Below, one piece after another: positions 1-64,000 of a stretch of DNA of 64,000 nt. Origin of the DNA: an uncultured Fibrobacter sp. (GTDB taxonomy: Bacteria; Fibrobacterota; Fibrobacteria; Fibrobacterales; Fibrobacteraceae). Numbering within the stretch: position 1 is the stretch's first letter; every line of letters begins with the position of its first letter. A program made the position numbers and the translations under genes. The stretch is from the NCBI RefSeq assembly GCF_947305105.1, contig NZ_CAMZCS010000007.1:62001-126000 (forward strand). Reading direction: 5' to 3'. The notes under the pieces are model-generated. The model was not told the origin of the DNA. It saw nothing but the letters and a program-made list of their open reading frames with translations, and searched no databases.

Positions 1-206
1 TCGACACGATGTTCGTGGACGAGGGTTTCGGCTCGCTCGACGACGAGAGTTTACGGCTTGCTATCAACACGTTGCAGACACTTGCGGGCGACAACCGCTT
101 GGTGGGCATCATCAGCCACGTGAACGAACTCGAGCGCAAGATTGAAAAAATCGTCCGTGTGAAAAAGGACGACAACAAAATCAGTCGCGTGACGATTGAG
201 GTATAA
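1..206 (+). CDS. sbcC: SbcC-like nuclease ATPase, C-terminal fragment
   Basis: Only the last 68 or so codons are inside the window; the gene enters from the left edge in frame 3. The visible part reads DTMFVDEGFGSLDDES and then RLVGIISHVNELERKI. These match the Walker B/D-loop segment and the ISH motif of the C-terminal ATPase half of SbcC/Rad50-type proteins, which work with SbcD to open and degrade DNA hairpins and ends. A related SMC-like ATPase cannot be excluded because the coiled coil and N-terminal half are outside the window. It ends in TAA just before a bidirectional terminator shared with the leftward lipoprotein gene. Confidence 0.85.
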   Translation, partial: DTMFVDEGFGSLDDESLRLAINTLQTLAGDNRLVGIISHVNELERKIEKIVRVKKDDNKISRVTIEV

Positions 207-211
207 AAAAT

Positions 212-228
212 GGCCCCTTCAAGGGGCC
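212..228. terminator. Bidirectional intrinsic terminator
   Basis: A GGCCCCTT / AAGGGGCC hairpin with a tiny loop lies between two convergent genes. A run of A precedes it on the plus strand, so transcripts of the leftward lipoprotein gene end in a T-run, and a short T-rich stretch follows on the plus strand for the SbcC-like gene. Confidence 0.75.
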
Positions 229-248
229 GTTCTTATAAGATACCGTTT

Positions 249-1646
249 TTACGGAATGTCGTTGGGCATGATGCCAAATTCGCGGATACTGGGCAGCATG
301 ATTATTTCTGCATCTCCAGATTCCAAAGCTTCTTGCGTCACTTCTTCATTGAATTCTTCGTGCCCTTTGTCGTTTGCATCTTCGAAGGTGGCATCCTTGT
401 TACTGAGGAATGTCGTTTCGATCAGGTCGACGGTACTTGAACCCTTTTTGACAGTCCATCCAACGAACATGTGGTTCGGGATGGTAATTATGGCGACTTC
501 GAAACCAATGGCTTCGAGGACCGATGCGAACAAGAAGGAAAATTCGTTACACACAGCCTGCTTTGATCTCAGGATTTCTATAGGGTAGTTGATTTTCTGC
601 CCGTTGCTCCCGATACCGTCGTTTTCGACGTACTTGATATTGCGCTTCTGCAGAACTTCAAATACCGCTTTGGCTACACGTGCGGCACTTTCTGTGTCTG
701 TAGAGTCGTCGCTGTATTTCTGGTAAGCTTTGAGGCTTTCACTGGGGAGCTTTTTGCTGACTTCGGCCAAGATGGTGGAGATGGAATCCATGTTCGGCGT
801 AATCCAGACACCGACCCACCAGTTCCTGTTTACGACGCCGGCGAGCTCTGCGCCATTGACCTGTACAGGGTGGATTGTCGTGGGTTTGGATGTCGAGTAG
901 AAGAGAATCTCTCGGTCGTTTTCAAGGGCATAGGCGCGGATTTGGTATTGTTCCTGCTTCGGTGCCGAGAGGTCGAGCAGATAGTCCATATCGAATTTCA
1001 GCGATGACCCGATGATTATGGATGTATCGGGATTTACGAATTCCGTTGTCGTGCTCGTATCCGTGACACCTTCTATCCATACTTTGAGGGCAATCTTTTT
1101 CCAGCGGCAAGGAACTTTGCTCTTGCTCTCGCAAGTGTTGCGGACGGTTATGGAAACAGGCATCGGAGCCTTTTGTTTGTTTTTGTCCTTGAAGTCCTTG
1201 TACATGAGCGGATACTGGTTTGCAAAAGCTCCGTAGATGTCGTCTTTGCTCGACCATACAGAAGCGTCCAGCGTCCGGATGACATTCTGCGTGTAGATGT
1301 CGTTGTAGATGCTGTCGTAAAGTTGCTTGTAGAGCGTGTCGTAGTCGGCCTCTTTGAGGCTATCGAGTAACGCTTCGCGAATGGAGTCCATCCACTTCTC
1401 GGAGTAAGTGTTATCGAAGAGAATCTTGTAAACGGTATCCACGTAGGGTTCCGCATAGAGGCTGTCCCAGAGAGTTCCCGTGACATCTTCGCGGATTGCT
1501 GTGGCAAGAGAATCGACATCGACCTCTTCGGCGTCTTTGCCTGCGATACCGTCTTTACCATCTTCGCCGGAACAAGCGGTAAAGGCAATCGTGAATGCCG
1601 TGAACGCTGTAATTGCAAAAAATGAAAGTCTAGAATGAGTGTTCAT
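249..1646 (-). CDS. Transglutaminase-like lipoprotein
   Basis: A 465-residue predicted lipoprotein. The start at 1646 was chosen because it follows an AGAAGGGA ribosome site and opens a hydrophobic signal ending in a lipobox with Cys25; longer in-frame upstream codons run into the glycosyltransferase gene. After Cys25 comes a short collagen-like GEDGKDGIAGKDAEE stretch, common in Fibrobacter surface lipoproteins, then an acidic, Tyr-rich helical region to about residue 125. The C-terminal part looks like a transglutaminase/cysteine-protease fold: candidate triad Cys366 (QAVCNEFSF), His392 (PNHMFVGW) and Asp407 (VDLIETTF). Substrate unknown. It lies 34 bp downstream of the GT4 gene and is probably the last gene of that operon, which suggests an envelope role. 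Confidence 0.75.
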   Translation of the reverse strand: MNTHSRLSFFAITAFTAFTIAFTACSGEDGKDGIAGKDAEEVDVDSLATAIREDVTGTLWDSLYAEPYVDTVYKILFDNTYSEKWMDSIREALLDSLKEADYDTLYKQLYDSIYNDIYTQNVIRTLDASVWSSKDDIYGAFANQYPLMYKDFKDKNKQKAPMPVSITVRNTCESKSKVPCRWKKIALKVWIEGVTDTSTTTEFVNPDTSIIIGSSLKFDMDYLLDLSAPKQEQYQIRAYALENDREILFYSTSKPTTIHPVQVNGAELAGVVNRNWWVGVWITPNMDSISTILAEVSKKLPSESLKAYQKYSDDSTDTESAARVAKAVFEVLQKRNIKYVENDGIGSNGQKINYPIEILRSKQAVCNEFSFLFASVLEAIGFEVAIITIPNHMFVGWTVKKGSSTVDLIETTFLSNKDATFEDANDKGHEEFNEEVTQEALESGDAEIIMLPSIREFGIMPNDIP

Positions 1647-1680
1647 AGGTTTCCCTTCTTGTTTTCGCTTCTGGGTATGT

Positions 1681-2916
1681 TCAGCGTGTTTTGCGTTTGT
1701 TGACAAGTCTTGTGTAGGTTTCCACCTGCCGCTGGATGATGCCGTCCCATGTGAAGCAATCGGCGATGCGCTTGCGGGCGCCTGCGAGCAGGTTCTCGAG
1801 GAGCGAGCGGTCGCTGGCGATGCGCTTGAAGGCGTTTGCCAAGGCTTCGGGGTCTTTTTCGGGGACAAGGATTCCCGACTCGCCGTCTACGACGACATCC
1901 GGGATACCGCCCACGTTACTCGCGACAATCGGGAGGCCAAGTTCCATCGCTTCGATGAGCACGACGCCCAGACCTTCGGTGTCGCCCTTGTGGTCGACGA
2001 TGGCGGGTAGCACGAATACGTTTGCAGTGCGGTATTCGTTGGCGAGGTCTTCGGGCGAGAGCTTGCCGGTGAAGATGACGTGCGGGTACTTTGCGGCTTG
2101 CTGTTTGAGTTTCTCGGTGAGGTCGCCCACGCCGACGATGCGGATTTCGAACTTGTCGGCAGGCAGGAATTTCGCGGAGTCGATGAGGTAGCAGATGCCC
2201 TTGCGTTCAATGTGCCGCCCAACGAACAGGATCTTGAACTTCCCATTCACCGCATGCGGAACAAGCCCCAAGCCATCTCTCTCGTCTCTCGTCTCTCGTC
2301 TCTCGTCTAAATCGGTCTCTCGTCTCTCGTCTAATGTAGTTCCGTACGGGCTCCATTCTACGTCTACGTTCCGGATGGCCTTGATCTTGCCGGCGGTGAA
2401 GCTCGAGTTCGCGAATACAGCCTGCGCTTGCCCGATGGCGAACTTGAGGAGCGGTTTGACCCATTTCTTTTTGCGGATGAGCAAAAGTTCGGCCCCGTGG
2501 AAATTCAGCACCAGCGGGATGCGGAGGAGCTTTGCTGCGCCGAGCGCGATGTAGGCATGCGGGAACGGCCAGTGTGCGTGGATGATGTCGGGCTTCCACT
2601 GGCGGCATATCTTGAGGCACTTGAAGAAGCCGTTGATAATATAGGGGATAGCGAGGAGCTGTAGCCAGGGCTTGCTCGCCATTTTGGAGGGGGCGCCTTC
2701 TTCGTGCGTGAGGATTTCCCAGTTGGCGGGCGCGTAACGGAAACGATTCACGCGCGTGCCGTCGATTTCGTGGCTCTTGAGCCCTTTGTAAGAAGGGGCG
2801 AGTACCTGGATCTCGACGCCCGCTTTTTTGAGGTGCGCGATAGACGTCCGGAGCCAGGGGACCTCGGCGTCTTCGTGGAATCGGGGATAGACGGAGCCGA
2901 TGACAAGAACTTTCAT
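1681..2916 (-). CDS. GT4-family glycosyltransferase with in-frame heptad-repeat insert
   Basis: A 411-residue GT-B-fold glycosyltransferase of the family 4 type, which transfers a sugar from a nucleotide-sugar donor, probably for exopolysaccharide or lipopolysaccharide. Seen: N-terminal Rossmann start (MKVLVIGSVYPRFHED), HAHWPFPHAY, and the donor-site E-x7-E motif EGLGVVLIEAM followed by GLPIVASNVGGIPDVV near residue 330. Between the two domains, right after SPYGTT, there is an Arg/Glu/Asp-rich segment (LDERRETDLDERRETRDERD) encoded by a 7-nt tandem repeat; this is a surface-loop position in GT4 enzymes. Its start overlaps the stop of the upstream gene by 4 nt, so the two are translationally coupled. 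Acceptor is unknown. Confidence 0.88.
   Translation of the reverse strand: MKVLVIGSVYPRFHEDAEVPWLRTSIAHLKKAGVEIQVLAPSYKGLKSHEIDGTRVNRFRYAPANWEILTHEEGAPSKMASKPWLQLLAIPYIINGFFKCLKICRQWKPDIIHAHWPFPHAYIALGAAKLLRIPLVLNFHGAELLLIRKKKWVKPLLKFAIGQAQAVFANSSFTAGKIKAIRNVDVEWSPYGTTLDERRETDLDERRETRDERDGLGLVPHAVNGKFKILFVGRHIERKGICYLIDSAKFLPADKFEIRIVGVGDLTEKLKQQAAKYPHVIFTGKLSPEDLANEYRTANVFVLPAIVDHKGDTEGLGVVLIEAMELGLPIVASNVGGIPDVVVDGESGILVPEKDPEALANAFKRIASDRSLLENLLAGARKRIADCFTWDGIIQRQVETYTRLVNKRKTR
2276..2334. repeat. Heptanucleotide array inside the GT4 gene
   Basis: On the minus strand the 7-mer AGACGAG is repeated in two blocks (two copies, then four) separated by about ten bases, each block opening with TTAGACGAG. 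Because 21 nt equals three units and seven codons, the array is read through in frame as ERRETRD-like peptide. The same TAGACGAGAG word occurs at the 3' end of ahcY near 24511-24553, outside a coding frame, so this looks like an intergenic repeat that has entered a gene. Confidence 0.85.
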
Positions 2917-3374
2917 GCCAGTGCCGTTGATGCCTTTTGTTGCATGTCCTGGATGCAGGCGGGATAGACGATAGGAGTCACGAGGGTAGAGAGGATGCTT
3001 GATACGTGCGGGAAGTCGTTGATGTTCGCAGTCTGCTCGATACGGCCCTTGACGCGCGTCCAGCCTTCTATCTTCGAGTCAAGAAGCAGCATGCCCAATC
3101 CGGCCTCGTTCTCGATGAACCCGATGATGTCGCAGCCTCTGTTGTTTTTGGCCAACGCTTCCAGGAAGATTTCCCAGAATTTGCTGTTGTCCTCGTCGTT
3201 GCCGAGCTTCTGGGCAATCTGTTCAAAGTTAAACTCAAGGTACACGAACGAGGTCTTGTCCTCGTCGCTGCGTATAATTTCCTCTTGGCAGCGCCGTTCA
3301 AATAATTCCTTCGTGTATATGGAAATATTGAACCGGTGTTTTCCAATCAAATTGAAGAGCTGTTCCTTCATCAT
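2913..3374 (-). CDS. Small protein with a degenerate GGDEF-like pattern
   Basis: A 153-residue cytosolic protein, no signal or membrane segment. I recognise no close family. The order of secondary-structure-like segments (SFVYLEFNFEQIA, then FLEALAKNNRGCDIIGF, then ENEAGLGMLLLDS) resembles a shortened GGDEF domain in which the catalytic GG(D/E)EF is replaced by IENEAGLG, so it could not make cyclic di-GMP. This assignment is inference. The first gene of the leftward operon, it overlaps the GT4 gene by 4 nt, which suggests a regulatory or accessory role in the same glycan pathway. It starts only 28 bp from the divergent DUF4954 gene. Confidence 0.6.
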   Translation of the reverse strand: MMKEQLFNLIGKHRFNISIYTKELFERRCQEEIIRSDEDKTSFVYLEFNFEQIAQKLGNDEDNSKFWEIFLEALAKNNRGCDIIGFIENEAGLGMLLLDSKIEGWTRVKGRIEQTANINDFPHVSSILSTLVTPIVYPACIQDMQQKASTALA

Positions 3375-3402
3375 CGATTGGAATTTAGTCTATTTTTTGG
3401 TC

Positions 3403-5283
3403 ATGCAGAGATTGATCAAGTTAAAAAAAGTGCTTAAGAACAGCGTTTTGGCATCGGCAGTGGAGGGATTCAAGTCCCTGAAGGTGTCTACGGGTAAGTA
3501 CCGTCCGCTTTCGCCCGCCGAAATAGAGGTTCTCGAGAAAAACGGCAACAGCTGCGACGACTGGTCGAAGATCATGGTGGAGCCGGCTTTTGTTCCGGAA
3601 CGCATCTACCGCTCCGTGTTCATGGGCGATGTTTATTTGCCCGCCTTTTTCGGCACGCTCCTTTTGCCCGGCGACGTCTCGTTCCAGACCGGCATATACG
3701 ACAGCCTCGTGCATAACTGCATTATCGAGAATGCGCTCGTGTATAGGGTCGCCATGCTCAGCAACGCGATTGTACGGCGCGGCGCCGTGGTCCAGAACGT
3801 TGGGTCGTTCGTGGGCACCGGCAAGATCAATTACATGATGGGTACTGGCATCACCGTGGGTAACGAGATGGGCGGCCGCATGGTGTATGTCATTCCGGAG
3901 ATTACCACAGACTTGGTGGATGTGCAACTTTTCCACAAGGCCGATGCTGCGACGGAGGCTGCATTCAAGGAACAGCTCATGGCACACCGGGACGAATGCG
4001 ACATGCCTTATTCTATTGTAGGCAAGGGCGCAGTCGTGAGCAATACGAACATCGTGCGCAACAGCTGGATAGGCGAACATGCCCGTGTCGAGGGTGCTGC
4101 AAAAATCAGGAACTCCATCATCATGAGTTCGCTGGAACATTCCACGCACGTTTACGATTCCGTGATCCTTGAAAATTCCAACTTGCAGATGGGCGTGAGT
4201 GTGCATACAGGAGCCGAGGTACAGAGGTCGGTGCTCATGGAACGCTGCAAGGTGGGGAGCAAGGCCATTGTGAAGTCTTCTATCGTGGCGCCGTGCTGCC
4301 ATATCGAAGAGGCCGAGGTGAACTGCTCCTATGTGGGGCCCATGACGCAGATGCACCACCATTCGCTTTTGATTGCGGCGCTGTGGCCGGAAGGCTGCGG
4401 AAACCTAGGCTACGGTGCGAACGTCGGTAGTAACCACACTGGCCGCATGCCCGACCAAGAAATTATGCCTGGGCAGGGAATGTTCTTTGGGCTTGGCGTG
4501 AACATCAAGTTCCCCGCCAACTACCGCGAGTCGCCGTTTACGTTGGTCGCAAGCGGCGTGACGACATTGCCGCAGCGGCTCAAGTTCCCCTTCTCGCTCA
4601 TCCGTTCCGGTGACCCGCAGTTGATGGGCGTGCCCGCGCGCTTGAACGAAATTATCCCCGGCTGGAACTACGCGAAGAACGCGTACGCCATGGATAGGAA
4701 CGCCTACAAGTATGCCCAACGGGGCAAGGGCGCTGTCGCGCCGTCGTTCTACAACATGTTCAGCGCCGAGACCGCCCGCTGCGTTTTCGATGCATACAAC
4801 CGTTTGCAGGGGGTCGCCGTGCGTGACCTCTACACCCGCCGGGAAATCGACGGACTCGGTGAAAACTTCATGCGCGAGAGCGTGCGCCAGGATGCACTGC
4901 GCGCCTATGCGGAATACCTGGAACGCTATGCGCTCGACATGCTGATATCCCTCGTCGAAAACGATAGCTCGCTTGCTACACAGGCACCGCGTGAACTCCG
5001 CCGCCTGGTTGCAGGCGACGTGAACAAAGACATTGTGCGCATCGTGCCGCTGCCCGAAACATTCGAAGAAGTAGTCAAGCGCTTCCGCATGCTCGAAAAG
5101 GAATGGTTCGACCGCGTCGGTCACGGGCTCGACCGCGACAGCGCACGTGGCCGCGAGATATTCGACGACTACGATTCCGCACACCCGGTCGATGCCGCCT
5201 TCGTGGAATGGGAAAAGACTCGCTTCGAAGAATCCATCCGCCGCCTGAACGCCGTGGCCAAACTCGCGAAGCCGGAAGGGTAG
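3403..5283 (+). CDS. DUF4954-family left-handed beta-helix protein
   Basis: A 626-residue protein. The start at 3403 is preferred over longer upstream codons because those would run through the oppositely oriented gene; the N-terminal KYRPLSPAEIEVLEKNGNSCDDW fits the conserved opening of DUF4954 proteins (shown here in part: SPAEIEVLEKNG). Residues from about 80 to 330 contain many hexapeptide-type turns (for example RNSWIGEHARVEGAAKI), typical of the left-handed beta helix of sugar acyl- and nucleotidyltransferases. The C-terminal 250 residues are helical and charged. The biochemical function of the family is not established; a role in sugar or nucleotide-sugar metabolism is a guess from fold. 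The M48-like gene follows after 7 bp. Confidence 0.8.
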   Translation: MQRLIKLKKVLKNSVLASAVEGFKSLKVSTGKYRPLSPAEIEVLEKNGNSCDDWSKIMVEPAFVPERIYRSVFMGDVYLPAFFGTLLLPGDVSFQTGIYDSLVHNCIIENALVYRVAMLSNAIVRRGAVVQNVGSFVGTGKINYMMGTGITVGNEMGGRMVYVIPEITTDLVDVQLFHKADAATEAAFKEQLMAHRDECDMPYSIVGKGAVVSNTNIVRNSWIGEHARVEGAAKIRNSIIMSSLEHSTHVYDSVILENSNLQMGVSVHTGAEVQRSVLMERCKVGSKAIVKSSIVAPCCHIEEAEVNCSYVGPMTQMHHHSLLIAALWPEGCGNLGYGANVGSNHTGRMPDQEIMPGQGMFFGLGVNIKFPANYRESPFTLVASGVTTLPQRLKFPFSLIRSGDPQLMGVPARLNEIIPGWNYAKNAYAMDRNAYKYAQRGKGAVAPSFYNMFSAETARCVFDAYNRLQGVAVRDLYTRREIDGLGENFMRESVRQDALRAYAEYLERYALDMLISLVENDSSLATQAPRELRRLVAGDVNKDIVRIVPLPETFEEVVKRFRMLEKEWFDRVGHGLDRDSARGREIFDDYDSAHPVDAAFVEWEKTRFEESIRRLNAVAKLAKPEG

Positions 5284-5290
5284 CTCTCCG

Positions 5291-5848
5291 GTGGAACAGG
5301 TATTGCTCTACATATTGCTCGGTCTCGAAGTCGTGCTGCGCGTAGTGCTTGAGGTGCGCGAACGCAGGCTGACTCAAGTGCGTGGCGGCGTGTTCGCAGT
5401 GCTCCGCCTTGTGCCGCTTTTAAACGACATCGTGCCCCTGCCCGAATCACGCAAGGCGCCTGCCGCCTCGGCCTTTGTCGAGAAGCACGAAGAAGGCCAC
5501 AAGAGCCTGCACCACGGCATCCTGCGCAGCGTCACCAAGATTATCTTCTTGATTGTCGCCGTGTGGTTTTTGGCCGCGATGCTCTCGCGGTTCGGCCTCA
5601 CCATTTACGAATCCGTGCTGTGGCTGCACTTGGCCGCCATACCCCTCCGGATGATATTCCATCTGTACTGCTGGAACCAGGAATACGAAGCCGACGCTTA
5701 TGCGATGAAGCAGCTCGGCAAAGCCAAGGCTAAAGAAGCCATGCGCGACCTTGTCGCAAGCGAAATCCCGTACACGAAGCTCTTTGCCGTCGTGTACCGC
5801 GAGCACCCGACCGCAACGCTGCGCCAACGCCGCCTGTTTGCGAAGTAA
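5291..5848 (+). CDS. M48-like membrane metallopeptidase
   Basis: A 185-residue protein with a GTG start 7 bp after the DUF4954 stop. It carries a zinc-protease HExxH motif (HEEGH, residues 66-70) and an EYEADAYA segment at 131-138, the place and form of the third zinc-ligand glutamate and following Asp in family M48. A hydrophobic segment at about 84-98 and another at 108-125 are probably membrane-embedded between the two motifs, as in HtpX-like enzymes. It is much shorter than HtpX (about 290 residues) and lacks the second N-terminal hairpin. Target proteins unknown; a quality-control role at the inner membrane is inferred from the family. Confidence 0.75.
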   Translation: MEQVLLYILLGLEVVLRVVLEVRERRLTQVRGGVFAVLRLVPLLNDIVPLPESRKAPAASAFVEKHEEGHKSLHHGILRSVTKIIFLIVAVWFLAAMLSRFGLTIYESVLWLHLAAIPLRMIFHLYCWNQEYEADAYAMKQLGKAKAKEAMRDLVASEIPYTKLFAVVYREHPTATLRQRRLFAK

Positions 5849-5910
5849 AAATTGACATTTTATGACATCTGTTTGAATGTATTTTTATACAGTATCAAAT
5901 GGAGGTCATT

Positions 5911-6564
5911 ATGAATCAGGAACAGAAAACCATTCGCGTCATGGGCACGGGATTCGTCAAAACCGCCCCCGACACCACGAGACTCACGTTCGAGGTGGAT
6001 TCCCTGCATGACTCTTACGAAAAGGCGTACGCCGATGCCGCAGTCGGGAACAAAAACCTGCGAGAAGCGCTCAAAATGTTGGATATTCCAAAAGATTCGC
6101 TCAAAACCACTAACTTTTCTATAACTAAAGAAACAGAGTGGAGACGTAAAGAAGAAAGGCGCGTTTTTGTCGGCTTCAAATTGCGCCAAGAACTCGCTAT
6201 TGAATTGCCGCTGGACAGCGTGATCACTTCTAAAGTCATGTCCGCACTCGGCAAAGCGTGGCCTGAGCTAGAAGTGGACATCTCCTTCATCAAAAAAGAT
6301 ACCCACGATGTCAAGCTGCAAATTTTGGAATCCGCCGTCAAGGATGCCCGCGAAAAAGCCGAAGTCATCGCAGCGACATTGGGGCATAAGCTCGGCGGTA
6401 TCATCAGCGCAGATTACTCTAAGCGGAGTATCGACATCAATTACCACGAAGAACGGCTGGCGTTACGTGACGGCGGGTTTTGCGACAAAGATGCCTCTAT
6501 TGATTACACTCCCGACGATATCGAGGCCGGCGATACGATCGAAACCGTGTGGTATTTGGAGTAA
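5911..6564 (+). CDS. SIMPL-domain protein (DUF541)
   Basis: A 217-residue protein. The ATG at 5911 is chosen over 5899 because GGAGGT lies at 5901-5906. The N-terminal RVMGTGFVKTAPDTTRLTF and the central DAREKAEVIAATLGHKLG are the hallmark segments of the SIMPL (DUF541) family. Unlike many members it has no signal peptide, so it is probably cytosolic. Family function is poorly defined; some members have been linked to stress tolerance. It has its own upstream region (5849-5910) and is followed by an AT-rich gap, so it is likely monocistronic. Confidence 0.85.
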   Translation: MNQEQKTIRVMGTGFVKTAPDTTRLTFEVDSLHDSYEKAYADAAVGNKNLREALKMLDIPKDSLKTTNFSITKETEWRRKEERRVFVGFKLRQELAIELPLDSVITSKVMSALGKAWPELEVDISFIKKDTHDVKLQILESAVKDAREKAEVIAATLGHKLGGIISADYSKRSIDINYHEERLALRDGGFCDKDASIDYTPDDIEAGDTIETVWYLE

Positions 6565-6777
6565 ATCTAACACGCGATTTCAACGGATCAACAAGTTATA
6601 AACCAAAATTTCGCGATTCTACGTTAAATTCGCTAATTATAACATTTTGCCGCGATTATAATATTTTGAAATGTTATGATTGAGGAGAAATGTTAAAAAG
6701 AAGGGGGTATCAATACGAAATTGTTTTCAAAACTTCAAAAAGTCATAATTTGACATTTCTTGATTATATATTTATGG

Positions 6778-7881
6778 ATGATGAAAGACTTATATATCAC
6801 AAAACAGAAAAATATGACCGCACTGGCAGAATATCAGCGAAAGTTGTGGAAAAATCCACAGCTCTCTTATCTATTCCTTGAAGTGACGGATTGTTGCAAT
6901 TTAAAATGCAAGCATTGCGGAAGCGGTTGTCTGTCAACAAACCGGAACTATTTGCCTTTTGAAACCGCTCAAAAAGTCCTGGACGAAGTCGCTAAGGAAT
7001 TCGACGCATCGCAGATATTTATTTGCATTACAGGCGGCGAACCACTTTTGAACAAAGAACTATTCAAAATCATCGCCTATTCCAAGCATTTAAATTTTTC
7101 TTGTGGTATAACAACAAATGGAACATTATTGTCGGAAACCGTTGGAGAACAGTTCAAAAATGCCGGACTTGACACAATTTCTATCAGCTTGGACGGTCTG
7201 GAAAAAACACACAACGACTTTCGATGTTCCCCAAATGCATTCCAACAAGCGCTGACAGGCATTCGAAATGCGAAAAAAGCAGGATTATATCCTGAAGTTG
7301 TAACAGTAGTCCACAAAAACAATTTAAAAGAACTCGACATCCTATACGAATTCCTTTGCGATGAGAAAATCGAATCATGGAAAATTGCGAACATCGACCC
7401 CATCGGCAGAGCAAAAGACAACTCTTCGATGCTTCTCAACGCTCACGAATACAAAATGCTGCTTGATTTCGTTAAACGAATACGGTTCAAACCAAGAAAC
7501 AGCATGGAAATAAATTTAGGTTGTTCACACTATCTTGGAATGCAATACGAGTATATGGTTCGCGACTTTTATTTTCAATGCGGAGCGGGGACGAAAATCG
7601 CAAGCGTCATGGCAAATGGCGATATCGGAGCATGCCTAGACATTGAAAGGAATGATTTAACAATACAGGGAAACATTTATAAAGAATCTTTCGTAGATGT
7701 TTGGAAAAAAAAGTTTGAAATTTTCCGTCAAGATAAAGCGGAGTTAAATTCGCAATGCAAACAATGTAGCGAACGGGAATTTTGCATGGGAGATTCAACT
7801 CATACCTGGGACTTCCAAAACAACGAACCCAATTACTGCGTTTTCAAAATGCTGGAGGATTATTATGGTCAAGATAAATAG
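6778..7881 (+). CDS. Radical SAM protein with SPASM domain
   Basis: A 367-residue radical SAM enzyme. The cluster motif C40-x3-C44-x2-C47 sits in TDCCNLKCKHCGSGC, followed by the GGEPLL motif near residue 85 and ISLDG near 140. The C-terminal part has a SPASM-type Cys series: CGAGTKIA...GDIGAC, then CKQCSEREFC and a last C in NYC, enough for at least one auxiliary 4Fe-4S cluster. SPASM enzymes usually modify peptides or proteins. The start is uncertain: ATG 6778, ATG 6781, TTG 6760 and ATG 6814 are all in frame and none has a clear ribosome site. It overlaps the next gene by 17 nt, so the two form an operon. Base composition here is distinctly more AT-rich than the flanking genes. Confidence 0.85.
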   Translation: MMKDLYITKQKNMTALAEYQRKLWKNPQLSYLFLEVTDCCNLKCKHCGSGCLSTNRNYLPFETAQKVLDEVAKEFDASQIFICITGGEPLLNKELFKIIAYSKHLNFSCGITTNGTLLSETVGEQFKNAGLDTISISLDGLEKTHNDFRCSPNAFQQALTGIRNAKKAGLYPEVVTVVHKNNLKELDILYEFLCDEKIESWKIANIDPIGRAKDNSSMLLNAHEYKMLLDFVKRIRFKPRNSMEINLGCSHYLGMQYEYMVRDFYFQCGAGTKIASVMANGDIGACLDIERNDLTIQGNIYKESFVDVWKKKFEIFRQDKAELNSQCKQCSEREFCMGDSTHTWDFQNNEPNYCVFKMLEDYYGQDK

Positions 7882-8644
7882 AAAGCCAAAAGAATATCGT
7901 GGACGTTGTGGAAACTGCCAAGCACCCCTGTTGAAGGGGGCCCGATATTGCGATCAATGTGGCACCAAAAAGGGCAATGGAGAATTTAAACCTTTTGAGA
8001 ATACAATACGAATCCTTTACGGTCCACCCATTAAAATCATCCAGCATTGTGAAGCATGCAATCATAAATGGTTAAAAGCAGGGATTGGCGTAAAAAAATC
8101 TTCATATTGTCCCAAATGCAATTCACCCTCTATAGAAATGCTAGAATTTTCGCGTTGGCATTATGGAGAAACCCTAGGGCACTATCTAGAAGACAACGAG
8201 CCACTGCAATTATTCACCAAAGACGAAGTGAATAAAATTCTGAGTTTGCGCGAAGAATACAAGAATTTTCAAAACCGTAACGAAGATTACAATGCAATAC
8301 ACAGGTTCATGAATCAAAATGGTTTCGAGGAACACGCGAAAGAATTGAAAGATACAATTTTGTCAAATCGTGAAGCGGAAAGAATAAATTTATCAAAAAA
8401 GATTTTAATGGTTGTCGGAAACGAAAACGCCTTAATAGCAGATTGCGTTTGCCCCAAATGCGAAGGCATAATAGCTAGTCAAATAAAAATTGAGAAAAAA
8501 ACGAAATTTCCCAAAGCGAATACACTGAAAGACAGCGAAATTTATTCACTTTCAGAGGATTATGTCAATCAAGATGCCAGTAAAGACGATTTAATGTGCT
8601 TACAATGCGGTCATGTTTTCAAAAATCCCACAAAGAAAAAATAA
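7865..8644 (+). CDS. Triple zinc-ribbon protein paired with the radical SAM enzyme
   Basis: A 259-residue soluble protein; GGAGG just upstream fixes the start inside the end of the radical SAM gene. I do not recognise the family. Three CxxC-pair zinc ribbons are visible: CGNCQAPL...YCDQC (about residues 15-37), CEACNHKW...YCPKC (61-84) and CVCPKCEG...LMCLQCGHVF (198-251). Between the second and third lies a charged helical region (residues 105-180) with no catalytic signature. It could be a substrate carrier, a nucleic-acid binding partner or the substrate of the radical SAM enzyme; the sequence does not decide between these. AT-rich like its partner, suggesting joint transfer. Confidence 0.7.
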   Translation: MVKINRKPKEYRGRCGNCQAPLLKGARYCDQCGTKKGNGEFKPFENTIRILYGPPIKIIQHCEACNHKWLKAGIGVKKSSYCPKCNSPSIEMLEFSRWHYGETLGHYLEDNEPLQLFTKDEVNKILSLREEYKNFQNRNEDYNAIHRFMNQNGFEEHAKELKDTILSNREAERINLSKKILMVVGNENALIADCVCPKCEGIIASQIKIEKKTKFPKANTLKDSEIYSLSEDYVNQDASKDDLMCLQCGHVFKNPTKKK

Positions 8645-8672
8645 AGATCAGAGGGGATCACAAAAAGTGCCT

Positions 8673-8696
8673 AAATCTGCAACATCTTGCAGATTT
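8673..8696. promoter_or_regulatory. Upstream hipB operator (perfect inverted repeat)
   Basis: Perfect 10-4-10 inverted repeat AAATCTGCAA-CATC-TTGCAGATTT, containing the core GCAA-N4-TTGC at 8679-8690. It sits just upstream of the -35 box of the hipB promoter. It could double as a factor-independent terminator for the zinc-ribbon gene, but no T-run follows. Confidence 0.6.
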
Positions 8697-8699
8697 CTA

Positions 8700-8728
8700 T
8701 TGACAAGTCGAGCGATATTATATATTTT
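8700..8728 (+). promoter_or_regulatory. Predicted promoter of the hipBST operon
   Basis: TTGACA at 8700-8705 and TATTTT at 8723-8728 with 17 bp spacing, lying between the two GCAA-N4-TTGC palindromes. Predicted by eye from the housekeeping sigma-factor consensus. Confidence 0.5.
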
Positions 8729-8740
8729 AATGTGAAAACA

Positions 8741-8752
8741 GCAATATATTGC
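8741..8752. promoter_or_regulatory. Downstream hipB operator
   Basis: Perfect 12-bp palindrome GCAATATATTGC, the same GCAA-N4-TTGC core as the upstream site, centred 62 bp from it (about six helical turns). It lies downstream of the predicted -10 box and about 45 bp before the hipB start, the expected place for repression by the HTH antitoxin. Confidence 0.55.
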
Positions 8753-8796
8753 CGATTTCAATAACAAAGATCGCAGAATTCTATTGGGGCTACAGT

Positions 8797-9003
8797 ATGG
8801 AAAATCTCGGAAAACAGATTTCGGAAAGACGAAAAAAGCTAGGATTATCCCAAGAGGATCTGGCCGAGATTTCCGGTGTTTCGCCCAGAACAATCAACTC
8901 CGTCGAACTCGGGAAAGCGAACCCGTCCATCAACGTTTTGAGCAAGATGATTAAGCCTTTAGGTTTTGTGGTTACCTTAAGCGAAAGGGTTACGCATGAA
9001 TAA
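8797..9003 (+). CDS. hipB: HipB-like HTH antitoxin
   Basis: A 68-residue XRE-family DNA-binding protein. The helix-turn-helix is visible as LGLSQEDLAEISGVSPRTINSVE (core SQEDLAEISGVSPRTI), with the usual GKANPSINVLSKMIKPLG helix pair after it. It starts at ATG 8797, with only a GGGG ribosome site. It overlaps the next gene by 8 nt. By analogy with HipB it should dimerise, bind the two palindromes upstream and repress its own operon. In tripartite HipBST systems HipB alone does not neutralise the kinase efficiently; HipS does. Confidence 0.88.
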   Translation: MENLGKQISERRKKLGLSQEDLAEISGVSPRTINSVELGKANPSINVLSKMIKPLGFVVTLSERVTHE

Positions 9004-9331
9004 CGACAAAGTCCGCAGCGCATGCGTTTATTATAACGACATTCTTGCTGGGTATCTTTTGCAAAACAGCAGGGGCTACGCATTTTTTTACGACTCTGAT
9101 TATGTGGCTTCCCGAAATCCGTCCATCGCATTGGATATGCCGAAAAAGAAGCGTTTGTTCCGCTTGCCTTATTTGTTTCCGTATTTTCAAGGGTTACTCC
9201 CAGAGGGCGCGAACAAGACTTTTTATTGTGAGCGTCTCGGCATTAAGCGCACAGACAAATTTGCAATGCTCTTGAATCTCGCCAATCACGAAACAATCGG
9301 CGCTGTCACCGTACGCGAAAGGAGCCACTGA
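8996..9331 (+). CDS. hipS: HipS-like antitoxin (HipA N-terminal subdomain)
   Basis: A 111-residue protein corresponding to the N-terminal subdomain (Couple_hipA) of HipA encoded as a separate gene. Seen: the opening VYYNDILAGYLLQNSRGYAF, the PYFQGLLPEG motif and a closing ETIGAVTVRE, all standard for that domain. In the Escherichia coli HipBST system the equivalent small protein, HipS, neutralises the kinase HipT. It overlaps hipB by 8 nt and hipT by 1 nt, so the three are translationally coupled in the order B-S-T. Confidence 0.85.
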   Translation: MNNDKVRSACVYYNDILAGYLLQNSRGYAFFYDSDYVASRNPSIALDMPKKKRLFRLPYLFPYFQGLLPEGANKTFYCERLGIKRTDKFAMLLNLANHETIGAVTVRERSH

Positions 9332-10332
9332 TGGGTCTCTGCCATTGCTGCTTAAAAGAAACGGAACAAGATTTCTGTCGAGCCTGTTCGAAGGCTTTGT
9401 TTGACGTTTCTAGATTTAGCGCGACTTTGGATTTTGACGTTCCGCAACTCGCATTCGCAAAGGATGGAACAGTCAAGAGAATTTCTATTTCCGGGGCACA
9501 GACAAAGTTTTCAGTCCGAATAGAAAACAAGAAATTGGTCAACACAGATCGCGGTGGAACACACATTCTAAAACCGACCTTGTTGCCGTACTACGAGAAC
9601 TATCAAGACGCTCCTGCCAACGAACATGTGACTATGCTCATGGCACGTTTAATTTTCAAGATTCCTACGGCGTTATCTGCTCTTCTTTACTTCAAAAATG
9701 GCGACTCCGTCTACATCACCAAACGCTTTGACGTCATTGAAACTGGCGTGCATGCAGGAGAGCGTTTGAGTCAAAGTGACTTTGCGCAAATTGCAGGACT
9801 TGTTCCCGAAATAAACGGCAGCGACTACAAATACAAAGGTATTTCATACGAAGGAATTGCCGCACTGATTCGCGAGAACGTGAGTGCCGCCGACATCGCC
9901 GTCGAAGTATTTTTCAGAACAGTTCTTTTCAATTATATCGCGTGTAACGGCGATGCACATGCAAAGAATTTTTCTCTCCGCAATTCCGTCGAAAATCCCG
10001 ATGTCTATGATTTGACTCCCGCATACGATTTGCTGAATACTTCGCTTCACATTCCCTATGAGCAATCGCGTACAGCACTCGACTTATTCAAGGATGAAGA
10101 CGATTTCAAGACTCCTTTTTACGAGGCAAACGGTTTTTACGGCACTCCTGATTTTATGGAATTTGCCAAGAGAATTGGAGTCGTCGAGAAAAGAGCGGAT
10201 CGTTTTATAAAGCAGGCTATCGATGCCGTGCCCGCAATGGAAAAAATGCTGGACAAGTCATTCTTGAGCGAACAAGGCAAAGAGAAGTACAAAGAATCTA
10301 TCCGAGATAGAGCCAAAGCACTTGGGCTATAG
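9331..10332 (+). CDS. hipT: HipT-like serine/threonine kinase toxin
   Basis: A 333-residue HipA C-terminal kinase. Visible: a Gly-rich loop RISISGAQTKFSV with Ser52 and Ser54, the paired serines that are autophosphorylated in HipT; catalytic loop CNGDAHAKNFSL; and metal-binding DLTPAYDLLNT. Full-length HipA is about 440 residues; here the missing N-terminal part is the preceding HipS-like gene. Unlike E. coli HipT it begins with a CxxC...CxxC zinc ribbon (C4, C7, C16, C19), a feature I associate with split HipA proteins of Bacteroidetes relatives. HipA targets glutamyl-tRNA synthetase and HipT targets tryptophanyl-tRNA synthetase; the target here is unknown. Confidence 0.87.
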   Translation: MGLCHCCLKETEQDFCRACSKALFDVSRFSATLDFDVPQLAFAKDGTVKRISISGAQTKFSVRIENKKLVNTDRGGTHILKPTLLPYYENYQDAPANEHVTMLMARLIFKIPTALSALLYFKNGDSVYITKRFDVIETGVHAGERLSQSDFAQIAGLVPEINGSDYKYKGISYEGIAALIRENVSAADIAVEVFFRTVLFNYIACNGDAHAKNFSLRNSVENPDVYDLTPAYDLLNTSLHIPYEQSRTALDLFKDEDDFKTPFYEANGFYGTPDFMEFAKRIGVVEKRADRFIKQAIDAVPAMEKMLDKSFLSEQGKEKYKESIRDRAKALGL

Positions 10333-10369
10333 AGGATTTTTAAGCGTATGCCCCTCCCTCTTGACTTTT

Positions 10370-10396
10370 TTAACTTAATAAGTTAAATTAAGTTAA
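10370..10396. promoter_or_regulatory. Phased AAGTTAA operator upstream of the AAA ATPase
   Basis: The stretch holds TTAACTT, then AAGTTAA starting at 10380 and again at 10390. The first two form a 7-3-7 inverted repeat and the last two are direct repeats exactly 10 bp apart, so all face the same side of the helix. A TTGACT box lies at 10361-10366. The array ends 10 bp before the start codon at 10407, suited to autorepression. Confidence 0.55.
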
Positions 10397-10406
10397 AAGG
10401 GGCGTT

Positions 10407-12143
10407 ATGAGCATCGGCGGGATAACATACAAGACCATCAACGGCAAGCGCTACGCGTATTACCAGTGGTGCGAAAACGGCAAGCAGCGGAGCCGGCGCG
10501 TCAAGGATGACGAGCTGGAATTGCTTGCGGCGCAGATTGAATCGGCCAAAAGCCAGGTGGCGCTTTCGCGATCCTTGTCGCTGTCCGATGTTCGGGCGAC
10601 TTATTCGGCGCAGCCTCTTGCGGCTTTCAAGACCGACGTGAAGACGGGCGCTCTGCTTGAGAACTTCGCTGCTCCTGTGAAGGGATTCAAGAAGCGGGAA
10701 TGTTTTTCGACTTTGCATGACTATGTTTATGGCGAAAATAACGACCGGGTGCTTGTGCTGTACGGCCTGCGTCGTACGGGTAAGACGACGCTCGTGCGAC
10801 AGCTGATTGGCGAGATGGACGCGGCGTTCCGCGCCAGGACGGCGTTTGTCCAGGTGAATGCGCGGCATACGCTTGCTGATGTCAATCACGACCTCAAGTT
10901 GCTGGAATCGCAGGGGTTCAAGTGCGTGTTCGTGGACGAGGTGACGCAACTTGGCGATTTTATCGAGGGGGCGGCGCTTTTTTCGGACGTGTTCGCGGTA
11001 GGCGGCATGAAGGTGATTCTGTCGGGCACGGATTCTTTGGGGTTCGTTTTTTCCGAAGACGAGCAACTTTACGACCGCTGCATTCTGTTGCACACCACCT
11101 TTATCCCGTACCGCGAATTCGAACGTGTGCTGGGTATCGCGGGGATTGACGAGTTCATTCGCTACGGCGGCACCATGAGCATGGGCGGTGCTCACTACAA
11201 CAAGGACAAGTTTACCTTCGCCACGAAGAAGGGGGCCGACGACTATGTGGATTCTGCCATCGCCCGCAATATCCAGCATTCCCTCAAGTGCTACCAATAC
11301 GGTGGCCATTTCCGGTCGCTCCAGCAACTTTACGAGCGTGGCGAGCTGACGAACGCCATTAACCGGATTGTCGAAGACATAAACCATCGTTTTACTCTTG
11401 AGGTCTTGACGCGCGATTTTGCATCGAACGATTTGAAAATCTCGGCATCGAATTTGCGTCGTGACAGGGTGAACCCGACGGATGTTTTAGACAAGGTGAA
11501 TGCGGCGGCAATTGCGCAGAAGATGAAGCGCCTGCTCGAAATCAGGGATCGTGACGAATGTTCGGTAAAGATCGAGGACGCGCACCGCGTGGAGATTCGC
11601 GAATACCTGCAGATGCTCGACATGGTTTGCGCTGTCGACGTGGTGAACATGGCTTCGCTCAACAATTCCGGCAGCCGTACAGTCTTGGCGCAGCCCGGCC
11701 TACGTTATGCGCAATCCGAAGCGCTGATTCGTAGCCTGTTGATGGACGAGGCGTTCAAGAAGATTTCCATCGGCGAGCGTAACCGTGTTGTGGCGCGCAT
11801 TTTGGACGAAATCCGTGGCCGCATGATGGAAGAAATCGTGCTGCTTGAAACCAAGATGGCCCGGCCAGATAAACAGGTTTTCACGCTCCAGTTCCCCGTG
11901 GGCGAATTCGACATGGTGGTGTTCGATTCCGAAAACGCTTGTTGCGAAATCTACGAAATTAAGCACAGCGACAAGGTGATTCCTGCGCAGTGCCGTCACC
12001 TGCTCGACAAAAAGAAGTGCCGCGACACGGAATTCCGCTACGGCACGATTACGGGCAAGTATGTCATCTATCGTGGAGAGTCTTGCCGCATGGGTGAGGT
12101 GGAGTACCTGAACGTGGAAGAATTCCTGAAGGGGCTAAAATAA
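10407..12143 (+). CDS. AAA ATPase (AAA_14 type) with PD-(D/E)XK-like C-terminus
   Basis: A 578-residue protein. Residues 1-45 form a small basic module (ITYKTINGKRYAYYQW, then GKQRSRRV) of the kind found at the N-terminus of phage integrases. A P-loop GLRRTGKTT is at 120-128, Walker B FVDE at 175-178, then the FIPYREFERV and FIRYGGT segments typical of AAA_14/DUF4143 ATPases. The C-terminal domain keeps a possible nuclease core: Asp502 in GEFDMVVFD followed by Glu517-Ile-Lys519 in YEIKHS. Function of this large family is not established; many copies are mobile or variably present. A ribosome site AAAAGGGG lies near the start. It is a stand-alone gene. Confidence 0.8.
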   Translation: MSIGGITYKTINGKRYAYYQWCENGKQRSRRVKDDELELLAAQIESAKSQVALSRSLSLSDVRATYSAQPLAAFKTDVKTGALLENFAAPVKGFKKRECFSTLHDYVYGENNDRVLVLYGLRRTGKTTLVRQLIGEMDAAFRARTAFVQVNARHTLADVNHDLKLLESQGFKCVFVDEVTQLGDFIEGAALFSDVFAVGGMKVILSGTDSLGFVFSEDEQLYDRCILLHTTFIPYREFERVLGIAGIDEFIRYGGTMSMGGAHYNKDKFTFATKKGADDYVDSAIARNIQHSLKCYQYGGHFRSLQQLYERGELTNAINRIVEDINHRFTLEVLTRDFASNDLKISASNLRRDRVNPTDVLDKVNAAAIAQKMKRLLEIRDRDECSVKIEDAHRVEIREYLQMLDMVCAVDVVNMASLNNSGSRTVLAQPGLRYAQSEALIRSLLMDEAFKKISIGERNRVVARILDEIRGRMMEEIVLLETKMARPDKQVFTLQFPVGEFDMVVFDSENACCEIYEIKHSDKVIPAQCRHLLDKKKCRDTEFRYGTITGKYVIYRGESCRMGEVEYLNVEEFLKGLK

Positions 12144-12228
12144 TCGGGTTTTCGGGGAATTTTGCGAAAACTCCCTCTTATATTCCTTTGGGCAGAAATA
12201 GCAATAGTTTTTTCCTATATTCTTCAGT

Positions 12229-12984
12229 ATGAAACGGATTATTTTTATAGTAGTCGCCTTCGCGGCCATATTGGCGTCGGCAGCCGAAGACATCAAGATT
12301 GTCAAGGTCAACGACAGCAACTTCGAGAATGAGGTTCTGAAATCCAAGAAGCCGGTCATCCTGGATATCACTTCCACGAGCTGCCCGCCGTGCCTCATCA
12401 TGATTCCCACGCTCATCGGTATCGCGAAGAACTATCCCGACATCAAGATTGCGACGGTCGGCATCGACGAGCCGGGTATTGACAATATCAAGGCGTCGCT
12501 CCCCATCCAAGCTTTCCCGACATTTTTCCTCTTTAAAGACGGGAAGGTCGTAAACCAGCTTGTCGGTGTCGTGAAAGAAGAGGAACTGTTTGCCGCAATG
12601 CAATACACGCCTTCGAAAAAGACTGCGGCCAAGTCTGCCAAGAAATCGAAAAATTCTCCGAGGAATCTCGTCTGCAAGACGAATGGCCAGTTCAACGGCC
12701 TCAAGAATCTCGTGACGATTTCGTTCGTGTTCGGTGCCACCGAAATCGAGAACGTCGACATTGTGACGGACGTGTTCGTGCCGCCCGAGAAGGAAAGCCA
12801 GCGCGAGCAGATGATTGAACATGTGCGTGCAAGCGGCAAGGGGGAGGTGACCCCGACGATGACCGGGTTCCGGATGCACATCGACAACAACTGCCGATTC
12901 ATGAAGGCGATGGACATGAAGCGCACTTCCACTTACGGCGAAATGCGTGCCGGGTTGGAACTGCAGGGATTTAACTGCAATTAG
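12229..12984 (+). CDS. Exported thioredoxin-fold protein with CPPC motif
   Basis: A 251-residue protein with an N-terminal signal peptide (cleavage probably after ILASAA). Residues 25-130 are a thioredoxin fold: active site C52-P-P-C55 and the cis-proline loop in QAFPTFFLFKDGK. CPPC instead of CGPC gives a more reducing or less certain redox potential. After a Lys-rich linker (residues 132-147) comes an unassigned C-terminal domain of about 100 residues with two further Cys (C154, C250 region). Likely periplasmic, in thiol-disulfide exchange; partner unknown. Convergent with the next gene, 3 bp apart. Confidence 0.8.
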   Translation: MKRIIFIVVAFAAILASAAEDIKIVKVNDSNFENEVLKSKKPVILDITSTSCPPCLIMIPTLIGIAKNYPDIKIATVGIDEPGIDNIKASLPIQAFPTFFLFKDGKVVNQLVGVVKEEELFAAMQYTPSKKTAAKSAKKSKNSPRNLVCKTNGQFNGLKNLVTISFVFGATEIENVDIVTDVFVPPEKESQREQMIEHVRASGKGEVTPTMTGFRMHIDNNCRFMKAMDMKRTSTYGEMRAGLELQGFNCN

Positions 12985-12987
12985 GCA

Positions 12988-14919
12988 TTACCCCTTCTCA
13001 TACCTTACGTAGGCAAAGTGCTTGCTGTCGGGGGCCCAGGAGTTCACATTGATGGTTCCTTGGCCGCCGAAGAGCTTTAGGATGGTGCGGGGTTCGCTCC
13101 AACCGTTTTTGTCGTTGCCGGTCATGAGGCGGATTTCCACGTTCTTGTTGGGTACGTGTTCGCCGGGGCGCACGTCGCGCTCGTGGTAGGCGAGCATCAC
13201 GACTTTTTTGCGGTCGGGGGAGATGTGCGGGAACCAGGTGTTCCAATGTGCATCGAATGTCATCTGCGTCTGTTCGGAACCGTCGGCCTTCATGCGCCAG
13301 GCTTGCATGCGGCCTGTGCGTACCGAGTTGAACCAGATGTACTCTCCGTCGCTGTCGTATTCGGGGCCGTCGTTCAGCCCGAATGCAGTCGTGAGTTGCG
13401 TCTCGTTGCCGCCAGCGGCAGGAATTGTGTAAATGTCGTATTCGCCGCCCCGTTCGGCGCAGTAGGCGAGCGTCTTGCCGTCGGGAGTGATGCCGTGCAG
13501 GTAGCTCGGGGCTAGCGGTGTCACGAGTTCCGGCATGCGGCCGTCGAAGAAAATCTTGTAGATGCGTGAAAGGCCGTCTTCTTTGGTGTGGTGACTCACG
13601 TAGAGTCCGGTGCCATCGGGGGAAAGTACGTGGTCGTTATTGCAGTTGTCCACGAAGTGGCTCGGCACTTCGGTAATTGTGCCTGTGGCAATTTCGAATT
13701 TGTAGATGCGTCCTTCGCTGTTGTACGTGAGGAACTTGCCGTCGGTGCTCCAGTTGGGCGCCTCGATAACCTTATCGAATTCCTTGAGCAGTTTTGATTC
13801 GCCGGTCTCGATGTCATAAATTTCAAGGAAGGACTTGTCGCCGCTGCGGTCCCACACTTCGCCTGGGTTGAGCTCGAATGGGAAACTTACGCTCCATTGT
13901 GCGCGGAGCGAGTCCATCTGCGTCATTATCTGCATGGTCTTGGTGTGCGGCATTTCGGGGCATTCTTTGAGGCCCATCTCAAGGGCGGCTTTGCAGCCAA
14001 GCACTTCGTATTCGTAGCAGTTCTCGATGCGGGGTGGCTTCACGGATTCCAGTAGCGTTCCGGTGACATCGAACAACTGGATTTCCACCATGTCGTTGAG
14101 GTTCTGCACGCGGATAAAGCCTTCGGTTCCGTAAATTACGCCTTCGTTATGGAGCGGGGCCACCATCGAGGTTTTGAGGTGTGCGACTTGGCCGTTGGCA
14201 TAGACTAAATCAATCCAGTCCGTGGCATCGACGCCCGTATGGAACTTGACGCACTTCGTCTTTGTCTGCACAATATGATTTGCGACGCAGTTCCCACCGG
14301 TGGCATCGCGGCCGACCTTGCAAATTTCCGGATCTGTCAAGAAGATGTCCGCGAACGTGAGGCTGTAAATTCCCAAATCCAAAAGTGCGCCACCTGCAAG
14401 CGCGGGATTTTTCAATCTTTCGATATGCGAAAGCGGCATCGAGAAATCCGCTTCGACGCTTTCGACCTTGCCGATTTTCCCGGCAAAAATCCAGTCCTTC
14501 ACCATCTGCACTGCGGGCAAAAAGCGGGTCCACATCGCTTCGCTCATGAACACGCCTTTTTCTTCGGCGAGTGCAATGACTTCCGAGGCGAGCAAGGCAT
14601 TTGCGGTAAAGGCTTTCTCTACGAGCAGGTTCTTGTTGTATTCTAGACAAAGTAAAATGTTGTTGTAATGCTCGGAGTGCGGGGTCGCAATGTAAATCAA
14701 ATCCACATCTGGGTCTTGCGCGAGTTCTTCGTAGCTGCCGTAGGCGCGCTCGAATCCGTATTCGCTGGCGAACTTTTGTGCTTTGTCAAGTGAGCGGGAC
14801 GCGACTGCATAACATTCCACACCCATTCCGCGCTTTTCGAGCGCCTTGACGGCCTTGGCCATTTTCGTGGCGATATGGCCACAGCCGAGAATAGCAAATT
14901 TCATAATGGAATTACCCAT
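12988..14919 (-). CDS. Gfo/Idh/MocA oxidoreductase fused to a TolB-like beta-propeller
   Basis: A 643-residue two-domain protein. Residues 1-335 are a Gfo/Idh/MocA NAD(P)-dependent sugar dehydrogenase: Rossmann motif ILGCGHIATKM near residue 10, LIYIATPHSEHY, the EKAFT motif near residue 98 (EKP in most members) and a C-terminal sheet domain with GGALLDLGIYSL. After residue 345 the sequence changes to repeated PD40/TolB blades (for example TYNSEGRIYKFEIATG, SPDGTGLYVSHH, TPDGKTLAYCAERG), about 295 residues. The two halves normally occur as separate proteins. The start at 14919 has GAGGG upstream; an alternative is 14904. No signal peptide, so the propeller is probably cytosolic. Substrate unknown; the fusion suggests a carbohydrate sensor or processing enzyme. 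Confidence 0.82.
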   Translation of the reverse strand: MGNSIMKFAILGCGHIATKMAKAVKALEKRGMGVECYAVASRSLDKAQKFASEYGFERAYGSYEELAQDPDVDLIYIATPHSEHYNNILLCLEYNKNLLVEKAFTANALLASEVIALAEEKGVFMSEAMWTRFLPAVQMVKDWIFAGKIGKVESVEADFSMPLSHIERLKNPALAGGALLDLGIYSLTFADIFLTDPEICKVGRDATGGNCVANHIVQTKTKCVKFHTGVDATDWIDLVYANGQVAHLKTSMVAPLHNEGVIYGTEGFIRVQNLNDMVEIQLFDVTGTLLESVKPPRIENCYEYEVLGCKAALEMGLKECPEMPHTKTMQIMTQMDSLRAQWSVSFPFELNPGEVWDRSGDKSFLEIYDIETGESKLLKEFDKVIEAPNWSTDGKFLTYNSEGRIYKFEIATGTITEVPSHFVDNCNNDHVLSPDGTGLYVSHHTKEDGLSRIYKIFFDGRMPELVTPLAPSYLHGITPDGKTLAYCAERGGEYDIYTIPAAGGNETQLTTAFGLNDGPEYDSDGEYIWFNSVRTGRMQAWRMKADGSEQTQMTFDAHWNTWFPHISPDRKKVVMLAYHERDVRPGEHVPNKNVEIRLMTGNDKNGWSEPRTILKLFGGQGTINVNSWAPDSKHFAYVRYEKG

Positions 14920-14985
14920 TGCAAACCCTCACATGGAAAATCATTTCGCAATGATATCAATATAGACATTGATTAAATGGAAATG

Positions 14986-15000
14986 TGGGGAATTTCCCCA
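14986..15000. promoter_or_regulatory. Palindrome upstream of the oxidoreductase fusion
   Basis: TGGGGAA-T-TTCCCCA is a perfect 7-1-7 palindrome about 70 bp upstream of the leftward start at 14919. No gene uses it as a terminator, since the neighbouring gene has its own one at 15036. It is a candidate operator. A second, shorter palindrome ACACATGTGT follows at 15010-15019. Confidence 0.4.
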
Positions 15001-15035
15001 TATAAATGGACACATGTGTAAACAATGCAAAAAAA

Positions 15036-15054
15036 CGGGTCGCATAGCGACCCG
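15036..15054 (-). terminator. Intrinsic terminator of the barrel gene
   Basis: Hairpin CGGGTCGC-TAT-GCGACCCG (read on the minus strand) directly followed by seven T, 38 bp after the stop of the leftward barrel gene. Confidence 0.85.
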
Positions 15055-15091
15055 CCTTGGATTAGGTTTGGATGTTTTATGAAAAAAGTTG

Positions 15092-15601
15092 CTAGAACTG
15101 TACGGTCATGCCGATGGACATGGGCAAACAGATTTCGTCTTTACTGAGTCCGCCATCGTCCATGTCGAGGTGTGTGTAGTAGCCGCCGTCACCTGCATAG
15201 AATTCAAAGCCTGTTTCCATGAAGACGCCCAAGTTCTTTGTGAACATGTGCTGCAAACCGAAACCGAACACCAAACGCCAGTAATAGAACCGTTCCTCTT
15301 TTACGCCGTGCAGGTCTTCATGGTAAATGTGGTCATTCGTCCTGCCGGTGAGGAATTCGGATGCGTGGAATACGTACGGGCCGGTCAATCCGTTGAATCG
15401 GTAGGCAACACCAAGACCACCCATGAAGTCGTAGTCGGAATCGTAGCCGAGCCAGTGAAGGTTCGCGGACACGTGTTCGTTCATGAATGTTTGTTCTACA
15501 CCGACCAACCCGTGGTATGTTCTACCGGCGGATGCAAAAATTCCGGTTTGTGCGAAACTTGCGCAAGTCAAAAAGGTGAGAATTAAAATAATCTTTTTCA
15601 T
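15092..15601 (-). CDS. Small outer-membrane beta-barrel protein
   Basis: A 169-residue protein with a clear signal peptide (MKKIILILTFLTCASFAQ). The mature part is made of alternating hydrophobic/polar strands rich in Gly, Tyr and Phe (GLGVAYRFNGLTGPYVF, YWRLVFGFGLQHMF) and ends in a C-terminal Phe (MTVQF), the outer-membrane barrel sorting signature. No enzyme motif. Monocistronic, with its own terminator. Probably an eight-stranded barrel of unknown function. Confidence 0.75.
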   Translation of the reverse strand: MKKIILILTFLTCASFAQTGIFASAGRTYHGLVGVEQTFMNEHVSANLHWLGYDSDYDFMGGLGVAYRFNGLTGPYVFHASEFLTGRTNDHIYHEDLHGVKEERFYYWRLVFGFGLQHMFTKNLGVFMETGFEFYAGDGGYYTHLDMDDGGLSKDEICLPMSIGMTVQF

Positions 15602-15792
15602 TTTCGGTTTCCTTTGTTCCTATTTTATCACAGACGATTTTTCTGTGAGGGGCAAATTAGGAAATCCCTTTTTGTGAGACAATGGGATTTAGAAAAATGA
15701 CGAATTTATTGCAATTCCGTCACTCTTTTTAAACAAAAAAAATTATTTTTAAACAGCATAGGGGATTGAACCTTCTTACAGGAGGTAGATGC

Positions 15793-16011
15793 ATGACCGA
15801 TTTGCCAAACGAAAAACAAGTTCTCTCCGCAGGAGAACAACCTGCCGCCAAGGCCGCAGAATGTGCCGCCGACAAAGCTGCTGCTGAACGTCGTGCTCGC
15901 ATCAAGAAAATGCGCGGGTGGCTATCGCCACGTGATTCGGAATCGGATGATTTTGGGCCCGAAGATGCCTCCATTTATTACGGCGAAGGGCATTCGGGGT
16001 GGAATAGGTAA
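15793..16011 (+). CDS. Small hypothetical protein
   Basis: A 72-residue protein. The start at 15793 is fixed by a perfect AGGAGGT at 15780-15786. Ala-rich helical N-terminal half (EQPAAKAAECAADKAAAE), then a basic KKMRGWLSPRD segment and an acidic tail. No membrane segment, signal or known domain. It stands alone between two leftward genes, behind a very AT-rich stretch that likely holds its promoter. Confidence 0.55.
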   Translation: MTDLPNEKQVLSAGEQPAAKAAECAADKAAAERRARIKKMRGWLSPRDSESDDFGPEDASIYYGEGHSGWNR

Positions 16012-16021
16012 GGAATAATAA

Positions 16022-16810
16022 TCAGTTTTTCTTGCACCGGACGGAAAGAGCGGAATATTTGTTGCCGTCATTGAGGATATACATCCCGTTCACATTCATC
16101 AGGCCGTTGTTGTTGATGTATTTGGCGTAAATGCTTTCGTTCCGATATTCAGCGTATTCTGTGGAGCTCCAATAATAGGCGTGCGCGCCTATGTAATAGT
16201 ACGTTCCATCATATTCTTTCCGATAACCGCTAGGTAAACAGGAAAAACCGAATCGGTTCGTATATGCTGCAGGTCGATGAAAATATTTTTGACCAATCCA
16301 TTCACTAATGGTATCTGGTGTCCATCCATAACTAGTTCTCATGCTTGCACCGATGCCTTCGTCCCCGTTGTGCGAGTCGGCATAGTCGAGCATTTCTGTC
16401 CATTCCTTTTCGGTGGGGATATGCCAGCCCTTGGGACAAAGGCCTTGGTGCGTGGGCTTGATTTGCTCGTCAAAGGTCGCGTTGTATTCGTTATACATGG
16501 AGTCGATATCCATGGCGACCGTCCAGGGATAGAGCCTGCCGTAGATTGCGCAAGAGTCCGGTTCGTCGTTGTAGCAGAAACTGGAATCCGCGGCGTAATT
16601 CAGGTTTTCCGCCATCCACCACTTTCCATCGATCTTCGTGATTTTGTAGACCTGGCTGTCCCGGACATCGACGATAGAATCGTATTCGATATCTGCAGGA
16701 TCGAAAAGCTCTTCGGCCTGGTCCCCTGTGGGAGACTCCACTTCAATGCTTTCGTTGCTGCAGCCCCAGATTATCCAAAGAACAGCGGATAAGAACAGTA
16801 ATCTCGTCAT
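16022..16810 (-). CDS. Lipoprotein with Fibrobacter succinogenes major paralogous domain
   Basis: A 262-residue lipoprotein: signal ending LWIIWGC with Cys17 as the lipidation residue, an acidic spacer to about residue 45, then the FISUMP (TIGR02145) domain. Its signature elements are all visible: YKITKIDGKWWMAENLNYA, GLCPKGWHIPTEKEWTEM, a LPSGYR segment, YWSSTEY and the closing ALSVRCKKN. The domain, related to formylglycine-generating-like folds, is greatly expanded in Fibrobacter; its function is unknown. Third gene of a lipoprotein operon, overlapping the upstream gene by 4 nt. Confidence 0.92.
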   Translation of the reverse strand: MTRLLFLSAVLWIIWGCSNESIEVESPTGDQAEELFDPADIEYDSIVDVRDSQVYKITKIDGKWWMAENLNYAADSSFCYNDEPDSCAIYGRLYPWTVAMDIDSMYNEYNATFDEQIKPTHQGLCPKGWHIPTEKEWTEMLDYADSHNGDEGIGASMRTSYGWTPDTISEWIGQKYFHRPAAYTNRFGFSCLPSGYRKEYDGTYYYIGAHAYYWSSTEYAEYRNESIYAKYINNNGLMNVNGMYILNDGNKYSALSVRCKKN

Positions 16811-17481
16811 GGTTTCCCCTCGTAGAAAATGGAATCTCCTTGCGAGTTGACGATAATAAGGGGGCTGTTTTTGTCTGTTATCTTGTATGTCGGCCTTTGC
16901 GATTCGAGTTTCCCGTTTTTGATGGCGTAAAAGTCACCGGAGATTTTTAGGTAATGGGCGGCAAAGGAAATATCCTTGTGCAGGTCGAAATCGCAGTGCT
17001 CGAATTCCAGGGAGTCCAGATCTTTCTTGTCCCCGTCGACGAGAATCAGCGTGCATGCCGAACTGAACGTCTCCAGCTTCGAAGAATTCACGCAGTAGAA
17101 TTTTTTGTCAATCGTGTCCTTGGCAAGGCAGCTTTCGGTCCATGTAGGAAGTCCGGCAAATGTGCTGTCTTTTCTGGGTATCAAGTCCTTCAGGGCCGCC
17201 GCCTTTTTCCCGATTTTGTTCTGTTTTAGGCTTATGGTGTAATAGTCTGTTGATATTGTACTTGTAAAATCGTCGTCCCAGCCCATGAAGTGATGGCATT
17301 CGATGGTGCCGCGTTCCCAGTGTTCCACCTTGGCGACCGCCGTCGTGTCGTCAATCAATCCTTGATAGGTCCAGGTGTAGCCGGAATCGGTGACATGCCA
17401 GGTATCGATGCTGCAACCGAGCAACATCGAGAAGCCCAGCGAGAAAAAAATGCTAGCGATGAGTGAAATTTCTTTTTTCAT
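16807..17481 (-). CDS. Predicted lipoprotein of unknown function
   Basis: A 224-residue protein beginning MKKEISLIASIFFSLG with a lipobox MLLGC (Cys22 as lipidation site). I recognise no domain. The mature part is mixed alpha/beta with four Cys besides the lipid Cys (IECHHF, ESCLAK, FYCVN, SACTL), probably disulfide-bonded. Start 17481 is preferred to 17493 because it gives a 4-nt overlap with the upstream stop and the better signal peptide. Middle gene of the three-lipoprotein operon. Confidence 0.7.
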   Translation of the reverse strand: MKKEISLIASIFFSLGFSMLLGCSIDTWHVTDSGYTWTYQGLIDDTTAVAKVEHWERGTIECHHFMGWDDDFTSTISTDYYTISLKQNKIGKKAAALKDLIPRKDSTFAGLPTWTESCLAKDTIDKKFYCVNSSKLETFSSACTLILVDGDKKDLDSLEFEHCDFDLHKDISFAAHYLKISGDFYAIKNGKLESQRPTYKITDKNSPLIIVNSQGDSIFYEGKP

Positions 17482-19295
17482 AATGACTGCCACTCATATA
17501 CAAAGCAAAGGGTGGAATCGCTGTCGTAAACGGAGAATCGGGAAAAAACATATTCCTCGCATGCGTTTTCAATCCACGTCAGACGATCACCGGTTTCGCT
17601 TTTCCAGTGTTCCCATTGCTCGTCGTTGCAGATATACTCTTTTTCGTCGTGTCGGACAAAGTGTGCCCTGGTGCAGGCATCCGGACGGGCGGTTGTCTTC
17701 TTTTGGGCGGGTATTTCCTTCCAAGTCCAGGTTGGCTTTTCGGGATCCTCTTCGTACAGCGGCTCCGAATAATTGCACCAGAAATATGCTTCGTAAAATT
17801 TCACAATCTCGTTTGCATTTTCTTCGCTGCAGGAAAGCTCATAATAGTCGTCGCCGTTAATTGATTTCCAACGGTTGTTCTCGCAATAGAAGTAAATTGC
17901 GGAAGGAAGCCATAGCTTGTCGCCATTCTCGCAGGAATCACCTGTTGTATTGCCTAGGTAAGAGATGCCTTCCCATTTAGAGTTTCGGCATTGGTAATAC
18001 GTTGCGTTAAATTTGACTTTTTCATTTTCGCGTTCTTCGGTGCATTCCCCTATTTTCTCGGAGAACTGCATTTCGAAATCGGCTTGTTCGAGATCGTATT
18101 CGGAAATGGTGTCTGTCCACCTGTATGTATTCCAGTTTCCGGTACATAAGAGGATGTTTCCGTGGTAGGAACGCGTCTTTTTGGACAGTTCCTGCCTGCA
18201 TTCCCCGTATATAAATTCAACGGCGGTTTTTGTGTCGGCTGGAATCCAGGCAAGCATTTCGGGAGAGCACGTATATACTGTATCGTTATGCAGGATGAGC
18301 TCGCCGTTGCCGTAATGGCAGGGTTTGAACTTTAGGTCCAGGGAATCCAGGAATCTCCAGAAATAAACGGAATCGTTGCGTGCCGTTCGGAAGTCGCAGA
18401 CCAGGGATTTCCCGTTCAGGGCGCTTTCGTCGTTGTTGATCCGGGTTAAAGCCCCGAGGCTGTCGCATGCCGGTAGTCCGTAGACATTATCCCATATAGT
18501 GGAGAAATAGGCAAAGCTTGCGCTGTCGCTCTCTTTTACCTTGGAGCTGTAGTGTTGCAACAGGACGTCTGCAATCCAGAGGGTGTCGTAAAAGTCGCCG
18601 CCGAACTTGTTTTTCGCAAGAGCGGAAGACATCGCCTCGAAGTTATGCATGAAAACGGAGTCGGGGCCGTCGTATTTAGCTAACAGGTAGGGCATCAGGC
18701 GCAGGGCGTCGAACTTGATGCTGTCGGATGCGAAATCGACCGCCTCTTGCCACTCCAGGCCAAACAGCTTGTAAATCTCCCTTGCGGCCTTTTTCTTGGC
18801 GTTTCCCAGGTAGAACCCGTCGTTCTGTACAAGGTCCTTGACGCGGTTGCTTTCGAGGGCGCCGAGCAGGTTTAGGGTTGGCGAAGGGGTCTCCGCGAAA
18901 TCGACGTATTCCTCGAAGGTCATTTCGTTCTTGGAATCGCCGCGCGTGCAGGTAAAGGTCAGCTTGGCGTAGGTGATGGGGTAATAGTTCGAATCCGAGG
19001 AAAATACATAGCCCAGGGAATCGTCCTTGCGGATTTTCGCCTTGAAGGTTTCTAGTTCTTCCAGGTCCTCGTCGACGGCGGTGATTTCGATTTTTTGGGG
19101 GACAAGTGTCGGATTTAGCGAAAATTTTCCGGACAGGGCCGCGATGTTGCCCGTGGTGTCGTGGGGCGAAAAGATTCTGCTGCCGTCGTGCTTTTTGACA
19201 TTGGAACGGTCATAGGAATGATCGTCGCAACCCGCAAAAAAGGATACGGATAAAAATGCAATAGCGGGCAGGACCTTTTGGAATAACGCGTTCAT
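17478..19295 (-). CDS. Large lipoprotein with tandem Cys-pair modules
   Basis: A 605-residue lipoprotein; signal ends SFFAGC (Cys17). Residues up to about 300 are an unassigned domain with a helical middle (KKKAAREIYKLFGLEWQEAV). The C-terminal half contains about seven tandem modules of roughly 25-40 residues, each with a leading Cys, an aromatic-x-Cys and a Trp a few residues later: CHYGNG...YTC, CRQELS...LLC...W, CTEERE...YYQCRNSKW, CENGDK...YFYCENNRW, CSEENA...YFWC, CTRAHF...YICNDEQW and CEEYVF...LCFVYEW. This looks like a disulfide-stabilised repeat for binding at the cell surface. First gene of the operon ending at the FISUMP lipoprotein. Confidence 0.75.
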   Translation of the reverse strand: MNALFQKVLPAIAFLSVSFFAGCDDHSYDRSNVKKHDGSRIFSPHDTTGNIAALSGKFSLNPTLVPQKIEITAVDEDLEELETFKAKIRKDDSLGYVFSSDSNYYPITYAKLTFTCTRGDSKNEMTFEEYVDFAETPSPTLNLLGALESNRVKDLVQNDGFYLGNAKKKAAREIYKLFGLEWQEAVDFASDSIKFDALRLMPYLLAKYDGPDSVFMHNFEAMSSALAKNKFGGDFYDTLWIADVLLQHYSSKVKESDSASFAYFSTIWDNVYGLPACDSLGALTRINNDESALNGKSLVCDFRTARNDSVYFWRFLDSLDLKFKPCHYGNGELILHNDTVYTCSPEMLAWIPADTKTAVEFIYGECRQELSKKTRSYHGNILLCTGNWNTYRWTDTISEYDLEQADFEMQFSEKIGECTEERENEKVKFNATYYQCRNSKWEGISYLGNTTGDSCENGDKLWLPSAIYFYCENNRWKSINGDDYYELSCSEENANEIVKFYEAYFWCNYSEPLYEEDPEKPTWTWKEIPAQKKTTARPDACTRAHFVRHDEKEYICNDEQWEHWKSETGDRLTWIENACEEYVFSRFSVYDSDSTLCFVYEWQSL

Positions 19296-19515
19296 TGTTT
19301 TTTCCGAATCAAGAATAATCAAGCAAAAAATAGATTATTCCCCTTGTACAGAGGTGCTTTTTGCTGATTTTTACGATAAAACGGCATTTTCGGAGAATTG
19401 AAGACTTGAATGCCGGAAATAATATCAAAAAAATAGCTGGTTATTTTGTTATACATATTGTATGTTATGTCGCCATAATTGGTAAATGTCATATACATAA
19501 CGGTTGGAAAAATAC

Positions 19516-20280
19516 ATGAGTATGTTCAAAAGAATTATTCTTGCATGCGCGCTTGCGACGGTTTCGTCTTTTGCCACTTGGGACTTGTTCCCGGTCCTTG
19601 AAAACCACAAGGGCCAGGCGGGGTTGGGAGCGACCTATCATACCTACGAATACAATGACGTAGATTATCGTTACCTCGATTTGTATGCCGGTGCCCGATA
19701 TACCGTAATCCAGGATTTGGAACTTGCTCTCAGTATCCCGTATTGGCTGCTTACGTACGTAGACGGTGAAAGATATTTTGGTAATGAATTTGGAAATTTG
19801 AATTTTTTGACTCGTTACCAATTTATTCCCGTTATGAATGCTTTTGTCGATGTATCTATTCCTGTTAGGGATATAGATGATGGCGCATGGGGTTTCAACT
19901 TAGGGTTGCAATTTTCAAGGCGAGTCAACCAGTTGATCAATTTTGGCTCTCAACTCGGAACTTCCTATGCGATTTGGCGTGATTATGATGGCGTTCCTAT
20001 AGATGTATATGGTTCCGCATGTCTCCGTTTTGCGGTTACACCGCAATTCACTCCGTACTATGGGACGTCTTTCAACTTCTCCCTGGGTGAATTCACCGAT
20101 GGCGGTTACGAGTATTCCCATGGCGGTGGGGATCTTTACCTTGCGCCTTATGTTGGCGCGATTTACGACTTCAACGACTTCGTGTCCGTTGATGCTTGGG
20201 GAAAAATCAGCAGATATGTCAATGAGGATAATGCAACCTTGTTTATAACTACTGGCTTGTCTGTTTTGTTTAACTTCTAA
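19516..20280 (+). CDS. Outer-membrane beta-barrel protein (transporter-like)
   Basis: A 254-residue protein with signal peptide (MFKRIILACALATVSSFA). Amphipathic strands throughout, such as YLDLYAGARYTVIQDLELALSIPYW and GNLNFLTRYQFIPV, and a C-terminal LSVLFNF ending in Phe. The pattern resembles small transporter-type barrels annotated as MetA-pathway or phenol degradation homologues, but no specific family is claimed. Two ATGs, 19516 and 19522, are possible. Divergent from the lipoprotein operon across a 220-bp gap containing an inverted CGGCATT/AATGCCG pair. Confidence 0.72.
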   Translation: MSMFKRIILACALATVSSFATWDLFPVLENHKGQAGLGATYHTYEYNDVDYRYLDLYAGARYTVIQDLELALSIPYWLLTYVDGERYFGNEFGNLNFLTRYQFIPVMNAFVDVSIPVRDIDDGAWGFNLGLQFSRRVNQLINFGSQLGTSYAIWRDYDGVPIDVYGSACLRFAVTPQFTPYYGTSFNFSLGEFTDGGYEYSHGGGDLYLAPYVGAIYDFNDFVSVDAWGKISRYVNEDNATLFITTGLSVLFNF

Positions 20281-20307
20281 GCACCGATTTTATACATTTG
20301 GCGCGCA

Positions 20308-20994
20308 ATGCTCCACAAAAAATCCCTTATCGTATTTGACCTGGACGGGACTCTGTTCAATACGCTCGGTGACCTGTCCGTGGCGGTGAATTATGCGCTA
20401 CGCCATTTCGGGCTCCCGGAACACGAAGAACAGCGTGTGCGCACTTTTATCGGGAACGGAACGCTGAAGCTTATCGAGAGGAGCATGGGGGAGGCGGCTA
20501 GGCCCGAGAACATGGCCCGCACGGGAATCACGGTGGAGGCAGTCCACAAGGTCTATTCCGAATACTATTGGGAACATTGTACGGAGCGCACGCTTCCGAA
20601 TCCGGGAATCGTTGAATTCCTGCGTAGTACCCCGGCCCACATAGCCATGCTCACGAACAAGCCGGAACGGCCCGCCCTGAAAATCCTGGAGCATTTCGGT
20701 ATCCGCGATTGCATCGAGTTCATGCTCTGCGGGGACACGACGCCCGAACGCAAGCCCAGCCCCGCAGGGCTCCTGAAGATTGTCGAGATGGCGGGCGAAA
20801 CTTGCGAAAATACCGTCATGGTGGGGGATGACCAGCCCGATATCCTTGCGGCCCGTGCTGCCGGGGTCGATTGCGTTACGCTTTATTGCGGTTTCGGGAA
20901 GCCGGAGAACCTTTTCCCGCTGAACCCTGAAAACATTGTCTATAGCTATGCCGGAATGTGCGACTTGCTTATGCGAATGTCGACCGCACGATAA
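20308..20994 (+). CDS. gph: HAD-family phosphatase, phosphoglycolate phosphatase-like
   Basis: A 228-residue cytosolic hydrolase. Motif I FDLDGTLFNT (nucleophile Asp11, acid Asp13), motif II AMLTNKPE, the motif III lysine in ERKPSPAG and motif IV VGDDQPDILAA are all present, with a helical C1 cap between motifs I and II. The pattern fits the Gph/PGP subgroup, which removes phosphate from 2-phosphoglycolate formed during DNA repair, though related sugar phosphatases cannot be told apart by eye. It starts 27 bp after the barrel gene. Confidence 0.85.
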   Translation: MLHKKSLIVFDLDGTLFNTLGDLSVAVNYALRHFGLPEHEEQRVRTFIGNGTLKLIERSMGEAARPENMARTGITVEAVHKVYSEYYWEHCTERTLPNPGIVEFLRSTPAHIAMLTNKPERPALKILEHFGIRDCIEFMLCGDTTPERKPSPAGLLKIVEMAGETCENTVMVGDDQPDILAARAAGVDCVTLYCGFGKPENLFPLNPENIVYSYAGMCDLLMRMSTAR

Positions 20995-21020
20995 ACTATA
21001 TTAAGCATAGAAGGTAATTT

Positions 21021-22073
21021 ATGATTTGTCCTAAGTGCGGTGATGAATACGAAGACGATATGCCCTGTTGCCTGTGGTGCGACGCGCCAAACCCTAATTA
21101 TGGTCAGGAGGGGGAAAGTCAGGAGCGAAAAGCTGTCTCGGTCCTGGAACACCAAGAGAAAATAGATGGTTTTGCATTTCTTGAAAACCCTGATGGACTG
21201 GACTTGAGGGGCGAAGCTGAAGGCTGTGTCGAGTTTAAAATCACAAGTTCGGAGCGCGTTAAAGCATTTTTGTGGATGCTCTTTTGCCTTGTATACATTG
21301 TGGTTTGCTTGGTGGGGTTGTTTACTGTCGACGATGATTCTTTGCGGTTTTTTTTTCTGTTGGCATTATGTCCCTCTTGTCTTGTGGGCTACATTATATC
21401 AAAAACGGTTTTTGCCGTGGAATGGTATAAGGATAAATATGTCCTGAAAACCCTTCATGGCAAAAAGGAGTTCCCGTTTGACGAATCCGCGCGTCCCAGT
21501 TTCGAATATTCTGATCAACAGGGCTTTGTAGTGAGCTTGAAAAAGGGTTGGCAGACTTTTTCATTCCGTGAAAAAGGGTTCCCGGAAGTTACAAGGATGT
21601 TGTGCAGAATTTATGATGAACTGAACCCCAAAGACATTGTGCAGGGCGATGACTGCTCCATGTGTGCGGTATTCAAGCCGTTGCAACGTCCTGCGGGAAT
21701 GGCCGGGTATTTTGTTTCCTTTTTCGTTCTTGTCTTTTACGGAATTCTTCAAGTGGGTTTGCTCGATGAGGCTTCTTCTGATGTGGGTTATGGGGTTTTC
21801 TCATTCTTGTTTGCATTTTTATCTTTATTCATCGCCTTTTACCGTGCAATGGACGTTCTCGAGATAAAGTGGTACAAGGACAAGTTCGTGCTTTGCACCC
21901 GTTTCGGGGAAAAGGAGTTCTCGCTTGACAAGTCCGAACTGTATAAAACAAAATGCAATGAAAACGGGACCCGGATGTTCGTCTTTAAAAAGGGAATAAT
22001 GCCCTCTATCGTGGACGAGCGGTCGTTCCCGAAAGCTGTGAAAATGATGAAGGACCTCTACTGCGAGGAATAA
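21021..22073 (+). CDS. Membrane protein with zinc ribbon and duplicated 2-TM module
   Basis: A 350-residue protein of unrecognised family. It begins with a zinc ribbon (CPKCGDEYEDDMPCCLWC). Two copies of one module follow: two hydrophobic helices, then a beta-rich soluble part with the pattern WYKDK(Y/F)VL, KEF, and FP..(V/A)..M...Y. Copy one has TMs near residues 85-130 and the soluble part up to about 200; copy two has TMs near 225-275 and soluble part to the end. A single-copy relative is encoded at 23432-23881. The soluble part may be PH-like. Role unknown. Confidence 0.65.
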   Translation: MICPKCGDEYEDDMPCCLWCDAPNPNYGQEGESQERKAVSVLEHQEKIDGFAFLENPDGLDLRGEAEGCVEFKITSSERVKAFLWMLFCLVYIVVCLVGLFTVDDDSLRFFFLLALCPSCLVGYIISKTVFAVEWYKDKYVLKTLHGKKEFPFDESARPSFEYSDQQGFVVSLKKGWQTFSFREKGFPEVTRMLCRIYDELNPKDIVQGDDCSMCAVFKPLQRPAGMAGYFVSFFVLVFYGILQVGLLDEASSDVGYGVFSFLFAFLSLFIAFYRAMDVLEIKWYKDKFVLCTRFGEKEFSLDKSELYKTKCNENGTRMFVFKKGIMPSIVDERSFPKAVKMMKDLYCEE

Positions 22074-22187
22074 TCCGTTATGCCTCTGGCTTGATAGAGC
22101 CATTTAAAAATTTGTCAAGTTCAGACGCTTTAGGAAGAGGGACTGGTTTTCTTGAGTTCTTAAAAGGCTACTTAATCCTCCAATATT

Positions 22188-22375
22188 CTACCACGTCACG
22201 ACCTTATTCACGACTTCGCGCTGTTCGCTTGCTGTTTGACGCAGGTATATACGGGTGGTTTCAATATGCTCATGCCCCATAAGGTCGGCAAGTAAAGCTA
22301 TGTCATTCCGCTTTCCTAAAAGCCACTTTGAATGACCTTTTCTGGCCGTTCTTGGTTTTTTGAAACAATGATTAT
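22188..22375 (-). pseudogene. Tyrosine recombinase, C-terminal remnant
   Basis: On the minus strand an open frame reads ...HCFKKPRTARKGHSKW then ALLADLMGHEHIETTRIYLR and ends QREVVNKVVTW-stop at 22188. The LLADLMGHEHIETTRIYL block is the C-terminal catalytic core of tyrosine recombinases (His/Lys of box C, and the Tyr nucleophile in TRIYL). The recognisable homology stops at about 22375, with no start codon or upstream catalytic Arg-x-x-Arg region, so this is the relic of an integrase that once worked here. It fills most of the 373-bp gap between the membrane protein and the antitoxin gene. Confidence 0.75.
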
Positions 22376-22396
22376 GTCTGTGTCTGTATTAAAAAC

Positions 22397-22425
22397 TTGA
22401 TTTTTGTAATGGTTTGTATTATATT
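22397..22425 (+). promoter_or_regulatory. Predicted promoter of the RelB-PIN operon
   Basis: TTGATT (22397-22402), 17 bp, TATATT (22420-22425), 22 bp before the start codon. The spacer TTTGTAATGGTTTGTAT is nearly repeated before the membrane gene at 23432, where TATAAT is at 23395-23400. Confidence 0.5.
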
Positions 22426-22446
22426 TATATTATAAAGGAGGCTCTT

Positions 22447-22758
22447 ATGGCCACGACTGTTTTGCAGGTCCGGATGGACGAAGATTTGAAGAATGAAGCT
22501 TCTGAATTGTTCGAGAAGCTCGGGCTAGATATTCCTACTGCGATTCGTATTTTCTTCAAACGCGCCGTGACTGAAAAGGGTATTCCGTTTGAACTCCGTG
22601 AACCCACTGCTGTCTACGATGCTGGCAGCAGGGCTTCCTCAATTGATCGCCGTGCCGCTGCCCTTGAAAATCTCCAGAAATATCGTGGGCGCATTCCCGC
22701 CGGTATGGATTACAAGAAGGAACTTGCGGAAGCGAGAATAGAGAAATACGGCAAATGA
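22447..22758 (+). CDS. RelB/DinJ-family antitoxin
   Basis: A 103-residue protein. ATG 22447 follows a strong AGGAGG at 22435-22440. The N-terminus has the ribbon-helix-helix pattern of RelB/DinJ antitoxins (VLQVRMDEDLKNEASELFE, then LGLDIPTAIRIFFKRAV), which binds the operon promoter as a dimer. The C-terminal 45 residues (including YRGRIPAGMDYKKEL) should wrap the toxin. It overlaps the toxin gene by 4 nt. Confidence 0.88.
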   Translation: MATTVLQVRMDEDLKNEASELFEKLGLDIPTAIRIFFKRAVTEKGIPFELREPTAVYDAGSRASSIDRRAAALENLQKYRGRIPAGMDYKKELAEARIEKYGK

Positions 22759-23168
22759 GAATTCTCCTAGACACAAATGTCCTGCTGGATTATCTTCAGC
22801 AGCGTAAAGGCTTTGATGTTGCCGAGCAGATATTGCAGGAATGCATTCAATATAAAATTGATGGATTTGTTGCGGCTCATTCGGTATCGAATATTTTCTT
22901 CATTTTACGAAAAATATATACCGAAGATGAACGGCGTGATATTTTAGCAAATCTGACGTCTTTTTTATCTGTGGCAGAAATCAATCACGAAATGATAGAA
23001 TCTGCTTTGGCGCGGAAGGAATTTTGTGACTTTGAAGATTGTCTTCAAGATGAATGTGCATCTATTGTTGGTGCCGACTTTATCGTGTCCCAGAATATTA
23101 AGGACTATGTAAATAGCAGGGTCCCGGCAATTTCACCGAAGGAATTTTTACAAATTTATTCTGGGTAG
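22755..23168 (+). CDS. PIN-domain toxin (VapC-like)
   Basis: A 137-residue PIN-domain ribonuclease. Acidic active-site residues are placed as in the family: Asp6 in ILLDTNVLLDYL, and the pair in CDFEDCLQDECA near residues 94-101, followed by ADFIVSQN, the form of the usual D.ivT.N motif. VapC-type toxins cut tRNA or rRNA. Its partner is a RelB/DinJ-type antitoxin rather than a VapB-type one, a mixed pairing. Adjacent integrase remnant suggests mobility. Confidence 0.85.
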   Translation: MRILLDTNVLLDYLQQRKGFDVAEQILQECIQYKIDGFVAAHSVSNIFFILRKIYTEDERRDILANLTSFLSVAEINHEMIESALARKEFCDFEDCLQDECASIVGADFIVSQNIKDYVNSRVPAISPKEFLQIYSG

Positions 23169-23431
23169 TTTTTCTTAGAAATAATTTTACAGCTTGTTTA
23201 TTTTTTCTAATCAAGGAGATTCTATCGCTTGCTGTTTGCTTATGGGGAAGCTTACACGTGGGCATGGCAAAGTGGGGGGGGGTGAGAGGGAAAAGTAACC
23301 TTGAAGTATTTTCTGGCCGCTTTCCTGGCCATTTTTCTAGCCGCCTTTCAGTGACCTTTTTTTTCGTTTCTAGATTTTTTGTAACGGCTTGTGTTATAAT
23401 TGTTATTTTACTGGTAAATAGGAGTAATCTG

Positions 23432-23881
23432 ATGAAAAAGATAACGTACAAAGCGAATGTTGTATATGCAATAAAACCTATTGTTTTATTTATTTGTTCG
23501 CTTTTGGATATATACCTTTTGTTTGACATATTCGTTTTGGGGCATTTAAATGGCACAGACAATTTTCTGGATATGACTCCTTGGGCCATCTTTTTAACGT
23601 TTTTTGTTGCTTTGGGGATCTATCTTTTTTGGGGAGAGCCGTATAAGATTAATAAAAATGAAGAGGCATTTACATTCTTTCTTTTGGGAAAAACAGTAGA
23701 ATTCTCTTTTGATAAGAGTGATTTTCTGAAATGCGGGCATGATCGATTAGGTAAAAAGATTTTGTACTTCAAAAAGAAATATCGCTCCTATAGGGTCTAT
23801 GAATCAATCTTTCCCGAAGTAGTGAAAACCATGGAGTGTATTTATCTTGATGAGTCCGAAGGCTCCGCTAAGGAATCTTGA
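23432..23881 (+). CDS. Membrane protein, single copy of the 2-TM module
   Basis: A 149-residue protein starting at ATG 23432 with GGAG at 23421. Two hydrophobic helices (about residues 13-35 and 48-66) precede a soluble part that matches the repeat of the 21021-22073 protein: [34 protein letters not shown] and [16 protein letters not shown]. No zinc ribbon. No known domain. Its promoter block resembles that of the RelB-PIN operon. Confidence 0.6.
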
Positions 23882-23907
23882 ATCTAGGATTTTATGGAAA
23901 GAAAATA

Positions 23908-24315
23908 ATGTTCAAACTAGATGAGTATAAAAAGCAAAATATTGTTATAGGGATTTTGTGCTTTCTTTTTGGATGTCTTTTAGTTTTTTTAGGTAGTAAT
24001 GATTTTATTGTTGATGGATATTATATGCCTAAAGATGTGACGGTAATTTGCCTTATACCTGGAAGAGGTATTGGAAGAGGTATGAATTACCTTGTTATCC
24101 CTGCATATCTGAATGCTGGTGTTTTTATCCGTTTTTTCTTTACTTTGCTTTTGGCTTGCATCAGTGTGGTCGCTTCCGTTTTCTTTGGCAGGAAATATCA
24201 TCGGAAAGGGTATGGTAAAGAGCAAATCATCGCTTATATATCTGCTTATATCGTGATTTTTATCGCATGTTCGGTATATTTGATTATGCTTTGCCCGACC
24301 CTGTTTGTAGATTGA
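23908..24315 (+). CDS. Small membrane protein
   Basis: A 135-residue protein with three hydrophobic helices (residues about 11-31, 66-87, 104-127). No recognisable family. The ATG at 23908 has GGAAAG upstream; a TTG at 23878 would extend it by ten codons and overlap the previous stop. AT-rich, and probably cotranscribed with the 2-TM module gene. Confidence 0.5.
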
Positions 24316-24339
24316 AACGACAAGGGATCAAAGTTTAAA

Positions 24340-24369
24340 GGAGATCCCCGCCCGGAGGCGGGGATGACA
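24340..24369. repeat. GATCCCCGCC hairpin repeat
   Basis: CCCCGCC-CGGA-GGCGGGG hairpin (24346-24363) flanked by GGAGAT and ATGACA. A partial second copy of its 3' half, CGGGGATGACA, follows at 24380-24389. This form of intergenic palindrome is typical of repeated sequences in many genomes and could help end the preceding transcript. Confidence 0.7.
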
Positions 24370-24401
24370 AGTGTGTGTCGGGGATGACAAATTAGGGGAG
24401 G

Positions 24402-24431
24402 ATTGCTTCGGGGCGATTCGCCCCTCGCAAT
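24402..24431. repeat. ATTGC...GCAAT nested palindrome
   Basis: Outer arms ATTGC (24402-24406) and GCAAT (24427-24431) enclose inner arms GGGGCG and CGCCCC around an ATT loop. It is followed by GACG. A second type of intergenic palindrome, adjacent to the GATCCCCGCC repeat. Confidence 0.7.
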
Positions 24432-24458
24432 GACGCGTGTTTAGGATGACTCCAAAAA

Positions 24459-24510
24459 ATAAAGTTCACTTCGGCGGTTCGACAGGCTCACCGACCTTCG
24501 TGAACTTTAT
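24459..24510. repeat. Long inverted repeat, likely ahcY terminator
   Basis: Perfect 11-bp arms ATAAAGTTCAC (24459-24469) and GTGAACTTTAT (24500-24510) enclose a loop with further GGCGGT/ACCGACC pairing and the word TTCGACAGGCTCACC. Read leftward, the hairpin is followed by a run of six T, so it could terminate ahcY. Confidence 0.65.
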
Positions 24511-24553
24511 CTTCTCTCGTCTGTAGCTCGCGCAGCGAGCGTCCTCTCGTCTA
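24511..24553. repeat. CTCTCGTCT element with GCTCGC-GCA-GCGAGC hairpin
   Basis: Two CTCTCGTCT words flank a 6-bp triloop hairpin at 24526-24540. The same 7-nt unit is arrayed inside the GT4 gene at 2276-2334. The TAG stop codon of ahcY is formed by the repeat itself (TAGACGAG on the minus strand). Confidence 0.7.
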
Positions 24554-26011
24554 GTACCTATAGTGATCCGCCTTGTACGGGCCTTCGACGGGCACGCCGA
24601 TGTAGTCGGCCTGGGCCTTGGTGAGGGTCGTCAGGTGAACGCCGAGCTTTTCGAGGTGCAGGCGTGCGACCTTCTCGTCGAGGATTTTCGGGAGCGTGTA
24701 CACGGTGCCGCTTTCGTACTTGATGCCGGCGACGGTCTGCTTGCCCTGGGCGTTGAGCCAGAGGTCGATCTGCGCGATGGTCTGGTTCGTGAAGCTTGCG
24801 CTCATCACGAAGCTCGGGTGGCCGGTGGCGCAGCCGAGGTTGAGCAGGCGGCCTTCGGCGAGGATGAGGATGCTGTGGCCGTCGGGGAAAATCCATTCGT
24901 CGTACTGCGGCTTGATTTCGTTACGCTTGATGCCCGGAATCTTCTTCAGGCCGGCCATGTCGATTTCGTTGTCGAAGTGGCCGATGTTGCCGACGATGGC
25001 GCGGTGCTTCATCTTGCTCATCTGCGCGGCAGAGATGATGCCGGTGTTGCCGGTGGTGGTCACGAAGATGTCGGCGTAGCCAACGACTTCGTCGAGGGTC
25101 TTGACTTCGTAGCCTTCCATGGCGGCCTGGAGTGCGCAAATCGGGTCGATTTCGGTGATGATCACGCGGGCGCCCTGACCGCGCAGGGACTGGGCGCAGC
25201 CCTTACCCACGTCGCCGTAGCCGCACACGACTGCAATCTTACCAGCCATCATCACGTCGGTGGCGCGGTTGATGCCGTCGATGAGGGAGTGGCGGCAGCC
25301 GTAGAGGTTGTCGAATTTGGACTTGGTCACGGAATCGTTCACGTTGATTGCCGGGAACTTGAGACGGCCGGCCTGGGCCATCTGGTACAGGCGATGCACG
25401 CCGGTAGTGGTTTCTTCGGAAACGCCGCGGAGAGCTTCGCGGGCGCGGGTCCACTGCTTCGGGTCCTTCTCGAAAATCTTTTTGCAGGTGGCGAGGAACA
25501 CGCCCCATTCTTCGGAGTCGGTAGCCGGGTTGAATTCGGGCACCTTGCCGGCATCTTCGAATTCGGCGCCGCAGGTCACGAGCATGGTAGCATCGCCACC
25601 GTCATCCACGATGAGGTCGGCGGTCTTGCCGTCGGGCCACACGAGGGCGCGGGCGGTGTTTTCCCAGTATTCTTCGAGCGTTTCGCCCTTCCAGGCGAAC
25701 ACGGGCACGCCCTGCGGGTTTTCCACAGTGCCCTTCTTGCCGACCACGACGGCGGCGGCAGCGTTGTCCTGCGTACTGAAGATGTTGCAGCTGACCCAGC
25801 GCACGTCGGCACCGAGGTCTACGAGTGTCTCGATGAGGATGGCGGTCTGCACGGTCATGTGGAGGCTGCCCATGATGCGGGCACCGGCGAGCGGCTTCTT
25901 GCCTGCGTATTCCTTGCGGAGGGCCATCAGGCCCGGCATTTCTGTTTCGGCGAGGTCGAGTTCCTTGCGGCCTTCGATCGCGAGGTTGATATCCTTGATT
26001 TTGTATTCCAT
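24551..26011 (-). CDS. ahcY: Adenosylhomocysteinase
   Basis: A 486-residue NAD-dependent S-adenosylhomocysteine hydrolase, which splits SAH into adenosine and homocysteine and so relieves product inhibition of methyltransferases. Seen: [16 protein letters not shown] near residue 50, [17 protein letters not shown], the NAD-binding [12 protein letters not shown] near residue 265, [20 protein letters not shown] and the C-terminal [10 protein letters not shown] with the conserved Lys and Tyr that close the cofactor site. Length fits the longer bacterial form. The ATG at 26011 follows AAAAGGAATC. It is a single-gene unit ending inside a repeat. Confidence 0.97.
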
Positions 26012-26073
26012 AATGATTCCTTTTGGCGTGAGTTTTGCAACCATTTTATAGTGGTATTAACTGCGCCGGCTTT

Positions 26074-26087
26074 ATTTATGCATAAAT
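26074..26087. promoter_or_regulatory. Palindrome upstream of ahcY
   Basis: ATTTATGCATAAAT, a perfect 14-bp palindrome about 63 bp upstream of the ahcY start, with a TATAAAAT-like -10 box between them (complement of 26043-26050). A related half-match TTATACGCATAA follows at 26092-26103. Candidate operator; no known regulator is assigned. No SAH riboswitch fold was recognised. Confidence 0.4.
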
Positions 26088-26153
26088 ATAGTTATACGCA
26101 TAAAAAAGGTCAAGCCGCACGTTCCCGTACGGCCCGAAACGGAACATTTTACG

Positions 26154-27569
26154 CTATCGACTTATCTGGACTTTCTCGGTAAAGAGCGTTCCCCTGCTGC
26201 GGACGACCACCAGGTAGCTGCCCGGAGCAAGCGTTCGCCGCGGCATTTCGTTACCCGCAAGGGAGAATATGCGGACATCCGCCGTGCCGTCGACGTTACC
26301 GACGACGATGTTCCGCCCCTGCACGCTGATTTGCGGCACCGCGAAAGCTGTCCTGCGGGCGTGAGCGCGGATAGATGTTGTGGAATCCGTGCCGGTGCTG
26401 TCATCGGCAACCGTGCTGTCGCCGACAACCGTACTGTCGCCGACAACCGTACTGTCGCCTTCACTGGAATGTCCTGCGGCATAGAGCGGAGCGAGAGCCT
26501 CTGCCCACAGGTGGTGCATCGCCTGTCCGCCGCCTTCCGAATTCGGGTGCACGCCGTCGCTCCCGAGGAGTTCGGGATGTTTCAGGAAGTAGCTGTAGAA
26601 GTCGGGCCCCTTCGGGAGGTCGTTTGCCTCGACAAGGCTGTCAAGCGCCGTGAGGAACTTGGGGTTTATCTGCCACTTGTTTTCGGTTTTTTCCGGGTTC
26701 GTGGCGATGATGCGCGCAATCACCGGCGTAATGCCGTGCGCCTTCGCCGCATCGATAATCGTCTGCATGTTCTTCACGTACGTCGCGAGGTTCCAGTCGC
26801 CGCCTCCCCAGGCATCGTTCGTGCCCATTTCGATTGCCCAGAACTTGACGTTGCCCACGTATTCAAGGTACTTTTCCAAGTGCTCCACGACCTCGGTGCT
26901 GTTGATGCAGCCGATGCCCCCGCGGAGCATCGCGGGCGTATATTCGGGGAACCGCGCATGTATCAGCTGAGCCGTCGTGGAGTCGGTCTCCTGCTGCTTG
27001 ATTCCCATCTGGCTGATGCTCGTGCCCATGAAGAACCACGTGTCGGTCCCGCCGCTGGTCATGTCGAATGCCTCGATCTCGAGAATCTTCCCCACGTCGC
27101 CTTCGCTCACGAACTTGAACCAGGACTTGCCTTCGAAATTGATTTGTACGCCGCGCGCCATCACGGGGTTGTTCTTGACGGTCGCCGCTTCTTCCCAGTC
27201 ACCGTCGCTTCCGTCGGTCGAATTGGCGGATGTCAAGATCTTGAAGTTCGAAAGGGCCACGCCGCTATGCCCGCATCCGTTGGTAAAGTCGGTGGCCCAT
27301 GCGCAATCGCCGTAGGATTCCCAGTTGATCAGGAGCTTTTTCGGCCCGGCGCCCACGTTCAGCGCGATTTCCTTGGCGCTGCTGCTCTTCCAGTTTGTGA
27401 GGTATCCGTCGGTGAGGTACTCCGTCGTGGTTGCGCCTGTGTGTGCGGGCAACCCGCCCGATACCAGCTTGTTGGGGATAATCGCGAACGCGGAACTTGC
27501 AAGCGTCGTCACGCCGAACAGTGCCGATACCGTGCACCCTGCAAACACCTTCCTTTTAAAGGATCCCAT
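26154..27569 (-). CDS. Secreted SGNH-family esterase with T9SS-like tail
   Basis: A 471-residue secreted esterase. Signal peptide about residues 1-29. Residues 30-170 form a beta-sandwich-like, probably carbohydrate-binding region. The SGNH hydrolase follows: Ser184 in MGTSIS (block I, Gly-Thr-Ser instead of Gly-Asp-Ser), Gly218-219 region RGGIGC, EMGTNDAWGG with Asn251, and catalytic Asp338-His341 in SDGVHPN. A GDSTVV repeat linker joins a C-terminal domain ending GSYLVVVRSRGTLFTEK, like type 9 secretion tails in Fibrobacter and Bacteroidetes. Related enzymes deacetylate xylan or other plant polysaccharides. GGAG lies 6 bp upstream of the chosen start. Confidence 0.82.
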   Translation of the reverse strand: MGSFKRKVFAGCTVSALFGVTTLASSAFAIIPNKLVSGGLPAHTGATTTEYLTDGYLTNWKSSSAKEIALNVGAGPKKLLINWESYGDCAWATDFTNGCGHSGVALSNFKILTSANSTDGSDGDWEEAATVKNNPVMARGVQINFEGKSWFKFVSEGDVGKILEIEAFDMTSGGTDTWFFMGTSISQMGIKQQETDSTTAQLIHARFPEYTPAMLRGGIGCINSTEVVEHLEKYLEYVGNVKFWAIEMGTNDAWGGGDWNLATYVKNMQTIIDAAKAHGITPVIARIIATNPEKTENKWQINPKFLTALDSLVEANDLPKGPDFYSYFLKHPELLGSDGVHPNSEGGGQAMHHLWAEALAPLYAAGHSSEGDSTVVGDSTVVGDSTVADDSTGTDSTTSIRAHARRTAFAVPQISVQGRNIVVGNVDGTADVRIFSLAGNEMPRRTLAPGSYLVVVRSRGTLFTEKVQISR

Positions 27570-27746
27570 AAACTCTCCATTCAAAAAAGGGCGATGCCGG
27601 AATCCGGTTACCCTCTCATCCAATATATAATGTTCGGTTCGGGATTTTGAAAAAAAAAATAGCGTCTGTGGACAGCGCGTGGACAAAACGATTCTTTCAG
27701 GATAAGGGAATCGTCGATGTACTATGTAAATGGAGCCTATAAAAAA

Positions 27747-27773
27747 GACATCCCGGAAAAGTTCCGGGATGTC
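27747..27773. terminator. Bidirectional terminator after the GH45 gene
   Basis: Perfect 12-bp stem GACATCCCGGAA / TTCCGGGATGTC with a 3-nt loop, flanked by A6 on the left and a T8 tract on the right, so it can work in both directions; it lies 26 bp beyond the stop of the leftward GH45 gene. Confidence 0.9.
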
Positions 27774-27798
27774 CATTTTTTTTATCGAGGAAAAATTA

Positions 27799-29139
27799 TT
27801 ACCACTTGGCCTTGAGCGCCTGCGGGCATTCCACTTCCTTGGATTCGAAGTTCGGGTTGCCTGCGGCTTCCATCCATGTGGCGAGGAACATGCAGCCTTC
27901 CTTGGCCTGTTCGTCGTTCTTGAAGACTTCGTTGCATTTCCTGGAGAGGCATTCCTTGCGCTTTTTCAGGAGGTCGCCGTCGTAGCCGACTTCGTTTTCA
28001 CAATCGGAGAGAAGTCCGCCGTACTCGTTACCCTGATTTCCCCAACCCATCTGGCTGCAACCGTTCTTGAACATGCCGAGGCCACCGCCCGGGATCATGA
28101 TGTCGAACTGGTTACCTTCGACGTCACCTCCGATATTCGATGCCATCACGACGAGGGTCTTGCCGGCGAGTGCCTGGTGGTTAGCCTTGCTTTCGTATTT
28201 GCCGCTACCGGTAAAGGTGAGGGCGAAGCACTTGCCGCACTTACCGCCGGAGTTCGCATGCGTGGCCGCAAAGGCGTAGGCGACCTTGTCGCTCGCGATG
28301 ATAGGAATCTGGCTCGTGCAGGTGGTGTTCTGGCCGCCGGCGCAAATATTCTGGCCACCTTGAACAAAGTTCTTGCCCTTGGCGTCGCAGGTCTTGGTCG
28401 GGTTGCCGCCGGAGTTCTCGTTCCAGGCGCAACTGGGCATGCAGCAGTCCCAGTAACGGGTTGCAAAGCCCTGCTGGCCGCCCTTGCCCGCGTTTTCGTA
28501 CTTGGAGGCTTCGGGGTCATTGCCGCTGCCCTTAGAGCTGGAAGACTCTTCTTTGCTGCTGGAGCTCGACTTCGCGCTGCTAGAAGAGGACTTCGCGCTG
28601 CTGGAGCTCGACTTTGCAGAAGACGACGAGACGGCTGCGGTGTCTGCGCTCGAAGCGATTGTGGCGCTGCTGGCCGGTGCAGAAGAAGATTCGATGAGGT
28701 TCTCTCCATTGAAGGAGCTAGACGAGAGCTCGAACTGCGGAGGATCGGGCTGCTTGACGACGGTCTTGTCGTCGATATTGATCTCGGTGCCGTCAAGGCC
28801 GATAATTGTCCTGTTGGGGGTAACGATGAGGAGTTCGTCGAGTTTGACGTTAGTGAGAATGACATTGCTCTCGAAATCGGTGATGTTGCCTGTCGTGGCA
28901 TCGTACACGCCTACAGGCTTGCTCCAAGTGTCAGTAACGACCTGGATGCCGTTTTCGTTGGGCTGTTGGATCAGGTAACTTCTCTGGTCTGTAAAAATCC
29001 ACCAGTTGTTAGATGTGACGGTAAATTCCGGTACGCTATTCTGGGGGGTTGCTGACGAAGTGTTGCCGTCGTCGGTGCAGTTCCATGCTAGCATCAATAT
29101 GGCGGAAATTGCCATGGACTTGATGAACATTCGCTTCAT
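27799..29139 (-). CDS. GH45 endoglucanase lipoprotein
   Basis: A 446-residue cell-surface endoglucanase. Lipobox Cys21 (MLAWNC), then a region of about 110 residues with beta-rich segments (SYLIQQPNENG, NRTIIGLDGTEI), a long Ser/Ala linker (residues about 150-205, SSSSAKSSSSS units), and the GH45 catalytic domain. The family signature ATRYWDCCMPSC carries the nucleophile-side Asp; the second catalytic Asp is in NQFDIMIPGGGLG. Many paired Cys are as expected. It cleaves internal beta-1,4 bonds of cellulose by inversion. The start follows GAGG. Tandem with a second GH45 gene; each has its own terminator, so they need not be cotranscribed. Confidence 0.92.
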   Translation of the reverse strand: MKRMFIKSMAISAILMLAWNCTDDGNTSSATPQNSVPEFTVTSNNWWIFTDQRSYLIQQPNENGIQVVTDTWSKPVGVYDATTGNITDFESNVILTNVKLDELLIVTPNRTIIGLDGTEINIDDKTVVKQPDPPQFELSSSSFNGENLIESSSAPASSATIASSADTAAVSSSSAKSSSSSAKSSSSSAKSSSSSKEESSSSKGSGNDPEASKYENAGKGGQQGFATRYWDCCMPSCAWNENSGGNPTKTCDAKGKNFVQGGQNICAGGQNTTCTSQIPIIASDKVAYAFAATHANSGGKCGKCFALTFTGSGKYESKANHQALAGKTLVVMASNIGGDVEGNQFDIMIPGGGLGMFKNGCSQMGWGNQGNEYGGLLSDCENEVGYDGDLLKKRKECLSRKCNEVFKNDEQAKEGCMFLATWMEAAGNPNFESKEVECPQALKAKW

Positions 29140-29295
29140 AGTTTTTTCCTCGTTAAAAAATTACGGTGAGACCTCCCTTAAAGCCTCAACAAAATTTCAC
29201 CCAAGTCAAAGATAGATTTGTATTTACGAAAAAAGTGTAAATTTTTGTAAGGTGTGAATAGGGTCAATAAAAAACGAAATTAGCGTAAACAAAAA

Positions 29296-29321
29296 GCAAC
29301 GTTCAGGGGGCTGAACGTTGC
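29296..29321 (-). terminator. Intrinsic terminator of the second GH45 gene
   Basis: Perfect 11-bp stem GCAACGTTCAG / CTGAACGTTGC with a 4-nt loop, followed in the leftward direction by TTTTTG. It lies 41 bp beyond the stop codon. Confidence 0.88.
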
Positions 29322-29361
29322 AAAAAGTGGTTCAAAACGCTGTTTTTTTCTTGCAAAGAAA

Positions 29362-30828
29362 CTAATACTTGTTTTTGAGCACATCCGGGCATTCCACTTC
29401 CACGTAATTGTGTTCAGGATTGCCTGCCGCATTCATCCAATTGGCGAGGAAAAGGCACCCTTGTTTGGCCTCGCTGTCGTTGCTGAATACGCTGTTGCAT
29501 TTGTCCGTAAGGCAGCTTTTGTATTTTGCCGCGTTGTAGTTGTGTTCTTTTTCGCAGTCGCTGAGGAGGCCGCCGTATTGTGCGCCTTGGTTACCCCAGC
29601 CCATGGAGGAACAACCGTTGAAGGCTCCTACGCCGCCGCCGGGGATCATGATGTCGAACTGGCCCTGTTCCACGTCGTGGCCGACGTTTGTCACCATGAT
29701 GATGAGCTTCTTGCCCTTGATGGCGTTGGTGTTCGAGTTCGTGGAGCTATAGTGGCCCGCCCCGGTGAAGGTGAGCTGGAAGCACTTGCCACACTGTCCG
29801 CCGTTAGATGCGGGCACTGCTGCAAATGCGAACGCCATGTCGTTGCATCCGCTTACCGTGAACGGAATCTGGCTGATGCAAGTCATTGCGGAACCGCCGC
29901 CGTCACAGACGCTGCCGTTGCCGTAGTTCGTGTCTTGGCTGCGGCCCTTGTTGGTGCATTGCCTGGAGAGCTTTCCGCCTGCGTTCTCGTTCCATGAGCA
30001 GCTGGGCTTGCAGCAGTCCCAGTAGCGCGTGGCCCAGCCGCTGCCGCCGCCGCCCTTTGTCTTGATGGCGGGGCATCCTGTGGGTGTGCTGTTGCCGCCA
30101 CCGCTGGAGCTGCTGGATTCGGGCTTCTTGGAGCTGCTAGACTGCGTGTTCGAAGAGGCCGGAGTCTTGCTGGACGAAGAAGCGGGCCTTGGCGGGCACG
30201 CGATGTTGTTTTCTTTGCTGATGTAGTCGAGTTCTGCGGCGTTCACGTCTTTCACGAGCGTTTTGCCGTTCATGTCTACGATATCACCGCCGAGGTGGTT
30301 GGTGATGGAGCCGACGATATTGCAGTTCACGTCGGAGACGTCGCCGTTGTTGTAGATGAGGTAATCTTGGTCGGCGTGGAGTACCCAGGCCATGTCGTGG
30401 ACCATCTTGTATTTGCCCGCCGGCGCCGGAGTGGAAGTGTCCGGGGCAATGACAGGTTCGGGGATGTACGGGGTCACGATGTCGAGTTCGCCCAGCTTGA
30501 GCATCTGGACGATGGGTTCGTCGGTCTGGTTGTCGATGATGGCGGACCCGGAAGTGTTCAGCATTCCTACGGGGGTCCCTTTGGCGTCGGTGACGATTTT
30601 TGATTCTTTATAAATAAGCAGGTCGCCGAGACTGCTGTTGGGGTAAACATAGGCGTCGCCATAAAGGACGTAGGTGGAGGTGGAATCGTAGAAGCAGGCG
30701 AGTTCCACGATAGGGCAAGAGAGGGTTGGCGGTGCGGTGGCGGCCTCATCGCTTGTGCAGCCGGGGGCGAGCAGGACGAAAAGTGCCGCGCCCAGCAGAA
30801 GGAAAACTTTCAATTTGTTCCGGTTCAT
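29362..30828 (-). CDS. GH45 endoglucanase lipoprotein, second copy
   Basis: A 488-residue lipoprotein paralogue of the neighbouring GH45 enzyme. Lipobox Cys24 (VLLAPGC). Two successive N-terminal modules of about 90 residues each (YVLYGDAYVYPNSS, DYLIYNNGDVSDVN) precede a shorter Ser-rich linker (residues about 228-262) and the catalytic domain starting ATRYWDCCKPSCSWNE. The second catalytic Asp lies in GQFDIMIPGGGVGAF. The start at 30828 is chosen for GAGG 11 bp upstream and the clean signal peptide; a longer frame extends upstream. The two copies differ in N-terminal module number, suggesting different placement or binding. Confidence 0.9.
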   Translation of the reverse strand: MNRNKLKVFLLLGAALFVLLAPGCTSDEAATAPPTLSCPIVELACFYDSTSTYVLYGDAYVYPNSSLGDLLIYKESKIVTDAKGTPVGMLNTSGSAIIDNQTDEPIVQMLKLGELDIVTPYIPEPVIAPDTSTPAPAGKYKMVHDMAWVLHADQDYLIYNNGDVSDVNCNIVGSITNHLGGDIVDMNGKTLVKDVNAAELDYISKENNIACPPRPASSSSKTPASSNTQSSSSKKPESSSSSGGGNSTPTGCPAIKTKGGGGSGWATRYWDCCKPSCSWNENAGGKLSRQCTNKGRSQDTNYGNGSVCDGGGSAMTCISQIPFTVSGCNDMAFAFAAVPASNGGQCGKCFQLTFTGAGHYSSTNSNTNAIKGKKLIIMVTNVGHDVEQGQFDIMIPGGGVGAFNGCSSMGWGNQGAQYGGLLSDCEKEHNYNAAKYKSCLTDKCNSVFSNDSEAKQGCLFLANWMNAAGNPEHNYVEVECPDVLKNKY

Positions 30829-31400
30829 GTATACATACCTCTTTCGTCCATCCCCAAAAGAAATATCCAAAAAAAATTTGGTTTTGCAGCATGTAAAGAT
30901 AGTGATTTTATGGAGAATTAGTCAATGTGGGTGTGATGTGGGCAACATTGCGCATTGGCTAAGGGACTGGAGGGTATAGACTTGGAGGAAAAAAGAATGT
31001 AAAGTTTTGTAAAATCTGACATGTAAATAAGATTTTACAATTGCGTGGACGCCTGTGAAGGGCGCGATTGCAGCGTGTGTTGATAGATTGTATATAAAAT
31101 GGAAATTTGATGAGACGAGAAATGTTTAACCTTTGAAATTTGAACAAAATCGCCATTTCGGGAGTGCGTGCAAAAATGCGTCTAGGTGCATTGCGATTAG
31201 GCGCTTTATAATGTGGATAAGTCCATTTTTGGGCGTTTTCGCAAAAAATCAAAGAAAAAACGCTTGAAAAAAAATCCTCATTTACTAAATTTGTGGTCCA
31301 ATTTCGAAGAGTACCGCTTCCTATGCTCTCCGGATTACGGGAATCCCCGGTGATTCCTTGAACTTGAAGCGATAAACCTTCTGCTGAAGAAGAGGAAAAA
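30829..31400. other. 572-bp gap: upstream regions of GH45 and tuf
   Basis: No gene seen. The left part should hold the leftward GH45 promoter. An 11-bp perfect inverted repeat TTGTAAAATCT / AGATTTTACAA with a 12-nt loop lies at 31007-31040. The right part holds the tuf promoter and an untranslated leader of about 100 nt with two overlapping hairpins at 31332-31357. Confidence 0.6.
31264..31291 (+). promoter_or_regulatory. Predicted promoter of the tuf-ribosomal protein operon
   Basis: TTGAAA (31264-31269), 16 bp, TAAATT (31286-31291), then TGTGG. The -10 region ACTAAATTTG is nearly the same as ATTAAATTTG in front of the tRNA-tuf2 transcript at 61567, supporting both. Confidence 0.55.
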
Positions 31401-32585
31401 ATGGCAAAAGAACATTTTGACAGAAGCAAGCCGCACTGCAACATCGGCACCATCGGCCACGTTGACCACGGCAAGACCACCCTCACCGCTGCAATCTGCA
31501 CGACCCTCGCCGCCAAGGGTCTCGCCAGCGCCAAGCGTTTCGACGAAATCGACAACGCTCCGGAAGAAAAGGCCCGTGGTATCACGATCAACACCTCGCA
31601 CGTGGAATACACCACTGCCAACCGCCACTACGCGCACGTCGACTGCCCGGGGCACGCTGACTATGTGAAGAACATGGTGACCGGTGCTGCCCAGATGGAT
31701 GGCGCCATCCTCGTCGTTGCCGCTACTGACGGCCCGATGCCGCAGACCCGTGAACACATCCTCCTCGCCCACCAGGTGGGCGTGCCGAAGATCGTCGTGT
31801 TCATGAACAAGTGCGACATGGTCGACGACCCGGAACTCCTCGACCTCGTCGAGATGGAAGTCCGCGAACTCCTGTCCAAGTACGATTTTGACGGCGACAA
31901 CACCCCGGTGATCCGCGGTTCCGCCCTCAAGGCCCTCGAAGGCGACGCCGCCTACCAGGACAAGGTCATGGAACTCATGGACGCCTGCGACACCTACATC
32001 CCGCTGCCGCAGCGCGAGACCGACAAGCCGTTCCTGATGCCGATCGAAGACGTCTTCACGATCACGGGTCGTGGCACCGTCGCTACCGGCCGTATCGAAC
32101 GCGGTACCGTCCACCTGAACGACAAGGTCGAACGCGTCGGCCTCGGCGAGACCACCGAATACGTCATCACGGGCGTGGAAATGTTCCGCAAGCTCCTCGA
32201 CGACGCCCAGGCCGGTGACAACGTCGGTCTCCTCCTCCGCGGCGCCGAAAAGAAGGACATCGTCCGTGGCATGGTTCTCGCCGCCCCGAAGTCCGTCACT
32301 CCGCACACCGAATTCAAGGCCGAGATCTACGTCCTCACGAAGGACGAAGGTGGCCGCCACACGCCGTTCATGAACGGCTACCGTCCGCAGTTCTACTTCC
32401 GCACCACCGACGTGACTGGCACGATCCAGCTCCCGGAAGGTGTCGAAATGGTGACGCCGGGCGACACTGTCACGATCCACACGACCCTCATCGCCCCGAT
32501 CGCCATGGAAAAGCAGCTCCGCTTCGCCATCCGCGAAGGCGGCCGTACTGTGGGTGCTGGCTCCGTAACCGAAATCATCAAGTAA
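31401..32585 (+). CDS. tuf: Elongation factor Tu, first copy
   Basis: A 394-residue EF-Tu, the GTPase that delivers aminoacyl-tRNA to the ribosome. P-loop GHVDHGKT at 19-26, the DCPGH switch II and NKCD specificity motif are intact. AGAGGAAAAA precedes the ATG. It heads the ribosomal protein operon, with 9 bp to rpsJ. It differs from the second copy at only two residues: Thr361 and Thr362 here, Val and Asn there. DNA is identical over 31401-31624 and 31752-32455. Confidence 0.98.
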
Positions 32586-32594
32586 GGAATAATC

Positions 32595-32903
32595 ATGGCT
32601 GGTGAACGCATCCGTATTCGCTTGAAGAGCTTCGACCATCGTATGATCGACCGCTCCGCTCAAGATATCGTGAATACAGCTAAGAACACTGGGGCTCGCA
32701 TTGCCGGCCCCATCCCCCTCCCGACGAAGGTCCAGAAGTATACGGTGCTCCGCTCTCCGCATATCGACAAGACTTCTCGTGAACAGTTCGAATCCCGTAC
32801 GCACAAGCGTCTGATCGACATCCTTGATGCTACGCCGCAGACTGTTGATTCCCTCATGAAACTTGACTTGCCGGCAGGCGTTGAAGTCGAAATTAAGGTC
32901 TAA
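32595..32903 (+). CDS. rpsJ: Ribosomal protein S10 (NusE)
   Basis: A 102-residue 30S protein, [15 protein letters not shown] at the N-terminus and the extended tRNA-site loop [19 protein letters not shown] in the middle. S10 also acts as NusE, linking NusG and RNA polymerase to the ribosome. First gene of the S10 cluster; AGGA precedes the start. Confidence 0.97.
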
Positions 32904-32908
32904 TAACA

Positions 32909-33526
32909 ATGAACGGTATTCTCGCAAAGAAATTGGGAATGACCCAAGTGTTCACGGAACAGGGCGAATGCGTCCCTGTGACGGTTCTCGAAGCCGGTCC
33001 GTGCGTGGTCGTTTGCCATAAGACAGAAGAGAAGGACGGTTACACTGCCGTCCAGATCGGCTTTGGTCTCAAGAAGGAACAGCGCGCCAACAAGGCTGAA
33101 ATCGGCCATTTCAAGAAGGCTGAAATCGCTGTTCGTGAACACCTCGCCGAGTTTGACGTGGCTGACCTCGAATCCTGGCCGGTTGGCAAGGAATTCGGTG
33201 CTGCTGACTTCGCCGATGCAAAGATGGTGAACGTCTCCGGCATCTCCAAGGGTCACGGATTCTCCGGCGCCATCAAGCGTCACGGTTTCCACAGCGGTCC
33301 CCGCTCTCACGGTACGCACAACATGCGCGAACCGGGCGGCACCTCCGCTCACTCCTATCCGGGCCGCGTGTTCCCGGGCAAGCGTATGCCTGGTCAATAC
33401 GGCAACAAGAAAGTGACCGTGAAGCACCTCCAGGTCGTCAAGGTTGACGGCGACCGCAACCTGATCTTCGTCCGTGGCGCTGTCCCGGGCCCGAAGAACA
33501 GCATTATCGTGGTGAGGAAAGACTAA
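32909..33526 (+). CDS. rplC: Ribosomal protein L3
   Basis: A 205-residue 50S protein. N-terminal LAKKLGMTQVF and the family signature SKGHGFSGAIKRHGF followed by HGTHNMREPGG in the long loop reaching the peptidyl-transferase centre. One base overlaps the rplD start (TAATG). Confidence 0.97.
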   Translation: MNGILAKKLGMTQVFTEQGECVPVTVLEAGPCVVVCHKTEEKDGYTAVQIGFGLKKEQRANKAEIGHFKKAEIAVREHLAEFDVADLESWPVGKEFGAADFADAKMVNVSGISKGHGFSGAIKRHGFHSGPRSHGTHNMREPGGTSAHSYPGRVFPGKRMPGQYGNKKVTVKHLQVVKVDGDRNLIFVRGAVPGPKNSIIVVRKD

Positions 33527-34146
33527 TGGCTAGTGCAAAGCTTTTCGCCGCAACAGGCGATTTCAAGAATGATATCCAGCTCCCGGCTATGTTTGACGAA
33601 GAAGTCAACAAGGTTTGCATGTACTTGCATATCAAGGCTATCTTGAACAACAACCGCCAGGGCACCGCTAAGACCAAGACCAAGTCCGAAGTTAGCGGCG
33701 GTGGCCAGAAGCCGTGGAAGCAGAAGGGCACGGGCCGCGCCCGTTCCGGCCAGAACACCTCTGCCGTTTGGGTACGTGGTGCCAAGGCTCATGGCCCGAA
33801 GTCTCACGACTACTTCGAAAAGGTGAACAAGAAGGTCAAGAAGATCGCTTTCCACTCCGCACTCGCTGCGAAGGCTCAGGAAGGCAAGGTCTTCGTGTTC
33901 GAGTCCCTCAGCTTCGACGCCCCGAAGACCAAGGACCTGCTCGCCGTCCTTACCAAGTCCGGTATCGAACAGCGCAACGTCCTCTTCATCGTGAGCGTGA
34001 AGGACCAGAACCTGTACCTTTCCTCCAACAACATTCCTTGGGTTCGCTGCGCCCGCGTTGAAGATGTCAATACGTACGACGTTGTTCGTGCCAACATCAT
34101 TGTCATCTCTCAGGCCGCTCTCGCCGAACTGGAAGGAGGCCGCTAA
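33526..34146 (+). CDS. rplD: Ribosomal protein L4
   Basis: A 206-residue 50S protein. The exit-tunnel loop appears as EVSGGGQKPWKQKGTGRARS. In E. coli L4 represses its own operon by binding the S10 leader; the leader hairpins before tuf here could be examined for a similar function, but nothing obvious is shared. One-base overlap with rplW. Confidence 0.97.
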   Translation: MASAKLFAATGDFKNDIQLPAMFDEEVNKVCMYLHIKAILNNNRQGTAKTKTKSEVSGGGQKPWKQKGTGRARSGQNTSAVWVRGAKAHGPKSHDYFEKVNKKVKKIAFHSALAAKAQEGKVFVFESLSFDAPKTKDLLAVLTKSGIEQRNVLFIVSVKDQNLYLSSNNIPWVRCARVEDVNTYDVVRANIIVISQAALAELEGGR

Positions 34147-34448
34147 TGAGTGAAATTCACGAAATCCTGCTGACTCCGCACGTTACCGAAGAAACCATGA
34201 GAAACATGGTGAATCCGCGCAACGATGTGCACAAGTATGTTTTCAAGGTTGCCAAGTCTGCCACCAAGACCGAAATCAAGGACGCCATCGAAAAGCGCTT
34301 CAGCGTTAAGGTCGATTCCGTCAATACCTTGATCAACCGTGGCAAGATCAAGCGCGTCCGCATGGTCGCCGGCAAGAAGTCCAACTGGAAGAAGGCCTAC
34401 ATCACGCTTAAGGCCGGGCAAAAGATTGCCGAGTTCGAAGGAGTCTAA
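34146..34448 (+). CDS. rplW: Ribosomal protein L23
   Basis: A 100-residue 50S protein at the tunnel exit, docking site for trigger factor and [16 protein letters not shown] and [19 protein letters not shown] are family-typical. It starts on the last base of rplD after GGAGG. Confidence 0.96.
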
Positions 34449-34450
34449 CT

Positions 34451-35281
34451 ATGGGTCTGAAATCTTATCGCCCGCTTACCCCGACGCTGCGCTACAAGCA
34501 GATCGGTGACCGCAAGGAAATCACTGCGGAAAAGCCGTACAAGCCGCTTACCGAAGGTATCAAGCGTAGCTCCGGCCGCAACAACGCCGGTGAAATCACT
34601 TCCCGCCGTCGCGGCGGTGGCCACAAGAAGCTGTACCGCTTGATCGACTTCAAGCGTCAGTTCGCTGGCATCCCCTGCGTCGTCGAGACAATCGAATACG
34701 ATCCGAACCGCACCGCCCGCATCGCCCTGGTCAAGTACCAGAACGGCAAGCGCTGCTACATCATCGCCCCGGCCGGTGTCAAGGTCGGCGACGTGCTGAA
34801 GTCCGGCGAAGGTGCCGAGTTCCGCGTGGGTAACGCCATTCCGCTGCGCGACATCCCGCTGAACTCCGTTATCCACAACATCGAGATGAAGCCGGGCAAG
34901 GGCGCCCAGATCGCTCGTTCCGCTGGTGCCGGTGCCGAACTGGTCGCCAAGGACGGCAAGCTCTGCCAGGTCAAGCTCCCGAGCGGCGAAGTTCGCTATA
35001 TCCCGGAAACCTGCCTCGCCACTGTCGGCCAGGTCTCCAACATCGATCACATGAACGAATCTTCGGGTTCTGCTGGCCGCTCTCGCTGGCTCGGCATTCG
35101 CCCGTCCGTCCGCGGTGTCGTTATGAACCCGGTCGACCACCCGCTCGGTGGTGGTGAAGGTCGTACTTCCGGTGGTCGTCATCCGTGCTCTCCGTGGGGT
35201 AAGAACTCGAAGGGTGCAAAAACTCGTAACAATAAGCGTACCGATAAATTCATCGTACGTCGTCGTCAGAAGAGGGCCTAG
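34451..35281 (+). CDS. rplB: Ribosomal protein L2
   Basis: A 276-residue 50S protein needed for subunit joining and peptidyl transfer. The C-terminal signature [18 protein letters not shown] (with the conserved His) and the N-terminal [10 protein letters not shown] are intact. GAAGGAG precedes the start, 2 bp after rplW. Confidence 0.98.
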
Positions 35282-35284
35282 TTC

Positions 35285-35569
35285 ATGTCGAGATCCCTTA
35301 AGAAAGGTGCGTTCGTGGATTCCCACGTTCTCAACAAAGCCCAGGCGATGGCCGGTTCCGACAAGAAACAGGCTATCAAGACCTGGTCCCGTCGTTCCAC
35401 AATCGTCCCCGATATGGTCGGACTTACGTTCTCCGTGTACAACGGCAAGCAGTTCCTCCCTGTCTATGTGACCGAAAATATGGTCGGCCACAAGCTCGGC
35501 GAATTCGCTTTGACCCGTACGTTCCGTGGCCACCGTAAGACTGAAACTGCTGCTGGAGGCAAGAAGTAA
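35285..35569 (+). CDS. rpsS: Ribosomal protein S19
   Basis: A 94-residue 30S head protein. [14 protein letters not shown] at the N-terminus, [13 protein letters not shown] and [14 protein letters not shown] match the family. One-base overlap with rplV. Confidence 0.97.
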
Positions 35570-35919
35570 TGCAAGCTGTAGCAAAAGTGAAAAACGTCCG
35601 TTATGGCGTCCGCAAGCTCCGTCGCGTTGTCGACCTCGTCCGTGGCAAGTCCGTTGACGAAGCGTTCGCGATGCTCTCCATCCTCCGTACGCAGACCAAG
35701 GGTGCCCCGCTGGTTGAAAATGCTCTCAAGTCCGCTGTTGCGAACCTGAAGCAGAAGTCCGCCGCTCCGGTTGCTGCCGAAGAAATCGTGATCAAGGCCA
35801 TCACCGCTGACGGTGGCACCATCATGAAGCGTATCCACCCGCGTTCCCAGGGCCGTGCTTTCCGTATCGAAAAGCCGCTCTCCCACATCACCGTCGTCGT
35901 CGCAGACAAGGAGAAATAA
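35569..35919 (+). CDS. rplV: Ribosomal protein L22
   Basis: A 116-residue 50S protein whose beta-hairpin lines the exit tunnel. [17 protein letters not shown] and the hairpin segment [15 protein letters not shown] are visible. Tightly spaced with rpsS and rpsC. Confidence 0.97.
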
Positions 35920-35921
35920 CA

Positions 35922-36581
35922 ATGGGTCACAAAACTCATCCTAATGGTCTTCGTCTTGGCGTTATCCGCGGTTGGGAATCCAAGTGGTATGCCGAAGACA
36001 AGTTTGCCGATCTTCTCTATGAAGATATCGTGCTCCGTCGCTACTTGATGAAGCGTTTCGAACATGCCTCCCTTTCCAAGGTCGGCATCGAACGCACCGT
36101 CAAGAAGGTCAATGTCAACCTCTTTACCGCCCGCCCGGGTATCGTCATCGGTAAGAAGGGCGAAGAACTCGAACGCCTCAAGGGCGAACTCCAGTTCCTC
36201 ACCGGTAAGGAAATCTACATCAGCGTCCACGAAATCAAGCGCCCCGAAACGGATGCCAAGCTCGTCGCTGAAAACATCGCCCGCCAGCTCGAAAAGCGTA
36301 TTTCCTTCCGCCGCGCCATGAAGCGCGCCATCCAGAGCGCCATGCGCATGGGTGTCGAAGGTATCAAGGTGCAGTGCGGTGGCCGCCTCGGCGGTGCCGA
36401 AATTGCCCGTGTCGAAAAGTACGCCGAAGGCCGCGTGCCTCTGCACACCCTCCGCGCCGACATCGACTACGCCACTGCTATCGCCAAGACCGTTTACGGT
36501 GCCATCGGCATCAAGGTCTGGATCATGCACGGCGAAAAGATCGGCAAGGACGTCATGAACGACAACAAGAGAGAGAAGTAA
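35922..36581 (+). CDS. rpsC: Ribosomal protein S3
   Basis: A 219-residue 30S protein with an N-terminal KH domain ([15 protein letters not shown], the GxxG loop) and C-terminal domain with [17 protein letters not shown]-type motif ([16 protein letters not shown] here). It lines the mRNA entry. [12 protein letters not shown] opens the protein. Confidence 0.98.
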
Positions 36582-36582
36582 T

Positions 36583-36996
36583 ATGCTGAGTCCTAAAAGA
36601 ACATTACATCGTAAGCAGATGAAAGGCCGCATGAAGGGTGTCGCCTCTCGCGGCAACTCCATCGCCTTTGGCGAATTCGGCATTCAGGCTCTCGAAAAGT
36701 GCTGGCTCACGGCACGTCAGATCGAAGCGGCCCGTATTGCCATGACCCGTAAGATCAAGCGCGGTGGCCGCGTTTGGATCCGCGTGTTCCCCGACAAGCC
36801 GGTTACCCGTCACCCCGCCGAAGCCCGTATGGGTAAGGGTAAGGGCGCCGTCGAATTCTGGGCAGCCGTGATTCTGCCGGGTCGCATCATTTTCGAAATG
36901 GGCGGTGTCGAACGCAACCTCGCCATGGAAGCTCTCCATGTCGCGGCCCAGAAGCTCCCCCTCAAGTGTAAAATCATCGAAGAATCGGAGATCTAA
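36583..36996 (+). CDS. rplP: Ribosomal protein L16
   Basis: A 137-residue 50S protein near the A-site tRNA elbow. [19 protein letters not shown] and [14 protein letters not shown]-type segment ([18 protein letters not shown]) are diagnostic. One-base overlap with rpmC. Confidence 0.97.
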
Positions 36997-37187
36997 TGAA
37001 AGCACGTGAATTGAAAGAACTGGGCGTTGACCAGCTCAAGGAAAAACTGGCTCAGTTGAATCTCGATTTGTTCAATTACCGCATGACTGCGAAGCTCGGT
37101 AATTTGGAAAAACCCTCTTTGATCCAGACGACCCGCAAGGACATCGCCCGTATCAAGACCATCCTCAGCGAAAAGGCCAAGGCATAA
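36996..37187 (+). CDS. rpmC: Ribosomal protein L29
   Basis: A 63-residue helical hairpin at the tunnel exit: [18 protein letters not shown], then [12 protein letters not shown]. Next to L23 on the ribosome. It follows rplP with a one-base overlap. Confidence 0.95.
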
Positions 37188-37204
37188 GCCGGCAGGAGCA
37201 GGAA

Positions 37205-37459
37205 ATGGATAGAAACCTTCGTAAAGTCAAGCAGGGTGTTGTCAGTTCCGACAAGATGGACAAGACTATCACGGTTGTGGTCGAAAACCGCAAGCGTCAT
37301 CCCATGTACAACAAGATCATGACCACCACCAAGAAGCTCAAGGCCCACGACGAAAACAACGAAGCGGGTGAAGGCGACCTGGTGGAAATCATGGAAACTC
37401 GTCCCCTCTCTGCGACGAAGCGCTGGCGCCTCGTCCGCATTGTGGAAAAGAAGAAGTAA
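37205..37459 (+). CDS. rpsQ: Ribosomal protein S17
   Basis: An 84-residue OB-fold 30S protein: [26 protein letters not shown] and the C-terminal [16 protein letters not shown] are typical. GGAGCAGGAA precedes the start. Confidence 0.96.
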
Positions 37460-37480
37460 ACTCCTGGAGTAAGGCGAATT

Positions 37481-37849
37481 ATGATTCAAGAAGAAACCAG
37501 ACTCGTCGTGGCTGACAACAGTGGAGCCAAGGAAGTCGCCTGCATCCGTGTTTTGGGTGGCACGAACCGTCGCTATGCTAGCATCGGTGATGTCATCAAG
37601 GTAGCCGTTAAGGACGCTATCCCCCAGAGCAAGGTGAAGAAGGGTTCCGTGGCCGACGCTGTCGTCGTGCGCACTCGTAAAGAAATCTCCCGTCCGGACG
37701 GAACGTTCATTCGTTTCTCGGACAATGCGGTTGTCCTCATCACTAAGGACGGTGAACCGCGTGGAACCCGTATTTTTGGACCGGTGGCTCGTGAGCTCCG
37801 CGACAAGAAATACATGAAAATCATCTCCCTCGCACCTGAGGTTCTCTAA
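37481..37849 (+). CDS. rplN: Ribosomal protein L14
   Basis: A 122-residue 50S protein at the inter-subunit face. [19 protein letters not shown] and [23 protein letters not shown] are essentially invariant. One-base overlap with rplX. Confidence 0.97.
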
Positions 37850-38148
37850 TGGCTAACATCAAGAAGAACGATAACGTCAAGGTGATTTCCGGTGCCAACA
37901 AGGGCAAGACCGGCACCGTGATCAGTGTGAAGGCCGGCAAGGTGGTCGTTTCGGGCGTGAACGTCCGCAAGCGTCACGAGAAGCCGAGCCAGACAAACCA
38001 GGCCGGTGGAATCATCGAGAAGGAACTCCCGATCGACATTTCCAACGTGATGCTCCTCGAAGGCAGCACCCCGGTCCGTACCCGCAAGCTCCGTGAAGCC
38101 GGCAAGAAGGCCGTCCGCGTGAGCGTCAAAACCGGAAAGGCTCTGTGA
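37849..38148 (+). CDS. rplX: Ribosomal protein L24
   Basis: A 99-residue 50S assembly-initiating protein with a KOW motif ([20 protein letters not shown]) and [17 protein letters not shown]. The stop lies 8 bp before the rplE start. Confidence 0.96.
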
Positions 38149-38156
38149 GGTATAAC

Positions 38157-38696
38157 ATGAACCAGATGAAGCAATTCTATCTCGAAAAGGTCGTTCCGGC
38201 TTTGCAGGCTAAGTTCGCCTACAAGAACGTGATGATGATCCCGCGTCTCGAAAAGATCGTCCTCAACATGGGCGTGGGCGCTGCTTCCCAGAACCGCAAG
38301 ATTCTCGACGAAGCTGTCGACACCCTCACCGCCATCACCGGCCAGAAGGCCGTCGTGACCAACGCCAAGAAGGCTATCGCCCAGTTCCACCTGCGCGAAG
38401 GCATCGGTATCGGCGCCAAGGTTACGCTCCACGGTGACAACATGTGGGATTTCCTCTACCGTTTCATCAACATCGACCTCCCGCGTGTCCGCGACTTCCG
38501 TGGCCTCGCTCGTCGTGGTTTCGACGGTATGGGCAACTTCACCCTTGGCATCAAGGAACAGACGATCTTCGTCGAAATCGACATCGACAAGATTTCCCGT
38601 ACATTCGGTATGGACATCTCCTTCGTGACTTCCGCTAAGACGGACGACGAAGGCCGTGCCCTTCTCGAAGAACTTGGACTCCCCTTCAGGAAGTAA
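38157..38696 (+). CDS. rplE: Ribosomal protein L5
   Basis: A 179-residue 50S protein contacting 5S rRNA and P-site t[22 protein letters not shown] and [20 protein letters not shown]-type segment ([20 protein letters not shown]) are intact. ATG 38157 is preferred over GTG 38145: it has GTGAGG upstream and gives the standard length. Confidence 0.97.
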
Positions 38697-38705
38697 GGTA
38701 GCACC

Positions 38706-38891
38706 ATGGCTAGCAGAAGAATGATTGAAAAATGCAAGCGTACTCCGAAGTATACCGTTCGTGGGTACAACCGTTGCAAGCGTTGCGGTAGGCCGCACGC
38801 CTTTATGCGCCGCTTTGGCCTCTGCCGTATTTGCTTCCGCGAAATGGCACTCGCCGGCGAAATTCCCGGTATCACAAAGTCGTCTTGGTAA
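38706..38891 (+). CDS. rpsN: Ribosomal protein S14, zinc-binding type
   Basis: A 61-residue S14 of the short zinc form: C24-x2-C27 and C40-x2-C43 in [21 protein letters not shown]-type segment. The longer zinc-free form is about 100 residues. S14 sits in the 30S head. Confidence 0.96.
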
Positions 38892-38905
38892 GGAGAGTAT
38901 AACTC

Positions 38906-39301
38906 ATGGCAATGACTGATCCTATCGCCGATATGCTCACCCGTATCCGCAATGCCTCTACGGCAAAGCTCCCCGTGGTGGACATTCCTGCCAGCAACTT
39001 GAAGCGTGAAATCGCTCGCGTGCTGCAGGAAAAAGGTTTCATTAAAAAGTTCGTCGTCGTCGATGACGGTAAGCAGGGTCTCCTGAAGATCCTCCTCCGT
39101 TACACCAACGGCGCCGCCGCAATCCAGGGCCTCCAGCGCGTTTCTACGCCGGGTCTTCGTCACTACGTTGACGTGGCCAAGCTCCCGCGCGTCCGCAATG
39201 GCCTCGGCTATGCGATTATCTCTACATCTCAAGGTGTGATGACCGACCGCGAAGCTCGCGAACAGAAGGTTGGCGGCGAAGTCATCGCTAAGGTCTGGTG
39301 A
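38906..39301 (+). CDS. rpsH: Ribosomal protein S8
   Basis: A 131-residue 30S protein. [16 protein letters not shown] at the N-terminus and the rRNA-binding [20 protein letters not shown] at the C-terminus. In E. coli S8 represses the spc operon. It starts 14 bp after rpsN with GGAGAG. Confidence 0.97.
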
Positions 39302-39308
39302 GGTAAAG

Positions 39309-39848
39309 ATGTCTCGTATTGGAAAAGCTATAATCACTATCCCCGCTGGCGTCAAAGTTAACGTCAATGGTCAGAACATCAAGGTGGAAGGCCCCCTCGG
39401 CAAGCTCGAGACGGACGTCCACGAGCTCATCTCCATCAATCTCGATGGCGACAAGCTCTCCTTCACCCGCCCGAACGATGAAAAGTTCTCCCGTGCCATC
39501 CACGGTACGACCCGCGCCCTCGTTGCCAACATGGTCGAAGGTGTCACCAAGGGTTTCGAGAAGACTCTCGAAATCGTCGGTGTGGGCTACCGCGTCGAAC
39601 AGAAGGGCAAGGACCTGAACCTCGTGCTCGGTTTCTCCCATCCGGTGATCTTCAAGGCTCCGGAAGGCGTTGAACTCAAGGCTGTCGATCCGCTGAAGAT
39701 TTCCATCAAGGGTATCGACAAGCAGAAGGTCGGCCAGGCTGCTGCTGAAATTCGCAAGTACCGTCGTCCTGAACCGTATAAGGGCAAGGGCATCAAGTAC
39801 GCTGGCGAAATTGTCCGCCGCAAGCAAGGTAAGAAGACAGGTAAATAA
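39309..39848 (+). CDS. rplF: Ribosomal protein L6
   Basis: A 179-residue 50S protein near the factor-binding site. Start 39309 (MSRIGKAIITIPAGV) follows GAGG; the longer frame from 39270 lies inside rpsH and is rejected. EIVGVGYRVEQKGKDL and the C-terminal RRPEPYKGKGIKYAGE are diagnostic. Confidence 0.97.
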   Translation: MSRIGKAIITIPAGVKVNVNGQNIKVEGPLGKLETDVHELISINLDGDKLSFTRPNDEKFSRAIHGTTRALVANMVEGVTKGFEKTLEIVGVGYRVEQKGKDLNLVLGFSHPVIFKAPEGVELKAVDPLKISIKGIDKQKVGQAAAEIRKYRRPEPYKGKGIKYAGEIVRRKQGKKTGK

Positions 39849-39857
39849 GGGTAAACT

Positions 39858-40229
39858 ATGACTGCAATTGCTAAGAAAAGAATCCAGTCCAGAATCGCAC
39901 GCCACGCTCGTGTGCGCAAGTCTGTTGTCGGAACTGCAGAGTGCCCTCGTTTGGCCGTTCGCCGTTCCTTGTCTCACATGGTCGCCCAGATTATTGATGA
40001 CGAAAACAGCAAGTCCCTCGTTCAGCTCTCCACGACTGCCAAGGAATTCCAGGCAAAGTTCGGCGAGATGACGAAGTCGGAGCAGGCCAAGCAGCTCGGT
40101 CTCCAGATTGCTGAAGTCGCCAAGTCCAAGGGCATTGAATCCGTGGTCTTCGACCGCGGCGGTTACATCTATCACGGTCGCGTTCAGGCTCTCGCTGAGG
40201 GAGCTCGTGAAGGCGGACTCAAATTCTAG
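39858..40229 (+). CDS. rplR: Ribosomal protein L18
   Basis: A 123-residue 5S rRNA-binding protein: [11 protein letters not shown]-like N-terminus ([15 protein letters not shown]), [18 protein letters not shown] and [24 protein letters not shown] (shown in part). Its stop overlaps a GTG that could start rpsE but probably does not. Confidence 0.96.
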
Positions 40230-40240
40230 TGAGGTACACT

Positions 40241-40723
40241 TTGGAACGCGAAGCTCAAGTTTCTGAATTTGAAGACAAGGTTGTACACATCAACCGTTGC
40301 GCGAAGACCGTCAAGGGCGGTCGCCGCATGTCCTTCTCCGCTCTCGTTGTCGTTGGCAACAAGAACGGCAAGGTCGGCGTGGGTCTCGGCAAGGCCAAGG
40401 AAGTTTCCGAAGCCATCCGCAAGGGCACCGAAGCCGCACAGCGCAACTTGGTCGAAGTCCATCTGCTGGACGGCACCATCCCGCACGACATCGAAGTGAA
40501 GGCCGGTTCTACCCGCATCCTCCTGATGCCGGCTGCTCCGGGTACTGGCGTTATCGCCGGTGCTGCTGCCCGTGCCGTTCTCGAACTCGCCGGTGTGCGC
40601 AACATCCTCACCAAGATTCACGGATCCTCCAACCCGAGCACGGTCGTCCGCGCTTGCCTGGAAGGTCTGATGTCCCAGAAGAACAAACAGGACTGCGCTG
40701 ATCTGCGCGGTTTTAACGCCTAA
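40241..40723 (+). CDS. rpsE: Ribosomal protein S5, TTG start
   Basis: A 160-residue 30S protein for decoding fidelity. DKVVHINRCAKTVKGGRRMS and NLVEVHLLDGTIPHDI are typical. The start is taken as TTG 40241 because GAGG lies 6 bp upstream, matching the GTGAGGTA spacing before rplE and rplF. An in-frame GTG at 40229, overlapping the rplR stop, would add four residues but has no such spacing. Confidence 0.95.
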   Translation: MEREAQVSEFEDKVVHINRCAKTVKGGRRMSFSALVVVGNKNGKVGVGLGKAKEVSEAIRKGTEAAQRNLVEVHLLDGTIPHDIEVKAGSTRILLMPAAPGTGVIAGAAARAVLELAGVRNILTKIHGSSNPSTVVRACLEGLMSQKNKQDCADLRGFNA

Positions 40724-40734
40724 GGGGTAATACA

Positions 40735-40914
40735 ATGAAAAAAGTTCGTATTACTTTGATCAAGGGTACTGTCCGCCGTCTTCCGATGCACCGCGCCAAC
40801 GTGGCTGCTCTCGGACTCCGCAAGATCGGTCAGTCTGTCGAACATGTTTTGACCCCCAGCATCCAGGGCATGATCAATGCCGTGGCTGACATGGTGAAGG
40901 TCGAGGAGATCTAA
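40735..40914 (+). CDS. rpmD: Ribosomal protein L30
   Basis: A 59-residue 50S protein, found by translating the gap between rpsE and rplO: MKKVRITLIKGTVRRLPMHR, then ALGLRKIGQSVEH. Both are standard L30 segments. Start 40735 follows AGGGG. Its stop is 3 bp before rplO. Confidence 0.95.
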   Translation: MKKVRITLIKGTVRRLPMHRANVAALGLRKIGQSVEHVLTPSIQGMINAVADMVKVEEI

Positions 40915-40917
40915 TAC

Positions 40918-41358
40918 ATGGAACTCAATACTCTCAATCCTGGCAAGGCCGCCAAGGGCAAGAGCCGCAGGCGCATCGGTCGTGGTCCGGGTTCTGGCTT
41001 TGGTACCACTGCTGGCCGTGGCCAGAAGGGTGCCGGCGCTCGTAAGAGTGCCAAGGCCGGTCGTGTCGCCTTCGAAGGCGGCCAGATGCCTATCCACCGT
41101 CGCATCCCGAAGCGCGGCTTCAAGCACATCGGTATCGAATTCCAGATCGTGAACCTGAAGAAGCTCGCTTCTTGCTCCGTCACGGAGTTCGACGCACAGG
41201 TTCTGTTCGATCAGGGCTTTATCCGTAACCCCGAACTGCCGGTCAAGGTCCTCGCTTTTGGTGCCATTGACAAGGCTATCAACGTAAAGGTCAACGCTAT
41301 CAGCGAGAAGGCAAAAGCTGCCATCGAAGCTGCCGGCGGCAAAGTCGAGATCGTCTAA
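40918..41358 (+). CDS. rplO: Ribosomal protein L15
   Basis: A 146-residue 50S protein. The basic N-terminus reads RRRIGRGPGSGFGTTAGRG, followed by FEGGQMPIHRRIPKRGFK; the C-terminal half is globular. GAGGAG precedes the start; one-base overlap with secY. Confidence 0.97.
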   Translation: MELNTLNPGKAAKGKSRRRIGRGPGSGFGTTAGRGQKGAGARKSAKAGRVAFEGGQMPIHRRIPKRGFKHIGIEFQIVNLKKLASCSVTEFDAQVLFDQGFIRNPELPVKVLAFGAIDKAINVKVNAISEKAKAAIEAAGGKVEIV

Positions 41359-42719
41359 TGGAAGCTCTCAAGAAAGCCATCGATGCGTTCGTCAATGCCT
41401 TCAAGATTGAGGACCTGCGTAAGAAGTTGCTTTTTACGCTCGCCGTCCTCATCATCTACCGCATTGGCGCGCACATCACCATCCCTGGGGTAAACTCCGC
41501 CATTCTGGGTGAATATTTCCGTAACTCCAACAACTTGTTCGGACTATATGACTCCTTCACTGGTGGTGCGTTCGCTAAGGCGACCATCTTTGCCCTGGGT
41601 ATCATGCCGTACATCAGCGCGAGCATTATCATCCAGCTGATGGGCTCGGTCATTCCCGGTATCCAGATGTTGCAGAAGGAAGGCCAGGAAGGTCGCGCCA
41701 AGCTGAACCAGTACACCCGCTACTTCACTGTGGCACTGTCTGCCTTGCAGGGCTGGGGCATTTCCGTATGGCTTTCCAACCTCAAGGTGACCGTCGCCTC
41801 CGGGGCGAGCCTTTCCGTCCTCGCGGACGATTTTGCCTCGGGTACCGGTAACATTGGCTTCCGTCTGCTCGCTACTCTCACGTTCACCGCGGGTACCATC
41901 TTCGTGATGTACCTCGGCGAACAGATTACCTCCCACGGTGTGGGTAACGGTATTTCTCTTATCATCTTCGCCGGTATCGTCGGCGGCCTTCCGCGGGCCG
42001 TCCTTGCCGAAACGGAAATGCTGAAGGAAGGTATTCAGCCGCTCGCCATCGAGATCTTCATCTTGGCCATGGTGGTGCTGATTATCGGCTTCATCGTCTT
42101 CGTGGAGACAGCGAACCGTCGCATTCCGCTCCAAAGTCCTCGCAGGACGCTTGGTAACAAGGTCATGGGTGGTCAGTCCAGCTATTTGCCCTTCAAGGTG
42201 AACACCGCTGGCGTGATTCCCGTTATCTTCGCAAGCTGCATCATGTTCATTCCAGCAATGATTGCATCTTGGTTCCCGAACGTTTCCGTTATGCAGGCTT
42301 TTGCTACTGCGTTCATCCCTGGTCACCTGGCCTACAGCGTGGCTGACGCTCTCCTCATCATATTCTTCACCTACTTCTACACGGCAATCCAGTACAACCC
42401 TAACGACATTGCCGAAAACCTGAAGAAGTCCGGTGGGTTTATTCCGGGAGTCCGTCCGGGTAAGCAGACGGCAGAATACATTGACCATGTCCTGACCCGT
42501 ATTTCTCTGCCGGGATCCCTTTTCCTCGCTTTAATCAGCGTCGGACCCTGGTATCTGAAAGACGCTCTCAATATGAGTTTCTATATTGGGGGCACCTCGG
42601 TGCTAATCGTGGTCGGTGTGGCTCTGGATACACTTCGTCAACTCGAAGCCCAGTTGCATACCAAGAATTATGAAGGTTTCCTGAAACGTGGCCGCATTCG
42701 CGGCAGGATGGCATCTTAG
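41358..42719 (+). CDS. secY: Protein translocase subunit SecY
   Basis: A 453-residue polytopic inner-membrane protein with ten predicted helices, the channel of the Sec translocon with SecE and SecG. Recognisable: plug/TM2 region [55 protein letters not shown] (20-residue excerpt) and [20 protein letters not shown]. In the spc cluster as usual, but directly followed by infA, with no adk or map between. secE is at 63367. Confidence 0.98.
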
Positions 42720-42937
42720 TGGCTAAAGAAGAAGGCATACAAGTAGAAGGCGTTGTGTTGGAAGCACTCCCCAACGCGTTCTTCCGTGTCCAACTCGGAA
42801 ATGGTCACGAGATCCTCGCTCATGTATCAGGAAAGATGCGTCGGCATTTCATCAGGATTTTGCCCGACGACAAAGTGTTGGTTGAGATTTCCCCGTACGA
42901 CTTAAATCGCGGGCGAATCACTTACCGTTACAAGTAA
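42719..42937 (+). CDS. infA: Translation initiation factor IF-1, GTG start
   Basis: A 72-residue S1/OB-fold protein that blocks the A site during initiation: [39 protein letters not shown] and [16 protein letters not shown] start, whose first base is the last base of the secY TAG. No other start gives full length. Confidence 0.97.
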
Positions 42938-42962
42938 TAGGTATCAAAAGAAGGTCAAACCT

Positions 42963-43079
42963 ATGAAAATCAAAGCCTCCATCAAACCCAGATGTGAAAA
43001 CTGCAAGATCATCCGCCGCAAGGGTGTATTGCGCATCATCTGTTCGAAGAACCCCCGTCACAAGCAGAAGCAGGGATAA
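42963..43079 (+). CDS. rpmJ: Ribosomal protein L36, zinc-binding type
   Basis: A 38-residue protein found by translating the gap after inf[21 protein letters not shown], then [17 protein letters not shown]. Zinc ligands C11, C14, C27 and H33 are all present. GGTCAAACCT precedes the start; rpsM follows after 9 bp. Confidence 0.96.
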
Positions 43080-43088
43080 GGAGATCGT

Positions 43089-43457
43089 ATGGCACGTATC
43101 GCTGGTGTCGATTTACCGAAAAACAAGACCGTGGAATACGGTCTGACGGCAATCTATGGTGTCGGTCTGTTCACGGCTCGCAAGGTCTGCGCCCAGTTGG
43201 GTATTGACCAGAACAAGAAGTGCGACGACCTGACTGAAGAAGAACAAGGTAAGATTCGTCATCTCCTCGAAGACGAATACTCCGTGGAAGGTCAGCTCCG
43301 CGCGGAGATTACCCTGAATATCAAGCGTCTGCAGGATATTGGCTGCTATCGCGGCATCCGCCACCGCAAGGGCCTCCCGGTCCGCGGTCAGCGCTCCCGC
43401 ACCAATGCCCGCACTCGTAAGGGCCCGAAGAAAACTGTGGCTAACAAGAAGAAGTAA
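43089..43457 (+). CDS. rpsM: Ribosomal protein S13
   Basis: A 122-residue 30S head protein touching P-site tRNA and L5: [19 protein letters not shown], then [20 protein letters not shown] and a basic Arg/Lys tail. AAGGAGA precedes the start. First gene of the alpha cluster. Confidence 0.97.
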
Positions 43458-43468
43458 GGAGATTCCTC

Positions 43469-43915
43469 GTGGCTGAAGAAGAAATCAAAGAAACTGCTGC
43501 CGCCGCTGCCGAAGCTCCGGTCGCTGCCGCTACTGAAGAAGTTAAGGTCAAGAAGGGCAAGAAGCGTGTCGACATCCAGGGCATTGCCTGCGTCAACGCT
43601 ACCTTCAACAACACAATCGTTTCCATTACCGACGCTCGCGGTAACGTGGTCGCTTGGGGCTCTCCGGGTAACTCCGGTTTCAAGGGCTCTCGCAAGAGCA
43701 CACCGTTCGCTGCCCAGCTCGCTGCCGAAACTGCTGCCCGCAAGGCGCTCGACCTCGGCATGCACAAGGTGGATGTCCGCGTCAAGGGTGCCGGTGGTGG
43801 TCGTGAATCGGCTGTCCGCGCTCTCAAGAATGCGGGCCTCGAAGTTCTGTCTATTCGTGACGTGACGGGCGTTCCGCACAATGGTTGCCGTCCTAAAAAG
43901 AAGAGAAGAATCTAA
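43469..43915 (+). CDS. rpsK: Ribosomal protein S11 with N-terminal extension, GTG start
   Basis: A 148-residue S11 (about 129 in most bacteria). The GTG at 43469 follows AAGGAGATTCCTC. The first 30 residues are an Ala/Glu/Val-rich tail ([20 protein letters not shown]) then KVKKGKKR; the S11 fold begins at [17 protein letters not shown] and ends [15 protein letters not shown]. It lies in the mRNA exit platform. rpoA follows directly; rpsD, normally here, is absent. Confidence 0.96.
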
Positions 43916-43935
43916 TATCCAAAGAGGTATCGCCA

Positions 43936-44910
43936 ATGATGTGGAAATCACTTCAGATGCCGCGCAGCTTCCAGAAAGTGGAAACCGGCGAAGATGGCCG
44001 CTACGCCAAGTTTGTCGTAGAAGCCTTGGAACGTGGCTGGGGTATCACCCTCGGCAACGCTCTCCGCCGTACGCTCCTCTCCTCTCTGCAGGGTGCGGCT
44101 ATTGTCTCCGTGAAAATCGAAGGCGTTCAAAAGGAATTTTCGACGATTCCGGGTGTGAAGGAAGATGTCACCGACATTATCCTGAATCTCAAGAGCATCC
44201 GCGTCAAGCTCCTTTCTGATCACGACGAAACCCTTCGCCTGGATATGTCCGGCGACGGTGAAGTCACCGCCAAGGACTTCGCGGAAAACTCCAACGTCAA
44301 GATCCTGACGCCGGACGTCCATATTGCAACGCTGAACGGCAACGCATCGCTCTCGCTCGAGGTGAAGATCTCCTCTGGCCGTGGCTATGTCACCGCCGAC
44401 GAGCTCAAGGCCGCTGACGCCCCGATCGGCGTTATCGCCATGGACGCCAACTTCAACCCGGTGCAGAAGGTCGCGATGCACATCAGCGATACCCGTGTTG
44501 GACAGCGTACCGATTTTAACCGCTTGGAACTCGAGATCACGACTGACGGTTCCATCGATCCCGAAGACGCTCTCGCATACGCTGCGAAGCTCCTCGTGGA
44601 CCACCTGGAAATCTTCATCAACTTCGAAGGCGAACTGGAATCTCCGGAAGAGCTCGAGAAGGACGAAGAATGTCAGCGTATCGCTACGCTCCTGCGCATG
44701 CGCGTCGACGAGCTCGAACTCTCTGTTCGCTCCAGCAACTGCCTGCGCATGGCGAACATCCATACCATCGGTGAACTTGTGCGTAACAAGGAAAACGATA
44801 TGCTCAAATACAAGAACTTCGGTAGGAAGTCCTTGGTCGAACTTAACGAGGTGTTGACGTCGATGGGCCTCAGCTTTGGCATGGACGTCGATGAATACTT
44901 GAAGGATTAA
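43936..44910 (+). CDS. rpoA: RNA polymerase alpha subunit
   Basis: A 324-residue alpha subunit. N-terminal dimerisation domain with ERGWGITLGNALRRTLLSSL, and RVGQRTDFNRLELEITTDGS near residue 190; C-terminal domain from about residue 250 with ELSVRSSNCLRMANIHTIGE and FGRKSLVELNEVL, which binds UP elements and activators. Ribosome site AGAGGTAT. Located between rpsK and rplQ. Confidence 0.98.
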   Translation: MMWKSLQMPRSFQKVETGEDGRYAKFVVEALERGWGITLGNALRRTLLSSLQGAAIVSVKIEGVQKEFSTIPGVKEDVTDIILNLKSIRVKLLSDHDETLRLDMSGDGEVTAKDFAENSNVKILTPDVHIATLNGNASLSLEVKISSGRGYVTADELKAADAPIGVIAMDANFNPVQKVAMHISDTRVGQRTDFNRLELEITTDGSIDPEDALAYAAKLLVDHLEIFINFEGELESPEELEKDEECQRIATLLRMRVDELELSVRSSNCLRMANIHTIGELVRNKENDMLKYKNFGRKSLVELNEVLTSMGLSFGMDVDEYLKD

Positions 44911-44912
44911 CA

Positions 44913-45383
44913 ATGAGACACGGTGTAAAAAACAAGAAACTTGGCGTTAATGCCGAACACAAGCGTGCCATCCTCCGCGCCCTTGCCACCTCCATCATCG
45001 AGAAGGGCATGGAAGCGGACCAGAACAAGCGCTACGTGCGTACCACCCTCCACAAGGCCAAGTTGGCCCGCGGTGTCGTGGATCGCCTGATTACCTATGC
45101 AAAGAAGGGCGACCTTTCTGCCCGTCGTGAAGCTGCCCGCTTCATCACGAGCCCGAAGGTTCTCCAGGATTTGTTCAACACGATCGGCCCGCGCTATGCC
45201 AACCGTAATGGTGGGTATACCCGCGTGCTCAAGCTCGGTCCGAACCGCGCTGGTGACGCCGCCGAAATGGCCTTGATCGGTCTCGTCGAAGACGAAATCG
45301 TCGCCAAGTCCAAGAAGGCTGCCGAACAGCCCAAGTCCGATGCCGTGAGCATGGTCGAAGGCGAAAGCAAGTCTGCTGAATAA
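44913..45383 (+). CDS. rplQ: Ribosomal protein L17 with C-terminal tail
   Basis: A 156-residue L17 (about 116-130 in most bacteria): MRHGVKNKKLGVNAEHKRAI, then NRNGGYTRVLKLGPNRAGDAA. After residue 120 a charged Lys/Glu/Ser tail (KSKKAAEQPKSDAVSMVEG) extends it. Last gene of the operon that begins at tuf; a terminator follows 22 bp later. Confidence 0.97.
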   Translation: MRHGVKNKKLGVNAEHKRAILRALATSIIEKGMEADQNKRYVRTTLHKAKLARGVVDRLITYAKKGDLSARREAARFITSPKVLQDLFNTIGPRYANRNGGYTRVLKLGPNRAGDAAEMALIGLVEDEIVAKSKKAAEQPKSDAVSMVEGESKSAE

Positions 45384-45405
45384 CCTTTTGCAGGTTTTGA
45401 AAGGG

Positions 45406-45433
45406 CCCGGCTGCAAAAGCCGGGTCTTTTTTT
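45406..45433 (+). terminator. Terminator of the tuf-S10-spc-alpha operon
   Basis: CCCGGCT-GCAAA-AGCCGGG stem-loop followed by TCTTTTTTT, right after rplQ. No comparable signal is seen within the 14 kb of ribosomal genes, so they are probably one transcription unit. Confidence 0.92.
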
Positions 45434-45546
45434 CGTGCACGCCGTCACATGTCGCCCGTAATAGGTAAAACTTTGATTTTATTGGAATTACGACGATACG
45501 AATTTTTGTATAATTATAAGACCATTTCGCTTTTACGGAATACTCT

Positions 45547-46728
45547 ATGCCGCATTTTTTGGCCATTGTCTTGTTCTTCTGTGGAATTTCGTTAGCCCAG
45601 TCTTCGCTGTTCGGTGGTGGTGCGAGTTTGCTTTCTGGCGAGCAGTCCATCCCTTCGCGTAGCGCCACCGTACTTCAGCCCGCCTATTCCGAAGTCCAGG
45701 TGGATTCTTCGTATGTGTTGGGCCCTGGCGACTTCCTCGATATCATGCTCGAGAACAAGTACCTCACGGTCCAGATTTATCCGGACGGCTCCGTGGCTAT
45801 CGAGGAGTGCGGCGCGGTGGTCGTGGGCGGGAAGACTGTGGCCGAGGCCCGCCAGCTTATCCTCGACCTTGTGGGCAAGCGCTACAAGCGCGAGTATTGT
45901 TTTGTCCAGCTATCCTCTCTCAAGCGCTTCCGCGTCACTATCATGGGCGCAGTCAACCAGATTGGCCAGCATACGGTAGAGGCGCAGACGAGGCTCAGTT
46001 ACTTTATCCGCCAGGTGGGTGGCACTCTGACCAATGCGAATACCGAAGACATCCTGGTGCTGCGCGGCAAGGACACGATTCACGTGGATTACCACAAGCT
46101 CTCGGTCGAGGGCGATTTCAGTGCCGACGTGATGCTGGAACAGGGCGACAGGATTTACGTGCCGTTCAACGATGTGGGCGAGGTCGTCACGCTCATCTTC
46201 CCGCACATCCGCACGACAGTGCCGTACAAGCAGGGACGCTCTCTGCAGGATTATTACAATCTCTCTGGAGTGGAGCGTACGCAGAATTACGGGTACAAGG
46301 CCATCTGCATCAAGGACCCAGGCAAGGATCCGCGCTGGGCGCCGCTAGCCGACATGGCCAATGTCTACCCCGAGAAGAATGCCGAAGTGGAATTCCATTT
46401 GAACCAGAGGTTCGTGTATGTGGGTGGTGCCATCTCGCGTATGGGGCAGTTCGACTATAACCCTTCCTGGCATGCGCTTGACTATATCGCCGCCGCGGGC
46501 ATGAATACGATGACAGGTTCTTGGGACCAGGTCCGCGTGTGGCGCGGCAACCAGCCCAAGGCCATTACCGTGAAGGTCGCCGAAGACCCGATTCTCCCGG
46601 GTGACTATATCGAGATCCCGAAGAGCCGCTATGAATCGTTCAAGGATTTTACCTTGTTCCTCGCATCGCTTCTCTCGGTTGTCTCGGCAGCCTTCGTCAT
46701 TTACACCAGCCTTAATAATGATAACTAG
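45547..46728 (+). CDS. Polysaccharide export protein (OPX, Wza-like)
   Basis: A 393-residue protein with a signal peptide (MPHFLAIVLFFCGISLAQ). The poly-export domain starts at YVLGPGDFLDIMLENKYLTV; two SLBB-like segments follow (FRVTIMGAVNQIGQHTVEA and RFVYVGGAISRMGQFDYNP). A C-terminal hydrophobic helix (residues about 365-388) may anchor it in a membrane. OPX proteins form the outer-membrane route for capsule or exopolysaccharide. First gene of an export operon; a TATAAT box lies at 45509-45514. Confidence 0.88.
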   Translation: MPHFLAIVLFFCGISLAQSSLFGGGASLLSGEQSIPSRSATVLQPAYSEVQVDSSYVLGPGDFLDIMLENKYLTVQIYPDGSVAIEECGAVVVGGKTVAEARQLILDLVGKRYKREYCFVQLSSLKRFRVTIMGAVNQIGQHTVEAQTRLSYFIRQVGGTLTNANTEDILVLRGKDTIHVDYHKLSVEGDFSADVMLEQGDRIYVPFNDVGEVVTLIFPHIRTTVPYKQGRSLQDYYNLSGVERTQNYGYKAICIKDPGKDPRWAPLADMANVYPEKNAEVEFHLNQRFVYVGGAISRMGQFDYNPSWHALDYIAAAGMNTMTGSWDQVRVWRGNQPKAITVKVAEDPILPGDYIEIPKSRYESFKDFTLFLASLLSVVSAAFVIYTSLNNDN

Positions 46729-46732
46729 ACCT

Positions 46733-47944
46733 ATGGAAAAGCAGGAACCTGTTGGATTGACTGAAGTCCTCTTGAGAATTTTAAGCAACGACCTGAAGCA
46801 TTTCAAGTTGTGCCTCTTCTTTGTTCTCTTGCCGACGATTGTCGTGTTCGTGCTTGTCATGTGGGTCATCCAGCCCACGTACAGGGTCACGGCAGTCATC
46901 ACTCCTCCTCCGACTAGTTCGCCCAATGTGCTGAGCGGTTTTTCGAGCATGCTCGGTATGGGTTCCGGTGTAGGCTCGCTTCTCGGACTTATAGACAACA
47001 ACGACGATATCGGCGCTGTCTGGACAATCTTCAATTCTTGGCAACTCCATAACCAGGTGATAGAGAAGTACCACCTCAAGGAGCATTACAAGTTCAAGGG
47101 CAAGTTCCATGCCGACTTGCTCAAGGAGTTCCGCAAGAACTTCGGCTTCGAAAGGAACAAGGAAGACTTGTTCGCGGTTTCTGTAGAAGACGAGGACTAT
47201 CACCTCGCGGCCGAAATGTTGCGGTTCATCCTTGCCAAGGCGGATTCCGCGTTCAACGCCTTCAAGACGTCGCAGGCGCGCCAGTCCAGGATTTACTTCC
47301 AGTCCAGGCTCGATTCTTGCGAAAGGATCATGGATTCCCTGCTTGTCGCGTTCGCGCAGTTCCAGGTGGACAACAACTTCTACGATCCGGAAGTCCAGCT
47401 CGAGGCGACGATCAAGTACATGGGCGAGCTCCAGGCGAAGCGTGAAGAAGTCGCCATGGAAATGTCTTACGAGAAGATGAACCGCGGCGACGACAGCAAG
47501 CGCTATGACGAATTGAGCAAGCGCTACCGCGGCGTGACCAATGCCCTCAACAGCACGCTCGAAGGCAAGCGCGGCGACGTGGGCGTGCTTTCGCTCAAGA
47601 AATCTCCCGCCCTTGCTGTGGAATACTTGCGTCGCGAGTCCGAGCTCAAGGTGCAAGAGACTTTGTACAAGCTCTTGCGCCAGCAGAGCGAGCAGATGCG
47701 CCTGGAAGAAGCCAAGATGCTCACGAACCTGCATATCCTCGAACCGCCTTGGGAAAACGACAAGAAGGTTTTCCCGCTCCGTGGAGTCTCCCTTATCTTC
47801 ACGGTCATGGTGTCATCGATTCTTGTGACCCTCCTCTGCAATTTCATCGAGTTCATGAAGGCCGAATCCGCTCGTGGGTCAAGGGTTGCTAGCGATTGGG
47901 CCTCCATCACGGGATTCTTCAGAAGAAAATCCAAGAAGGCTTAG
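46733..47944 (+). CDS. Wzz-like polysaccharide co-polymerase
   Basis: A 403-residue inner-membrane protein with the Wzz layout: TM1 at residues about 27-48, followed by a PTYRVTAVITPP segment, a long helical, coiled-coil periplasmic region (residues about 100-350), and the second TM (VSLIFTVMVSSILVTLLC) just after a Pro-rich ILEPPWENDKK motif. There is no C-terminal tyrosine kinase domain. Wzz proteins set chain length and connect polymerisation to export. Start 46733 lies 4 bp after the OPX stop; an upstream ATG at 46718 would overlap it. Confidence 0.83.
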   Translation: MEKQEPVGLTEVLLRILSNDLKHFKLCLFFVLLPTIVVFVLVMWVIQPTYRVTAVITPPPTSSPNVLSGFSSMLGMGSGVGSLLGLIDNNDDIGAVWTIFNSWQLHNQVIEKYHLKEHYKFKGKFHADLLKEFRKNFGFERNKEDLFAVSVEDEDYHLAAEMLRFILAKADSAFNAFKTSQARQSRIYFQSRLDSCERIMDSLLVAFAQFQVDNNFYDPEVQLEATIKYMGELQAKREEVAMEMSYEKMNRGDDSKRYDELSKRYRGVTNALNSTLEGKRGDVGVLSLKKSPALAVEYLRRESELKVQETLYKLLRQQSEQMRLEEAKMLTNLHILEPPWENDKKVFPLRGVSLIFTVMVSSILVTLLCNFIEFMKAESARGSRVASDWASITGFFRRKSKKA

Positions 47945-47947
47945 GCC

Positions 47948-49321
47948 ATGCTTTCGTTCCCCTTGGAATATCCGGTAAGCTTCGCGCTTTTCCTGGTTGT
48001 CATCGCCTGCATTGTGCAGGCATGGTTTTTCAAGAAGGACTTCTTCAATCCCCCCACGGTTTACTGTTTTTCGCAATGCATTACGCTCGGCATCGCCTAT
48101 TTCCAGTACAACAAGACGATGACCGATTTCCAGTTCAAGACATGGTTGTTTTGGATTGGGGCCATGATAGCGTTTTGTGTGGGAGCGTATCTCTCGAGGC
48201 TTACGGCCAAGTCGTTGGGCGAGCCGGTGCGCGTTGTCGAGGCGACGGTGCCCGAAAACTACAACTGGAAACTGCACGTTGCGCTTTCGTTCATTCCGTT
48301 CGTTCTTTTCCTTGTCGGCATATTCGGCATTATCCAGAAGGCGGGAAACCTGCTCTTGCTTACGGACAACTTGTCCCACTGGATGAGGAAGGAGACGGAC
48401 TACGGCTACTATTCCGTGCTCTTCAGTAGCGGGCCGCTTTGTGTACTGCTGTTCGGAGCCGCTTCGTTCAGCAAGTTCAATCCGCTGAAAAGCATTCGTT
48501 GGCTTGCGCGGTTCATGGTGCTTTTGACCATTGCGCTCAATTTGCTCGCTTACCCGAACCGCGGGACGCTCTTCTTTAGCGCGGGTATCCTTGTCATATT
48601 GTTCAACTATTTGCGCAAGCGTATTTCGGCGTTGTGGATTCTCGTTTTTCTTGTGCTCGCTGCAGCGGGCTTTATTGCCATCAGTTCGCTACGCGACCAG
48701 TACCAGGGCAATTCGGTACAGGGGATGGCGTTCAAGGCCATGATCGATCTGCCGTACAAGTACGTATCGAACAACTATTGGAACTTTGACTATGCCATCA
48801 ACCCTCCGCCGGACCGGGAATACCACCCGCATACCTACGGCATCGACTTTTTCTTCGGCATGTTCGAGTTTTTCCAGGTGCCCGGCAGCTTCCGTTACAG
48901 CTTGGGTTGGGACGGGCTGTTCAACGAACGCATCGAGAAAGTTCACGGCCTGAATACCGCGAGTTACCTGTGGGAGGTGTACAAGGACTTGTACGCTCCG
49001 GGCGTATTCATCTTCCCGTTCTTTGTGGGGCTTGCTCTTACACTCATGCACCTGCGCCTGTGCCGTAGGGGCTTTACGCCGCGCGTGCTGTTGCTCTATA
49101 CCATGCTCATCTATATCATCGGCTGGTGGTTCTTCACGCCGGGGTACAAGCAGGGCATTTACTGGGCTTGGGCTATTTTCGTCTTCTGCATTACGACGGC
49201 GAGCATGGGCAAGGTCCGTCGTGTGCCCTCTGCGCCGGATTTGAAGGCATTAGAGGCTGAACCGCCTGTTCTTCAGGAAATAGACTGCGAGGACAAGGGT
49301 CAGCAGCAGGTCTCCGCTTAG
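47948..49321 (+). CDS. Oligosaccharide repeat-unit polymerase (Wzy-like)
   Basis: A 457-residue polytopic membrane protein with 10 or more helices and a large loop around residues 265-330. The pattern (AYPNRGTLFFSAGILVIL, FAISSLRDQYQGNS-like segment, and a loop with TYGIDFFFGMFEF) fits TIGR04370-type repeat-unit polymerases that join lipid-linked units in the periplasm. Sequence of this class is very variable, so the assignment rests on topology and the neighbouring Wzz, OPX and flippase. Its last 72 nt overlap the 3' end of the flippase gene on the other strand. Confidence 0.75.
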   Translation: MLSFPLEYPVSFALFLVVIACIVQAWFFKKDFFNPPTVYCFSQCITLGIAYFQYNKTMTDFQFKTWLFWIGAMIAFCVGAYLSRLTAKSLGEPVRVVEATVPENYNWKLHVALSFIPFVLFLVGIFGIIQKAGNLLLLTDNLSHWMRKETDYGYYSVLFSSGPLCVLLFGAASFSKFNPLKSIRWLARFMVLLTIALNLLAYPNRGTLFFSAGILVILFNYLRKRISALWILVFLVLAAAGFIAISSLRDQYQGNSVQGMAFKAMIDLPYKYVSNNYWNFDYAINPPPDREYHPHTYGIDFFFGMFEFFQVPGSFRYSLGWDGLFNERIEKVHGLNTASYLWEVYKDLYAPGVFIFPFFVGLALTLMHLRLCRRGFTPRVLLLYTMLIYIIGWWFFTPGYKQGIYWAWAIFVFCITTASMGKVRRVPSAPDLKALEAEPPVLQEIDCEDKGQQQVSA

Positions 49322-50482
49322 CGTGAACAGCGGGATGCTCGCGTCGTTGAGCGCATGTGCCGCATAGATGCAGGCGGCGATGTTTGCCACACCACAGATA
49401 CTGATAAACGAACCGTAAAGCCAGGTGCGCTTTTCTTTAAGCATCGTGGAAATCATGCCCATGCGCATGGCCTGCAGTATAAGCGAAGCCGAGAGGATGC
49501 GCAGGCAGTAGCTCGATGCGTTGAGCAGGTTGTCGGTCCAGGGGGCGGCAAAGAAGATGATGCGCAGCGCCCATTCGGGGAAAAGCCAGAAGGGGGAAGA
49601 AACCGCGACGATGAACAGCGTGAATATGGCCTGGTCGCGGATGGAGAGCTTGTGGCTGTCGGTCTGGTGCAACGTGATGAGGCTCGAGGAGATGAAATGC
49701 ACCATGAGCCCGGACGCGAGTATGATTAGTTTGTGCGCAAAATTGTACGAGGCGAGGAAGGAGTCGGGCGCATAGTGCGCCACGGTGTAGAGGCCCACGG
49801 GCAGGTACGCGAAGCTTGCGACGCTCGCGAGTGCGTAGGGGCTCGCGGACTTGAGCATGAGCTTGAAGAACTTCAGGGTGTGGTTCCCGATGCGCAACAC
49901 CTTGGCCGTGAACGCCTGCCGGACGCCGAAGCCGAATGCGGGCAGCGCGGCGGCGACCATCGCTAGGGCTATTGCCGGGATGGAATCGACCCGGAACACG
50001 TACAGGGTGATACCCATGATGGTCGTGTACGATATCGTGTGCAAGACCTTCGAGATGAGCAGCTTTTTCCAGAAGTTCCCGCAGATGAAGTACCAGTCGA
50101 AGAAGGCGTGCTGGAACAATAGCCCTAGCGCGAGCACGAGCTCGCCGGCGAACGCCGGATGGTCGCGCCGCACCGTGAACGCGAATATGACCATGGCGGC
50201 CGCGGTAATAGCCGTCATCGCAAGCCTCATCTGCAGCACGCTCGTGAAAAGCCTCCCTTCGGTGGCCCGCTTGCCAAAGTAGGCGAGGATGAGCGTCGCC
50301 ATGCCGAAGTCCGCGATGGCGCAGAATACGGTGTAATCCGTCTGCAGCACCCCGAAGTACCCGAAGTCCACGGCCCCGAGGTTCCTCGCGATGAGGTTTT
50401 GCACCAGCACGGACACGCCCTGGATGAGGATGTTCACCAGGGAAATGAAAACGCCGATCTTTATGTTTTTGAATACTTGCAA
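49250..50482 (-). CDS. Polysaccharide flippase (Wzx-like, MATE/MOP fold)
   Basis: A 410-residue membrane protein with about 12 helices. The N-terminal NIKIGVFISLVNILIQGVSV, then NLIARNLGAVDFGYFGVLQT, is characteristic of Wzx/RfbX flippases (L.R.LG...G). It moves lipid-linked oligosaccharide across the inner membrane. It is encoded on the strand opposite to the export operon and overlaps the polymerase gene tail to tail by 72 bp. No ribosome site better than GCAAG was seen; the first codon at 50482 gives a full first helix. Confidence 0.85.
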   Translation of the reverse strand: MQVFKNIKIGVFISLVNILIQGVSVLVQNLIARNLGAVDFGYFGVLQTDYTVFCAIADFGMATLILAYFGKRATEGRLFTSVLQMRLAMTAITAAAMVIFAFTVRRDHPAFAGELVLALGLLFQHAFFDWYFICGNFWKKLLISKVLHTISYTTIMGITLYVFRVDSIPAIALAMVAAALPAFGFGVRQAFTAKVLRIGNHTLKFFKLMLKSASPYALASVASFAYLPVGLYTVAHYAPDSFLASYNFAHKLIILASGLMVHFISSSLITLHQTDSHKLSIRDQAIFTLFIVAVSSPFWLFPEWALRIIFFAAPWTDNLLNASSYCLRILSASLILQAMRMGMISTMLKEKRTWLYGSFISICGVANIAACIYAAHALNDASIPLFTLSGDLLLTLVLAVYFLKNRRFSL

Positions 50483-50545
50483 CGGCGATAAAATAGATGT
50501 TTTATTGGCAAATGTTTTGGTATTTTCTATTTTTGGGGCGGATTC

Positions 50546-50625
50546 GCGAGAGTGGCGGAATTGGCAGACGCACCAGACTTAGGATCTGGCACTTCGGTGT
50601 GAGGGTTCGACTCCCTCCTCTCGCA
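50546..50625 (+). tRNA. tRNA-Leu (UAG anticodon)
   Basis: Cloverleaf: acceptor GCGAGAG/CTCTCGC, D-arm with GGCGGAATTGGCAGACGC, anticodon stem CCAGA/TCTGG around CTTAGGA (anticodon TAG at 50580-50582), a class II variable arm, and T-arm GAGGGTTCGACTCCCTC. CCA is not encoded. It lies just before tig. Confidence 0.96.
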
Positions 50626-50664
50626 TGTTTTTCTCACTTTTTTTAACAGTCTACCGGAGTCTAT

Positions 50665-51933
50665 ATGTCCGTTGAAATCAAAGAAACCAGTGCCACCGTG
50701 CGCACCATTGAAATTGCCATCCCTCAGGACGATCTGAAGGCGCCTTTCGAAAAGAAGCTCTCCCAGTACAAGAAGCAGGTCGCTCTCAAGGGTTTCCGCC
50801 AGGGCCAGGTGCCGAAAAACATGATTTTGAAGCAGTTCGGCGAATCCATCCGTCATGAGGTGGTGGACGAAGTCATCAACAAGCTCATCCAGGACGAACT
50901 CAAGAAGGCGAACATCATCCCGGCCGGCCCGATGAAGGGCGTGGACTTCAAGGACGACAAGGTCGCCGACATCCAGATCAAGGTCGAAGTCGAAGTCGAC
51001 CCGGAAATCGACATCAAGGGCTACGCCGACCTCGGCATCACGGTCCCCGAAGTCGCCGTCCACGAAGAAGAAGTGAAGGCCGAATACGACCGCCTCATCC
51101 AGATGTGGAGCAAGGACGAACATGTCGACCGCGAAGCCAAGAAGGGCGACGTGGTTGTCGGTAACTATGTCGAAGTCGTCATTGACGGCGAAAAGCAGGA
51201 ACTCCCGGAAAACAAGGAATTCCGCAGCCTCCTCGGCGAATCCGCTTCTCCGGGATTCGACGAAGGCCTCGTGGGCTCGAAGGCCGGCGAAGCCAAGGAA
51301 ATCAACTTCAAGTACCCCGATGACCACAAGGACGAACGCTACCGTGGCAAGACTGCCCAGTTCAAGGTCGAAGTCACCGACATCCGCGAAATCGTTCCGC
51401 CCAAGATGGACGAAGAATTCTGCAAGCAGATCGGCGTGAAGGACGAAGACGACCTGAAGAACAACCTGGCCGAAGGCCTCGCCGCCCAGAAGAAGGACGC
51501 CGCCAAGACGAAGGCTATCAACGAGGCTATCGACAAGCTCATCGAAAGCAATCCGTTCGAAGTCCCGCAGTGCCGCATCGTCGACCTCATCCGTTGGACC
51601 ATCAACCGTAACGTGCAAGACGAGAAGGACCGCGTGGAGCCGACTGAAGAACAGATTCAGCAGCTCTCTCCGGAAGCCGTCCACGAAATCAAGAAGCACC
51701 GCATCCTCGAGTTCGTCGCGGCAAAGGAAAAGATCCGCCCGACGCAGGCTGTTGTCGACGCCCGCCTCAAGGAAATGGCGAACGCCTACCATGTTGACTT
51801 TGAAACCCTGAAGGGCCACTTCCGCCAGTCCGGCCGCATCAACCAGCTCCGCGACGAGTTGCGCTTCCAGATGGCTGCCGACTTCCTCGTGGGTATCCGT
51901 CCGGCTGCCGAAGAATCCAAGGAATCCAAGTAA
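50665..51933 (+). CDS. tig: Trigger factor
   Basis: A 422-residue ribosome-bound chaperone and prolyl isomerase. The ribosome-docking signature KGFRQGQVPKNMILKQFG (GFRxGxxP) is near residues 42-58, the FKBP-type domain lies about 150-245 (KKGDVVVGNYVEVVI, ASPGFDEGLVG), and the helical C-terminal arm follows. First gene of tig-clpP-clpX-lon; clpP begins 9 bp downstream after AAGGAG. Confidence 0.96.
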   Translation: MSVEIKETSATVRTIEIAIPQDDLKAPFEKKLSQYKKQVALKGFRQGQVPKNMILKQFGESIRHEVVDEVINKLIQDELKKANIIPAGPMKGVDFKDDKVADIQIKVEVEVDPEIDIKGYADLGITVPEVAVHEEEVKAEYDRLIQMWSKDEHVDREAKKGDVVVGNYVEVVIDGEKQELPENKEFRSLLGESASPGFDEGLVGSKAGEAKEINFKYPDDHKDERYRGKTAQFKVEVTDIREIVPPKMDEEFCKQIGVKDEDDLKNNLAEGLAAQKKDAAKTKAINEAIDKLIESNPFEVPQCRIVDLIRWTINRNVQDEKDRVEPTEEQIQQLSPEAVHEIKKHRILEFVAAKEKIRPTQAVVDARLKEMANAYHVDFETLKGHFRQSGRINQLRDELRFQMAADFLVGIRPAAEESKESK

Positions 51934-51942
51934 GGAGCTTCG

Positions 51943-52533
51943 ATGATCATCCCTACCGTCATTGAGACCACCGGGCGTGGTGAGCGCGCCTACGACATCT
52001 ATTCGCGCCTGTTGAAGGAGCGCATCATCTTCCTGGGTACCCCCATTAACGATGAGGTCGCCAACAACGTCATGGCACAGCTGATTTTCCTGGAATACGA
52101 AAACCCGGAAAAGGACATCACGCTGTACATCAACAGCCCGGGTGGTTACGTGTCGGCGGGGCTTGCCATTTACGACACCATGCAGCACGTGCGTCCGAAC
52201 ATCGCGACCATCTGCATCGGCAGTTGCGCCTCGATGGCGGCTGTGCTCCTCGCGGCCGGGACCAAGGGCAAGCGCTATGCGCTCCCGCATTCCCGCATCA
52301 TGCTGCACCAGCCGTCCGGTGCCGCCACCGGCCAGTCCAGCGACATCCAGATTACGGCGAAGGAAATCGTGCGTACAAAGGATACTCTTACCGAGATCGT
52401 CGCGAAGCACACGGGCAGGAGCATCGACGAAGTGCGCACCAAGACGGACCGCGATTTCTACATGGGCCCCGAAGAGGCCATGCAGTTTGGTGTCATAGAC
52501 GAAGTTTTCGTTCCGCGTAAAGAAGGAATCTGA
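51943..52533 (+). CDS. clpP: ClpP protease subunit
   Basis: A 196-residue serine peptidase. Catalytic Ser97 in [15 protein letters not shown], His122 in [10 protein letters not shown], and Asp in [12 protein letters not shown] near residue 171. It forms a double heptamer barrel fed by Clp[21 protein letters not shown] shows no propeptide beyond the first residues. One-base overlap with clpX. Confidence 0.98.
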
Positions 52534-53822
52534 TGTATCGTAATGGGAAGAACCATCCTCGTGTGACATGTAGCTTCTGCGGCAAGCCTGCAGAGCAGGT
52601 CGAAAAAATGATTACGGGTGCGGGCGTGCATATCTGCAACGACTGCGTGACGATGTGTTACCGTATTCTCGAGGAGGATCTCGCCCGCGGCAAGCAGAAA
52701 GAGCCTATAACCGTCGAGAAAAAGCCGCTCCCGCTCCCGACCGAAATCAAGGCCCACTTGGACGATTTTGTCATCGGTCAGGAACAGGCCAAGAAGGCGC
52801 TTTCTGTGGCGGTGTACAACCATTACAAGCGCCTGCGTTACAAGCAGGAACACAGCTCCGTGAAGGGCGATGTCGAAGTCGACAAGTCCAACTTGCTCCT
52901 TGTGGGGCCGACCGGTTCGGGCAAGACGCTTCTGGCCCAGACGCTCGCCAGGTTCCTGGACGTGCCTTTCACCATTGCCGACGCGACTGTCTTGACTGAG
53001 GCTGGTTACGTGGGCGAAGACGTCGAAAATATTCTCGTTCGCTTGCTCCAGGCCGCCGACTACGATGTCGCCCGCGCCGAAAGCGGCATCATCTTCATCG
53101 ACGAAATCGACAAGATCGCGAGGAAGACCGCGAACCCTTCCATCACGCGCGACGTGAGCGGCGAAGGCGTGCAGCAGGGCCTTCTCAAGATTCTCGAGGG
53201 TACCGTGGCCGCGGTCCCGCCCAAGGGCGGACGCAAGCACCCGGAACAGGCCCTCGTGCAAATCAACACGCGCAATATCCTCTTCATTTGCGGTGGCGCC
53301 TTCGAGACGCTCGACAAGATTATCGCACACCGCGTGAACAAGGGCGGCATGGGTTTTGGCGCCGACATCCGTTCCTCCGAGGACAACACCCTCACGGAAC
53401 TCTTCAAGCAGCTTGAACCCGATGACCTGATCCAGTTCGGGCTCATTCCCGAAATTGTGGGCCGCTTGCCGATTGCTGTCGCCCTCGAAGAACTCGACGA
53501 AGACGCAATGCTCAACATCCTCACGCAGCCGAAGAACGCGCTCGTGAAGCAGTTCAAGAGTTTGTTCGCCATGGACGGTATCGAGCTGGAATTCAGCCCG
53601 GATGCCCTCAAGGAAATTGTCCGCGAAACCATGGCGCGCAAGACCGGTGCCCGTGGGCTCCGCTCCGTGATGGAGAAGGCTTTGCAGCAGGCGATGTTCG
53701 AACTGCCCGGCTCCGGGACCAAGAAACTCGAGCTCACCGCCGAGATGATCCGCAAGGGTCTCAACACGATAACGGCAGAAAAAAAGAAGCCGACAAAAAA
53801 GCTGGGCAAGAGCGTCGCCTAA
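52533..53822 (+). CDS. clpX: ClpX unfoldase
   Basis: A 429-residue AAA+ unfoldase. N-terminal zinc-binding domain (C13, C16 and the later CNDC), Walker [14 protein letters not shown] near residue 125, Walker [13 protein letters not shown], and GMGFGADI in the position of the ClpP-docking IGF loop (MGF here). [18 protein letters not shown] and the sensor-2 [13 protein letters not shown] are intact. Start on the last base of clpP. Confidence 0.98.
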
Positions 53823-53862
53823 GTTCCTTAGATTTTGATTTATTGAAACGGGAGAATACCCT

Positions 53863-56196
53863 TTGAGCTTTGACTTTTCCAAGACATACCCCCTGCTTCC
53901 GCTGCGCGATGCCGTCGTCTTTCCGATGACGACCCGTCGAATCCTCATAGGTCGCGACATCTCGCTGCGTGCCCTCGACCAGGCTGAATCTGCGGGTACG
54001 GAAATAGTCCTTGTCTCGCAGAGGAACATCGAACAGGAAGTCCTCGAAAACCCGATGCTGGACCTTTACAGCGTGGGTGTGGCCGCCCGGATTGACAGCG
54101 TCACGCCGTTCCCCAACGGTTGCGTGAAGGCTGTGCTGGAAGGCGTACAGATTGTGGACCTCCGTTCCATCAATACAAGCGACGGCTACATGCAGGTGAC
54201 GGTGAGCGAGCGCAAGAACTCCATCAAGCTCACCGACAAGAGCAGCCGTTTTGCCGAGGTCCTTGCCCAGTTCAAGGCTTATTCTCTCAAGCACAACATT
54301 GCCGACGGCATGATGGATGCGCTGTTCGCCATGGACAGCCAGGTCAATACGCTTTACGGCATTATCCCCTTCCTCCAGATTTCTTTGAGCGAGCGCCAGA
54401 ATCTTTTGGAATGCAATTCCATCGACGATCTGGCCAACCACATTGTCGCGCTCATGCAGGTGATGGACGAGAACGAGAACGTGCTCGTGCGCGTGCAGCA
54501 GAACGTGCGCCAGAAGATGGCCCAGCAGCAGAAGGAATGGTTCATCACCGAACAGATCCGCCAGTTGCAAGACGAACTGGATGGTGACAGCGCGGGGGCT
54601 TCGGAACCCGACCAGTTGCTGAAGAAAATCAAGGCGAAAAAATTTAGCCCCGCCATTGCCGAGAAGCTCGAAGACGAAATTGAACGCATGCGCATGATGC
54701 AGCCGACCTCGCCCGAATATGCGGTGAGCCGCAACTATGTCGACTGGTTCTTGAACTTGCCTTATGGCGTGTACACCGACACCGTGCTCAACATGAAGAA
54801 GGTGAAGAGTGAACTCGATTCCAAGCACTTCGGGCTCGATAAGGTGAAGGAACGCATCATGGAGTACGTCGCGGTGCTTAAGCTCACCGGGACGGAACGC
54901 CGTTCGCCGATTCTGTGCCTCGTGGGCCCTCCGGGCGTGGGCAAGACAACGCTTGTGGAATCCATCGCGAACGCCATGCAGCGTAACTTTGTCCGCATTA
55001 CGCTTGGTGGCGTGCGTGACGAAGCCGAAATCCGCGGCCACCGCCGTACCTACATTGGTGCAATGCCGGGCCGCTTTATCCATGCGCTGCGCCGTGCCAA
55101 GTGCATGAACCCGATTATCCTCTTGGACGAAATCGACAAGATGGCAAGCGACTTCCGTGGCGACCCCGCGAGCGCGATGCTCGAGGTGCTGGACCCGGAA
55201 CAGAACCACGACTTTACCGACCACTTCATGGAAGTGGGGCTCGACCTCAGCCGCGTGCTGTTTATCGCGACGGCGAACAGCGAGAGCGAAATCCCCGAGG
55301 CGCTGCGCGACAGGCTTGAAATTGTGCGTTTGCCCGGCTACTATCCGCACGAAAAGTTGCAGATTGCAAGCAAGTACCTGTTGCCGCGCATCTGCGAACG
55401 CACGGGCGTGAAGCTCGATGAACAGGTTTCCTTCGACGAAAAGATGGTGACCGAAGTGATGCGGGGCTGGACCCGCGAAGCGGGCGTGCGCGAATTGGAG
55501 CGCACCCTCGAGAACGTCGTGCGCCACCGTGCGAAAGAAATCGTGATGGGCAAAAAGTTCAAGCCCGAAATTACGGAAAAGCAGTTGCAAGAGTATTTGG
55601 GGGCGCCGAGGTTCCTCGATAGCCAGCTCCCGGAACCGGGAAGGCCGGGCATTGTGACTGGCCTAGCCTGGACGAGCGTGGGCGGCGAAATTCTCCCCAT
55701 CGAATGTATGCTCTTGAGTGGCAAGGGCCAGATTATCATGACGGGTAAGCTTGGCGACGTGATGAAGGAATCCGCCCAGATTGCGGTCAGCCTCGTCCGC
55801 GAACGCTTGCACCGTTTCGGCATCGACCCCGCCATCGTGAAAAAGACGGACATCCATATCCACGTGCCCGAAGGTGCCGTGCCGAAGGACGGTCCTTCTG
55901 CGGGTATCGCCCTCACGCTGTGCTTGCTCTCTGCGTTCACCAAGATTCCGGTGCCGCCAGACATCGCGTTTACCGGCGAAGTGAGCCTCACGGGCGCTTG
56001 CCTTGCGATTGGCGGCCTCAACGAGAAGGCTTTGGCTGCACTCCAGGCCGGCGTGAAGACGCTTCGCCTCCCGGCCCAGAACAAGAAGGACGTGGACGAA
56101 CTCCCGGCACCTGCGAAGAAGGGCCTCAAGATCTTTACGCACAAGCACATCGACGAAATCGTGAAGATTTTGTTTGTGCAGAAGAAAGCGAAGTAA
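53863..56196 (+). CDS. lon: Lon protease, TTG start
   Basis: A 777-residue ATP-dependent serine protease. N-domain begins YPLLPLRDAVVFPMTTRRIL; Walker A GPPGVGKTTLVES near residue 360; Walker B IILLDEIDKMASDFRGDP; proteolytic Ser in PKDGPSAGIALTL and Lys in GGLNEKALAAL. TTG 53863 is chosen because GGGAG lies upstream and no ATG precedes the conserved N-domain. It degrades misfolded and regulatory proteins. Last of the proteostasis genes. Confidence 0.96.
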   Translation: MSFDFSKTYPLLPLRDAVVFPMTTRRILIGRDISLRALDQAESAGTEIVLVSQRNIEQEVLENPMLDLYSVGVAARIDSVTPFPNGCVKAVLEGVQIVDLRSINTSDGYMQVTVSERKNSIKLTDKSSRFAEVLAQFKAYSLKHNIADGMMDALFAMDSQVNTLYGIIPFLQISLSERQNLLECNSIDDLANHIVALMQVMDENENVLVRVQQNVRQKMAQQQKEWFITEQIRQLQDELDGDSAGASEPDQLLKKIKAKKFSPAIAEKLEDEIERMRMMQPTSPEYAVSRNYVDWFLNLPYGVYTDTVLNMKKVKSELDSKHFGLDKVKERIMEYVAVLKLTGTERRSPILCLVGPPGVGKTTLVESIANAMQRNFVRITLGGVRDEAEIRGHRRTYIGAMPGRFIHALRRAKCMNPIILLDEIDKMASDFRGDPASAMLEVLDPEQNHDFTDHFMEVGLDLSRVLFIATANSESEIPEALRDRLEIVRLPGYYPHEKLQIASKYLLPRICERTGVKLDEQVSFDEKMVTEVMRGWTREAGVRELERTLENVVRHRAKEIVMGKKFKPEITEKQLQEYLGAPRFLDSQLPEPGRPGIVTGLAWTSVGGEILPIECMLLSGKGQIIMTGKLGDVMKESAQIAVSLVRERLHRFGIDPAIVKKTDIHIHVPEGAVPKDGPSAGIALTLCLLSAFTKIPVPPDIAFTGEVSLTGACLAIGGLNEKALAALQAGVKTLRLPAQNKKDVDELPAPAKKGLKIFTHKHIDEIVKILFVQKKAK

Positions 56197-56581
56197 CGGT
56201 GAGCAGTGAGCCATGAGGCTTGAGGCACGAGGTTCGAGGCGCGAGGCTAGTGAATAAGAATCACACACTTCGTGCGTTAATATAAGACGGCGAAGCCGTG
56301 ATATTTCTCCCTAGATCCTAGCCTCTGGGCCCTTATCCTTCACACCTCAAAGCGCCGTAGGCGCGACCTCACACCTCAAAGGTCGCGCAAGCGACCGACC
56401 TCGTTGCATAGCGATGAGTTGTGAGCTATGAGGCTCGAGGCACGAGGCTCGAGGCTCGGGAAAAAGCAGTGTGCGGTGTTTTATTATCTTTTTATCGGAC
56501 ATTTAACTTATAAACCTCAAAGCGCCGTAGGCGCGGCCTCACACCTCAAAGGTCGCGCAAGCGACCGACCTCATTGCTACT
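56197..56581. repeat. Repeat-filled gap with a duplicated 64-bp block
   Basis: No gene in 385 bp. Two 7-nt arrays of GAGGCNC type lie at 56215-56249 (five units) and 56430-56457 (four units). A 64-bp block (ACCTCAAAGCGCCGTAGGCG onward) occurs at 56344-56407 and again at 56514-56577 with two mismatches; each copy contains hairpins GCGCC-GTA-GGCGC and GGTCGC-GCAA-GCGACC. A further small hairpin ACGGC-GAA-GCCGT lies near 56287. The second block ends 4 bp before the yggS start. Confidence 0.85.
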
Positions 56582-57367
56582 ATGGAATTTACTCTCGAAG
56601 AAATGCGTTCTCACCTTGCCACTCTCGAAGCAAGGATTGCGGAAGCCTGCAAGGTTGCGGGCCGCAGCCGCGACTCGGTTAAACTTGTTTGGGTGAGCAA
56701 GTTCCACCCGGCAGAAGCCGTGGAAAATGCAATCAGCCTGGGTGCGACCGATTTTGGCGAGAACCGCGTGCAAGAGGCCGAACTCAAGTTCAGCGAGCCG
56801 CGCGTGGCAAAAGACGGGAGCCGCGTGCGTTGCCACGTGATTGGCCCCGTGCAGAGCAACAAGCTCAAGAAGGCGGCGATTGTCGCCGACTGCATCCATT
56901 CCATCGCAAGCATCGAGGCTGTGGAAAAATTGGAAAAAGTCTGCGCAGCCCAAGATAAAACGCTCGATATCCTTTTCCAGATTAACGCCGGCGAAGAAGA
57001 GACCAAGAGCGGGCTTGATGTACACGAGGCGAAAAATTTCTTGAACGAACTCGCGGCAAAGGCGGGTGCAGCATCTGCCGATGGCAAGAGCGAAAACTTC
57101 CCGCACCTGCGCTTCCGTGGGCTCATGACTATCGGCAAAAACACCGGTGTCGCCGAAGATTCCCGCGAGTGCTTCGCGTTCCTCCGCAACCTTCAGCAGA
57201 AATTCCTCGCGAAAGGCGGCGCCTTCGCGAAGTTCGACCAGCTTTCGATGGGCATGACGGGAGACCTGGAAGTCGCCATCGAGGAAGGCTCCACGATGAT
57301 TCGCGTGGGCACGGCGCTCTTTGGCGAGCGTGACTACAGCAAACCTGTGAACGATCCGGTTTTATGA
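56582..57367 (+). CDS. yggS: YggS-family PLP homeostasis protein
   Basis: A 261-residue TIM-barrel PLP-binding protein. The cofactor Lys is in VKLVWVSKFHPAEAV near residue 40; DFGENRVQEAELKF, HVIGPVQSNKLKKA and SMGMTGDLEVAIEEGSTMIR, IRVGTALFGER are all family hallmarks. It keeps free pyridoxal phosphate in balance. There is no ribosome site: the repeat block ends 4 bp before the ATG, so translation may rely on repeat sequence or start another way. It overlaps the next gene by 4 nt. Confidence 0.93.
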   Translation: MEFTLEEMRSHLATLEARIAEACKVAGRSRDSVKLVWVSKFHPAEAVENAISLGATDFGENRVQEAELKFSEPRVAKDGSRVRCHVIGPVQSNKLKKAAIVADCIHSIASIEAVEKLEKVCAAQDKTLDILFQINAGEEETKSGLDVHEAKNFLNELAAKAGAASADGKSENFPHLRFRGLMTIGKNTGVAEDSRECFAFLRNLQQKFLAKGGAFAKFDQLSMGMTGDLEVAIEEGSTMIRVGTALFGERDYSKPVNDPVL

Positions 57368-59238
57368 AGCTAGGCAAAAATACAGACCCGAACCTGCTGC
57401 TATCGATTGTTGGAGTAATTCTATTCCTCATCTTTGTTGTTGGAATCCTCATTTGGAAATATCTCGTTCCTAGGGGAGTGAATCCGTTTACGCTTTTCCC
57501 GCTCGTTTTCATGAGTGTGCTGATTGCCGTCATTTTTTTCATCCGCAAACTGGGCGGCCAGAAGGTAAAGCCCATGGCGGACATGCTCAAGGATGCGATG
57601 CTGACTCCGATTGATGCGCCTGCCACTCCGACACGGCCGACGTCACCGACGGTTTCTGCCTCGTCTGCTGCGGGGCCAGGGGGCTCCCGCACGTTTTCCA
57701 TGGTTCCCGCAGATTCTGTCAACCCGCTACTCAAGAAGTACATGAAGAGGCTCAAACCGAGCGTTACCGCCATCTCGAACTTCTTCATGGATTTTATACA
57801 GTTCAACGGGGTCACCGAAAAACTCATGAAGTATTTCGCCCCGGATTCGGGCGATACCTACAAGGCGCTCTCGACGGTATTCCTGACAGACATCGACTAC
57901 ATCTCCAAAAACCTCGGGCATCCTGTGACATTGCAGACGTACGAGTCGTGCGGCTTTGTCGAGCTCATGTTGCGCCTCAGGACCGATGCGCCGTCTTCCA
58001 CGGATTGGGATACGCTGGTGGTGCAGACGTTCGTGGAAAACCAGGTGGACATGGAAATGCTTGTGGCGGGGCTCGAGAAGAACCATTCCCAGCTCAATCC
58101 CACCATTGGCTGCTTCCTTTTCCCGGCGATTTTTATCGGGGTTTCCCCGGATGCGGTGAGAAAGTACATGCGCCTGATGTACGACTTCTCGGCGGCGCTT
58201 GCCAACATTGACGGGCGCCTGACGCCCATGGAAGTCCAGTGGCTCCAGTTTATGGAAAGGAATATCGGTGCAGGCGGCTTTGTGGGGCTTGCGCCGGGCC
58301 GGGCGCGGTTCACCACGCGGGTCGTGGGGTTCAAGGGCGCTACCCAGTCGAACGTCGAAACGCAAGAGGAGCCGCAGGCTTACCCGCAGGAAGAACCCCG
58401 CGTGGTTACGCCCGTGCCCGCCGGGGAATCCCCGGACGCCCTGGACGCTGCGACCGAGCTCAAGTCGCTCGTGGGGCTTGCCGGCGTCAAGCGCGAAATC
58501 GTCACGTTCCGGAATTTCCTCAAGGTCCAGGGCGTGCGCAAGAGCCGCGGCTTGTCCGTGCCCCCGACATCTTACCACCTCGTGTTCTCGGGCAATCCGG
58601 GAACCGGCAAGACGACCATCGCCCGCATCATTGCGCGCATCTTCAAGGAACTCGGAATCCTTTCGAAGGGCCACCTCGTAGAGGCCTCCCGTGCCGACCT
58701 TGTCGCCGGGTACATGGGGCAGACCGCCATAAAGACAAACAAAGTAATTGACAGCGCGTTAGACGGCGTCCTCTTCATCGACGAGGCGTACACGCTCTCG
58801 CGCAGCGCAGACAACGACTTTGGCCAGGAGGCGATAGACACGCTCCTCAAGCGCATGGAAGACGACCGCGACCGCCTCGTGGTCATCATCGCCGGGTACA
58901 CGGACGAAATCAAGACTTTCGTGGATTCGAACCCGGGGCTCGCTTCCCGCTTCAACCGGTACATCGACTTCCCCGACTACACGCCCGCCGAGCTTGTCGA
59001 AATCTTCAAGCACATGGTCGCCAAGTACGACTACACGTTGAGTGCCGACGCCGAGACCGCGCTCAAGCAGTGCATCGCTCAGGCCGTAAGCAAAAAAGAC
59101 GCCCGTTTCGGGAACGGGCGCTTTGTACGTAATTTGTTCGAAAAGTCAATCGAGCGTCAGGCAAACCGCCTCGCTGCCGATGTCGACCTTTCCAAGGCGA
59201 ACGTCGGAGAGCTGGACGCTGCCGATATCCGCGGCTGA
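57364..59238 (+). CDS. Membrane-anchored CbxX/SpoVK-type AAA ATPase
   Basis: A 624-residue protein. Two N-terminal TM helices (residues about 12-35 and 42-60) with almost no loop between. A Pro/Ser/Thr linker leads to a helical domain (residues about 118-310) that includes LANIDGRLTPMEVQWLQFM, a TerB-like pattern. Residues 360-624 are the AAA domain: Walker A FSGNPGTGKTTIARI, Walker B GVLFIDEAYTLSR, GQEAIDTLLKRMEDDRDRLV and sensor FGNGRFVRNLFEKS. The AAA part matches the CbbX/SpoVK group, which remodels protein complexes. The combination with TM and TerB-like parts is unusual. Coupled to yggS. Confidence 0.82.
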   Translation: MKLGKNTDPNLLLSIVGVILFLIFVVGILIWKYLVPRGVNPFTLFPLVFMSVLIAVIFFIRKLGGQKVKPMADMLKDAMLTPIDAPATPTRPTSPTVSASSAAGPGGSRTFSMVPADSVNPLLKKYMKRLKPSVTAISNFFMDFIQFNGVTEKLMKYFAPDSGDTYKALSTVFLTDIDYISKNLGHPVTLQTYESCGFVELMLRLRTDAPSSTDWDTLVVQTFVENQVDMEMLVAGLEKNHSQLNPTIGCFLFPAIFIGVSPDAVRKYMRLMYDFSAALANIDGRLTPMEVQWLQFMERNIGAGGFVGLAPGRARFTTRVVGFKGATQSNVETQEEPQAYPQEEPRVVTPVPAGESPDALDAATELKSLVGLAGVKREIVTFRNFLKVQGVRKSRGLSVPPTSYHLVFSGNPGTGKTTIARIIARIFKELGILSKGHLVEASRADLVAGYMGQTAIKTNKVIDSALDGVLFIDEAYTLSRSADNDFGQEAIDTLLKRMEDDRDRLVVIIAGYTDEIKTFVDSNPGLASRFNRYIDFPDYTPAELVEIFKHMVAKYDYTLSADAETALKQCIAQAVSKKDARFGNGRFVRNLFEKSIERQANRLAADVDLSKANVGELDAADIRG

Positions 59239-59248
59239 TTGTGCAAGG

Positions 59249-60259
59249 CTAGAAACTGTTTTTCTTGCGGACAAACCTCACACCAGCCCAGAAAGAATGC
59301 TTTACATCGCTGTAGTAGGTGTCTTCGTAGGAGTCGTGGTAGGTTTCGGCAGTGATGTCTAGAGAATAGGCCACTCCAACGCCGACGTTCCATGTCTCGC
59401 TGATGCGGAAGAGCTTGCCAACTTCTAGTTTGAGGAACATGGTCGCCGAACCTTCGCGATCAAACAGCTCAGCGACTTCGTCATCAAATGTTTGTATAGA
59501 CAAGCCGAAGGCGCCTTCTACGTAGGCATTGTACATGGGGTTGTCCGATCTGTTGAAGGGGAATAACGTAGCGGATATGCCCAAGAAGATGTGTACTACA
59601 TCTGTTTCGACATCAGCACAGGAATCTCTATCGCATCTGACGTTTGAATTCCAGTAATTGCTTTCGCCGGATTGTTCGCCTATGCCAAGGAATCCGCGTA
59701 TGCCGATGAAGTCCTTGATGAGAATACCTAGATCCCCTTCTATGTTAAAGCCTTTGCCGTCGAAGTCATGCTGGGCTTCGTAGTCCGAGTCGTAGCTGTA
59801 ATCGTTGTCTTCTTCGTACGTCAAGGTGGAGATGTAGAAGTTCACGCCCAATCCCATGAAGAGAGAAAGGCTAGATTGCCTTTGTTGGACGGGGGGAACG
59901 GCATATGTTTGTTGTGGTTGCGGGTTGACCATGTATACCTGTTGCGGCGGCGGGTTTTGCTGCGGCATGACGACGTACTGGACATTTCCCGTCGGCTTCG
60001 GAACGGCGTAGTAGACGGGCTGCTGCGGATTCTGCTGCGGGATCTGTTGTGGATTCTGCTGTGGGGCCTGCTGTATGAATTCCTGCTGTTGCGTCTGGTC
60101 TTGCGTGTATTGTTGGTCTTGCTGGTCCTGCTGGAAGGTTTCCTGTTCCGAGGTTTCCTGCGGCATGGCTTCTTGTTGTGCTATGTCTGCTTCTTGGGCG
60201 AAACCTGTAGTGGCGCAAGCAAAGGCGCAGATGGCAATGATATTATGGATTCTTTTCAT
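59249..60259 (-). CDS. Outer-membrane barrel protein with Gln/Pro-rich N-terminus
   Basis: A 336-residue protein: signal peptide (MKRIHNIIAICAFACATTGFA), then about 100 low-complexity residues rich in Gln and Pro (QQNPQQIPQQNPQQP), then a barrel of about 210 residues starting SSLSLFMGLGVNFYISTL and ending SFWAGVRFVRKKNSF. Start 60259 chosen for GGAG 8 bp upstream. It is a close paralogue of the next gene; both contain a Cys pair CDRDSCADV / CRNDSCSNV and the string ATLFPFNRS. Function unknown. Confidence 0.72.
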   Translation of the reverse strand: MKRIHNIIAICAFACATTGFAQEADIAQQEAMPQETSEQETFQQDQQDQQYTQDQTQQQEFIQQAPQQNPQQIPQQNPQQPVYYAVPKPTGNVQYVVMPQQNPPPQQVYMVNPQPQQTYAVPPVQQRQSSLSLFMGLGVNFYISTLTYEEDNDYSYDSDYEAQHDFDGKGFNIEGDLGILIKDFIGIRGFLGIGEQSGESNYWNSNVRCDRDSCADVETDVVHIFLGISATLFPFNRSDNPMYNAYVEGAFGLSIQTFDDEVAELFDREGSATMFLKLEVGKLFRISETWNVGVGVAYSLDITAETYHDSYEDTYYSDVKHSFWAGVRFVRKKNSF

Positions 60260-60378
60260 GTCCATTACTCCAAAGGGGGGGGATTGCTATTTGCTAATGT
60301 AATTTATTTAATCTCGTTTTATCCGTTTATTTGTTCAAATATTTATTTACCTGTGTAAAGAAGCGTTTGCGCTCAAGG

Positions 60379-61290
60379 TTAGGACTTGTTCTTCTTGCGT
60401 ACGAATCTCACGCCGGCCCAGAACGACTGCTTTCCTCCGACATGGTCTGTAAAGGTGTCTTGTTCTTCGTCATAGGTGGAGAAGCTCAAGAAGTCAATAG
60501 AGTAGGCGATCCCGACGCCCACGTTCCAAGTCTTGCTGATGGAAAATAGCTTGCCGATCTCGATTTTCATGAAGAAAGATGCCGAGCCTGTATGGTCGAA
60601 TGTCTCGGCAAAATCGTCGTCGTAATATTGTATGTCCATGGCGAGGTCTCCCTGGACATAAGAATTGTACATGGCGCCATTCGATCGGTTGAATGGGAAT
60701 AGCGTTGCGGATACGCCGAAGATGAAGTCTGTTAGTTCTGTATCGACATTGCTACAGGAATCATTGCGGCATCTGATTCTGTAATTCCAGTAGTCGCTTT
60801 CTCCGGATTGAATGCCAACATCAAAAAAGCCGCGTACGCCAATGATGTCCTTGATAAGGACACCTGCCGATATCCCCAAGCTGCCGCCTAAACCGCTGTA
60901 CAGGTGCTCTGTTTCGTATGTGGCGTTGTCGTTGCCAGCAACGAAGTCTTCGTCCCTTTCATAATACATCGAAGAGGCGTAGAAGTTTATGTCGAACCCC
61001 ATGAAAAGGCTGATCCTGGATTCTCTGCGAGGTACGGGCGGGACGGGGACCGGTTGCTGTGGTTGGGGAGGAGGCATGTATGCTTGCTGGCTCTGCTGCT
61101 GGTATTGTGCCTGGGGCACGATAACATACTGGACCGTGTTCGTCTGCTGCGGAACGACGTAGTAGACGGGCTGCTGCGTGGCTTGCTGCTGAGGAACTTC
61201 CTGCTGTTGCGGGGTGTCCTGAGCGAAGCCTGTGGTGGCGCAAGTAAGGGCCAGGGCGCAGAGGGCGGCGATGTTGTGGATTGTTTTCAT
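60379..61290 (-). CDS. Outer-membrane barrel protein, tandem paralogue
   Basis: A 303-residue protein; signal MKTIHNIAALCALALTCATTGFA, a shorter Gln/Pro-rich segment (residues about 25-90, QQQSQQAYMPPPQPQQ), then a barrel matching its neighbour segment by segment (GIRGF/GVRGF, SGESDYWN, ATLFPFNRSN, SKTWNVGVGIAYS). It ends VRFVRKKNKS rather than in an aromatic residue. GGAGG lies 8 bp before ATG 61290. The pair arose by tandem duplication, with the disordered region changing fastest. Confidence 0.72.
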   Translation of the reverse strand: MKTIHNIAALCALALTCATTGFAQDTPQQQEVPQQQATQQPVYYVVPQQTNTVQYVIVPQAQYQQQSQQAYMPPPQPQQPVPVPPVPRRESRISLFMGFDINFYASSMYYERDEDFVAGNDNATYETEHLYSGLGGSLGISAGVLIKDIIGVRGFFDVGIQSGESDYWNYRIRCRNDSCSNVDTELTDFIFGVSATLFPFNRSNGAMYNSYVQGDLAMDIQYYDDDFAETFDHTGSASFFMKIEIGKLFSISKTWNVGVGIAYSIDFLSFSTYDEEQDTFTDHVGGKQSFWAGVRFVRKKNKS

Positions 61291-61609
61291 GTCCAGGGCC
61301 TCCAAAATGGGGTGGGGTAGCGTTGTTTGTCAATGTAGTTAATTTGTTTGGGCATGGGGAACGCTGCTTTATCCCTTTGATTCATAATGCATTAGGGGGC
61401 ATTTTCGGCCCGTTTTTTTGTCCGGACGGAGAGCGCTTTTGGGGCGTTTAATTGTATTCACAAGTTATTAACAATTTTTGCCATATAATGTGTACGAATT
61501 TCTTGAAAAAAATTAATTTTTTTGAAAAAATCGCGATTTTCGTTGACAAAAGCCTATAAAACTTATTAAATTTGGTGCGCTCTAGTTTTCTAAGGAAAAT
61601 TGGGGTTGT
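61291..61609. other. 319-bp divergent gap
   Basis: No gene seen. Left part: leftward promoter and leader of the barrel genes. Right part, from about 61440: very AT-rich tracts and the promoter of the tRNA-tuf2 unit at 61543-61572. Confidence 0.6.
61543..61572 (+). promoter_or_regulatory. Predicted promoter of the tRNA-tuf unit
   Basis: TTGACA (61543-61548) and TAAATT (61567-61572) with 18 bp between, or TTAAAT at 17 bp. Downstream TTGGTGCG begins the transcript about 35 bp before tRNA-Thr. Shares the TAAATTTG -10 region with the first tuf promoter. Confidence 0.6.
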
Positions 61610-61682
61610 GCCAAAGTAGCTCAGCTGGTAGAGCAGCTGATTTGTAATCAGCCGGTCGTAGGTTCGATTCCTATCTTTGGCT
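61610..61682 (+). tRNA. tRNA-Thr (UGU anticodon)
   Basis: Cloverleaf: acceptor GCCAAAG/CTTTGGC, D-arm TAGCTCAGCTGGTAGAGCA, anticodon stem GCTGA/TCAGC with TTTGTAA (TGT at 61643-61645), T-arm GTAGGTTCGATTCCTAT. No encoded CCA. Confidence 0.97.
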
Positions 61683-61690
61683 TGACAAAT

Positions 61691-61773
61691 GGGTCGTTGC
61701 CCGAGTGGTTAAAGGGGACGGACTGTAAATCCGTTGGCTTACGCCTACCGTGGTTCGAAACCACGACGGCCCA
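61691..61773 (+). tRNA. tRNA-Tyr (GUA anticodon)
   Basis: Class II cloverleaf: acceptor GGGTCGT/ACGGCCC, D-arm with CCGAGTGGTTAAAGGGG, anticodon loop CTGTAAA (GTA at 61725-61727), long variable arm and T-arm CGTGGTTCGAAACCACG. It starts 8 bp after tRNA-Thr. Confidence 0.97.
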
Positions 61774-61783
61774 CGCAACAAAC

Positions 61784-61811
61784 GCCCTATGGTGTGAGAG
61801 CGCCATAGGGC
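61784..61811 (+). other. Hairpin between tRNA-Tyr and tRNA-Thr
   Basis: GCCCTATGG (61784-61792) and CCATAGGGC (61803-61811) form a perfect 9-bp stem with a 10-nt loop. No T-run follows, so it is not a classic terminator; it could guide tRNA processing or be a weak attenuator before tuf. Confidence 0.6.
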
Positions 61812-61815
61812 TTAT

Positions 61816-61887
<72 letters not shown>

Positions 61888-61910
61888 CTCACTAAAATGG
61901 AGATAGAATA

Positions 61911-63095
61911 ATGGCAAAAGAACATTTTGACAGAAGCAAGCCGCACTGCAACATCGGCACCATCGGCCACGTTGACCACGGCAAGACCACCCTCACCGCT
62001 GCAATCTGCACGACCCTCGCCGCCAAGGGTCTCGCCAGCGCCAAGCGTTTCGACGAAATCGACAACGCTCCGGAAGAAAAGGCCCGTGGTATCACGATCA
62101 ACACCTCGCACGTGGAATACACCACTGCCAACCGTCACTACGCCCACGTCGACTGCCCGGGGCACGCCGACTACGTGAAGAACATGGTGACCGGTGCTGC
62201 CCAGATGGACGGCGCTATCCTCGTCGTCGCCGCCACTGACGGCCCGATGCCGCAGACCCGCGAACACATCCTCCTCGCCCACCAGGTGGGCGTGCCGAAG
62301 ATCGTCGTGTTCATGAACAAGTGCGACATGGTCGACGACCCGGAACTCCTCGACCTCGTCGAGATGGAAGTCCGCGAACTCCTGTCCAAGTACGATTTTG
62401 ACGGCGACAACACCCCGGTGATCCGCGGTTCCGCCCTCAAGGCCCTCGAAGGCGACGCCGCCTACCAGGACAAGGTCATGGAACTCATGGACGCCTGCGA
62501 CACCTACATCCCGCTGCCGCAGCGCGAGACCGACAAGCCGTTCCTGATGCCGATCGAAGACGTCTTCACGATCACGGGTCGTGGCACCGTCGCTACCGGC
62601 CGTATCGAACGCGGTACCGTCCACCTGAACGACAAGGTCGAACGCGTCGGCCTCGGCGAGACCACCGAATACGTCATCACGGGCGTGGAAATGTTCCGCA
62701 AGCTCCTCGACGACGCCCAGGCCGGTGACAACGTCGGTCTCCTCCTCCGCGGCGCCGAAAAGAAGGACATCGTCCGTGGCATGGTTCTCGCCGCCCCGAA
62801 GTCCGTCACTCCGCACACCGAATTCAAGGCCGAGATCTACGTCCTCACGAAGGACGAAGGTGGCCGCCACACGCCGTTCATGAACGGCTACCGTCCGCAG
62901 TTCTACTTCCGCACCACCGACGTGACTGGCACGATCCAGCTCCCGGAAGGTGTCGAAATGGTGACCCCGGGTGACACCGTGACCATCCACGTGAACCTCA
63001 TCGCCCCGATCGCCATGGAAAAGCAGCTCCGCTTCGCTATCCGCGAAGGTGGCCGCACTGTTGGCGCTGGTTCCGTAACTGAAATCATCAAGTAA
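61911..63095 (+). CDS. tuf: Elongation factor Tu, second copy
   Basis: A 394-residue EF-Tu, 392 of 394 residues the same as the first copy (Val361 and Asn362 here). Same GTPase motifs. Ribosome site GGAGATAG. It lies in the classical tRNA-tuf-secE-nusG arrangement. The DNA is identical to the first copy except for two islands, matching 31625-31751 and 32456 onward. Confidence 0.98.
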
Positions 63096-63107
63096 TCAGG
63101 ATTAAAA

Positions 63108-63260
63108 ATGCCTAGAGAACTCATCGTGCTCGAATGCACAGAATGCAATCAGCGCAACTATGATTGCGACAAGAACAAGCGTCTTCACCCTTCCCGCGTG
63201 GAATACAAGAAGTACTGCCGTTTCTGCCGCAAGCATACTGTTCACAAGGAATCCAAGTAA
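63108..63260 (+). CDS. rpmG: Ribosomal protein L33, zinc-binding type
   Basis: A 50-residue protein found by translating the gap after tuf: [17 protein letters not shown], then [20 protein letters not shown]. Zinc ligands C10, C13, C37 and C40. Start follows CAGGATTAAAA. 12 bp before tRNA-Trp. Confidence 0.95.
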
Positions 63261-63272
63261 GGAAATCCGAAT

Positions 63273-63345
63273 AGGTCGATAGCTCAATTGGTAGAGTCAC
63301 GGTCTCCAAAACCGTTGGTTGGGGGTTCGAGTCCCTCTCGACCTG
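63273..63345 (+). tRNA. tRNA-Trp (CCA anticodon)
   Basis: Cloverleaf: acceptor AGGTCGA/TCGACCT with G discriminator, D-arm TAGCTCAATTGGTAGAGTC, anticodon stem ACGGT/ACCGT with CTCCAAA (CCA at 63306-63308), T-arm GGGGGTTCGAGTCCCTC. Between rpmG and secE as in many bacteria. Confidence 0.97.
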
Positions 63346-63366
63346 CTCATTTCCTCAGGAGTCATT

Positions 63367-63555
63367 ATGCGTAAGATCCAGCAATATGTCAAGGAATCCA
63401 TTCAGGAACTGAAAAAGGTTACTTGGCCTACTTGGGAAGAACTCAAAGGTTCGACGCTCGTCGTGATGCTCTTCAGCGTCATCATGGGCTGCTATATTGC
63501 CGGACTTGATGTGGGTCTTTCCTGGATTGTCGACAAGATCATGGGAAGAGGTTAA
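63367..63555 (+). CDS. secE: Protein translocase subunit SecE
   Basis: A 62-residue single-span SecE: amphipathic helix IQQYVKESIQELKKVTWPTW with the signature KVTWPT, then one TM (STLVVMLFSVIMGCYIAGLD). It clamps SecY. AGGAG lies upstream of ATG 63367; longer frames run into tRNA-Trp. nusG starts 4 bp later. Confidence 0.97.
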   Translation: MRKIQQYVKESIQELKKVTWPTWEELKGSTLVVMLFSVIMGCYIAGLDVGLSWIVDKIMGRG

Positions 63556-63559
63556 TTGT

Positions 63560-64000
63560 ATGGCCAAGCAGTGGTATGCAGTTCACACCTTTACCGGTCA
63601 GGAAAACAACATCAAGAAACGTCTTGAGCAGATGATTGAACGCGAAGGCGTTCAAGACAGGTTTGGTCAAATACTGGTGCCTACTCGCGAAGTTGTTAGC
63701 AACGTCCGCGGCAGGCGCCGTACTTCTGTTCAGAACTTGTTCCCTGCTTATATCATCATTGAAATGGAGCTGGACGAGCTCACCCAGCACCTGGTGTCGA
63801 CCATTAACGGCGTCACCCATTTCGGCGGAATGACACGCGCTTCTCGTGTTCCTGTTCCGCTTCGTCAGAGCGAGGTCGATCGTCTTCTTGGGGTTAATCC
63901 TGAAAATCCCGTGGAAGGCGAGATCCAAATTCCGTACACAATTGGCGAAAATGTCTGCATCAAGGAAGGTCCTTTCAAGGGCTTTGTGGGCGTCGTAGAC
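63560..64000 (+). CDS. nusG: Transcription termination/antitermination factor NusG, 5' part
   Basis: The first 147 codons are present; the gene runs off the right edge. The NGN domain is complete: KQWYAVHTFTGQENNIKKRL, PTREVVSNVRGRRR, FPAYIIIEMELD, and the KOW domain begins GENVCIKEGPFKGFVGVVD. NusG binds RNA polymerase and, with S10, the ribosome. Directly after secE. Confidence 0.96.
   Translation, partial: MAKQWYAVHTFTGQENNIKKRLEQMIEREGVQDRFGQILVPTREVVSNVRGRRRTSVQNLFPAYIIIEMELDELTQHLVSTINGVTHFGGMTRASRVPVPLRQSEVDRLLGVNPENPVEGEIQIPYTIGENVCIKEGPFKGFVGVVD

Follow-up and report, generated by a model that had tools for sequence, protein, structure and literature searches.

How a tandem heptanucleotide repeat comes to be read in frame inside an intact glycosyltransferase gene is the question raised by one locus of a Fibrobacter genome. 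The window, by which we mean the whole 64,000-nt stretch that was analysed, corresponds to bases 62001-126000 of contig C7 in the source genome (G000, 3.57 Mb). G000 was surveyed by genome-wide pattern searches and with a 455-kb sample. The gene and its insert occupy the following positions in the window.

1681..2916, minus strand: GT4-type glycosyltransferase gene, an intact ORF of 411 aa identified by Pfam, for which 59 orthologous sequences were compared in the genus
2311..2334, minus strand: array block 1, 24 nt, TTAGACGAGAGACGAGAGACCGAT, read as LDERRETD, from the sequence
2275..2310, minus strand: array block 2, 36 nt, TTAGACGAGAGACGAGAGACGAGAGACGAGAGAGAT, read as LDERRETRDERD, from the sequence

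The two blocks constitute an insert of exactly 20 codons, LDERRETDLDERRETRDERD (2275-2334, minus strand), and block 2 starts with TTAGACGAGAG and ends with ACGAGAGAGAT, as in other genomic copies. The preliminary description, which had reported two minus-strand AGACGAG blocks adding about 20 residues, is therefore borne out, with the refinement that block 1 is missing in G013 and G031, two relatives of approximately 99% identity that carry a single block each. Pfam detected Glyco_transf_4 (2e-20) and Glycos_transf_1 (7e-37), both above the cut-off, in the GT4 protein. The first domain ends at residue 184 and the second begins at residue 224, which agrees with the earlier placement of the insert between the two domains, after SPYGTT; it lies in the inter-domain linker, and both flanking domains are intact. 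The closest solved structures were glycosyltransferases of GT4 type. Four exact matches to the 14-mer AGACGAGAGACGAG (three overlapping and one separate) were found in the window, versus 0.04 expected (0/100 dinucleotide shuffles). The fold of positions 2270-2340 on the minus strand gave −2.1 kcal/mol (z, −1.05) with an unstructured centroid, and this folding revealed no stable stem of the RPE type (a palindrome of ~100-150 bp) in the GT4 array. A REP-type palindrome of 20-40 bp with an unpaired GTAG/CGTC tag was likewise absent from the array, and an Rfam scan of the window matched tRNAs alone.

Because 7 and 3 are coprime, reading along a heptamer array passes through every frame, and the product is a single cyclic heptapeptide; when no stop occurs in this heptapeptide, all three frames are open. 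AGACGAG is read as RRETRDE on one strand and as LVSRLSS on the other and is open in all six frames, as are about half of all heptamers. The sole frame requirement is that the total length of the insert be divisible by 3. It had been considered puzzling that an array with a period of 7 was open in its frame. The array is indeed open, but the puzzle dissolves, since a stop-free heptamer is open in any frame. Stop codons act as a filter on the arrays: AGACGAG and GAGGCTC, which are without stops on both strands, were found in genes in both orientations, whereas AGTGGTT, TAGAGGC, TAGAGAC, and TAGGGGC, which have stops on both strands, were found 0 times in genes and 31 times outside genes or at a gene edge. 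AGTAGGA has a stop on one strand, and where it was read in the sense orientation in GT4 and NUDIX genes the stopping unit was altered (TAG to TCG, or a shifted TTA). Because the loci were partly chosen by gene, it is the contrast between the stop classes that counts and not the ratios. AGTAGGA arrays were also observed on the open strand (LLPTSYFLLP) near putative N-termini, the starts of which are uncertain (L187:14362-14404, L191:13590-13620, and L184:10889-10945).

We determined the abundance of the word in G000 and in related genomes. The exact 14-mer AGACGAGAGACGAG occurred 35 times at 22 loci in G000 and the reversed control word 0 times; genome-wide overrepresentation of the word, on which the preliminary description had been set beforehand to stand or fall, was thus found. 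Among the 61 Fibrobacter genomes searched, AGACGAGAGACGAG was present in 49, with a maximum of 189 per genome, and the control was matched 0 times in all of them. In a sample of 72 genomes from the phylum, the 14-mer was detected outside Fibrobacter in two genomes alone (76 matches in a related genome and 1 match in another), so that within its phylum it is nearly restricted to Fibrobacter. The top carriers of the word in a named collection were also Fibrobacter records. The ends of the arrays are regular, usually starting with (T)TAGACGAGAG and ending with ACGAGAGAGAT or a similar sequence. Genomes with the array in GT4 possess 13-189 genomic copies, whereas the median of the other genomes is 6 (p = 2e-6, kinship ignored). 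G013, G018, and G048 are rich in arrays, and G029, G046, and G060 are free of them. The occurrence of the same residues in orthologues of unrelated genera had been named as a second point against the preliminary description; the array-bearing relatives that we compared all belong to the window's own genus and are congeners rich in the word, and array-free orthologues exist. Two observations concern other heptamers. The reversed control word AGGATGAAGGATGA was matched 21 times in G011, which indicates that G011 has yet another heptamer class. Near-identical TAGACGAGAGACGAAAGACGAGAG arrays were found in gut Bacteroidales, namely L072 (Alistipes) and L064, L068, and L103 (Rikenellaceae), and one of those in L072 lies in frame within an 875-codon ORF, beside a CTCTCAA array.

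The period of the arrays was examined in 244 kb that had not been picked for arrays. At equal stringency, period 7 was represented by 11 arrays, periods 4-6, 8-11, and 13 by 0, and periods 12, 14, and 15 by 1, 4, and 1, respectively; period 7 is nearly the sole short tandem period apart from codon-multiple periods. No period-7 array was found in 200 kb of G029, a congener without AGACGAG. Across the unit classes, 46 of 64 arrays keep AG at the same phase, which gives (T/G)AGNNNN as the general unit.

The preliminary description had proposed tabulating coding against intergenic copies genome-wide. Nine of the 22 loci of G000 lie in frame within conserved proteins and the remainder lie outside. 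The nine proteins are GT4, LigA ligase, a topoisomerase, a NUDIX hydrolase, a DegT aminotransferase, a LysE exporter, an arginase-family protein (in which the other strand of the array is read), a siroheme-decarboxylase-like protein, and a peptidase-MA-like protein, the Pfam match of which is slightly below the cut-off. The LigA array sits immediately before the KIDG motif. In other Fibrobacter, 23 of 72 sampled arrays lie within genes, flanked to either side by coding signal (15 in sense and 8 in antisense orientation), and several of these share the DegT, LysE, arginase-family, NUDIX, LigA, and GT4 loops with G000. When heptamer arrays of all classes are considered, 59 of the 64 sampled lie outside called genes, the coding calls being those of a home-made dicodon gene finder with best-scoring starts. 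As ~87% of the genome is coding, approximately 7-10% of array insertions into coding DNA would survive, assuming uniform insertion. When genes were screened by k-mers for repeats of every family, 6 matches were obtained in 455 kb (null, 0); this count is a lower bound because the intergenic repeats have degenerated too far to be caught by exact k-mers.

We compared the SPYGTT-FVGR linker among the 59 GT4 orthologous sequences. Alignment with homologues that lack the insert and comparison of copy number had both been suggested at the outset: array-free orthologues exist, the linker varies from 28 to 116 aa, and copy number differs among genomes as unit number does within loci. The ACGAGAG array is present in 13 of the 59 sequences, AGTAGGA or GAGGCTC heptamers occupy the linker in other species, and in about a third of the sequences the linker is short and plain. 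In further species the linker contains palindromic repeats, read as CHPERSE..SKDP, CHCEERSDEAIQS, ACPELVEG, or GSLPLASA..ATPSSG, of which CHCEERSDEAIQS is an RPE-like palindrome (GTCATTGCGAGGAGCG...). All 59 sequences are in frame. A second recurrent insertion site in GT4, after DLTE.LK.QA, holds REP-like and heptamer inserts (L236-L257). On a GT4 tree built without the linker segments, the ACGAGAG state changed at least 10 times, a rough minimum because the tree came from a short search and has many weak branches. Part of this apparent turnover could be interspecies gene exchange rather than new insertion. In-depth comparison covered four gene families, three of which had been picked for carrying an array in G000. 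In NUDIX, AGACGAG, GAGGCTC, and AGTAGGA arrays occur at one spot in different species, and in the DegT loop the array occurs in both orientations in different species. In LigA, three near relatives have 1 unit, three further heptamers (+21 nt), or a nested palindrome, with the frame always kept. Turnover at one site is recurrent and proceeds in whole units. RPE-/REP-like palindromes are present in the NUDIX and LigA loops as they are in GT4. The GT4 linker is a recurrent sink that is entered by other repeat families as well.

The insert in GT4 is a member of a dispersed family, and we consider it probable that it is a copy of a selfish or neutral Fibrobacter heptamer array retained where frame and loop allow. 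A copy from another part of the genome would have entered the inter-domain linker, which is permissive, and would then have gained or lost whole units. It would have been kept because AGACGAG is stop-free in six frames and an insert that is a multiple of three adds just a hydrophilic charged loop, (RRETRDE)n. Such an array would need no benefit to the cell, as the reading frame, stop codons, and the tolerance of the loop would act as the filter, and the arrays are presumably without function. The arrays may have arrived through templated copying from an ectopic site, in break repair or by a template switch at short homology, and not through a transposase; templated copying in repair would be a fallback that requires no dedicated enzyme. 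No target-site duplication or donor was identified for the arrays. Two candidate enzymes were rejected. Y1_Tnp, the domain of the RAYT/Y1 transposases, gave 0 matches in G000 and is present in 20 of the 61 genomes of the genus. RVT_1, for a reverse transcriptase adding templated repeats in the manner of telomerase, is absent from G000 and was found in 16 of 61, including the array-free G029. It is also conceivable, albeit rather unlikely, that an unrecognised and widespread bacterial process, in which one enzyme or binding protein sets the period-7 (T/G)AGNNNN unit, operates in Fibrobacter and separately in gut Bacteroidales and steadily supplies new coding sequence in frame by delivering stop-free units to enzyme loops.

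Some heptamers of the window are associated with hairpins, which bears on the question of what moves. The features concerned are as follows.

24511..24553, minus strand: composite of TAGACGAGAG, a 21-nt GTAG-tagged hairpin GACGCTCGCTGCGCGAGCTAC, and AGACGAGAG, outside genes
24551-26044, minus strand: ahcY, adjoining the composite
56199..56247, plus strand: intergenic array of classes GAGCAGT, GAGGCTT, and GAGGCGC, left of the hairpin core
56259..56304, plus strand: hairpin core ATCACACACTTCGTGCGT...ACGGCGAAGCCGTGATATT of a composite repeat, with 9 copies in the 455-kb sample
56428..56461, plus strand: intergenic GAGGCTC heptamer array

The preliminary description had noted a second copy of the word with the same opening at 24511-24553. 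The copy is real and lies outside genes, but it is a composite with a hairpin and not a tandem array, and its opening TAG belongs to ahcY: the composite starts exactly at the ahcY stop, its own TAG (24551-24553) being the stop codon (DHYRY-stop). The hairpin has the palindrome of 20-40 bp and the GTAG tag of a REP. Copies of this composite also fall within genes of other species, where they are read in frame (L228, L210, and L221). The composite repeat of the second group has inverted heptamer arrays on both sides of the core AATCACGCACTTCGTGCGT...ACGGCGAAGCCGTGATATT (window 56199-56461; L181, L184, L186, L193, L194, and L195). The unit class shifts along an array, often in a recurring order.

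These structures are the basis of an alternative in which the true movers are mobile REP/RPE/MITE palindromes whose hairpins a RAYT-type Y1 transposase mobilises, and the heptamer arrays either ride along with them or are the footprints left by repeated insertion and excision. GTAG-tagged hairpins between AGACGAGAG copies (window 24511-24553, C8, and C10), hairpin cores between inverted heptamer arrays, the palindromes in the same GT4, NUDIX, and LigA loops, and the known existence of intragenic REPs (PMC3733652) are consistent with it. However, G000 has 22 array loci without Y1_Tnp, array counts in genomes with and without Y1_Tnp are not clearly different (medians, 20.5 and 8; p = 0.08), and the hairpin is missing from most in-gene AGACGAG arrays of G000. 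We regard palindrome-driven movement as possible but unlikely. It is quite unlikely that each array was made in place, with no transfer between loci, by local slippage of a native TTAGRCGA-like linker. Some array-free orthologues do show TTAGACGAAGGC, TTAGGCGATAGA, or TTAGGCGAACG at the site, and unit number changes in steps of 7 or 21 nt; against this, the same unit and ends recur at 22 unrelated loci of one genome, both orientations occur at one site, array-free species are without such a native sequence in other loops (NUDIX), and the unit classes are species-wide.

A phase-variable contingency locus, in which 7-bp slippage toggles the glycosyltransferase, is very unlikely. Gain or loss of a single heptamer by slippage would put the gene out of frame, a surface-glycan enzyme would be a plausible target, and 7-bp repeats act in Haemophilus hmw1A (PMC8262952). 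However, the same arrays are found in LigA, topoisomerase, and NUDIX, the arrays are short, comprising 2-5 units, relatives have non-tandem palindromes at the same GT4 site, and in a comparison across genomes no frame-shifted allele was seen among the 59 orthologous sequences (59/59 in frame). Selection for a charged RRETRDE linker with a function in domain motion or localisation, the DNA repeat being incidental, would suit a charged and soluble insert lying exactly between the two GT4 domains but is most improbable, as congeners have linkers of wholly different composition (28-116 aa) at the same site, the insert in other genes is the opposite strand (LSSLVSRLSS), and the words also occur between genes.

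The reading of the insert as a copy of a dispersed heptamer array can be compared with known systems. The cyanobacterial STRR comprise several degenerate heptanucleotide families per genome, which are dispersed, mostly intergenic, and sometimes within a functional gene (rnpB). The Fibrobacter arrays resemble the STRR in having a tandem period of exactly 7 and many dispersed, mostly intergenic copies and differ from them in phylum and presumably in units. The known in-gene cases of STRR are in RNA genes, and in-frame inserts in core enzymes are not known among them. The STRR heptamers are the subject of Vioque 1997 (NAR 25:3471).

TAACTGA direct repeats occur in Beggiatoaceae, cyanobacteria, and Bacteroidetes in up to 43 copies with a patchy distribution across phyla and a spreading mechanism that is not known (MacGregor 2015, PMC4679880). 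Within ORFs, they are found chiefly at the ends of proteins or in hypothetical proteins (PMC4679880). They are likewise heptamer arrays, and G000 itself has a TAACTGA-like array (L181:6120-6268, 149 bp of CTGATAA/CTCACAA units). In contrast to TAACTGA, of which the stop-bearing strand is barred from genes, Fibrobacter arrays enter conserved enzymes internally and repeatedly at the same loop.

The RPEs of Rickettsia are palindromes of ~150 bp with a fixed peptide (reviewed in PMC10969869, cited in PMC3733652). The Fibrobacter arrays are similar to them in that dispersed repeats occur both between genes and in frame in unrelated metabolic genes, adding a peptide and leaving the protein family intact, whereas the Fibrobacter unit is a non-palindromic 7-bp tandem that is read in either orientation and in any frame. 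The earlier likening to Rickettsia elements of another sequence type holds for the in-frame and intergenic, non-palindromic arrays, but RPE-like palindromes also enter the same GT4 linker. REPs are single palindromes of 20-40 bp, and those with a GTAG tag are linked to RAYTs (Di Nocera et al. 2013, PMC3733652). Intragenic GTAG/CGTC REPs are similarly small and lie inside genes, among them genes for replication and repair, and the composite at 24511 carries a GTAG-tagged hairpin, whereas the Fibrobacter insert is a tandem heptamer array in a genome without Y1 transposase. In anatomy, therefore, the Fibrobacter arrays are dispersed heptamer arrays like STRR and TAACTGA and are not members of RPE or REP, since the array is without a palindrome and G000 is without RAYT. 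What is new is the in-frame internal entry of tandem heptamers into conserved enzymes at recurrent loops. A search of the open-access literature found no description of Fibrobacter heptamers or intragenic repeats.

In-frame entry of repeats into working enzymes was previously known chiefly for the Rickettsia palindromes and scattered REPs. Tandem heptamers enter enzymes at scale in Fibrobacter, a free-living gut genus, an essential ligase included. One loop with different repeat families in dozens of species provides a comparative set for the conversion of repeat to protein and for loop tolerance. The arrays account for puzzling lineage-specific insertions in Fibrobacter proteins, which should be flagged when structures are predicted or genes annotated. 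A period that is almost exclusively 7, with AG at a fixed place, raises the concrete question of which enzyme generates the arrays. Elsewhere in the window, identical short tandem-repeat consensus words were observed at 31438-31943 and 61948-62453, 30.5 kb apart, which suggests a duplicated gene, possibly tuf, near tRNA genes.

Follow-up and report, generated by a model that had tools for sequence, protein, structure and literature searches.

A pair of overlapping genes lies in the window, the whole 64,000-nucleotide stretch of Fibrobacter DNA that was analysed. The genes encode a radical SAM/SPASM enzyme and a protein with three predicted zinc ribbons (Table 1). The initial annotation had described both, and its reading of the enzyme is borne out by Pfam scores above cut-off for the Radical_SAM (82.9 bits, cut-off 29.5) and SPASM (35.9 bits, cut-off 21.5) domains; a CxxxCxxC motif and a C-terminal SPASM domain are both present. 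Translation likewise confirms the six CxxC motifs of the partner, which begin at residues 15, 29, 62, 82, 196 and 245 and form three pairs (15/29, 62/82 and 196/245), and the ORF coordinates confirm the 17-nucleotide overlap of the two genes (positions 7865 to 7881). No short precursor gene was seen at the locus, as had been noted before, and no leader was found there.

Table 1. Features of the gene pair and of the adjoining toxin-antitoxin locus (window positions; the first two genes are given from ATG to stop codon)
Feature	Coordinates	Strand	Basis
Radical SAM/SPASM enzyme (367 aa); clade and partner motif suggest a splicease type	6778..7881	+	Pfam, NCBIfam, trees
Predicted substrate, a zinc-ribbon protein of 259 aa with six CxxC motifs	7865..8644	+	Translation, motifs, strict linkage to enzyme
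First zinc ribbon, C15xxC18 + C29xxC32	7907..7960	+	Translation, motifs
Predicted modification site L51-Y52-G53-P54-P55-I56	8015..8032	+	YGPPI invariant in 7 of 8 genomes here; fits TIGR04133-partner sites
Second zinc ribbon, C62xxC65 + C82xxC85	8048..8119	+	Translation, motifs
Third, split zinc ribbon, C196xxC199 + C245xxC248	8450..8608	+	Translation, motifs
HipB-like	8797..9003		TIGR03070, 58 bits, under cut-off (71.7)
HipA N-terminal domain, 111 aa	8996..9331		TIGR03071, 72 bits, over cut-off
HipA_C kinase part	9331..10332		140.7 bits, over cut-off

The zinc-ribbon protein matches only generic zinc-ribbon models in Pfam, all below their cut-offs, and is not matched by the TIGR04134 lipoprotein profile at E 0.1. 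It carries no export signal. A VapD-like match at residues 130-157 (19.2 bits, cut-off 100; solved structures, E 0.16) was judged to be chance. AlphaFold2 models, made from the window proteins and those of loci L006 and L007, were too poor for use, both for the enzyme (pLDDT 48.8, 3 sequences) and for the zinc-ribbon protein (pLDDT 44.8, 2 sequences).

The GC content is 0.392 in the enzyme gene, 0.372 in the zinc-ribbon gene and 0.385 in the pair, versus 0.528 in the window, and 19 of 1243 sliding windows of the pair's length have a GC content as low. The earlier claim that the pair is AT-rich therefore holds for its base composition, but its contrast with the neighbours is incomplete, as the HipBA genes (0.449) are also below the window mean. 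In the toxin-antitoxin locus, the HipA N-terminal domain is encoded apart from the kinase part, which together with HipB makes three genes; this organisation presumably resembles that of HipBST. Farther along, a single ORF on the reverse strand (12988-14919) combines a Gfo/Idh/MocA oxidoreductase with WD40-like PD40 repeats, and is either an unusual fusion or an error.

Linkage and allele exchange in Fibrobacterota

A profile search finds the zinc-ribbon gene in 8 of 167 Fibrobacterota genomes. Enzyme searches at E 1e-45 match 90 of the 167, in which one clade (78-100% identity) corresponds exactly to the eight zinc-ribbon genomes, and the next relatives are at most 40% identical; the other 159 genomes have neither gene at these limits. 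The two genes are adjacent on the same strand in all eight genomes, so zinc-ribbon homologues do not usually occur without the enzyme, a possibility that the initial annotation had raised. This is a real, rare and strictly linked gene pair, and its association is not due to chance, as it is repeated in eight genomes and the genes adjoin every time. They overlap by 17 nucleotides in four genomes (G000, which is the window's own, G031, G006 and G144) and by 8 nucleotides in G124, and are separated by 1 nucleotide in G022, G110 and G113.

A scan of genome contigs retrieved only two records, both Fibrobacter sp. MAGs and one of them from sheep omasum. At E 0.01, plasmids and phages contained no relative of the zinc-ribbon protein, and none was detected in viral contigs. 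Two viral-contig matches of the zinc-ribbon module alignment were rejected, as these phage proteins have just one zinc ribbon and lack YGPP. Module alignment A2 matched 48 of the 167 genomes at E 0.01; the matches beyond the eight known genomes were weak and mostly to the first ribbon, and were also rejected. The enzyme had no match in viral contigs, and all of its relatives in plasmids and phages are at most 36% identical to it.

The surroundings of the cassette vary among the eight loci, and no third gene is conserved across them. HipBA-type genes lie downstream of the cassette in the window, G031 and G113. In G006 and G144 it is followed by restriction-like ATPase genes, which in G113 are found farther off; they were identified by AAA_5 (Pfam) in G144 and by PADLOC REase_II models in the other two. 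According to ORF labels assigned by reading alone, a small toxin-antitoxin-like pair is located ~2 kb away in G124, and housekeeping genes flank the cassette in G022 and G110. The toxin-antitoxin neighbour pointed out in the initial annotation thus adjoins the pair in the window, but is present in only three of the eight loci. DNA of three relatives (G013, G008 and G018) matches the window up to positions 5823-5851, and none of it matches further within 16 kb.

The zinc-ribbon proteins are of two types, which share 41-43% identity: type A (G000, G031, G006 and G144, with G124 at 59-60%) and type B (G022, G110 and G113). The gene overlap in type A suggests that enzyme and partner are translationally coupled. 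With G124 left out, the enzymes beside the two types are 91-99% identical regardless of type. Between the window and G113, the DNA of the enzyme gene is 89.7% identical and that of the HipBA genes 84.8%, whereas the zinc-ribbon gene between them is unalignable save for its last 54 nucleotides. Similarly, the enzyme genes of G144 and G113 are 95.5% identical and their AAA_5 genes 92.4%, and the zinc-ribbon genes align over the last 53 nucleotides only. The flanks are conserved and the gene between them is unalignable, so one partner allele has taken the place of another, and both are served by enzymes that are nearly identical. Residues common to the alleles may therefore reflect what the enzyme requires. 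Runs of at least four residues that are invariant in the seven proteins other than that of G124 are CGTK, YGPPI, CPKC, RINL, CPKC and LMCLQCG, among which YGPPI is the longest that is free of cysteine. Two alleles naturally swapped beside one enzyme also show which parts of a substrate would be dispensable to it.

The final 53-59 nucleotides of the zinc-ribbon gene (8592-8645) are kept between the otherwise unalignable alleles, as if they were a recombination landing site. DNA matching the toxin-antitoxin locus at 8797-10332 follows the cassette in G113.

An AT-rich accessory cassette that is missing at the same place in three relatives, lies near HipBA, restriction-like or (by reading) toxin-antitoxin-like genes in several genomes and exchanges its partner alleles could be a viperin-type anti-phage or conflict module, whose enzyme makes a small molecule and whose zinc-ribbon protein is a sensor or effector. 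The pVip models of PADLOC also match the enzyme's radical SAM domain. However, this match is generic to that domain and was set aside, the NCBIfam viperin profile scores 76.2 bits, short of its cut-off of 180, and the enzyme has a SPASM domain and is placed by the trees described below with XYG-linked peptide enzymes. We consider a viperin-type module very improbable; a zinc-ribbon protein edited by the enzyme may still have a role in conflict.

Relatives of the enzyme and their partners

The best family profile for the enzyme is TIGR04133 (rSAM_w_lipo), at 273.2 bits versus a cut-off of 425. The heme SPASM enzymes AhbD and NirJ come second (152 bits with TIGR04545, heme b synthase; 122-151 bits with the NirJ SPASM profiles), and TIGR04103, the nif11-class maturase 3 family to which PlpX presumably belongs, gives 123 bits versus a cut-off of 725. 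The enzyme is therefore below the cut-off of every NCBIfam family searched, TIGR04133 included, and its scores place it no nearer to PlpX-like enzymes than to heme b synthase. Its cysteines, including those of the SPASM domain, align with those of TIGR04133 members.

In a midpoint-rooted tree of 56 sequences, which has long branches and few outgroup families and is without other peptide-modifying SPASM families, the zinc-ribbon-linked enzymes are monophyletic (100/100) and sister to TIGR04133 (joint branch 100/99). A 100/99 branch sets the zinc-ribbon-linked, TIGR04133, PlpX-like and GDL enzymes apart from 13 heme-type and two Paenibacillus enzymes. The zinc-ribbon-linked clade is also recovered in an initial tree built with different outgroups. 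One Agathobacter enzyme falls within the PlpX-like group, and the one small neighbour of it that was examined is without YG. Unlike AhbD and NirJ, the cassette enzyme has no heme genes beside it, as far as was seen, in addition to being on the other side of the 100/99 branch.

Partners of TIGR04133-type enzymes are rich in Tyr-Gly sites. In 84 partner-like proteins at 35 loci, which are not independent (157 different 12-mers of 191), YG occurs 192 times versus 50.4 expected by shuffling, YG.P occurs 72 times versus 2.5 expected, and the reverse control GY occurs 24 times versus 51.3 expected. All but two of the 84 have at least one YG (82/84). Among neighbours called by a simple longest-ORF script rather than a gene finder, 54 of 62 next to TIGR04133-type enzymes contain YG versus 45 of 106 distant ORFs (p 4.5e-9), a comparison that is conservative because the distant set contains some array lipoproteins, and whose p value is merely indicative because the loci are related. 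The comparison began with 45 loci, of which two were removed where the search pattern missed the enzyme and four where no neighbour was called. YG was found nearby in 38 of the remaining 39, and the exception, L119, has a neighbour cut by the contig end.

Sites of this type are also seen at individual loci. TIGR04133-type enzymes on three plasmids adjoin lipoproteins that match TIGR04134 and have the sites EYGSP (Parabacteroides), EYGTP (Phocaeicola) and CYGMP (Treponema). In Nostoc, a TIGR04103 enzyme (853 bits, cut-off 725) is adjacent to a Nif11 precursor that ends in ALYGLPPELF and to a 71-aa gene. DUF1843 peptides at GDL-type enzymes have YG in two of two Azospirillum cases and one of three Aureibacter cases, the other two Aureibacter peptides reading YA. 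The window's genome itself contains two true TIGR04133 members on another contig (G000:C9; 624 and 594 bits), with lipoprotein sites such as PEYGCP and ALYGAPV. There, the locus L028 (G000:C9:1-16000) shows ~10 Ser-rich lipoproteins with repeated YG sites around the two enzymes.

The zinc-ribbon protein carries a matching site that starts at residue 49 and reads RILYGPPIKI or [RC][AI]IYGPPIRI (for example RAIYGPPIRI) in seven of the eight genomes, so that LYG or IYG occupies residues 51-53 and is followed by PPI. A matrix trained on the lipoprotein sites ranks it second among 19,266 12-mers of the window, with one other 12-mer scoring higher. YG.P has a background frequency of about 5-9% of ORFs, being present in 9 of 106 distant ORFs and in 3 of the window's 58, one of which encodes the zinc-ribbon protein. 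In the remaining genome, G124, IYGPP is confined to the second module, and the first has VYAPP, which lacks the glycine. The G124 protein (L051:7526-8599) has an extra second copy of the N-terminal module that is more like the other allele type, and it is the first copy that has lost the glycine of the site.

The enzyme groups with TIGR04133, a family that has lipoprotein partners, and the initial annotation had held that grouping with a maturase of another substrate would speak against the pair. The grouping is in part of that kind, but lipoprotein and zinc-ribbon partners share YGxP, and it therefore explains the zinc-ribbon protein rather than excludes it. The cassette also has a partner gene adjacent to the enzyme gene, as in TIGR04133/TIGR04134 loci. 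However, its enzyme forms a clade of its own, its partner gene follows the enzyme gene whereas the lipoprotein gene precedes it in most TIGR04133 loci examined, and the partner, unlike TIGR04134 lipoproteins, is a zinc-ribbon protein with one main site and no array.

Predicted splicing of the zinc-ribbon protein

In PlpX/PlpY systems, a SPASM enzyme excises tyramine at Xaa-Tyr-Gly and the backbone is rejoined as a ketoamide, as two reports describe (PMC11002830, PMC10373908), which also state that such spliceotides inhibit proteases. A third report (PMC10533398) gives MYG and LYG as natural PlpXY sites and 135.0757 Da as the mass loss, lists GGPIRPLYGLPI among the splice tags tried, indicates that the leader is not required, and mentions 27 further characterised and 939 predicted splicing systems. 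The site RILYGPPIKI shares an LYGxPI core with that splice tag. The cassette resembles PlpX/PlpY in its SPASM enzyme, in the XYG site (LYGxP) of its partner, and in that PlpX-like enzymes are on the same side of the 100/99 branch. It differs in having no Nif11 or nitrile-hydratase leader and in its large sequence distance, and splicing chemistry is here a prediction. No PlpY or RRE gene, looked for as a conserved third gene at the eight loci, was seen.

We propose that the two genes are a splicease-type modification cassette of rumen Fibrobacter, in which the enzyme acts on the YG site of its zinc-ribbon partner, most likely by tyramine excision; on balance, we lean toward this reading as a whole. 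The predicted enzyme-substrate link is well supported: strict linkage, the motif and allele exchange argue that the zinc-ribbon protein is a dedicated partner and, with good likelihood, the substrate. Since it bears a matching Tyr-Gly site, it is probably the protein that is edited, and L51-Y52-G53 is quite likely the position modified. The clade and the motif point to tyramine excision, which we favour slightly as the chemistry. The cassette probably represents a splicease-type variant whose substrate is a cytosolic zinc-ribbon protein, and the earlier view that no system of this form has been described is not supported, as the likely chemistry, XYG splicing, is already known. The literature searched yielded no description of TIGR04133 or TIGR04134, of a site in TIGR04133 partners, or of a zinc-ribbon SPASM substrate.

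SPASM enzymes catalyse many chemistries, and the enzyme could instead modify YGPPI by another SPASM reaction, such as a Tyr side-chain crosslink, oxidation or epimerisation, with tyramine kept. TIGR04133, the closest named family, is a hypothetical equivalog model only, and PlpX-like enzymes do not stand out in the profile scores. Yet Gly is favoured after Tyr and XYG sites recur in the sister clades, which agrees with the known splice site. Enzymes that form crosslinks generally require a second residue at a fixed spacing, and near the lipoprotein sites Pro at +2 after Gly is the sole frequent residue. A reaction of this other type appears quite unlikely.

The initial annotation had suggested a substrate, a carrier or a target-binding subunit. 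A dedicated partner and probable substrate is what the linkage in 8/8 genomes and the shared YGxP indicate, and the other roles make up a rival reading that we judge unlikely: the zinc-ribbon protein would be an accessory (an adaptor, a target-binding subunit or a metal carrier), YGPPI would be a structural turn of the ribbon pair, and the true substrate would be elsewhere, for example one of this genome's own YGxP lipoproteins. Binding of nucleic acid or protein is common among zinc ribbons, the same genome does have TIGR04133 enzymes with YGxP lipoproteins at another locus, and the first module of G124 reads YAPP. But those lipoproteins have their own enzymes at G000:C9, and TIGR04133-type enzymes are present in most Fibrobacter genomes without the cassette. 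The zinc-ribbon site also fits the lipoprotein site, and is retained while 58% of the zinc-ribbon protein changes.

With the zinc-ribbon protein as the substrate, the enzyme would recognize L51-Y52-G53-P54-P55-I56, within the stretch that links the first two zinc ribbons of the partner co-translated with it. It would most likely excise tyramine from Y52 and join the leftover Y52 carbonyl to L51. The product would be an alpha-keto-beta-homoleucine, or the isoleucine equivalent in the second allele, in a zinc-ribbon protein that is folded and cytosolic. Its electrophilic ketoamide could be the working part of this product, for example by trapping a protease nucleophile reversibly or by altering a binding surface, which is speculation by analogy with the reported inhibition of proteases by spliceotides. 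A more tentative, and in our view doubtful, extension is a leaderless, RRE-free splicease that puts a ketoamide between two ribbons, the edited protein being an exchangeable effector or protease trap of accessory islands near toxin-antitoxin or restriction-like genes. If the proposal is true, backbone splicing by radical enzymes would reach folded intracellular metal-binding proteins, beyond peptide natural products and exported proteins, and an orphan enzyme clade would gain a candidate substrate, residue and mass shift (minus 135.07 Da at L51-Y52-G53).

The comparison also offers a sequence rule for TIGR04133 partners, namely YG, often as YGxP. Other Fibrobacter SPASM enzymes, which come from ten genomes and are TIGR04103-like (L177-L186; 216-234 bits), resemble the cassette in adjoining a YG-bearing protein: all ten are next to proteins with repeated KYGYP-like sites. 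Unlike the cassette partner, these proteins lack zinc ribbons and contain roughly 10-20 YG repeats. L184:2604-3806 is an example, with ~10-20 KYGYPCG-like repeats per protein, and these proteins are apparently multi-site substrates. Pfam gave no convincing domain for the repeat proteins, whose N-terminal part may resemble chagasin-type protease inhibitors. An eleventh TIGR04103-like locus, L176, is from another family and has no clear YG-repeat neighbour. At L105-L116, from genomes of family f9 in the same phylum, TIGR04133-type enzymes mostly accompany exported-looking proteins of ~250 aa that bear YG sites, and the two that were tested match weakly to a secretion-system C-terminal sorting domain.
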